Origin: Hyphomicrobiales bacterium | GTDB lineage: Bacteria; Pseudomonadota; Alphaproteobacteria; Rhizobiales; Xanthobacteraceae | Length of the DNA stretch: 34,887 nucleotides | Direction of reading: 5' to 3' | Assembly (NCBI GenBank): GCA_027307405.1 | Contig: DAHUXA010000020.1 | Coordinates: forward strand, 1-34,887 | Part shown: positions 1 to 34,887 of the stretch, one piece after another | Layout of the letters: each line of letters opens with the position of its first letter | Numbering within the stretch: the stretch's first letter is position 1 | The notes under the pieces: model-generated | Databases searched by the model: none | Told to the model about the DNA's origin: nothing | Seen by the model: only the letters and a program-made list of their open reading frames with translations | Position numbers and translations under genes: made by a program

Positions 1-8
1 GTCGCGGC

Positions 9-1565
9 TTGCGCTGGAGCGCCCTGGGCCTAACAGCCTTCATTGTTATCGCCGCATTCCCTGGTAATGCGGACGCCCGCCGAGGGCACCGGCCCCGGTC
101 CGACTCGGCCGAAAGTTACCAGCCGTCCTATGCCTCCATTGTTGTGGACGCGAATTCAGGCGCCGTGATGCAGGCGACCAACGCCGACAGCCCGCGCCAT
201 CCGGCGTCGCTCACCAAAATAATGACCCTCTACCTGCTTTTCGAGCGATTGGAGCAGGGCAAGATCAAGCTAACCACCGACTTACCGGTGTCGGCTCACG
301 CCGCCGTACAAGCCCCCTCAAAGCTTGGACTCAAGCCAGGAGAGACGATTCGTGTCGAAACGGCGATCCGCGCCATCGTTACAAAGTCGGCTAACGACGT
401 CGCGGTCATTGTGGCCGAAGCACTCGGTGGCGATGAACCGGGCTTTGCCAGGCTGATGACAGCAAAAGCGAAGGCGCTCGGTATGACGCAGACTGTCTAC
501 CGAAACGCTTCGGGTCTACCGGACGACCAACAAATCACGAGCGCGCGCGATCAGGCCATTCTCGGCCGCGCCATTCAGGATCGATTTCCAAATTATTATC
601 AGTATTTCGCGACCCGAACTTTCGATTTCCGGGGCAAGTCAATCCGGAACCACAATCATTTGCTCGGGGTCATTGACGGCGTCGATGGCATCAAGACCGG
701 CTACATTCACGATTCCGGATTTAACATCGTAACCTCAATCCGACGTGCCAACCATCATATCGTGGCAGTCGTGTTTGGTGGCCGCAGTGCCGAGGCGCGC
801 GACGCTCGCGTACGGAGCCTGATCGACAACAATATCAATATCGCTGCGGTCAAGCGGACTGCTCCGCCCGTCGTTGAAGGATGGGACACCGCAGTAGCGC
901 GAAAGGACGGCAAGGAAGATGACCGAACCGGTTCGTCACCCGTCCGCGTTGCATCAGCTGCACCACCGGCGACGGATGCACCGACGCCCGGTTCCACGGA
1001 GCCGATAAAGCCGAACGCGGTGAAAACCGTCGCTGTGCATCCCGGCACCATGTATACGGCCTCGCTGTCGCCGCTGCCGTCAGATAGTCGACAACTCACG
1101 CCGGCACCGGCGATCGCCACCGCGACAACCATCACGACCATCAACACGGTCAGAAGCGAGCCGCCGGCGACTGCTGCCGTACCCTCTTCGCCTCCGCCTG
1201 CTCCACCTCCGCCTGCTTCACCGCCGACCGCCAAGCCTATCGCAGCGCCGGAAAAAGTTGCGTCTGCTGGAACCAGCATTCCGCTGCCGGCGGCGCCTAT
1301 CGAATCCACCGCTAAAGCGCGTAGCGGCTGGATTATTCAGGTCGGCGCCCTGCCCGACGAGAAGGAAGCCAAGCAGCGTTTGGAGACGGCGCAAAGCAAG
1401 GCCAGGAATCTCCTCGGCAAGGCCGATTCCTTCACGGAACGGGTTGAGAAGGGCGACAAAGTTCTCTTTCGCGCGCGCTTTGCCGGGCTGGAAAAAGATC
1501 AGGCAGAAGCTGCCTGCAAGCACCTAAAACGCACGGAAATACCGTGCATACTGCTGAAAAACTGA
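9..1565 (+). CDS. dacA: D-alanyl-D-alanine carboxypeptidase (PBP5/6-like, peptidase S11) with C-terminal SPOR domain
   Basis: N-terminal hydrophobic segment; SLTKIMT (SxxK), KSANDVAV (SxN) and DGIKTGYI (KTG) motifs; Pro/Ala-rich linker; C-terminal SPOR-like GWIIQVGALPDEKEAKQRLE. Start is at the window edge and may lie upstream. Confidence 0.9.
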   Translation: MRWSALGLTAFIVIAAFPGNADARRGHRPRSDSAESYQPSYASIVVDANSGAVMQATNADSPRHPASLTKIMTLYLLFERLEQGKIKLTTDLPVSAHAAVQAPSKLGLKPGETIRVETAIRAIVTKSANDVAVIVAEALGGDEPGFARLMTAKAKALGMTQTVYRNASGLPDDQQITSARDQAILGRAIQDRFPNYYQYFATRTFDFRGKSIRNHNHLLGVIDGVDGIKTGYIHDSGFNIVTSIRRANHHIVAVVFGGRSAEARDARVRSLIDNNINIAAVKRTAPPVVEGWDTAVARKDGKEDDRTGSSPVRVASAAPPATDAPTPGSTEPIKPNAVKTVAVHPGTMYTASLSPLPSDSRQLTPAPAIATATTITTINTVRSEPPATAAVPSSPPPAPPPPASPPTAKPIAAPEKVASAGTSIPLPAAPIESTAKARSGWIIQVGALPDEKEAKQRLETAQSKARNLLGKADSFTERVEKGDKVLFRARFAGLEKDQAEAACKHLKRTEIPCILLKN

Positions 1566-1631
1566 CAAATAAGACAATAACAGGGATGCGCAACGTTCAG
1601 GAGCCACTGATGGTGGAGTTTGTGGAGTACC

Positions 1632-2333
1632 TCAGTGATGGCGGCGAAGAAGGATTTCCTTGGCTTCATTGATACGGGCCGCGAGATACGTCGAGCCCCC
1701 TTGGTCGGGATGCAGTTTCTTCATCAGCGTGCGATGCGCGCGGCTGATGTCCTCGGCGCTCGCGCCGGACTGCAGGCCAAGGATCTCATAGGCCTCTTGT
1801 TCCGACATTTTTCCGCTGCTCGACGCACGCCGCCCAGATGTCGCGTCCGCCTGCGCGTGCTCACTCCAGCTGGGGTCCCGGCGGTCAAGATAAGCCACAA
1901 GTAGCGCCCGACTTTCTTCGTCTACTTCACTGAGCATCGCCGTCAGTGTCGTCACATCCAGGCGCTCAAGCTCGGTGCCTTGATGACGGCCCGCGAGAAC
2001 ATGTCCGCGCATAGCGCCGCTATCGTGATCGAGTTCCATCTCGAAGTAGGCGGAACGCACGCGCGAGGTTTGTCCTGAACTTTTCTGCGTGCGTGCGGAA
2101 AATCCGGCCGGCCCAAACGGCACCCATCCAAGCAGTCCGAGCCCAAAAGCGCCGAGGGGAACGGCGATGCCTATTTCGCCACGCAACCCCAGGAAAACGG
2201 CAAATCCAAGCGATAGCAGTCCGCCACCGATCTTCGTTACGCGCACGGCAACCTTCGGATCGACTTTGGAAATGACATTGAGTGCCCACAAGACGAGCAC
2301 CAGCACAACCACACCGAAAATGAGAGCGGGCAT
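1632..2333 (-). CDS. Membrane-anchored J-domain (DnaJ-like) protein
   Basis: N-terminal TM segments; C-terminal J domain with HPD motif (EAYEILGLQSGASAEDISRAHRTLMKKLHPDQGGS). Confidence 0.9.
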   Translation of the reverse strand: MPALIFGVVVLVLVLWALNVISKVDPKVAVRVTKIGGGLLSLGFAVFLGLRGEIGIAVPLGAFGLGLLGWVPFGPAGFSARTQKSSGQTSRVRSAYFEMELDHDSGAMRGHVLAGRHQGTELERLDVTTLTAMLSEVDEESRALLVAYLDRRDPSWSEHAQADATSGRRASSSGKMSEQEAYEILGLQSGASAEDISRAHRTLMKKLHPDQGGSTYLAARINEAKEILLRRHH

Positions 2334-2335
2334 GA

Positions 2336-3046
2336 CTACTTCAGCTGGGCCAGCAGCTTCTGGGCGCCAGACGACCGCTTCGCCGACAAATCCGTGAGCG
2401 CCTTGATGCCGCCGGCGGCATAAGCTGCAACTGCACGCAATAGTTCACCAAGCTGATGGGCCGAGCCGGCATCGAACCGGCAATAAGCTCCGCGCGACAG
2501 GCGTGCAATCTCGCGATAAGCATTCTCTGCCACCGGTTCGTTGCCTTCCTGGAACATGAAAACTGGAACGCCGAACAAACCCAACTCCCCGGCTGACTGA
2601 CACAAACTGTCGATCGCCTCTTCCATCGCGTCACCGACGAATACGACGGCCTGTACCTTCTGACGGGCATATTCCTGCCGAGCGTGGCTCAGGACTTTGC
2701 CGATCTGAGTCTGGCCACCCCGGCAATCGATGCGCGACATCAGTTCGGCAAGGTGATCGCTCCCTGCGACCCAACCGGAAGCACGGCATTCGTTCAAGCC
2801 GCGAAAATAAACGAGTTGAATGTCGAGCCCGCCAATACTTGCCGCTTCGCGAAACATGTCCGCCTGCAGCGTGCAGGCCGTATCCCAGGTCGGTTGACGA
2901 CTCATGGTGGCGTCGAGGGCGAAAATGAGCCGCCCGCGGCCGCCCTGTGCCGTGGAAGGTCCAAGCGAACGCACCTGCTCGATAAAACTCGCGATATCCG
3001 GTCTGGACGAGACCGGCGCCGGGGTCCGTTTGGGATCTTTGCTCAT
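2336..3046 (-). CDS. VWA-domain (von Willebrand factor A-like) protein
   Basis: LIFALDATMSRQPTWD (MIDAS-like DxTxS), AVVFVGDAMEE; 2-nt gap to the J-domain gene. Confidence 0.75.
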   Translation of the reverse strand: MSKDPKRTPAPVSSRPDIASFIEQVRSLGPSTAQGGRGRLIFALDATMSRQPTWDTACTLQADMFREAASIGGLDIQLVYFRGLNECRASGWVAGSDHLAELMSRIDCRGGQTQIGKVLSHARQEYARQKVQAVVFVGDAMEEAIDSLCQSAGELGLFGVPVFMFQEGNEPVAENAYREIARLSRGAYCRFDAGSAHQLGELLRAVAAYAAGGIKALTDLSAKRSSGAQKLLAQLK

Positions 3047-3144
3047 GGCAAAATTCTACACCGAATTAACGATAGCTGCGCAGCCTTCTATGGCGCACAT
3101 CGTTAGATGGCGAGATTGGCCCCAGGATGCAAGTTCAGCGGGAT

Positions 3145-4083
3145 CTACGCGATAATATCGTGGACTTGTAACGGTTGGTCCATGACTGAGTACCATTCAG
3201 CCCGAGCGGCGGCGCGTCGTTTGCCATTCTCTGAAAGTGGAAGCTGAAGCGCGTTGAGCAACGCGATCACTTCCTCTCGAGCGGTCACATGCGACAGGTT
3301 CGGACGGGTCCCGAGAGTCTCTTCGTCAAGGTCATCAAGTGCGGTAAGTCCGCGCGGGAAGAATTCACGATAAACAACACGCTCGGCAAAACCCTCAACG
3401 CTGCGGAATCCCATCCGTTTCGACAATTCATTGATGCCGTCTCCAACCAGCCGTTTGTTGCGTGATGAAAGGCTGGAGAGACGATTGCGTACCACAACCC
3501 AGTCGGTGAGCTGGCCATCGACAAGACGCCGTTGTCGCCGCGCTTCGCGAACCATTTCGGCATAGTGGCTTTCACCCGTGACACTGAAATTGGTTGGATC
3601 GAGCGTGGCCAGGACGTCAAAATCAAGAAAACTGTCATTGAGCGGCGTCACCAGCGTGTCAGCCATGGAATGAGCAAGCCGCATCAGGTAAGTGTCAGAA
3701 CCCGGCGTATCGATCACCACCACATCATGAGTGTGCTCGATCGCGCTGACTGCTGCCGAAAAGTTCGTGAACTCCTGCGTTTCGTTTGCCTCCATCGAGT
3801 TGTTTTCCGCACGTGCTATGCAGTAGTGAGTGGGCAACTCAAGCGGAACGCGCGCACGCGCGGCCCAAGCCCGGCGGTTGTCAATGTAATGTGTGAAGCT
3901 TTGCTGACGCGAATCGAGATCGATGGTGGCAACGCGTTGTCCGGCCTTGAGGAGTGCGACCGCGATATGCAACGCCGTAGTGGATTTTCCCGAGCCACCT
4001 TTCTCGTTGCCGAGGACGACCACGTGTGCTGATTGAACTGTTTCCTGGATCGGTTGAATCAACATGCCCCCTCCGGCTGTCAA
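3145..4083 (-). CDS. mipZ: Division-plane positioning ATPase MipZ (ParA/MinD superfamily)
   Basis: Deviant Walker A VVLGNEKGGSGKSTTALHIAVALL, VVIDTPGSDTYL, DSFLDFDVLATLDP, WVVVRNRLSSLSSRNKR are typical of MipZ. Confidence 0.93.
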   Translation of the reverse strand: MTAGGGMLIQPIQETVQSAHVVVLGNEKGGSGKSTTALHIAVALLKAGQRVATIDLDSRQQSFTHYIDNRRAWAARARVPLELPTHYCIARAENNSMEANETQEFTNFSAAVSAIEHTHDVVVIDTPGSDTYLMRLAHSMADTLVTPLNDSFLDFDVLATLDPTNFSVTGESHYAEMVREARRQRRLVDGQLTDWVVVRNRLSSLSSRNKRLVGDGINELSKRMGFRSVEGFAERVVYREFFPRGLTALDDLDEETLGTRPNLSHVTAREEVIALLNALQLPLSENGKRRAAARAEWYSVMDQPLQVHDIIA

Positions 4084-4209
4084 TTCTCAAAATATTAGCA
4101 TGCGTTAGTCAAGTTAAACCCAACCTAACAATGAATTTGCTTGGACGTATTCCACTTGCACTGTAGGTCGTATTCCGGTTTTGCAATAATTCGTCGACAG
4201 GCCCCATTT

Positions 4210-5061
4210 ATGGCAAACCGCCTTAAAATTGTACGTACCGTGCCCTCCCTTCGCCGGGCGTTGGAACCCTATCGCAGGGCGCGCGCGCACATTGCGCTCG
4301 TGCCGACAATGGGCGCGCTGCATCGTGGCCACATGGCGCTGGTGAGCGAAGCACGGCGGCGCGCGAAATGTGTGGTGGTGTCAATTTTCGTTAATCCGAC
4401 GCAATTTGCGCCGCATGAGGATTTCGCCAGCTACCCGCGCAACTTTGCGACCGACCTCAGAGTGTTGCGCGAGGCTAAAATCGATCTTGTTTGGGCGCCG
4501 TCGGTTGAGGACATGTATCCGGATGGCTTTGCAACGCGCGTTATGCCGGAAGGCGCCGCCAAGGTCGGCCTCGAGGATGAGTTTCGCCCCCATTTCTTTG
4601 GGGGCGTTGCGACCGTCGTAGCGAAACTATTTACGCAAGTTTCGCCTGATTTCGCACTATTTGGCCAAAAGGACTACCAGCAGCTGCGCGTAGTCACCCA
4701 GATGGCCAAGGATCTGGATATGCCGGTCAAGGTGATAGGTGTCCCGACTGTGCGCGAATCGGACGGGTTGGCGCTTTCCTCGCGTAATGCGTACCTTTCG
4801 GTGGCCGAGCGCGCGGTGGCTCCAATGCTTCATCGAGTCCTCAAGCAGTGCGCCAACCGCATAAAAAATGGCGAAAAAGTCGATCATGTGCTGAACGTGG
4901 GGCGAATTGAGATCGACCTTGCCGGTTTCGTACTCGATTACCTCGAGGCCCGTCACGCGCTTTCCCTTGCCCCGATCGAATCGTCCAAAGACGGCCCGAT
5001 CCGATTGCTCGTGGCCGCCAAGCTCGGCAAGACCCGGCTGATCGACAACGTCGCGGTCTAG
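4210..5061 (+). CDS. panC: Pantothenate synthetase (pantoate-beta-alanine ligase)
   Basis: [53 protein letters not shown]. Start moved from 4141 to [11 protein letters not shown]. Confidence 0.96.
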
Positions 5062-5495
5062 AGCAACCCAAGTTCGCGCAATTCGCGACGCATGGCTTCC
5101 GGCATCCTCGCAGCACCAGGCGCAGCGCGCGAGAGGTCGCGGGGCGCTTCTTTCGTCTCCAGATAGCGCCAACCTTGAAATGCCGCGCGCGGTCGCGGCT
5201 CTACCAGCACCAGCTTACCGTCGAGAATGACCCTGCAACGGCCAATACCGTCCTTATCGGTAAAAGGACGGATATCGAGAATGCGTTCCCGGCAGGTGAT
5301 CTGCCCACGAATCACCCAATATAAAGAGCCGCCGCTCGTGAGTTCGTCGGCGCGTTTGGGCACCATGCGGGTCGTATGAATGTGCTCGGACTTCTGCCCG
5401 CGCCGTTTCTTCTCTTTCAGCTTCTGTTTAATCCAATCCTCAAGATCGGCGACTGAATCGCAGCCGACACAAAGTTTGATAAGATGCAGGGACAT
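5058..5495 (-). CDS. DUF1489 family protein
   Basis: [21 protein letters not shown]...[21 protein letters not shown] resembles the alphaproteobacterial DUF1489 family; recognised from memory. Confidence 0.8.
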
Positions 5496-5509
5496 TGCCG
5501 AATTCCAAC

Positions 5510-7480
5510 TTATTCGTTCGATTTCTGCGCCTGCGCAATGCGCATAACTTTTGTACCTTCAGCAACCTGCGCATCTTGACCAATTGCAATATCGGCGACG
5601 ATGCCATCAGTTGGCGCCACGAGCGTGTGCTCCATCTTCATTGCCTCGATAATGGCGACACGTTGGCCGCGGGTGACCCGAGCGCCCTGCTCCACCAGGA
5701 TACTGAGCACCCTGCCATGCATGGGCGCCCGCACAACCCCGCTTTTGTCTTGATCCCCAGCCTCATCGAGGGCCATGTCACGCAGGGTCACCTTGGTTTG
5801 GTGCCCATTGCGCACGACGTAGGCGCCACCCTGATCGGTCACCACCACTGCGTCCTGTGCCGGGGTGTTGTCGTCGATGACAACTGTATGGCCGTGCGGA
5901 CCATAGGTAACTTGGGCTGCCAGCGTCTCATCTTCGACGACGACAGGCACCTCTAGCCTTCGCGCACCCGACAATTGAAAGGCATCAACCTCGTCCCAAG
6001 GTGAAGGTGGTCGGTCGGGCTCGGTCTCGCGCGCGGCAGCCAAGCGGACCAGTTCCTGCTCCAGCAACTCTTGCGCACCCAGTGCGGCTGCGGCTCGGTC
6101 GAGCGCACGGGGTGCCGCCCCGAGCTCATTGAGATTGCGATCGATAAAGCCGGTATCAAATTCGCCCTTGCGAAATCCAGGCGCACGACAAAGTGCCGCC
6201 AGAAACCCCGCATTATTACGTGGGCCAACCACGACAGTGCGATCGAGCGCGTCGGCGAGCCGATCAAGCGCCGCTGCGCGCGTCTTTTCATGGACGATGA
6301 GTTTGGCGATCATCGGGTCATAAAATGGCGTCACCTCGTCGCCAGTCTCCACGCCGCTGTCGACCCGAAGACCCTCCGCCTCGGGGAACTGCAATGCGAT
6401 CAAACGACCCGTGGACGGCAGGAAGCCTCGTTCGGGGTCTTCCGCATAGAGGCGCGCTTCAACGGCGTGGCCATCGAGCCCGACTTGAGGTTGCGAGAGT
6501 GGCAACTTTTCACCAGCGGCAATTCGGAATTGCCACTCCACCAAATCAAGTCCTGTGATTGCTTCGGTCACCGGATGCTCGACTTGTAGCCGCGTATTCA
6601 TCTCCATGAACCAGAATCGGTCGGTTTTGAGTCCGTTCGCACCTTCCGCGATAAATTCAACCGTACCGGCGCCGACATACCCTGCGGCTTTTGCCGCCGC
6701 CACCGCTGCCGCGCCCATCGCGGTGCGTAATTGCTTGCTCATTCCGGGTGCGGGCGCCTCTTCGATCACCTTCTGATGACGCCGCTGCAGCGAACAGTCG
6801 CGCTCATTGAGGTGAATGGCGTTACCCTGCTTGTCAGCAAAGATTTGCAGTTCGATATGTCGTGGACTCGCCACGTATTTTTCAATCAATACGCGCCCGT
6901 CACCGAAAGCGGCTTTGGCTTCACGCTGGGCGCTTTCAAGCGCGGAATCGAATTCGGCGTGGCGCTCCACGCGCCGCATACCTTTGCCACCACCGCCGGC
7001 CACTGCCTTTATCAGCACTGGATAGCCGATCTCGTAGGCTTTCTGTTTGAGGAATTTGGGCTCCTGCAACTCGCCGTGATAGCCAGGGACCACAGGTACG
7101 CCGGCCTTCTCCATTAAAGCCTTGGCGCGATCTTTCAGACCCATGGCTCGGATTGCCCGCACCGGCGGGCCGACAAAGGCGATGCCCGCGTCGACGCAGG
7201 CTTGCGCGAAATCCGCATTTTCAGAAAGGAAGCCATAACCCGGATGAATGCACTCCGCGCGCGCGGATTTGGCCGCGGAAATTAGTCTATCGATTGATAG
7301 GTAGCTCTGCGCGGCTGGGGACGGCCCGATCGGGGCCGCCTCATCGCAAAGCCGTACATGCAGGCTTCTCGCGTCAGCGTCCGAATAGACCGCAATCGTG
7401 CGCAGTCCGAGCCGCTTAGCGGTGCGAGCAATGCGGCAGGCAATCTCGCCCCGATTGGCGATGAGTACGGATTTAAACAT
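5510..7480 (-). CDS. mccA: Methylcrotonyl-CoA carboxylase alpha subunit (biotin carboxylase plus biotin carboxyl carrier)
   Basis: MFKSVLIANRGEIACRI, AVAGGGGKGMRRV, FMEMNTRLQVEHPVTE, biotinylation motif EAMKMEHTLVAP. ORF extends to 7504; start at MFKSV preferred. Confidence 0.88.
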   Translation of the reverse strand: MFKSVLIANRGEIACRIARTAKRLGLRTIAVYSDADARSLHVRLCDEAAPIGPSPAAQSYLSIDRLISAAKSARAECIHPGYGFLSENADFAQACVDAGIAFVGPPVRAIRAMGLKDRAKALMEKAGVPVVPGYHGELQEPKFLKQKAYEIGYPVLIKAVAGGGGKGMRRVERHAEFDSALESAQREAKAAFGDGRVLIEKYVASPRHIELQIFADKQGNAIHLNERDCSLQRRHQKVIEEAPAPGMSKQLRTAMGAAAVAAAKAAGYVGAGTVEFIAEGANGLKTDRFWFMEMNTRLQVEHPVTEAITGLDLVEWQFRIAAGEKLPLSQPQVGLDGHAVEARLYAEDPERGFLPSTGRLIALQFPEAEGLRVDSGVETGDEVTPFYDPMIAKLIVHEKTRAAALDRLADALDRTVVVGPRNNAGFLAALCRAPGFRKGEFDTGFIDRNLNELGAAPRALDRAAAALGAQELLEQELVRLAAARETEPDRPPSPWDEVDAFQLSGARRLEVPVVVEDETLAAQVTYGPHGHTVVIDDNTPAQDAVVVTDQGGAYVVRNGHQTKVTLRDMALDEAGDQDKSGVVRAPMHGRVLSILVEQGARVTRGQRVAIIEAMKMEHTLVAPTDGIVADIAIGQDAQVAEGTKVMRIAQAQKSNE

Positions 7481-7506
7481 GTGGGCTCGCGTCGATCGGC
7501 CCAATA

Positions 7507-8475
7507 CTAGCGCGCTGGCGGGGGTGCCGCTTGGGCCTGTGGACGTTTGGGCGGCGCTGAATGATTGCCGGCGGGCTTATCGGCGCCAGCCTGGGCATTG
7601 GCGGTCCCCGCCTGGTCTTTCGGCGGAGGAGGCTCGGCATTCATAATGCTAACCGGCGGAATAGAGGCGGCCGAGGGAAAGTCGTAGCGGCTGTCGACTG
7701 GATGACCAGTCGCTGGCGCCCCCACGGCACTCGCAACGGATGGCAATACCGTGGCGGACGTCGGCGGTTGTTTCTCGGCTGGAGGTTCAGATTTGGCCCA
7801 AGCCGGTGCATATCGGGCGACATAGGTGTCGAAGGCCTGAACCTTCAGATTGGCCTTGAGCGCGCCAGTATCCTGAAACATTTCAAAAGCCGCGCAGCGT
7901 TCCGTGGTGCAGCCGTCGCGCATAGCCAAAACATGGGCAGCAATCCCATAACGATCGAGTTCAATCGCGCGGCGCGCGGTAGCGAAAGCGGCCAGTAAGT
8001 CATGATCGCCACGCTGGGCAACTGCGAATACGTCAGACAGCAAGGAAAGTCGCGCGGTGATATAAGCGACCGCTCTCGCCGTGCTTTGCGGGTCCGCGAA
8101 TACTGCTTGCTCGCAAGCGTTTTCGACCTGCTCGCCGGCAACGCCATCGAGGCATGCCAGGGGCGACCCCGGGGCGATTGCATTCATACTGAGCTGCGAA
8201 TCGCGTTGAAGCAGCGCGCGTTGTTCCGCTGTGCGTTCGTTCATTGCCAGGCGGTCGATAATGCCAACCGCAGCAAGCGCGCAGACCACGATGACAGACA
8301 GTGGGAGCAACAGGCGCAACCCGTCGCCGCGGGCGGCGCGGCGAACAGCCATCACCACCATTACAAGAAACAACGCTGCCAGGGCGCCCGCGACAGGCGC
8401 AGGCACGACCAGCGGTGTTGAAAGCAGTCCGCTCATAGACGTACTGTCGACAATTGGCATAGGCCTCGAGCCCAA
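7507..8475 (-). CDS. Conserved hypothetical protein, two N-terminal TM segments, Cys pairs, Pro-rich C-terminus
   Basis: Long ORF, TM segments VAGALAALFLVMVVMAV and LLLPLSVIVVCALAAVG; ACLDG/NACEQ and DGCTTERCAAF cysteines. Start uncertain. Confidence 0.7.
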   Translation of the reverse strand: MGSRPMPIVDSTSMSGLLSTPLVVPAPVAGALAALFLVMVVMAVRRAARGDGLRLLLPLSVIVVCALAAVGIIDRLAMNERTAEQRALLQRDSQLSMNAIAPGSPLACLDGVAGEQVENACEQAVFADPQSTARAVAYITARLSLLSDVFAVAQRGDHDLLAAFATARRAIELDRYGIAAHVLAMRDGCTTERCAAFEMFQDTGALKANLKVQAFDTYVARYAPAWAKSEPPAEKQPPTSATVLPSVASAVGAPATGHPVDSRYDFPSAASIPPVSIMNAEPPPPKDQAGTANAQAGADKPAGNHSAPPKRPQAQAAPPPAR

Positions 8476-8500
8476 GAGTACGTTTAATGAAATCCTGCGT

Positions 8501-9463
8501 TTACTGGATCTTGGCTCCCGAGGCTTTTACCACATTGGCCCATTTTTCGATGTCCTTGCGCAGGTAGGCGTCAAATTCCTCCGGTGTCTTCACCAGCGGA
8601 ACCGCACCTTGTTTGAGCCAAGCCGTCTTAACTTCAGGGTTATTGAGAACTTTGTTGATGCTTGTATTCAGGAAAGTGATGATTTCCTTTGGGGTGCCCT
8701 TAGGCGCCATCACGCCCAGCCAGATCGTCGCCTCATAGCCGGGAACCGTTTCTGCGATCGTTGGCAGGTCCGGCGTAAGCTCCGAGCGCGTCAGACCGGT
8801 CGTGCCCAACGCACGCACCTGCCCGCCCTTTGCGAGTGCGGACATGGTGGTCACTGCGTCGAACATCATCTGAACAGTCCCGGAGATCACGCTATTGCGC
8901 GCGTCGCCCGAAGCCTTATGCGGCACGTGCACGATGTCGGTGCCGCTCATCGCCTTAAATAGCTCACCAGCCATATGATAGGGCGTGCCCGGACCGGACG
9001 AAGCGTAATTGAGTTTGCCCGGCTCCTTCTTCGCCAACTCGATAAACTCTTTGACGGTCTTGGCCGGAACGGACGGATGAACAACCATCAGCAAATCGGA
9101 ATAGTTGATTGTCGCAACCGGAACGAAATCACGCATCAACTGGAATGGCTTATTAGGCAGCAACGACTCGTTTGTCGTATGGGTATTTGACATCACCAGC
9201 AGCGTGTAGCCGTCGGGTGCAGCCTTGGCGACCGCATCAGTGCCGATAATCGATCCTGCGCCGGGGCGATCCTCAACCACAAAGCTCTGTTTGGTTTCGT
9301 CAGAGAGATGCTGGGCGAGCACACGGGCGTAGACGTCAGCGGGGCCTCCGGCTCCGAAGGGAACTATCATTTTGACAGGACGGTTCGGGTAGTTTTGCGC
9401 CGCGACCGGCAAAGTCAGAAAAATTGGCAATATCAATGCAGCCAGACGAAAAAACGCGCGCAT
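8501..9463 (-). CDS. Tripartite tricarboxylate transporter substrate-binding protein (Bug/TctC family)
   Basis: Signal peptide MRAFFRLAALILPIFLTLPVAAQ; YPNRPVKMIVPFGAGGPADVYAR, VVEDRPGAGSIIGTDAVAKAAPDGYTLL. Confidence 0.93.
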   Translation of the reverse strand: MRAFFRLAALILPIFLTLPVAAQNYPNRPVKMIVPFGAGGPADVYARVLAQHLSDETKQSFVVEDRPGAGSIIGTDAVAKAAPDGYTLLVMSNTHTTNESLLPNKPFQLMRDFVPVATINYSDLLMVVHPSVPAKTVKEFIELAKKEPGKLNYASSGPGTPYHMAGELFKAMSGTDIVHVPHKASGDARNSVISGTVQMMFDAVTTMSALAKGGQVRALGTTGLTRSELTPDLPTIAETVPGYEATIWLGVMAPKGTPKEIITFLNTSINKVLNNPEVKTAWLKQGAVPLVKTPEEFDAYLRKDIEKWANVVKASGAKIQ

Positions 9464-9536
9464 AAATCCTCCCCTTCGATGGCTCACTCAGTTTGATTAT
9501 AAGGTCGTGTTTCTTTTGTTTATTCCCAGACGCACT

Positions 9537-9872
9537 TTACGTCCCACCAGCCGACTTGAAGCTCGGCGCGAGATCGCTTGCCGCGGCAAACGCGCCTTTA
9601 GCTTCCACTGACGTGAGCGCCACAGTGGTTCGTAGACCGGTGACACCTCCGCCGCTTCCTGCCGCCAGCAGCACCGCCGCCATCTGAACATCATTCGGGA
9701 CTTCGGCGATGGTCAGAAAATCATATTCCCCGAACGTGAGATAATAGCCCAGCAGCCGGCCGCCGGCCTTCGATAACAAACGCGCCACTGAGTCAGCACG
9801 GTCCTCGGGCTTGACGATCATGCCCTTGATTGCGTCGCGCGTATAACGCCCCTGCGTGATGTAAATCGTCAT
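9537..9872 (-). CDS. GYD domain-containing protein
   Basis: MTIYITQGRYTRDAIKGMIVKPEDRAD...GGRLLGYYLTFGEYDFLTIAEVPND. Confidence 0.82.
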   Translation of the reverse strand: MTIYITQGRYTRDAIKGMIVKPEDRADSVARLLSKAGGRLLGYYLTFGEYDFLTIAEVPNDVQMAAVLLAAGSGGGVTGLRTTVALTSVEAKGAFAAASDLAPSFKSAGGT

Positions 9873-9963
9873 GCCCTGGCCTCCTGCCGTGCTACATCCG
9901 CGCTGTCCAGAGCATCATAAGGAAACGCCGAGGCAAAATCGCGACAGCGCATTGTTAGAGCGC

Positions 9964-10386
9964 TCAAGCGCGGTCGAGCTGGCTCTCTTTGGCGACGCGT
10001 TCGAAAGCTTCGCCGGAACTTTTAATCCTGTACTGATAATCGTCGCCTTCTGACGGCAGCAGTTTGACCACGATATAGCTACCGGTCGCCGCCGTCCGGC
10101 CAAAGGTCGGCGACGTGTAATAAACCGTTTCACCGACTTGGTATTTGTGCGACCGCACCAGTATTTCAGGCGTGGCCACCGGTTGCACCGGCGGACTAGG
10201 CGTGCGGATCATTTTGGTGGCTTTTGCCGGAAGACCAGCCGTCGCCCGCGTGGTTTTGCCAACCGGTAGACGCGCCGATTTCGATGCCTTTTTCGCCGTA
10301 ACGCGAGTGTCTTTCGCGCTCTTTTTTACGGTTCGCCGTGTCGTCTTGGCGGACCGTCCGGCGGTTTTTGCTGAATGTCTGCTCAT
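9964..10386 (-). CDS. Hypothetical protein: histone H1-like basic N-terminus plus small C-terminal beta domain
   Basis: MSRHSAKTAGRSAKTTRRTVKKSAKDTRVTAKKASKSAR then HKYQVGETVYYTSPTFGRTAATGSYIVVKLLPSEGDDYQYRIKSSGEAFERVAKESQL. Start at MSRHSAK preferred. Confidence 0.7.
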   Translation of the reverse strand: MSRHSAKTAGRSAKTTRRTVKKSAKDTRVTAKKASKSARLPVGKTTRATAGLPAKATKMIRTPSPPVQPVATPEILVRSHKYQVGETVYYTSPTFGRTAATGSYIVVKLLPSEGDDYQYRIKSSGEAFERVAKESQLDRA

Positions 10387-10556
10387 AGTTTCAATATAGC
10401 AGCAAATTTCGTTTGCGGGCAAAGTTTTTTAGGCCTGAATGCTTGTGTTTTCAATAAGTTAGAGCTCGACTGGTGACCAAACAAGGTTAACGGCACATGA
10501 CGCAAAATCGTCTGGTTTGCTGTCACAATTGGTCGCTAAACGTCCCAAACGAGACC

Positions 10557-10581
10557 GGAACTGCACCTTGTCTGCGGCGTT
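10557..10581 (+). promoter_or_regulatory. EcfG-type general-stress promoter, GGAAC-N16-CGTT
   Basis: GGAAC (10557-10561), 16-nt spacer, CGTT (10578-10581); 29 nt before ATG at 10611. Confidence 0.75.
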
Positions 10582-10610
10582 TGAGGTCGGGGTACGAGGA
10601 GTTTCACACC

Positions 10611-10808
10611 ATGCGCGTCCTCATCGGAATTCTTCTCGGCATCATACTCACCGTCGGCGGTGCCTACCTTTATGATTCCCACAATGCGGCGACAGCCGCG
10701 AACTCCGTCAACGTGGAGCGGCCGATGGTCAACTGGGATGTCGTCGGCAACAACTGGAATCGCCTCACGGAGCGGGCCCGTGCCGAGTGGGTCCGGCTAG
10801 CCGGCTAA
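10611..10808 (+). CDS. 65-aa membrane miniprotein (paralog of 14881..15021)
   Basis: MRVLIGILLGIILTVGGAYLYDS...RPMVNWDVVGNNWNRLTERARAEWVRLAG; ORF track start 10497 rejected because the EcfG promoter lies inside it. Confidence 0.8.
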   Translation: MRVLIGILLGIILTVGGAYLYDSHNAATAANSVNVERPMVNWDVVGNNWNRLTERARAEWVRLAG

Positions 10809-10830
10809 CGCAAGCCTCCTCGAGAGCTGG

Positions 10831-11067
10831 TTATCTATCGAGTTGCTCTCGCATACCCACGCGCAGCGCATTGATGATGGCGCGGCGGTCTAATCGCGTG
10901 CCGTCATCGCCCTCTATTAGCAGCGGAATGCGACCGCTCAGTTCCAAATGGCGCGCCCATGACAAGGCGTCATCCAGCATCGCAAATTCCTTGAATAACA
11001 GTTGGGATTTCTCGAGTGGCGAAACGTCAGTTGACCCCTTGGGGCCGCTGTAAACACGATAGTGCAT
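10831..11067 (-). CDS. Conserved hypothetical protein, 78 aa
   Basis: MHYRVYSGPKGSTDVSPLEKSQLLFKEFAMLDDALSWARHL..., plausible globular small protein. Confidence 0.6.
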   Translation of the reverse strand: MHYRVYSGPKGSTDVSPLEKSQLLFKEFAMLDDALSWARHLELSGRIPLLIEGDDGTRLDRRAIINALRVGMREQLDR

Positions 11068-11127
11068 ATTTGACCTCGCGACTTTTGACCCCCCGGTAGC
11101 ACGCGCAGCTGCTCGCTTTTGACGAAT

Positions 11128-11152
11128 AACGCGTGACCGCTGATCGGGTTCT
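11128..11152 (-). promoter_or_regulatory. Imperfect EcfG-type promoter (AGAAC-N16-CGTT on minus strand)
   Basis: Plus strand AACG(11128-11131)-N16-GTTCT(11148-11152); one mismatch in -35; 60 nt upstream of the 11067 start. Confidence 0.35.
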
Positions 11153-11209
11153 TGACTGGATTTCCTGGCCAGTTCGCCATGCTATCGTGCCGGTTCCAAA
11201 GGAGGGCCG

Positions 11210-12184
11210 ATGCAAGCGGCTTATTATGAGCGGAATGGACCCGCGCGCGAGGTGCTGCGCATTGGCGAAATACAAACACCGCGCGCCGGCCCGGGTGAAG
11301 TGCGCGTCAAGCTCGCCGCCTCGGGGGTCAATCCTTCGGACGTCAAGTCGCGTCAGGGCTCGACTCGCAAGATAGCGTTCCCGCGCGTCATTCCGCACAG
11401 TGATGGGGCCGGCGTGATTGACGAAGTCGGCGACGGCGTGTCGAAATCCCGTATCGGCGAGCGGGTATGGGTATGGAACGGCCAGTGGCGACGCGCTTTT
11501 GGCACCGCAGCCGAGTTTATCGTCGTGCCGACCACGCAGGCGGTCGCTCTACCAAGCAATGTGAGTTTCGAAGCCGGCGCTTGTTTGGGAATCCCCGCCA
11601 TGACAGCTATTCACGCTGTCATTCTCGCCAAGGCCACCAAAGATACGATCCTTTTGGTCTCAGGCGGGGCTGGGGCCGTCAGCCAATACGTCATCCAATT
11701 TGCGAAGGCCCAAGGTGCCGCGGTCATCACTACGGTGTCCTCGCCCGAGAAGGCGAAAGCAGCGCGCGAAGCGGGTGCCGACCATACCATCGACTACAAG
11801 CGTGAGAGTGTTGGCGAACGGGTGATGGAGATCACGGGCAAGCGGGGGGTCGACGTTACGATTGAGATGGACCTGACTGCTAACGCCAAACTCATCCCAA
11901 GCGTCCTGCGGCCGAAGGGCAGCGTCATTGTTTATGGTACCGGACCGGAAGCCGTGCTCCCGGCCGCCTTCTGTTTGATCAACTCTATCCGTTTGCAATT
12001 CTTCCTGGTCTACGAGCTTGACGCGCCCGAGCGCGAACGTGCGCTAGCGGCCATCAATAGCGCGCTCAAAACAGGTTCGCTGCTCAATCGGATAGCACAG
12101 CCCACCTACTCACTGACAGATACCATTGCTGCTCATGAAGCTGTGGAACGAGGCACTATCGGCAATGTCATTGTGACTTTCTGA
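11210..12184 (+). CDS. NADPH:quinone oxidoreductase / zinc-type alcohol dehydrogenase-like (MDR family)
   Basis: MQAAYYERNGPAREVLRIGEIQTP, LAASGVNPSDVKSRQG, IPHSDGAGVIDEVG, LLVSGGAGAVSQYVIQFAKAQGAAV. Confidence 0.92.
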   Translation: MQAAYYERNGPAREVLRIGEIQTPRAGPGEVRVKLAASGVNPSDVKSRQGSTRKIAFPRVIPHSDGAGVIDEVGDGVSKSRIGERVWVWNGQWRRAFGTAAEFIVVPTTQAVALPSNVSFEAGACLGIPAMTAIHAVILAKATKDTILLVSGGAGAVSQYVIQFAKAQGAAVITTVSSPEKAKAAREAGADHTIDYKRESVGERVMEITGKRGVDVTIEMDLTANAKLIPSVLRPKGSVIVYGTGPEAVLPAAFCLINSIRLQFFLVYELDAPERERALAAINSALKTGSLLNRIAQPTYSLTDTIAAHEAVERGTIGNVIVTF

Positions 12185-12193
12185 GAGTGCGTC

Positions 12194-13387
12194 ATGGGCA
12201 CGACATCACAACGCTTCGGCTGGTATCTGGCAGTGCTCCAGCTGTTCTTCACGTTGTGTTGGACAATCTATGTCATTTACCTCCCGAAACTTGCTGCAAC
12301 CGCAGGACTCGCACCCAAAGCCGTCATCCTTGTACTGATGCTCGATCAGGCCATCTTCACGGTGTGCGATTTCTTCACCGGAATCGCCACCGACAAGGTG
12401 ACGCGTGTGCTAGGTCGGCTTGGTGTGTGGGTTACCGCGGCGACGGCACTGTCCTGCGCTGCATTTTTGATCATGCCTTTGATCGCGGGGCTCGGGACGT
12501 CAATGCTGCTCGCTGTCATCGTTGTCTGGACAGTGACTTCCTCGGCATTGCGCGCACCGCCACTCATGCTGCTCGGCAAATATGCCCGGAAACCCTCGAT
12601 CCCATATCTTTCAGCGCTCGCTTTGCTGGGTACCGGCATTGCCGGCGCGATGGGCCCTTATCTCACCATAGCGTTGCGTGACATCGACCCGCGCATACCT
12701 TTCGCGCTGGCCAGCATCGTACTGATGCTGGTCACGCTCGGCATGATCACAGCCGAACGCAGGCTGGCAGCGGCGCCCCGCCCCGCCAGCCCGCCGGTGC
12801 GTTCGTTCGGCACAATGACCACACCCGCCATCGTGTTTGCGCTCGGCATGATCACGTTGGCGCTCGGCTATCAGATGCATTTCGCAATCGACAGCGCGCC
12901 TCTCTTCCTCCGTTTCACCAATGCGGCCTCGCTGCAATGGCTGATGCCGGTGTTCTGGATCGGCTTCAACATTTCGATGTTCCCGGCGGGTATCATCACA
13001 AACCGCCTCGGCGGTTACACCGTGATGGGCGGTGCTGCCCTCGTCGGCGCGCTCGCTATCCTCGCGGCCCATTTGGCGCAGGGTCTCGGGCAGATGGTGG
13101 TCGCGCAGTTTGCTGCAGGTGCGGCCTGGGGTGCGATTCTTATGAGCGCCTTCACTGTCGCCTTTGCGATTGGCGAGAATGGCGGTGAAGGTCGCATGTC
13201 CGGATTGTTGTTTTCGGCACTGGCATTGGCGACGCTGACGCGTATGGCAACGGTCGCCACCGGCTTCAATGCCGATCCAACGCTCAAGGCGGTGCTTCAA
13301 TGGGTGCCAACTATATGCTGGGCGGCGGCAGGTTCAGCGTTGCTTTATTTGGCGACAGCGGGTGTAAAACGCTGGGTGGCGCGCTAG
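12194..13387 (+). CDS. MFS transporter
   Basis: 397-aa polytopic membrane protein with about 12 hydrophobic segments. Confidence 0.8.
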   Translation: MGTTSQRFGWYLAVLQLFFTLCWTIYVIYLPKLAATAGLAPKAVILVLMLDQAIFTVCDFFTGIATDKVTRVLGRLGVWVTAATALSCAAFLIMPLIAGLGTSMLLAVIVVWTVTSSALRAPPLMLLGKYARKPSIPYLSALALLGTGIAGAMGPYLTIALRDIDPRIPFALASIVLMLVTLGMITAERRLAAAPRPASPPVRSFGTMTTPAIVFALGMITLALGYQMHFAIDSAPLFLRFTNAASLQWLMPVFWIGFNISMFPAGIITNRLGGYTVMGGAALVGALAILAAHLAQGLGQMVVAQFAAGAAWGAILMSAFTVAFAIGENGGEGRMSGLLFSALALATLTRMATVATGFNADPTLKAVLQWVPTICWAAAGSALLYLATAGVKRWVAR

Positions 13388-14112
13388 GGCGCCACTGACG
13401 CCTCGGGGAAGCCGGCGGCATCAAGAGCGCGCCGCACCAGGCCAGACGTTTTCGCAACTTCAAGCAGCTCGCTCGCAATTTTCAGCGCAATCGGCCGTCC
13501 CTGTGGCACCGCCACTGCGATGCCCGTCTGCTGGAAATTGCCCGGAAGCACGCGTGCACCAGGCAACTTGGGCAGCAACCCTGCAAACGAGTCATGTGAA
13601 AGGGCGAAGGCATCGCCCTGTCCTTGTCGCGCCATCTCGGTCATCTTATCTACGCTCGGCACTTCCTCGACGCTGGCATCCGGCGCAGTCCGACGCGCGC
13701 TGCGCGCGGTCGTCGTGTTGGAGATGGCAACAATTCGGCGGCCCGGCTGATTGACCTCGTCAATGCTCTTAATCGTCGAGCCCGCCGGCACCAAGTAAGT
13801 GCTCGCGATGAAATAATAGGACGGGCCGAAATCCACGCGCTTTGCGCGCTCGGCGTCCTGCGGCATGAAGGCAATGTCACACTCGCCCTTCGCAACCGCA
13901 TCAGTAACCTGACCTGAATTGTCATAGATCTGCAGGGCCAATGGCAACTTCAGTGCCGCCGCGAAACCGCGGATCAAATCGACGGTGACGCCTTTCACAT
14001 CACCTTTGCCGTCCTTGATGGCAAAAAAGGCCGAGGCTGCCGGCGCAACGACCACGCCACCACGAAGCTTTCCTGTAGGTGCCAGCTGCTTGAGGTTTTC
14101 CGGGCTCGCCAT
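13384..14112 (-). CDS. Transporter substrate-binding domain protein (SBP_bac_3-like), apparently without signal peptide
   Basis: MASPENLKQLAPTGKLRGGVVVAP...KGVTVDLIRGFAAALKLPL...AKGECDIAFMPQDAERAKRVDFGPSYYFIASTYLVP. Confidence 0.85.
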   Translation of the reverse strand: MASPENLKQLAPTGKLRGGVVVAPAASAFFAIKDGKGDVKGVTVDLIRGFAAALKLPLALQIYDNSGQVTDAVAKGECDIAFMPQDAERAKRVDFGPSYYFIASTYLVPAGSTIKSIDEVNQPGRRIVAISNTTTARSARRTAPDASVEEVPSVDKMTEMARQGQGDAFALSHDSFAGLLPKLPGARVLPGNFQQTGIAVAVPQGRPIALKIASELLEVAKTSGLVRRALDAAGFPEASVAP

Positions 14113-14199
14113 GACGTCAGCGTTAGCACGCGCCGACGGAGCGGGCTACTGCGCCAGACGTTGCGATAAAATCGCGGCTGTTGTCCTTGCCGACACATC

Positions 14200-14712
14200 C
14201 TACTGCTTGTTCGGTCGGTAGTCCTGATTGGTGAAAGCGGGCCGCGTCGGGCGCGTGATGACGACAAAACCGTTCTCCGTGCCCTGGTGGCAGGCATTAC
14301 AAGCCTGTGTGAGCTTGTCGTAGCCGGCGGTGAAAGCTTTGTAATCCTTGGCCTCGATCGACTTTTCAAGCATGGCGATCTCCTTGGTGATGACCGCGTC
14401 AAGCATCTCCGCCAATGGCAGGTTCTTGAAAACCGGCACGAAATCCTGCACGTCGCCCATGATCTCCTTGATTTCGCCGAGCTGATATTCAGCGAGCGGC
14501 CAGTTGCGGGCCTTGGCGGCAAACCAAAGTTTGTTGTGCTCCACCAAGATCAAATTCATGAATTGCTCCAGGCCGGGCACATAAGCTTTCGGCGTTTCCT
14601 TTCCTGCCGCCTTTGGCGCTTCTTTTGCCTGAATTGATGTCGGCGCTTGAGCGCGAACAGCGAGCGGCAGCGATGCCGCTGCAAGCACGATCCCGACTGT
14701 TAAGCAGCGCAT
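14200..14712 (-). CDS. Secreted single-heme cytochrome c-like protein (CxxCH near C-terminus)
   Basis: Signal peptide MRCLTVGIVLAAASLPLAVRAQA; CNACHQ heme-binding motif; helical composition. Confidence 0.65.
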   Translation of the reverse strand: MRCLTVGIVLAAASLPLAVRAQAPTSIQAKEAPKAAGKETPKAYVPGLEQFMNLILVEHNKLWFAAKARNWPLAEYQLGEIKEIMGDVQDFVPVFKNLPLAEMLDAVITKEIAMLEKSIEAKDYKAFTAGYDKLTQACNACHQGTENGFVVITRPTRPAFTNQDYRPNKQ

Positions 14713-14783
14713 TTGCGGACCTCGTTTGACGAGCGCGAAATTTCTGTCACCGCGCAGCATTCAATGCAAGCCATGGAAACAAC

Positions 14784-14800
14784 ATTAGAATATATCTAAT
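14784..14800. repeat. Inverted repeat ATTAGA-atata-TCTAAT (operator-like)
   Basis: Perfect 6-bp arms in the divergent 14712/14881 intergenic region. Confidence 0.5.
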
Positions 14801-14849
14801 TTGTATTGCCGCCTTCGCCAAACGTATGAAGCCATAGAAGAGTAGCATC

Positions 14850-14859
14850 CGTATATACG
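14850..14859. repeat. Palindrome CGTATATACG
   Basis: Perfect 10-bp palindrome 21 nt upstream of ATG at 14881. Confidence 0.45.
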
Positions 14860-14880
14860 AAGCGTTCTTGGAGGTGACAT

Positions 14881-15021
14881 ATGAGATTCATTCTGGGCGT
14901 TTTCGTCGGCGCGGCACTGATGGTCGGCAGCGCCTATTTGCACGACACCGGGATGGTGCGGGCGGGCCCGAAGCAGCCGTTCGTGAATTGGGACACGGTT
15001 ATTAAAATGTGGGGACGATAG
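14881..15021 (+). CDS. 46-aa membrane miniprotein (paralog of 10611..10808)
   Basis: MRFILGVFVGAALMVGSAYLHDTGMVRAGPKQPFVNWDTVIKMWGR; strong SD ggaggtgacatATG; shares AYLxD and P-x-VNWDxV with the 10611 protein. Not in supplied ORF track. Confidence 0.8.
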   Translation: MRFILGVFVGAALMVGSAYLHDTGMVRAGPKQPFVNWDTVIKMWGR

Positions 15022-15030
15022 TCGGCCTGA

Positions 15031-16638
15031 TCACATCCTAAATACACCAAACCGCGTCTCCGGCACCGGCGCATTAAGCGTTGCGGAGAACGCCAGCGCC
15101 AGCACACGGCGCGTTTCCGACGGCGCGATGATGCCGTCGTCCCACAACCGCGCAGTGGCGTAATAAGGATTGCCCTCGGTCTCAAATTGATCGCGCAACG
15201 GTTGTTTAAATTCTTCCTCCTCGACTTCTGACCATTTGCCGCCGCCCGCCTCGATATTGTCGCGCTTGACGGTCGCCAGCACGCTCGCTGCTTGTTCACC
15301 CCCCATCACGGAGATGCGTGCGTTAGGCCAGGTGAAGAGGAACCGAGGACCATAAGCGCGCCCGCACATACCGTAATTTCCGGCGCCGTACGAACCGCCG
15401 ATGATGAGCGTGATCTTGGGGACCTGCGCGCAGGCGACTGCCGTCACCATCTTCGCGCCGTCTTTAGCAATCCCACCGGCCTCGTACTCACGTCCAACCA
15501 TGAAGCCGACAATGTTTTGCAAGAACAGGAGCGGAATGCGGCGCTGGCAGCAAAGCTCGATGAAGTGCGCGGCCTTAAGTGCGCTTTCGGAAAAAAGAAT
15601 TCCATTGTTACCAAGAATGCCAATCGGCATCCCGTGAATGTGTGCGAAGCCCGCAACCAATGTCGAGCCGTATAGCGCTTTGAATTCGTCGAACTCGGAC
15701 GCGTCTACGACGCGGGCAATGACCTCACGCACATCGTACTGTTTCTTCAGATCGACCGGCACAATTCCGTCCAGCTCGTCCCCGTCGAGTGTGGGATCGC
15801 GTGATTTCATCAACGGAATGTTGACGGCCTTTTTCGTGTTCAAGTTGGCGGCAATACGACGCGCGATGCTCAGGGCATGATGATCATCTTGCGCGTAGTG
15901 GTCGGCGACCCCGGATTTGCGCGCATGCACGTCGGCGCCACCCAATTCCTCTGCGCTCACGACTTCGCCAGTCGCAGCCTTTACCAGCGGCGGACCGCCC
16001 AGAAAGATCGTGCCCTGATTCTTGACGATGATCGTTTCGTCCGACATGGCTGGCACATAAGCGCCGCCCGCCGTGCAGGAGCCCATCACGACCGCTATCT
16101 GAGGAATCCCGAGCGAAGATAGCGTTGCCTGATTGTAGAAGATGCGGCCGAAATGCTCGCGATCAGGAAAAACCTCGGTCTGGTGCGGCAAGTTCGCGCC
16201 GCCGCTATCGACCAGATAGATGCAAGGCAATCGATTTTCGCGTGCGATCTCCTGTGCGCGCAAATGTTTTTTGACCGTCATCGGAAAGTAGGTGCCGCCC
16301 TTGATGGTGGAGTCGTTGCAGACAACCACGCATTCGCGACCTTCAATGCGGCCGATACCGGTGATCAGGCCTGCTCCGTGAATCGCATCGTCATACATGC
16401 CGTTGGCGGCAAGCGGCGAGAGTTCGAGAAAAGGTGAACCGGGATCGATCAGATTCATAACCCGGTCGCGCGGCAACAACTTGCCGCGGCCCACATGCCG
16501 CTCGCGCGCCCGCTCCGGCCCGCCCAAAGCCGCTTCGTCGCGTCGCGTCTGCAACTCCGACACCAGCGCGCGCATTCGTTCCGCGTTGGCACGAAATTCG
16601 GCGGCTTTTTTATCGATCGATGACGACAGAATCGCCAA
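15031..16638 (-). CDS. mccB: Methylcrotonyl-CoA carboxylase beta subunit (carboxyltransferase)
   Basis: [67 protein letters not shown]-terminus [14 protein letters not shown]. Probable TTG start at 16638 preceded by gggaggggccc. Confidence 0.92.
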
Positions 16639-16725
16639 GGGCCCCTCCCTATCAGAAGGAAAGTTGCCTTGATGGAACCCGGAACGCAATGGTGGCCAAC
16701 CCAACGTTGCAATTCAGCAATCTGC

Positions 16726-16751
16726 GGAACCGACCGGTGCGGCTAAACGTT
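16726..16751 (+). promoter_or_regulatory. EcfG-type general-stress promoter, GGAAC-N17-CGTT
   Basis: GGAAC (16726-16730), 17-nt spacer, CGTT (16748-16751); 57 nt before GTG start at 16809. Confidence 0.75.
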
Positions 16752-16808
16752 TCCGCACGAGGTCTCGACATCGTCGGGAAGTTCGAGGGGCATCCAGAGG
16801 AGGATTCC

Positions 16809-17531
16809 GTGAGGAAAGCTAAATTGCTGTCGACCGTAGCAGTGGCGTTGTTATTGAGCGCTGGTATCGCATCGGCACAGGGCATGGGTAAAGACACGCC
16901 GGAGCGCGCGCCTGCAGCGCAGCAAAATGCGCCAGCCGAAAAGGTCGCACCGTCAATGAAGGGCAGCGAGCATAAGGCCCCGCAAACGACCGGACAGGCC
17001 ACCCCTGACCTGAAGTCCGGGAAGAAGGAAACGACCGGCCAGTCGCCAAAGTCGGACGCTGACGACAAGGCCCAGACACCCAGCCGGTCAACCGACAAAA
17101 TGGGTACGGACAATAAGCCGGGCGCTGCTGCGACCGGTAAGTCCGACGTGAAGGACGAGAAGGTCCGCTCCAAAACCGAGCAAAACGCTCAAAGCCCGAA
17201 CGGCGCGGCATCGAAGTCGACCCAATCGACCACCGAGCAGAACCGGGCCACAACTGGGCAGGGTGCAGCGGGCGGATCAGCAAAGCTCTCGACTGAGCAG
17301 CGCACTAAGATCACCTCGATCATCAAAGAGCAGAAAGTGGAACGCGTAAATCTGAACGTGTCGATCTCGGTCGGAACGCGCATTCCCGCTAATGTGCGCG
17401 TGCACCCACTGCCTCAGCAGGTAATCGTGATCTATCCGGAATGGCGTGGTTACGACTACATTCTGGTCGGCGATGAGATCGTGATCATTAATCCGCGTAC
17501 GCACGAGATCGTGGCTGTTATCGAAGCTTAA
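16809..17531 (+). CDS. Secreted DUF1236-type protein with long low-complexity linker
   Basis: GTG start after aggagg; signal peptide (V)RKAKLLSTVAVALLLSAGIASAQ; Thr/Gln/Lys-rich linker; C-terminal YPEWRGYDYILVGDEIVIINPRTHEIVAVIEA as in DUF1236. Confidence 0.82.
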   Translation: MRKAKLLSTVAVALLLSAGIASAQGMGKDTPERAPAAQQNAPAEKVAPSMKGSEHKAPQTTGQATPDLKSGKKETTGQSPKSDADDKAQTPSRSTDKMGTDNKPGAAATGKSDVKDEKVRSKTEQNAQSPNGAASKSTQSTTEQNRATTGQGAAGGSAKLSTEQRTKITSIIKEQKVERVNLNVSISVGTRIPANVRVHPLPQQVIVIYPEWRGYDYILVGDEIVIINPRTHEIVAVIEA

Positions 17532-17555
17532 CCGTTGCACGACGGTATTTGGTTG

Positions 17556-17579
17556 GCGGCCGGGAACTTTCCCGGCCGC
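17556..17579 (+). terminator. Intrinsic hairpin GCGGCCGGGAA-CT-TTCCCGGCCGC
   Basis: Perfect 11-bp stem 24 nt after the DUF1236 stop; weak U-tract. Confidence 0.6.
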
Positions 17580-17633
17580 TTGCCATTTCATCGCCTTGTT
17601 TTGAAACTTTTTTCAAAAACCGCCCGGGTTCCG

Positions 17634-17658
17634 GGAACGACCGTCCCCCGCTTCCGTT
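17634..17658 (+). promoter_or_regulatory. EcfG-type general-stress promoter, GGAAC-N16-CGTT
   Basis: GGAAC (17634-17638), 16-nt spacer, CGTT (17655-17658); 47 nt before ATG at 17706. Confidence 0.75.
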
Positions 17659-17705
17659 GTTCCGATTGCCGCCAGCCGGCATCACCCCCCATAGGGAGGC
17701 AAACG

Positions 17706-17978
17706 ATGAAATCGTTGACCACTCTCACCGCCGTCGCCGCGCTCATCGCTGGTATTTCTTTTGCCCAGGCACAGGGCACGATGGGTTCGCCGTCTTCAGG
17801 CAGCAGCATGCAGAAGTCTCAAACAATCGGAAGTTCGCCGTTTTGTATTAACACATCAGCGAGCGGTGCGCTTAATTGCAAGTATGCAAGTATGGCAGCC
17901 TGCGAAAAAGACGCGAAGCCACAGAACCTGAATTGCTCGCCGAACCCGAACAAGGGCACGACCGGCTCAAGACAGTAA
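17706..17978 (+). CDS. Small secreted Cys-containing hypothetical protein (90 aa; possibly DUF3551-like)
   Basis: SD gggaggcaaacgATG; signal peptide MKSLTTLTAVAALIAGISFAQA; FCINTSASGALNCKYASMAACEKDAKPQNLNC. Family assignment tentative. Confidence 0.72.
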   Translation: MKSLTTLTAVAALIAGISFAQAQGTMGSPSSGSSMQKSQTIGSSPFCINTSASGALNCKYASMAACEKDAKPQNLNCSPNPNKGTTGSRQ

Positions 17979-18006
17979 AAGTTAGTAAGTGAGTAGTGGC
18001 GTAGCG

Positions 18007-18036
18007 GCCCCGCGCCGGATCCATCCGGCGCGGGGC
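18007..18036 (+). terminator. Intrinsic hairpin GCCCCGCGCCGGAT-CC-ATCCGGCGCGGGGC
   Basis: Perfect 14-bp stem shortly after stop at 17978. Confidence 0.65.
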
Positions 18037-18086
18037 TTCAACGCGCCGAAAAGACTTTTTTTCGCGGGTCGCGTGCGGCTTCGCAT

Positions 18087-18112
18087 GGAACGCGCGCGTG
18101 CATTGCGGCGTT
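18087..18112 (+). promoter_or_regulatory. EcfG-type general-stress promoter, GGAAC-N17-CGTT
   Basis: GGAAC (18087-18091), 17-nt spacer, CGTT (18109-18112); 38 nt before CsbD ATG at 18151. Confidence 0.82.
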
Positions 18113-18150
18113 TAATTATTGAGACCATCAATTAGCAAACGAGGACCACA

Positions 18151-18333
18151 ATGAACAAAGATCGCGTGCAAGGCAGCGTCGAACAAGCGAAAGGCAAGAT
18201 AAAAGAAGTGGCCGGCAAGGCGACCGGCGACACCAAGCTCGAAACCGAAGGCAAGGCTCAGAAGACCGCTGGCAAGCTGCAAAATACGATCGGCGGAATG
18301 AAGGATGCGGTGAAGGAAGCCGTCGACGATTGA
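18151..18333 (+). CDS. CsbD family stress-response protein
   Basis: MNKDRVQGSVEQAKGKIKEVAGKATGDTKLETEGKAQKTAGKLQNTIGGMKDAVKE is canonical CsbD. Confidence 0.95.
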   Translation: MNKDRVQGSVEQAKGKIKEVAGKATGDTKLETEGKAQKTAGKLQNTIGGMKDAVKEAVDD

Positions 18334-18364
18334 CGGCTGGCGGACCACACGTCCACTGCGGACG

Positions 18365-18382
18365 CCCGGCGCTTGCGCCGGG
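18365..18382 (+). terminator. Intrinsic terminator CCCGGCGC-TT-GCGCCGGG-TTTT
   Basis: Perfect 8-bp stem followed by TTTTCCGTTTT downstream of CsbD. Confidence 0.8.
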
Positions 18383-18455
18383 TTTTCCGTTTTGCGTGCT
18401 TCACCTAGCCGTCGCACGCTACTAGGCTTGCCTCGTCTAGACCGCGGAGGCGCCG

Positions 18456-18863
18456 ATGGAAGCCCTACTCGACAGCTATAAGGACCTCAGGCTGAAACTT
18501 GACGGCATGGTGCCGCCCGGCAACGGTTTTCACCGCAATTTGCTGTTCGACGCGCTCTACAGTTCGCTGCCGCGGGATCCGCAGGTGAAGGTGCAAATCT
18601 ACAATGCCGAGATTGTGCCAGGGGGCTACACCAATTGGCACAATGGCGCAGCGTTTTTCGTGGCGCTGCAAGGTGTCTTTGAGGCACATTTTCAGGAAGG
18701 AGTGCTGGTCAAAGCGAAGGCCGGCGACTGCTATTCAGAGCCGATCGCCAAATTCCACCGCGGGCATAACCCGCATCCCGAACTGCCGTATCTTTGCATC
18801 GGGGTATGTTTTACGTCTCCCGATCGCGAGCACGTCACAAATTCGATTGAACGCCCTTGGTAG
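18456..18863 (+). CDS. Cupin-like (RmlC-type) hypothetical protein
   Basis: PGGYTNWHNGAAFFVALQGVFEAHF...KAGDCYSEPIAKFHRGHNPHPELPYLCIGV suggests a small cupin barrel. Confidence 0.65.
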   Translation: MEALLDSYKDLRLKLDGMVPPGNGFHRNLLFDALYSSLPRDPQVKVQIYNAEIVPGGYTNWHNGAAFFVALQGVFEAHFQEGVLVKAKAGDCYSEPIAKFHRGHNPHPELPYLCIGVCFTSPDREHVTNSIERPW

Positions 18864-18958
18864 ATGACGCGGCAGCACGCGCGGGGCTGCCATCACATTT
18901 TCGCGTTTGGAATAGTTGATGGCCCGTGTTTTGTTCTTCGTCTCGTGCAACTGAAAAG

Positions 18959-19429
18959 ATGCCCATGTCCCGCCGATCCGAGGTCAGCGCCGGCATCCTC
19001 GCGTTCCGCCGCAAGCCCCGGCTTGAAGTGCTGCTCGCGCATCCCGGTGGCCCTTACTGGCGAAACAAAGATGAAGGCGCCTGGTCGATTCCAAAAGGCA
19101 ACGTCGAATCCGGCGATCTGCTCGCCTGCGCCAAACGGGAATTCAATGAGGAAACGGGCCTCGTCGCTGCCGGGCAGTTCGTTGCGCTATCCCCGGTCCG
19201 TCAAAAGAGCGGCAAGGTGGTACATGCCTTTGCGCTCGAGGCTGACTTCGACCTCGTCGCGTTTTCCAGCAACAAGTTCGAAATGGAATGGCCACCGCAC
19301 TCAGGCAAACATCAGAGCTTTCCTGAAGTTGATCGTATCGCCTATTTCACCCTTGCCACCGCCCGCAGAAAGATCTTGCCGGGGCAGCGCCCCTTTATCG
19401 AAGAGTTGGTGGTGCAGCTTAAAACCTAA
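18959..19429 (+). CDS. NUDIX hydrolase
   Basis: Nudix box GNVESGDLLACAKREFNEETGL; WSIPKGN. Confidence 0.9.
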   Translation: MPMSRRSEVSAGILAFRRKPRLEVLLAHPGGPYWRNKDEGAWSIPKGNVESGDLLACAKREFNEETGLVAAGQFVALSPVRQKSGKVVHAFALEADFDLVAFSSNKFEMEWPPHSGKHQSFPEVDRIAYFTLATARRKILPGQRPFIEELVVQLKT

Positions 19430-20109
19430 ACTCGTCGCACCGTAGGCCAATCGACCTCGTCTTCCGCAAGCACCCAGGTTTCGTTAAGCGCCGCGGTGCG
19501 CCACTCGCTCCAGGCCGGCAGCGCCATAACCGCATCCATATAGGCTTTCGTCGTGGCAGCAACATCAACGCCGTAGGTATGCAGACGCGCCACCACCGGC
19601 GCATACATTGCATCGGTCGCGCCGAATCGCCCGAACAAAAACGGTCCACCGTTCTTCAGGCCGTATAGCGAGCGGCATTCGGCCCACATCGCCTCGATGC
19701 GTTGTAGGTTGGCCAATGCCTCGGGCGTCAATTCGCGCTTGATGATTGGACGCCACATATTCATCGGCAGATGCCGGCGCAGCGGCAGGAAACCCGCATG
19801 CATTTCATTGGATATGGCGCGCGCAACCGCCCGCGCCGCACTGTCGGCCGGCCAAAGCCCGACGCCAGGGTATTTCTCCGCCAGGTATTCCAGGATCGCC
19901 AGCGATTCCCACACGCGTACACCCCCGTCGATCAGCGCCGGTACCTTGCCTGTGCCGGAAACCGGGCCAACAACCTGTTTGAAATTGGGTGAGTTGAGCG
20001 AAATCACGGTCTCTTCAAACGGAATGTTCGCCACTTTCATCGCGATCCACGGCCGCATCGACCAAGACGAATAGTTCTTGTTGCCGATAATCAGTTTCAG
20101 CGCCATCAC
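19426..20109 (-). CDS. Glutathione S-transferase family protein
   Basis: LIIGNKNYSSWSMRPWIAMKVANIPFEE, KVPALIDGGVRVWESLAILEYLAEKYP. Confidence 0.93.
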   Translation of the reverse strand: MMALKLIIGNKNYSSWSMRPWIAMKVANIPFEETVISLNSPNFKQVVGPVSGTGKVPALIDGGVRVWESLAILEYLAEKYPGVGLWPADSAARAVARAISNEMHAGFLPLRRHLPMNMWRPIIKRELTPEALANLQRIEAMWAECRSLYGLKNGGPFLFGRFGATDAMYAPVVARLHTYGVDVAATTKAYMDAVMALPAWSEWRTAALNETWVLAEDEVDWPTVRRV

Positions 20110-20118
20110 AGCCCCGCT

Positions 20119-20517
20119 TTATTCAGGCGCGTCGACAGGGCCGCCGACCTTTTTCCAGGCGCCGAAGCCGCCCTGGATATGTGCAACGGGTTTAAGTCCC
20201 ATGCGCTGCGCCGTTTGCGCGGCAAGCGCGGAGCGCAAACCGCCGGCGCAAAAGAACACAAATTTCTTATCCTGCGCGAAGACCGGCTTGTGGTACGGGC
20301 TCTGTGGATCGATCCAAAACTCCAGCATGCCACGCGGGCAATGGAACGCGCCTGGCACCCGACCATCGCGCTTTAATTCGCGAATGTCGCGGATATCAAC
20401 CAGCACTGTGTCATCGCGGCCGGCGAGTTTAACGGCTTGCTCGATCGGCAATGTTTCAATCTCGCGCTCGGCAGCGTCGCACAAGGCTTTATATCCAACT
20501 GTGATGGTCTGCGGCAT
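20119..20517 (-). CDS. Rhodanese-like domain protein
   Basis: VLVDIRDIRELKRDGRVPGAFHCPRGMLEFW, catalytic-loop FFCAGGLRSALAAQ. Confidence 0.9.
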   Translation of the reverse strand: MPQTITVGYKALCDAAEREIETLPIEQAVKLAGRDDTVLVDIRDIRELKRDGRVPGAFHCPRGMLEFWIDPQSPYHKPVFAQDKKFVFFCAGGLRSALAAQTAQRMGLKPVAHIQGGFGAWKKVGGPVDAPE

Positions 20518-20631
20518 TGCTTTTCTCCGTGAGCGCATATGCTGGCAGAGCCCCAAGCCGCACTCAAGCCGAGCAGTTGAAGCTTGCCGTGCAAGCAGGC
20601 ACCATCGTGCACAAGGAGCCACGTGACCCCT

Positions 20632-21384
20632 ATGACAGCCCTTGCCTTTCCTGATCTCGCAGCCTGCGCCTGGTTCCTCAGCGCCTGGATTGTTTATTCG
20701 ATTGTGATCGAAAAAAGTGCGAAAGGCCGCACCAGCCTTAACGCACTCATGAATGGCTATCGTGACGAATGGATGGAGCGTTTGCTGGAGCGCGACATGC
20801 GTATGGTCGATGCCCAGGTCACGGCAGCGCTGCAGAATGGAACTGCGTTCTTCGCCTCCACCAGCCTCATCGCCATTGGTGGTGCGCTGACGCTGCTGCG
20901 CTCGAGCGACGAAATAATAATGACCGTCATGCCACTATTGCCGTTCGGCACCACACCGTCGCGCGGATTGTGGGACCTGAAGATGATGGGTTTGATTATC
21001 ATCTTCGTTTATGCGTTTTTTAAGTTTGCCTGGTCGTACCGGCTATTCAACTATTTCGCCATCATGGTCGGCGCGGCGCCACTACCCGCCGAAAAGGACA
21101 CCCCCGCGGCCCAAATTTTCGCGCACAGAGCGGCGAGGCTTTGCGCGGACGCGGGCCGCCATTTCAATCGCGGCCAGCGCGCCTTCTTCTTCGCGCTCGG
21201 CTATCTGGGCTGGTTTCTCGGCCCGATACCCTTTGCGCTATCGACCGCCGGCATTCTGATCGTAATGTGGCAGCGGCAATTTGCTTCCGATGCACGCAAA
21301 GCATTTGAAACGGATATCGCCGAACCAATGGCCGCGACGACGAAGCAGCGCAGCCTCAAGCCATCCCCATCAAGACGGCGATAG
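20632..21384 (+). CDS. DUF599 family membrane protein
   Basis: Polytopic; RDEWMERLLERDMRMVDAQVTAALQNGTAFFASTSLIAIGGALTLL, KFAWSYRLFNYFAIMVGAAP, FNRGQRAFFFALGYLGWFLGP. Confidence 0.85.
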   Translation: MTALAFPDLAACAWFLSAWIVYSIVIEKSAKGRTSLNALMNGYRDEWMERLLERDMRMVDAQVTAALQNGTAFFASTSLIAIGGALTLLRSSDEIIMTVMPLLPFGTTPSRGLWDLKMMGLIIIFVYAFFKFAWSYRLFNYFAIMVGAAPLPAEKDTPAAQIFAHRAARLCADAGRHFNRGQRAFFFALGYLGWFLGPIPFALSTAGILIVMWQRQFASDARKAFETDIAEPMAATTKQRSLKPSPSRRR

Positions 21385-21505
21385 CGGCTACGATCAGCAC
21401 CGCCAGTGACGCAGCAAGCGTGGTGACGATCCGTTGATCGCTATATCCAGTTTCTTGATGACCGGCTGAATCCGCCGACGCCTGTGAATGGGAATTCAGT
21501 GACAT
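21356..21505 (-). CDS. 49-aa single-TM miniprotein
   Basis: MSLNSHSQASADSAGHQETGYSDQRIVTTLAASLAVLIVAAIAVLMGMA; SD-like aaaggggg; antisense-overlaps the DUF599 3' end by 29 nt. Confidence 0.5.
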   Translation of the reverse strand: MSLNSHSQASADSAGHQETGYSDQRIVTTLAASLAVLIVAAIAVLMGMA

Positions 21506-21634
21506 GGGCGCCCCCTTTGAAAAGGCATGGCCTGGATGGTGCGCGAGCACGCCTACACGAACTCGGGCGCACGAATCGCCCTGATCGATAAGGTTATCAT
21601 TTTTGCTGTCTGGCGGCTTCGCGTGCGCGCTTTC

Positions 21635-23449
21635 TCAACTTCCAGCCAGATCCGCGAGCCGCAGTTGGACGCGCTCCTCGCCTTGCCAGCGATCAACAAC
21701 GATTTGACCGGCGGCGTGCAAGGCCCGCCCGCGATTTTCCAAAAGCGCCTTCCCAAGCGGCTGGCCAACGGCACGGAAGGCAATCGCGTTCACGAATTTT
21801 CCGTCGTTTGAGCGAAAGCGCGCGCGGATGTGATTCTCACCAACCGGATCGGCATACACAAGCGAGTGCGCCGGCAACGCCAGCAGCGGTTCCGGATTAC
21901 CTGCTCCATAAGGTCCGGCACGCGACAGCAGATCAGCGAGCGCAAGATTGAAACCGCCAGCAGCAATTGCTCCGTCGATCAATAGTGCATTCTCGCGCCG
22001 TGCGGCCTCGACCGGTGCCGCCAATGCATCTTCGAGAAAGGCGCGGAAGGCGCCGAGTGCACCCCTTTTCAGGGTTACCCCTGCGGCCATGGCATGCCCC
22101 CCGCCCTTGAGCAAAAGGCCTTCTTGCACTGCGCGGCGAACCGCACGGCCCAGGTCAACACCGGCGATCGATCGCCCGGAACCCGTGCCCATACCGCCGG
22201 GCTCCAGTGCAATCGCAAAGGCCGGACGGTCATAGCGCTCCTTCAAGCGCGCCGCGACCAGCCCAACCACGCCCGGGTGCCAGCCTTCGGCGGCGGTGAC
22301 AACGACCGCGCCCTTTTCTTCCAAGCCGAGAGCGGCGAGCGCCTCGGCTTCCGCTTGTGCCAATGTCGCCTGCTCGATCTGCTGCCGTTCACGGTTCAAT
22401 CGATCGAGTTCGACAGCAATGCGTGCAGCTTCGCTCGGGTCTTCCTCCAGAAGAAGGCGCACGCCGAGATCGGCGCGGCCGATGCGCCCACCGGCATTGA
22501 TGCGCGGCCCGAGCAGGAAGCCGAGATGCCAAGCCTCCGGCGGGCCCGAGAGCCGCGCCGCGTCCATCAGGCTCACGTGCCCGACGCGCTCGCGCCGGCG
22601 CAGCGCGATCAAACCCTTGGCGACGAAAGCGCGATTGAGACCCCGCAAAGGCACCACGTCGGCGACGGTACCGAGTGCCACAAGATGCAAGAGCGAGAGT
22701 AGATCAGGCTCACCCCGTGCGCCGGCCCAGAAATTGCGCTGGCGCAACTCGCGAGTGACGGCGACCAATGTCAGGAACACCAGCCCAACCGCAGCAAGGT
22801 GCCCGAGGCCGGACAGGTCGTCAGCCCGGTTTGGGTCAACGATAGCAACAGCGTCGGGAAGTTTTTCGTCGGCCTGATGATGGTCGATCACCACGGTTTC
22901 GAGACCGAGCTTTCTCGCTTCGGCGAGCGGCTCGAGACTGGTGATTCCGCAATCGACCGTGATCAGTAGTTTTGTGCTGCGGTCGGCGAAGGAGCGGATG
23001 GCATCCACGTTCGGTCCATAACCTTCGAAGATACGGTCCGGGATATGGATGATTGGATCCAGCCCGCAGTGGCGCAGGTAGTGGCAAAGCAACGCCGACG
23101 CGGTGGCACCGTCGACGTCATAGTCACCGAAGATAGCGACGCTTTCGCCACGAATGACGGCATCAGCGATGCGCGTCGATGCTGCCTCCATATCGGTTAG
23201 AGTGTGCGGGTCCGGCATGAGCCGCTTGATGGTGGGGTCGAGGAAACTCTCGACTTCATCCACATTCACATTCCGGCCAGCCAAGACACGCGCCAGCAGT
23301 TCGTCCAGGCCATGACGTTGCGCTATGGCCAGCGCCCGCGCCGATCCCCGCTCGTCGAGGCGGTCACGCCATGCCCGCCCGGTCAACGACTGTTGGACAC
23401 CGAGAAAGCAACGGTCACCGGGATTGAACTGTATTGCTGGCAGCGCCAT
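21635..23449 (-). CDS. recJ: Single-stranded-DNA-specific exonuclease RecJ
   Basis: VAIFGDYDVDGATASALL, VTVDCGITS, VVIDHHQADEKLP, GGHAMAAGVT. ORF start 23647 moved to MALPAIQFN. Confidence 0.94.
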   Translation of the reverse strand: MALPAIQFNPGDRCFLGVQQSLTGRAWRDRLDERGSARALAIAQRHGLDELLARVLAGRNVNVDEVESFLDPTIKRLMPDPHTLTDMEAASTRIADAVIRGESVAIFGDYDVDGATASALLCHYLRHCGLDPIIHIPDRIFEGYGPNVDAIRSFADRSTKLLITVDCGITSLEPLAEARKLGLETVVIDHHQADEKLPDAVAIVDPNRADDLSGLGHLAAVGLVFLTLVAVTRELRQRNFWAGARGEPDLLSLLHLVALGTVADVVPLRGLNRAFVAKGLIALRRRERVGHVSLMDAARLSGPPEAWHLGFLLGPRINAGGRIGRADLGVRLLLEEDPSEAARIAVELDRLNRERQQIEQATLAQAEAEALAALGLEEKGAVVVTAAEGWHPGVVGLVAARLKERYDRPAFAIALEPGGMGTGSGRSIAGVDLGRAVRRAVQEGLLLKGGGHAMAAGVTLKRGALGAFRAFLEDALAAPVEAARRENALLIDGAIAAGGFNLALADLLSRAGPYGAGNPEPLLALPAHSLVYADPVGENHIRARFRSNDGKFVNAIAFRAVGQPLGKALLENRGRALHAAGQIVVDRWQGEERVQLRLADLAGS

Positions 23450-23546
23450 CGCCGTATGCCGTTGGCGGGACGGGATCGCCCCGTTGAGAATCGGTTGTCG
23501 GAAGTCCCATATAGTGACGAAGGCTGCGGGCGCACACCAGTGCGGA

Positions 23547-24578
23547 TCAGCCGGCAATTTCCGCGTGGATACGTAGCAGCTCCGGAATGGTCGCAGGATC
23601 CCGCCGGCCAAAGCCGCATTCCGTTGCAATCGAAAAGCTCTTTGCATGCCGTTCGGCGGTCGCCAATCGTTCGCGCGTGCCGGTCACGCCATCGGTGTAA
23701 TGCACCAAACCGAGGCTGAGCTCGGTCTCCGGCTTGAGACGCAGCCGCGCGAGCGGCTGAAAGTAAGCGTCGTCGTTACGATCCCGCGGCACGGGCATGT
23801 GGATAACTTGGATCGTGCGCTTAATATCCGCAGAAAGCCGGTTCGCGACATCGACCATGTCGCCCATGTCGGTCGGTTCGACGACATGTTTATGGTTGGA
23901 GTCGCCGTAGCAAAAATGAAACAGGAGCTCGATCTTGGCGGGCACATGATTCGCAAGGTCGGTCAGAATGCGTGAGAACGAGGCGAGCATTTCTGCGCGT
24001 GTCTTGCCGTAAGCGTTGGCCTCCCCACGCTGGAGCCGCGCGAACACGGCCGAAGCCACATCGAACTGGATGGCGATCTGGTCGTGCGGTAATGCCACCG
24101 CGATCTTGTCAATTTCGCGCTTGAGCGCCTCGTTGTAGATCGGATCGAGCGGCTGGTGCAGATCGTCTTGGAGGAACAACCAGATAACCGAATGCGCGGG
24201 CACCAGGTCGATCTGAAAGCGCACTCCTTTTGGAATCACGCCCTGCGTTTGGAGAGCAGCGAATTCGTCATAAGACGCCTTGGCAATATCAGCATAAAAG
24301 AGATTGTCGAAGCGCACTTGCGTTGCGTTTTTCCCAGGCTTCAATCGGTAACGGACGCGCGCCGTGCCAGTGGCGTGGACACGGAATAGCTCATCGGATT
24401 TTTCAAGCGCCGGGTTTTTGGCGAATGCGGGCTCCAGCCAGGTGATCCAATCGGAGCGCTCCCCTGTTTCGCCATCGGGGATTCGTTTCAAGCGCGGCCC
24501 GAGCACACCGGCCACTATCTGGAAGACCTCGCGCGCGTCGCGAAGCGGTACGCTCCCGACGAGATGAACATGGCGCAT
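23547..24578 (-). CDS. Cobalamin-independent methionine synthase-like (MetE C-terminal / UROD-fold) protein
   Basis: MRHVHLVGSVPL, LLFHFCYGDSNHKH (HxC) and SIATECGFGRRD (late Cys) resemble MetE zinc-site positions; orphan 343-aa protein. Confidence 0.65.
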   Translation of the reverse strand: MRHVHLVGSVPLRDAREVFQIVAGVLGPRLKRIPDGETGERSDWITWLEPAFAKNPALEKSDELFRVHATGTARVRYRLKPGKNATQVRFDNLFYADIAKASYDEFAALQTQGVIPKGVRFQIDLVPAHSVIWLFLQDDLHQPLDPIYNEALKREIDKIAVALPHDQIAIQFDVASAVFARLQRGEANAYGKTRAEMLASFSRILTDLANHVPAKIELLFHFCYGDSNHKHVVEPTDMGDMVDVANRLSADIKRTIQVIHMPVPRDRNDDAYFQPLARLRLKPETELSLGLVHYTDGVTGTRERLATAERHAKSFSIATECGFGRRDPATIPELLRIHAEIAG

Positions 24579-24584
24579 GCGAAT

Positions 24585-25592
24585 TCAGTCGAGATAAAAC
24601 TTTTCGAATTGACGGTGCTCGGCCATTACCCGGCGTACCGTGCCGGTGACCGATCGCATCACCACCGTTTCCGTCTCGATCACGTCCTTGCCGAATTTGA
24701 CTCCGCTCAACATGGCGCCGCTGGTGACGCCGGTGGCTGCGAAAAGGCAATCGCCCTTCACCATGTCTACGATCTCATATTTACGCTTTGGATCTTTGAT
24801 CCCCATCTTCAACGTGCGTTCACGCAGTTGTTCGGTATCAATGATGAGCCGCGTCTGCATCTGACCGCCGATGCAGCGCAGGGCGGCGGCGGCCAGAACG
24901 CCTTCCGGCGCGCCTCCGATGCCGAGATAGATGTCGATGCCGGTTTTTGGCTCAGCGCAATGGATCACACCGGCGACGTCACCGTCGCTAATGAGGCTGA
25001 CCGCAGCGCCGGTCTTGCGCACTGCCGCGATGATGTCGGCGTGACGTGGCCGGTCGAGAAGTATGGCGGTAATTTCTGACGGCTTGACGCCTTTCGCCTT
25101 GGCAAGGCGCATGATGTTTTCATCAGCCGGTGCATCCAGGTCGATGGTGCCCTTCGGGTAACCAGGGCCGATGGCGATCTTCTGCATATAACAGTCGGGC
25201 GCGTGCAACAGCGTGCCGGCATCGGCCATCGCGATGGTGGCAATCGCCCCAGGCATGTTCTTGGCGCAGAGCGTCGTGCCTTCCAGGGGATCCACCGCGA
25301 TGTCGACCTTGGGGCCGTGCCTCGTGCCGACTTTCTCACCGATGAAAAGCATCGGGGCTTCGTCAATTTCCCCCTCACCGATCACGACCGTGCCGTCGAT
25401 GGGTAACTTATTGAGTTCTCGCCGCATCGCATCAACGGCGGCCTGGTCGGAGGCCTTGTCTTTGCCATGGCCGCGCAGCCGCGCCGAGGATACCGCCGCA
25501 CGTTCGGTCACGCGGACAATCTCGAGGCTGAGAACGCGTTCCAGCAGCAATTCGGGCTGGACGGTAATACTCGCCATTTGACGCTCCCTCAC
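24585..25592 (-). CDS. glpX: Class II fructose-1,6-bisphosphatase
   Basis: VVIGEGEIDEAPMLFIGEKVG, DIAVDPLEGTTLCAKNMPGAIA, YLGIGGAPEGVLAAAALRCIGGQMQ. Confidence 0.96.
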   Translation of the reverse strand: MRERQMASITVQPELLLERVLSLEIVRVTERAAVSSARLRGHGKDKASDQAAVDAMRRELNKLPIDGTVVIGEGEIDEAPMLFIGEKVGTRHGPKVDIAVDPLEGTTLCAKNMPGAIATIAMADAGTLLHAPDCYMQKIAIGPGYPKGTIDLDAPADENIMRLAKAKGVKPSEITAILLDRPRHADIIAAVRKTGAAVSLISDGDVAGVIHCAEPKTGIDIYLGIGGAPEGVLAAAALRCIGGQMQTRLIIDTEQLRERTLKMGIKDPKRKYEIVDMVKGDCLFAATGVTSGAMLSGVKFGKDVIETETVVMRSVTGTVRRVMAEHRQFEKFYLD

Positions 25593-25622
25593 AAACGCGG
25601 GTCTCGCCTTGACTGGCGGCCC

Positions 25623-26936
25623 TTAGTTCTTCTCGATCCGGATCACCTGCGGCCGGCCTGAGATCACCCTATCGCGCCCCACCGCCGCAAGTGCCTTGCG
25701 CACTGCGTCCTCGCTTGTTGCATATGTGATGAGAATAACGGGGACGGAACCAGCCTTAGTGTCGCGACCGAGGTGCGCCGGGTCATGGCGCTGCACAATC
25801 GACTCCAGCGAAATGTCCTGTTCGGCAAGCCTTTTGGCAATGGTCGCCGCAGTTCCCGGCTTGTCGCGCGCGACAAGCCGGATGTAATAGCCGCCTTCGT
25901 GGCGTTGCATCGGGGCCTTTCGCACGCTTACAAGCCGGGCCGTCGGCCTGCCGAAGGGCGCCGTCCGCACGCCGCGCGCAATATCGCCAATGTCCGAAAG
26001 TACCGCCGAAGCCGTGGCCGCGCCACCGGCGCCGGGGCCAACGAGTGTCAGCGGATTGATATCGGTGGCATCGATCGTTACCGCATTGGTTACACCCATG
26101 ACCTGGGCAATCGCGGAATCCTTCCGCACCATGGTCGGATGCACGCGTTGCTCAATGCCCTTCGGCGTTTTCACAGCAACGCCCAAGAGTTTTACGCGAT
26201 ACCCAAGTTCATCCGCAGCAGAAAGATCAGCGGGAGTAATGGAGGAGATCCCTTCCACATAGATCGCGCTTTGGTCGACTTTCGTGCCGAACGCAAGACT
26301 TGCCAAAATAGCGAGCTTCTGCGCGGTGTCGTGACCATCGATATCGAAGCTCGGATCGGCCTCCGCGTAGCCCAAGCGTTGCGCCTCCTTCAGGCACTCG
26401 GCGAACGACATCTTGTCCTGCTCCATCCGCGTCAGGATGTAATTGCAGGTGCCGTTCAAAATGCCGTAGATGCGGTCGAACGAATTGCCGGCCATTCCTT
26501 CACGCAGTGTTTTGACGATTGGAATGGCAGCGCCGACTGCCGCCTCGAAATTGAGCGCGACGTGCTTGCTCTCAGCTAGCGCAGCAAGTTTAACGCCATG
26601 CCGGGCAAGCAGCGCCTTGTTGGCAGTTACCACCGATTTGCCGGATGCAAGCGCCGCCTCGACCGCACCCTTGGCCGGATTCCCAGCACCGCCAATCAAC
26701 TCGACGAAAACATCGATGCCCGGATCGCGCGCGAGCGCGACTGGATCAGCGAACCATTTCATCTTCTTGAGATCGATCCCGCGTTCTTTCGTACGCGAGC
26801 GCGCACACACTGCAACGATCTCGATGGCGCGTCCGCAACGCGCCGTTAGTGCTTCTCGCTGACGCGCGACCTGGGCAACCAAGACGGCGCCGACCGTGCC
26901 CAACCCGGCGACACCCACTTTCAGGGCTGTGGCCAT
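25623..26936 (-). CDS. hom: Homoserine dehydrogenase with C-terminal ACT domain
   Basis: VGVAGLGTVGAVLV, GILNGTCNYILTRM, EADPSFDIDGHDTAQKLAILASLAF. Confidence 0.96.
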   Translation of the reverse strand: MATALKVGVAGLGTVGAVLVAQVARQREALTARCGRAIEIVAVCARSRTKERGIDLKKMKWFADPVALARDPGIDVFVELIGGAGNPAKGAVEAALASGKSVVTANKALLARHGVKLAALAESKHVALNFEAAVGAAIPIVKTLREGMAGNSFDRIYGILNGTCNYILTRMEQDKMSFAECLKEAQRLGYAEADPSFDIDGHDTAQKLAILASLAFGTKVDQSAIYVEGISSITPADLSAADELGYRVKLLGVAVKTPKGIEQRVHPTMVRKDSAIAQVMGVTNAVTIDATDINPLTLVGPGAGGAATASAVLSDIGDIARGVRTAPFGRPTARLVSVRKAPMQRHEGGYYIRLVARDKPGTAATIAKRLAEQDISLESIVQRHDPAHLGRDTKAGSVPVILITYATSEDAVRKALAAVGRDRVISGRPQVIRIEKN

Positions 26937-26954
26937 GAATGTGTGTGCCCGTAG

Positions 26955-28172
26955 TTAGCGCCGCGTAGCGAGTGGAACGACGTTGTGGAGCTGCTCCGGC
27001 GCGTGCTCGAGAAAGCGGCGGACATTGCGCGCGGCCTGGCGAATACGTTGTTCATTTTCCACCAGTGCAATACGTACGAAGCCTTCGCCATATTCGCCAA
27101 AACCGATGCCCGGTGACACCGCGATGTCGGCCTTTTCTACCAGCAGCTTCGAGAATTCTACGCTGCCAAGGCCCTTAAACGGCTCTGGAATCGGAGCCCA
27201 GGCGAACATCGAGGCGCGAGGCGTCGGTACGTGCCAGCCCGCACGACCAAAACTCTCCACCAGAACATCACGCCGCCGTTTGTAAATCTCGCGCATGTCT
27301 TTGATGCAACTGTCCGGACCGTTGAGTGCAGCGGTCGCCGCGACTTGCACCGGCGTAAAGGCGCCGTAGTCCAGATAGGATTTCACCCGACCAAGTGCCG
27401 CGATGATGCGCTCATTGCCGACAGCAAAACCAATGCGCCAGCCCGGCATTGAGAACGTCTTGGACATCGAAGTGAATTCAACAGTGATGTCGATCGCGCC
27501 CGGCACCTGCAGAAGTGAAGGCGGCGGATGGTCGTCGAAATAAACCTCGGCGTAAGCGAGGTCGGACAACACGAAGATCTCGTGCTTTTTCGAAAAGGCG
27601 ATCAAATCTTTGTAGAAATCGAGCGTCGCTACATACGCGGTCGGATTTGCGGGATAGCACACCACCACTGCGGTCGGCTTCGGAATCGAATGCACGATCG
27701 CGCGTTCAAGCGTGTGGAAGAAATTTGGCGTCGGTTCGGAAGGCACCGAACGGATAGCGCCGCCCGCCATCAGGAAGCCGAAGGCGTGGATCGGATAGCT
27801 CGGATTCGGTACCAGTATGACATCGCCAGGCGCAGTGATCGCTTGCGCAACATTGGCGAAGCCTTCCTTGGAACCGAGCGTGGTAACGATTTGAGTGTCG
27901 GGATTGAGCTTCACACCGAAACGGCGCTCGTAATACGCCGCCTGTGCGCGACGCAGTCCCGCAATGCCGCGCGATGCCGAATAGCGATCGGTGCGCGGCT
28001 TACCCAAGGTGTCCTTGAGCTTTTCGATCACGTGCGCAGGCGCGGGCAAATCGGGATTGCCCATGCCGAGATCTATGATGTCCGCTCCCGCGTTGCGGGC
28101 TTTCGCCTTCGCCTTGTTCACCTCTTCGAACACATAAGGCGGCAAACGTCGAATGCGGTAAAACTCATCCAT
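26955..28172 (-). CDS. alaC: PLP-dependent aminotransferase, AlaC / LL-DAP aminotransferase-like
   Basis: FYRIRRLPPYVF, DIIDLGMGNPDLPAP, TLGSKEGFANV, SMSKTFSMPGWRIGFAVGNE, IKSYLDYGAFTPVQ-type region closely resembles E. coli AlaC. Confidence 0.85.
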   Translation of the reverse strand: MDEFYRIRRLPPYVFEEVNKAKAKARNAGADIIDLGMGNPDLPAPAHVIEKLKDTLGKPRTDRYSASRGIAGLRRAQAAYYERRFGVKLNPDTQIVTTLGSKEGFANVAQAITAPGDVILVPNPSYPIHAFGFLMAGGAIRSVPSEPTPNFFHTLERAIVHSIPKPTAVVVCYPANPTAYVATLDFYKDLIAFSKKHEIFVLSDLAYAEVYFDDHPPPSLLQVPGAIDITVEFTSMSKTFSMPGWRIGFAVGNERIIAALGRVKSYLDYGAFTPVQVAATAALNGPDSCIKDMREIYKRRRDVLVESFGRAGWHVPTPRASMFAWAPIPEPFKGLGSVEFSKLLVEKADIAVSPGIGFGEYGEGFVRIALVENEQRIRQAARNVRRFLEHAPEQLHNVVPLATRR

Positions 28173-28232
28173 CGGCTCAAACCTTAAGGTCAGCTGCCCT
28201 GCCCGCGCAGGCGTTACCCTGGCTGGCTTTTA

Positions 28233-28592
28233 TCACGGGTTCGCCTTGGCGCCAGCGGGCTGCCCGTTTTCAGCGTCTTTAGGCGGCTTTTTGGCCGCTG
28301 GAGCGGCCTTCTTGCCGGGTGACGGGCGTCCTTCCTGGCGGTCGCGAACGTTGGCCAGCTCCTTTTCGAGCCTAACCTGTTCTTCTTCCGTCATGGGCAC
28401 CGATGCGCGCGCCGGGGGCATGTCGTGCACCGCCGGGTATTCGTACGGCGTCTCAGGCCGCGCCGGGGCATTGGCGGGTAAACCCATGTCTGCCGGTAAC
28501 TTGTCGATAAGCGGACCGGCAGAGCAGCCCGCAAGAGCGGCAGCGAGGCCCAAGGTGGCGGCCCATAAGGTTCGTTCGAACACGCGCGCCAT
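28233..28592 (-). CDS. Small putative lipoprotein
   Basis: Signal peptide with lipobox LAAALAGC; Lys/Pro/Ala-rich C-terminus. Confidence 0.65.
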   Translation of the reverse strand: MARVFERTLWAATLGLAAALAGCSAGPLIDKLPADMGLPANAPARPETPYEYPAVHDMPPARASVPMTEEEQVRLEKELANVRDRQEGRPSPGKKAAPAAKKPPKDAENGQPAGAKANP

Positions 28593-28782
28593 GCTCCGCA
28601 GACTACCGGACGCACCGGAAATCGATGTAGACTCAATGAATTATAACATAATCCTGCTACCGGGCTAATATGGCCACAGCAAGGTTGTGCCGAGCTGTAA
28701 GGCGGAAGTTACCATGCGCAAAACCGCGAGCTTGCGAAGAAGTGCGGGCCGGGCCACTTCAGTTGGCAGGGGCACGAGCGAA

Positions 28783-30600
28783 ATGAGCGTAGACAAGCCC
28801 AGCGCAGAGCCTGCGAAGGCCGGCAACGTCGATATCGAGGCATTCTCGCGGAATATCGCGCGCATGATCGAGGAAGGCGGCAAAGCACTCGCCGCCTATT
28901 TAAAGCCGCGCGAAGAAGGCAAGATCAAAGGCGAAATTTCCGAAGACATCACCGACGCGGTCAAGTCGGTCGGCCGTGTGGCCGAGTACTGGATGTCCGA
29001 TCCTCGACGCGCGCTCGAACTACAAACCAGTCTCGGCCGCGCCTATCTCGATCTGTGGGCCAGCGCCGTCAAACGAATGGCCGGGGAAAAGACTGAGCCC
29101 GCCGCCGCTCCCGATCCGAAAGACAAACGCTTCGCAGATCCCGAGTGGACGCAGAATCAATTCTTCGATTTCCTTAAGCAAGCCTATCTGCTCACCACCC
29201 AGTGGAGCGAGCGCCTCGTCAGGGATGCCGCTGGTGTTGACGAGCACACCCGTAAGAAAGCCGAATTCTACGTCAGGCAGATAGCCAACGCGATCTCGCC
29301 ATCAAATTTTGTATTCACCAATCCGGAATTGTTGCGCGAGACCCTGTCATCGAATGGTGAAAATCTTGTGCGTGGCATGCACATGCTCTCGGAAGACATC
29401 AAGGCCGGGCACGGCCATCTCAAAATCCGCCAATCCGATCCTTCCATGTTCGACGTGGGTGGCAACCTCGCGGTGACGCCAGGCAAGGTGGTATTTCAGA
29501 ATGAACTTATGCAACTGATCCAATACGAAGCGACCACGAAAGAGGTGCTGAAGACACCATTATTGATTGTGCCGCCATGGATCAACAAATTCTACATTCT
29601 CGATCTCACGCCGGACAAATCCTTCATCAAGTGGTGCGTCGATCAGGGCATCTCCGTCTTCGTGGTGTCGTGGGTCAACCCGGACGCTAAACTTTCGCAA
29701 AAAAGCTTTGAAGAATACATGCGTGAAGGCGTCATTGCGGGCCTCGATGCAGTTGAAGCCGCGACGGGCGAAAAACGGGTCAACGCTGTTGGCTATTGTG
29801 TCGGCGGTACACTGCTCGCGGTCACCCTCGCCTATCTGGCGGCAAAAAAACAGAACCGCGTCAAGTCAGCCACGCTGTTCGCAGCACAGGTTGATTTTAC
29901 ATACGCTGGCGACCTGATGGTGTTCGTTGATGAAGATCGCATTAAACAACTTGAATCGCACATGAAGGAGCAGGGCTATCTGGAAGCCTCGCGCATGGCG
30001 AATACATTCAACATGCTGCGCTCAAACGATCTGATTTGGCCGTATATCGTCAACAATTATATGCGCGGCAAGAAACCGCTGCCTTTCGATATTCTCTATT
30101 GGAACTCCGACGCCACGCGTATGCCCGCGGCAAATCATTCTTTCTATTTGCGCAACTGCTATCTCGACAACAAGCTGACCAAAGGCGAAATGGAAATCGG
30201 CGGCGTTACGCTTGACCTGCATAATGTGACCGTCCCCATCTACAATCTTGCCACTCGCGAGGACCACATCGCGCCGGCGAAATCAGTTTTGTGGGGTTCG
30301 CACTATTTCGGTGGACCGGTGAAATACGTGCTTGCTGGCTCAGGCCACATTGCCGGCGTCGTCAATCCGCCAGACAAGCCGAAATACCAATATTGGACCG
30401 GCGAAAAACCAAGCGGCTCAAATGTCGAAAACTGGCTGAAGAAGGCGACCGAGAATCCTGGCTCGTGGTGGCCGGATTGGCTGAAATGGATCAAGATGCA
30501 GGATGCCAAGACTGTGCCGGCGCGTAAGATTGGCGGCGGCAAGCTGAAGCCGACCGAGAATGCTCCAGGCTCTTACGTCAAAGTGAAAAGCTGGACGTAA
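28783..30600 (+). CDS. phaC: Class I poly-beta-hydroxyalkanoate synthase
   Basis: Lipase-box-like [25 protein letters not shown]-like [34 protein letters not shown]. Start among 28687/28714/28783 uncertain. Confidence 0.95.
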
Positions 30601-30730
30601 TCCGGCCTCACGACGCAAGCCGACATTTTCAAGTGGCAGCTCAACAGCTGCATCCTGATGACGTGCTTAGGCGACAAAAGCCACCGCATCGCCTAATGTC
30701 CCACCGCTAGAAATCGAGGGAGGGTTGGTA

Positions 30731-31129
30731 ATGACCAAGGAACTGTTGTGGCTGACACTAACGATCATTCTGACCGGTGTGTTGTGGGTGCCTTACATTA
30801 TCGATCGCGCCATGGTGCGCGGGCTGATGGGCACCATGGCAAACCCCTCGCGGCACGACAAGCCGCAGTCGGCCTGGGCGCAGCGGCTGTATTTTGCTCA
30901 CACGAATGCAGTCGAAAATCTGATAATCTTTGCACCGTTGGTGCTGATCCTCGATGCCCAGGGCCATTCGACTGAAGGCACAGTAATAGCCTGCGCGGTC
31001 TACTTCTGGGCACGGCTTGCACATGCCGTTGTCTATACAATGGGCGTGCCCGTCCTGCGCACGCTCGCGTTTTCCGTCGGGTTCGTAGCCCAGGCAGCAT
31101 TGGTGCTGGCGGTTTTCGGAAAGCCCTAA
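30731..31129 (+). CDS. MAPEG family membrane protein
   Basis: Four hydrophobic segments; RLYFAHTNAVENLIIFAPLVLI; FWARLAHAVVYTMGVPVLRTLAFSVGF. Confidence 0.9.
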   Translation: MTKELLWLTLTIILTGVLWVPYIIDRAMVRGLMGTMANPSRHDKPQSAWAQRLYFAHTNAVENLIIFAPLVLILDAQGHSTEGTVIACAVYFWARLAHAVVYTMGVPVLRTLAFSVGFVAQAALVLAVFGKP

Positions 31130-32739
31130 GTCGTTGGCGCCGCGCGGTCAGCAATCGCGCGCAAATCAATTCCACGCGGCAGCTGGCCGAATGCGGAACC
31201 GCCATCGCTACCAAGGCGTGAGGCGCAAAACGCGTCCGCTACCTGCTGGGGCGCGTGTTTGACAAGCAGATTTGCTTGAAGAGCGAGTACAAGCTCGCGC
31301 ACAAGCGCGCGCGCTTGCGACTCGTCGGTGCGGTCACGCGCGGTGAGATGCTTCTCCAATCGGTCCATAAAAACTTTGAGTCGAACATCCTTGGCATCGC
31401 CTAACTCGCGCCGCAAAACATCAATGGCATTCGGGGTGCGCTCGATTGCACGCAGCATGTCCAGACACATGATGTTACCGGAACCTTCCCAGATCGAGTT
31501 GACTGGCGCCTCGCGATAGAGCCGCGGCATGATGCTCTCCTCGATGTAACCGGAGCCACCCAGGACCTCCATCGCCTCGTAGGTCACAAAGGGCGTGCGT
31601 TTGCAGATCCAGAATTTCGCGGCCGGCGTAACCACACGCCGGATCACCTGCGCCGTCTCATGGTTCTCGTCATACGCGCGCGCGAGCCACATGGTCAGCA
31701 CAATCGCGGCCTCGGACTCCAGCGCTAAATCGGCCAACACATTCGTCATCAACGGCTGGTCGATCAGTTTTTTCTGGAATGCCGTGCGGTGCAGGGCGTG
31801 GTGGATCGCCTGCGCGATCGCCTGCCGCATTAAACTCGAAGAGCCGATACAGCAATCGAGCCGAGTATAATTTCCCATCTCGATAATGGTCGGAATGCCC
31901 CGTCCCTCTTCGCCAACAAGCTGCGCATAGGTGCCCTGGAATTCCACCTCGCTCGATGCATTGGAGCGATTCCCGAGCTTGTCCTTCAGACGAAGAATCT
32001 GAATGGCGTTGCGCTCGCCCTCCGGCGTCCAGCGCGGCATGAGGAAGCAGCTCAACCCTTTCGGCGACTGTGCAAGGACAAGAAAGGCGTCACACATCGG
32101 CGCTGACATGAACCATTTGTGCCCGTAAAGCCTGTAGGATCCATCGCCTGAAGGTTCGGCTTTTGTCGTATTGGTGCGCAGATCCGAGCCGCCTTGATTT
32201 TCAGTCATGCCCATGCCGATGAGTGCCGCACTTTTCGTGGGCGCGGGCTGAAAGCGGCGGTCATAGTCGCGAGAGTAAATCCGCGGCAGCCATTCCGCAG
32301 CGATCGCCGGGGCATGACGTAGTGTTGGCACCGAGCCGTAGGTCATTGCGAGCGGGCAATAGACGCCGCTTTCGATCTGCCCGAGCATGTAGGTGCCGGC
32401 CGCCCGGACGACATGTGCGCCGGGCTTCGGTTGCGCCCATGGGCTCGAATGGAGGCCGGCTTTAAGTGCAATTCCAAGCAACTCATGCCAGGCCGGGTGA
32501 AATTCGACCTCGTCAACACGGTGACCAAAACGGTCAAACGTTCGTAGTTGCGGCGGGAATTTGTTGGCATCGAAGCCGAGCTGAACGGTTTCCGGTTTGC
32601 CAAGCCTTGCGCCCAGCGCAGTCAACTCAGCTTCGGCCCACCCGGCACCCTCACGCCGGACCGACTCGCGGAGCACGACATCGCTTGAAAACAAATTATA
32701 GGGTTCAAGCGGCGGCGGCTGGTTCTGGACCTCGAACAT
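31126..32739 (-). CDS. Acyl-CoA dehydrogenase, AidB-like
   Basis: GMGMTENQGGSDLRTNTT, YRLYGHKWFMSAPMCDAFLVLAQ, EVLGGSGYIEESIMPRLYREAPVNSIWEGSGNIMCLD. Confidence 0.93.
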   Translation of the reverse strand: MFEVQNQPPPLEPYNLFSSDVVLRESVRREGAGWAEAELTALGARLGKPETVQLGFDANKFPPQLRTFDRFGHRVDEVEFHPAWHELLGIALKAGLHSSPWAQPKPGAHVVRAAGTYMLGQIESGVYCPLAMTYGSVPTLRHAPAIAAEWLPRIYSRDYDRRFQPAPTKSAALIGMGMTENQGGSDLRTNTTKAEPSGDGSYRLYGHKWFMSAPMCDAFLVLAQSPKGLSCFLMPRWTPEGERNAIQILRLKDKLGNRSNASSEVEFQGTYAQLVGEEGRGIPTIIEMGNYTRLDCCIGSSSLMRQAIAQAIHHALHRTAFQKKLIDQPLMTNVLADLALESEAAIVLTMWLARAYDENHETAQVIRRVVTPAAKFWICKRTPFVTYEAMEVLGGSGYIEESIMPRLYREAPVNSIWEGSGNIMCLDMLRAIERTPNAIDVLRRELGDAKDVRLKVFMDRLEKHLTARDRTDESQARALVRELVLALQANLLVKHAPQQVADAFCASRLGSDGGSAFGQLPRGIDLRAIADRAAPTT

Positions 32740-32783
32740 GGGTCGTGGTCTCCCGCAATGATCTAACCATTCTACCAGCCGAA

Positions 32784-33842
32784 TCAGGGGAACAGCGCGA
32801 CCTGCTCAAGCCCCATCGTCTCCGGCCAGCCCATGATCAGATTCATGTTCTGGACCGCCTGGCCCGAGGCACCTTTGACGAGATTGTCGAGCGCCGAGAC
32901 AACAATGGCCCGGCCCGGAACGCGATCCTTGGCCATGCCGATGAAGGTCATGTTGGAACCCCGCACATGTCTCGTATGTGGAGTTTCACCGAACGGCAGG
33001 ATGTGAACGAATGGTTCCTTCATGTAGGACTTTAAAAGTAGCGCATGAAGATCCTCGGGCGTCCACCCGCGCCGGCCCCGTACATAGATGGTCGAGAGAA
33101 TGCCTCGGTTCATAGGCACCAAATGGGGAGTGAAGGTGACGACCACCTCACGACCGGCCGCAACTGAGAATTCTTGGTCGAGCTCCGCCATATGCCGGTG
33201 GTGGCCAACACCGTAGGCATGGAAGCCTTCCGAAACTTCCGAGAACAGCATGGCCTCTTTGGCCGCGCGCCCCGCCCCTGTCATGCCCGACTTGGCGTCG
33301 ACGATAATTTCGTCGAGCTCGATCGCTTTGTTCTTGATCAATGGAATCAGGGGCAATTGTGCGCAGGTTGTGTAACAGCCCGGATTGGCGACTAGCCGCG
33401 CTTTTTTTATCTCGCGCCGATGGATCTCCGTGAGCCCGTAAACCGCCTCCTTCTGCAATTCCGGTGCATGATGTTCGTGGCCATACCATTTGGCATAGGC
33501 CGCGGTGTCCGACAGGCGAAAGTCGGCTGAGAGATCGACGACTTTGGTCGAGGGCGATCTCGCCAATAGATCTTTGATCACTTTCTGCGTCGTCGCATGT
33601 GGCAGTGCGCAGAAGGCCACATCAAGAGCTACCCTGCCCCAGTCGAGGCCATCGATGGCGACAAGCTGCGGCAACGCAAAGGGCGAGAACTGCGGAAATA
33701 CATCGCGCATCGCCTTGCCCGCGCTGCGCTCGGCGGTGAGCAGAACGATCTCAGCGCGTGGATGGCGTAGCAGCACACGCACCAGTTCGCCCCCAGTGTA
33801 ACCAGAGGCACCCAACACGCCGATTTTCGCTTTCGTAGCCAT
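32784..33842 (-). CDS. argC: N-acetyl-gamma-glutamyl-phosphate reductase
   Basis: IGVLGASGYTGGELVRVLLRHP, LVANPGCYTTCAQLPLIPL, SGMTGAGRAAKEAMLFSEVSEGFHAYGVGHHRHMAE. Confidence 0.96.
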   Translation of the reverse strand: MATKAKIGVLGASGYTGGELVRVLLRHPRAEIVLLTAERSAGKAMRDVFPQFSPFALPQLVAIDGLDWGRVALDVAFCALPHATTQKVIKDLLARSPSTKVVDLSADFRLSDTAAYAKWYGHEHHAPELQKEAVYGLTEIHRREIKKARLVANPGCYTTCAQLPLIPLIKNKAIELDEIIVDAKSGMTGAGRAAKEAMLFSEVSEGFHAYGVGHHRHMAELDQEFSVAAGREVVVTFTPHLVPMNRGILSTIYVRGRRGWTPEDLHALLLKSYMKEPFVHILPFGETPHTRHVRGSNMTFIGMAKDRVPGRAIVVSALDNLVKGASGQAVQNMNLIMGWPETMGLEQVALFP

Positions 33843-33961
33843 GAATCGATCCTTATCCAGAAGTCTTAAAGAACTACCGGAAGAAGGCCAACAGCGCGGT
33901 TTTGATTGGGAATTTGTGCCGCAGCCTTAATCCGGCGGCACGGGAGACGATAAAGCTACGC

Positions 33962-33980
33962 CCGTGCCAGGTTGGCACGG
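33962..33980. terminator. Probable bidirectional terminator hairpin CCGTGCCA-GGT-TGGCACGG
   Basis: 8-bp perfect stem with outer AAAGCT/AGCTTT pairing, T-run on plus strand; lies just past the HdrB-like stop (34012). Confidence 0.6.
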
Positions 33981-34011
33981 CGGCGGAGCTTTTTTGCTGG
34001 AACCAGCGTCG

Positions 34012-34887
34012 TCATGGGCGGGGCATATAGGCTGCGGGCCTTGCCGCGTCAACTCTCGAGCCGACCAGCGGCAGAGGCTGCTCGTTAAGCATTGCCTTGA
34101 CGACGACTTCACGCGCCACCGCCCGGTCAATCCCGTAGGCCGCGATCATGTCCTTGCAATCGGCAACGATGGCATCGGCGTCCTGCATGATCTTCAGCCG
34201 CTTGAAGTGATCATCATGGTGCAGGCCCATGCTGGCGCCGACAATGTCGAGAATATTGATGATGCGGAATGGCCAGTCGCGTTCGTGCGCGCACAATTCA
34301 CGATGGTCGACGTGATAGATTGCGACCAACGCATCGACGCCTGCGGCCTTCGCGGCTTCCAATTCGGCAAGCTGGAGGCCGCGCTTGTAGTCCGGAAGCG
34401 CATTAAGCGAATTGCTCATGAGCCCCACAGCGGGCTGATTGAGATCCACGATCTCTATTCCGGGTACCATGCGCAAGAGTTCGGTGCCGGCCTCGACCAC
34501 GCCTTTAACGCCCGGATGCTTATGCAGTGCAATCCGCATGGCGATCTGATTTTTCAGCATCGGCCGTAGATCTTCAAAACGGGTCTTCAGAAACAACATG
34601 AACGGCGTCATTTCGAAAGGTCGCGACCCCCTCACCTTCTCGATCGTCGGAATTGTCGTTTCAGTGAACTGCACGTGGCAACTCGCGCACCAGGAAATCA
34701 CCCCGGTCTTTCCCTCCGAAAGCTTGTCGAGAGAGCTCGTCGCGACGCGGCCAGATACTTCGGTGTCTCCAGTGCGCAATTGGATCACGCCGCAGCAATG
34801 AGTTGGTCCACCCATGACGCGATACGTGACGCCGAGCGCGTCCATCATGTCGAGCGCGGTCAGTGCCATATGCGGAGTCTTGAGCAC
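34012..34887 (-). CDS. HdrB-like heterodisulfide-reductase-related CCG-domain protein (N-terminus beyond window)
   Basis: First CCG remnant THCCGVIQ...SWCASCHVQF; ORF runs to the window end, so partial. Confidence 0.75.
   Translation of the reverse strand: MLKTPHMALTALDMMDALGVTYRVMGGPTHCCGVIQLRTGDTEVSGRVATSSLDKLSEGKTGVISWCASCHVQFTETTIPTIEKVRGSRPFEMTPFMLFLKTRFEDLRPMLKNQIAMRIALHKHPGVKGVVEAGTELLRMVPGIEIVDLNQPAVGLMSNSLNALPDYKRGLQLAELEAAKAAGVDALVAIYHVDHRELCAHERDWPFRIINILDIVGASMGLHHDDHFKRLKIMQDADAIVADCKDMIAAYGIDRAVAREVVVKAMLNEQPLPLVGSRVDAARPAAYMPRP

Follow-up and report, generated by a model that had tools for sequence, protein, structure and literature searches.

The EcfG regulon of Sphingopyxis granuli TFA includes csbD as a direct target, its expression falling to 0.00 of the wild-type level in a double ecfG mutant, and further contains phyR, an HWE kinase and many envelope genes and genes of unknown function (PMC7083833). 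In Sphingomonas melonis Fr1, the EcfG regulon has been described with the consensus GGAAC-N17-20-GTT (PMC6599016). Across such regulons, many EcfG targets lack a known function. In Salmonella, yjbJ is under sigma-S control (PMC5437024), and in Rhizobium phaseoli the DUF1236 gene AMC88_RS16850, whose product is predicted to be periplasmic, shows one of the strongest inductions by aluminium stress, with no regulator given for it in the available text (PMC8909678). Among the papers covered by our literature search, none links DUF1236 with EcfG, none names DUF3551 and none pairs Pseudolabrys with the general stress response.

Here we analysed a 34,887-nt stretch of DNA (the window) from a draft genome totalling 4.1 Mb in 459 contigs. 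The host is a soil bacterium and a relative of Pseudolabrys. Judging from promoter-like motifs, hairpins and their conservation, three genes of the window, encoding a DUF1236 protein, a small secreted protein and the classical stress protein CsbD, very probably belong to the alphaproteobacterial general stress response as a co-regulated set in which each gene is transcribed on its own. These genes, a fourth gene and the associated signals are located as follows.

10557..10581, + strand: fourth predicted EcfG-type promoter, exact GGAAC-N16-CGTT, 29 nt before the ATG at 10611
10611..10808, + strand: 65-aa protein, membrane-type, with one N-terminal hydrophobic segment
16726..16751, + strand: predicted EcfG-type promoter of the DUF1236 gene, exact GGAAC-N17-CGTT, 57 nt before the GTG at 16809
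16809..17531, + strand: DUF1236 protein, 240 aa, GTG start, with a Sec-type signal, a low-complexity linker and a folded C-terminal domain
17556..17579, + strand: hairpin after DUF1236, perfect 11-bp stem, without a clear T-tract
17634..17658, + strand: predicted EcfG-type promoter of the middle gene, exact GGAAC-N16-CGTT, 47 nt before the ATG at 17706
17706..17978, + strand: middle-cassette protein, 90 aa, secreted, four Cys, DUF3551-like, with orthologs in the syntenic slot
18007..18036, + strand: hairpin after the middle gene, perfect 14-bp stem
18087..18112, + strand: predicted EcfG-type promoter of csbD, exact GGAAC-N17-CGTT, 38 nt before the ATG at 18151
18151..18333, + strand: CsbD, 60 aa, encoded by the genome's only csbD (PF05532, E 1.7e-19)
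18365..18382, + strand: hairpin after csbD, perfect 8-bp stem, then TTTTCCGTTTT; intrinsic-terminator-like

Scanning the whole window for exact GGAAC-N16/17-CGTT returned four matches, all on the + strand and each 29-57 nt 5' of a start codon, within the 20-100 nt range used here to define regulon members. An earlier sequence-only reading had likewise counted four correctly placed motifs, three of them 57, 47 and 38 nt ahead of DUF1236, the 90-aa gene and CsbD, and had placed a perfect hairpin with a stem of 11, 14 or 8 bp after each of these genes; every coordinate given there matches, the fourth motif having been counted without a position, and the hairpins are all present. Its estimate of about 0.5 chance matches has the right order of magnitude and is slightly low, dinucleotide-shuffled windows containing 0.75 sites on average; none of 100 such windows reached four. 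The clustering of three of the genome's 76 motifs within 1.4 kb (p=0.024 under random placement) is modest evidence by itself.

Those 76 exact matches (50 forward and 26 reverse, a split borne out by a fixed-spacer search) are no more than composition predicts and do not exceed the 110 matches of a reversed control pattern. The motif by itself is therefore poorly specific, and roughly half of its genomic matches are probably something other than promoters. Such numbers are what one would expect if the motifs were chance matches of a nine-base pattern in a GC-rich genome, but their placement argues otherwise. Motifs were found 15-100 nt before a called start in 34 of 76 cases, versus 0 of 30 for the reversed control (Fisher p 1e-6), and within genes in 17 of 76 cases versus 23 of 30 (Fisher p 4e-7), so that they are enriched ahead of starts and depleted within genes genome-wide. 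The count of 34 is conservative, because our home-made gene caller overlooked the 90-aa gene and misplaced the phyR start. Each of the genome's three DUF1236 genes carries an exact motif 34-57 nt upstream, the two outside the window at 37 nt (contig C255, locus L043) and 34 nt (contig C407, locus L053). These two genes encode proteins of 138 and 125 aa, respectively, without the long linker. The sole csbD also has an exact motif upstream; of the DUF3551-type genes, seven in total, the copy in the window is alone in having one. Other genes downstream of exact motifs encode a Dps/ferritin-like protein, a DUF4142 protein, two DUF3309 proteins, a low-affinity iron permease, a CBS protein and a holin-superfamily membrane protein.

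The locus was compared in 39 relatives, most from the same genus. An exact motif lies ahead of csbD in 33 of 34 orthologs, ahead of DUF1236 in 32 of 36 and ahead of the fourth gene in 28 of 29 genus orthologs; for the middle gene, 16 of 24 have an exact motif upstream and 6 more have one mismatch. Genome G028 carries one mismatch in the motif of all three cassette genes, and G035 has no recognisable motif ahead of DUF1236. Reversed and scrambled controls at the orthologs were seldom better than two mismatches and never exact. When all gapped pairs of a 5-mer and a 4-mer were counted, GGAAC..CGTT with a gap of 16-17 ranked top in all three slots. Pairwise identity in the spacers and in the flanks of the DUF1236 promoter is 0.26-0.33, near chance, and the stretch directly 3' of the csbD motif is better conserved (identity 0.53). 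Beyond these relatives, in the Bradyrhizobium/Tardiphaga group, an exact motif occurs in the start region of 37 of 44 DUF1236 loci and the control in 0 of 44. With an exact motif kept in about 30 diverged genomes, this de novo ranking and a match at every DUF1236 gene, the conservation data refute a chance origin, to which we assign a negligible probability.

Contig C400 carries the genes for EcfG, NepR and PhyR at one locus, where phyR lies on the + strand and the pair ecfG and nepR on the − strand, together with an HWE kinase gene; the phyR product belongs to the PhyR family by NCBIfam. An exact motif stands ahead of phyR; for nepR-ecfG, the motif is found 98 nt upstream with one mismatch. 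Many ECF sigma factors share the GGAAC −35 element, and the promoters might be real but read by one of these rather than by the nepR-adjacent EcfG. Paralogous EcfG factors, for their part, are frequent in alphaproteobacteria according to the available text of PMC3892343. Recognition by another sigma factor is nonetheless very unlikely, since the CGTT −10 element and the exact motif ahead of phyR are consistent with auto-regulation by EcfG, and in Sphingopyxis the EcfG targets include both csbD and phyR (PMC7083833). The sequence-only reading had interpreted the locus as an EcfG general-stress cluster and had proposed a genome-wide motif scan with start distances and a check of motif conservation upstream of orthologs. 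Both were run: matches are not as common within genes as elsewhere, and the motif is kept amid diverged spacers and, for the most part, diverged flanks. Together with the top rank among gapped pairs and the presence of the regulators, placement and ortholog conservation support that interpretation, and the locus constitutes a well-supported prediction of an EcfG sub-regulon.

Of the three hairpins, only that of csbD has a clear T-rich tract 3' of it; the first two lack one and are therefore terminator-like rather than canonical intrinsic terminators, so read-through is possible. This, with the genes on the same strand and gaps of ~170 nt, would accommodate a single operon transcribed from the first promoter, with only a minor part for the inner promoters and hairpins, but each gene retains its own motif, and cassette order and number vary among relatives while the promoters stay. 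A DUF3551-like gene comes first in G022, four cassettes are present in each of G025, G031 and G038, several relatives have no middle gene, and in G019 and G040 the csbD motif is kept though DUF1236 is absent from the locus. We accordingly rate a single operon as unlikely. Stems of at least 8 bp occur 3' of 56-76% of cassette genes among the relatives, versus 0.3-1.8% in shuffles, and this frequency, combined with the varying order under retained promoters, argues for separate transcription units, short of proof. As a separate observation, the stem of the post-DUF1236 hairpin (17556-17579) and of its relatives (L198, L203, L208, L214, L216) often has GGAAC/GTTCC, which resembles the promoter −35 box.

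The window DUF1236 protein matches PF06823 with E 2.2e-18 and 66.2 bits, above the Pfam cut-off of 32.4. A full-length structure model from 8 sequences was discarded (pLDDT 42), and a model of the C-terminal domain alone (window 17280-17528), from 69 sequences, reached pLDDT 93.9. The nearest solved fold is the C-terminal domain of CigR (4ew5; TM 0.58, probability 1.00, E 9e-3), one of the RcnB-like periplasmic proteins. By sequence the two show a weak profile match (E 0.03) and 18% identity, a level at which function is not transferable; the modelled fold suggests that the DUF1236 domain is distantly RcnB/CigR-like. In G008, G018, G026 and G034, the DUF1236 slot holds the exported low-complexity half only, with an exact motif still upstream. 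Near the start of the mature proteins (window 16905-16960), APAAQQNAPAEKVAP is strongly conserved amid the variable low-complexity region, and it is retained in proteins that have lost the folded domain.

The middle cassette stands out as most unusual: its predicted signal peptide is kept, and its mature region is hypervariable and low-complexity. The signal-like start of the middle proteins has a median identity of 74%, versus 28% for the mature part, and some end with a four-Cys DUF3551-like tail while others lack Cys. Against DUF3551 (PF12071), the window protein scores 23.9 bits, below the Pfam cut-off of 26.5, and a relative of 77 aa, also from this slot, passes it at 34.7 bits, for which reasons we label the window protein DUF3551-like only. 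NCBIfam returned no model for either DUF1236 or the middle protein. CsbD covers the full PF05532 domain (positions 1-53 of 53; 69.9 bits vs a cut-off of 40). Hydrophilins are defined by more than 6% Gly and a hydrophilicity index above 1 (GRAVY below −1); the window proteins narrowly miss that label, with GRAVY of −0.85, −0.69 and −0.95 and Gly of 7.8, 10.4 and 13.3%. Neither Pfam nor NCBIfam gave a family for the 65-aa product of the fourth gene. A second, degenerate stretch matching it (window 14881-15042, 35% identity, two stops) adjoins a carboxyl transferase gene and is possibly a decayed copy.

In the mechanism we propose, stress would lead the HWE kinase to phosphorylate PhyR, which in its phosphorylated form would bind up the anti-sigma factor NepR and free EcfG to guide RNA polymerase to GGAAC-N16/17-CGTT. 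DUF1236, the DUF3551-like gene and csbD would each be transcribed from their own promoter, with transcripts ending at or near their own hairpins. The encoded proteins probably act as protectants or envelope stabilisers. Two are predicted to be exported and have mature parts of low complexity, and one of these two would bear a small CigR/RcnB-like folded domain; the third, CsbD, is presumably cytoplasmic. That the two secreted proteins serve as envelope effectors is a plausible conjecture. More tentatively, and with slightly more doubt than conviction, we suggest that Pseudolabrys may possess a modular EcfG array in which the middle slot encodes a fast-evolving, exported, low-complexity protein, with signal peptide and promoter retained as the mature part turns over and a four-Cys DUF3551 tail comes and goes. 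In the DUF1236 slot, too, the folded domain could disappear with the low-complexity part retained. Counting CsbD, the array would provide the cell with sequence-tolerant protectants on either side of its inner membrane. Two uncharacterised exported families would in this way be tied to the EcfG response by predicted promoters conserved across many genomes, the DUF1236 link reaching Bradyrhizobium, and they offer specific candidates for envelope protection of soil alphaproteobacteria under drying, salt or metal stress.

Comparison with the described systems sets these predictions in context. The window CsbD matches E. coli YjbJ (1ryk) by sequence (E 2.1e-8); the window csbD has a predicted EcfG-type promoter in place of sigma-S or sigma-B control. 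In Sphingomonas melonis Fr1, as here, GGAAC-type motifs typically lie tens of bases ahead of the start, and small secreted and envelope proteins are also targets, although gene content differs (PMC6599016). Sphingopyxis granuli TFA belongs to a different alphaproteobacterial order than the window host, and the available text of PMC7083833 names neither DUF1236 nor a DUF1236/DUF3551/csbD array; its EcfG regulon nonetheless has the same consensus, GGAAC-N16-CGTT, and its auto-regulated arrangement is matched by the regulator locus reported here (PMC7083833). The mechanism is of a known kind. What is new is the assignment of DUF1236 and the middle gene, how deep their conservation runs, and a modular array whose middle slot varies.
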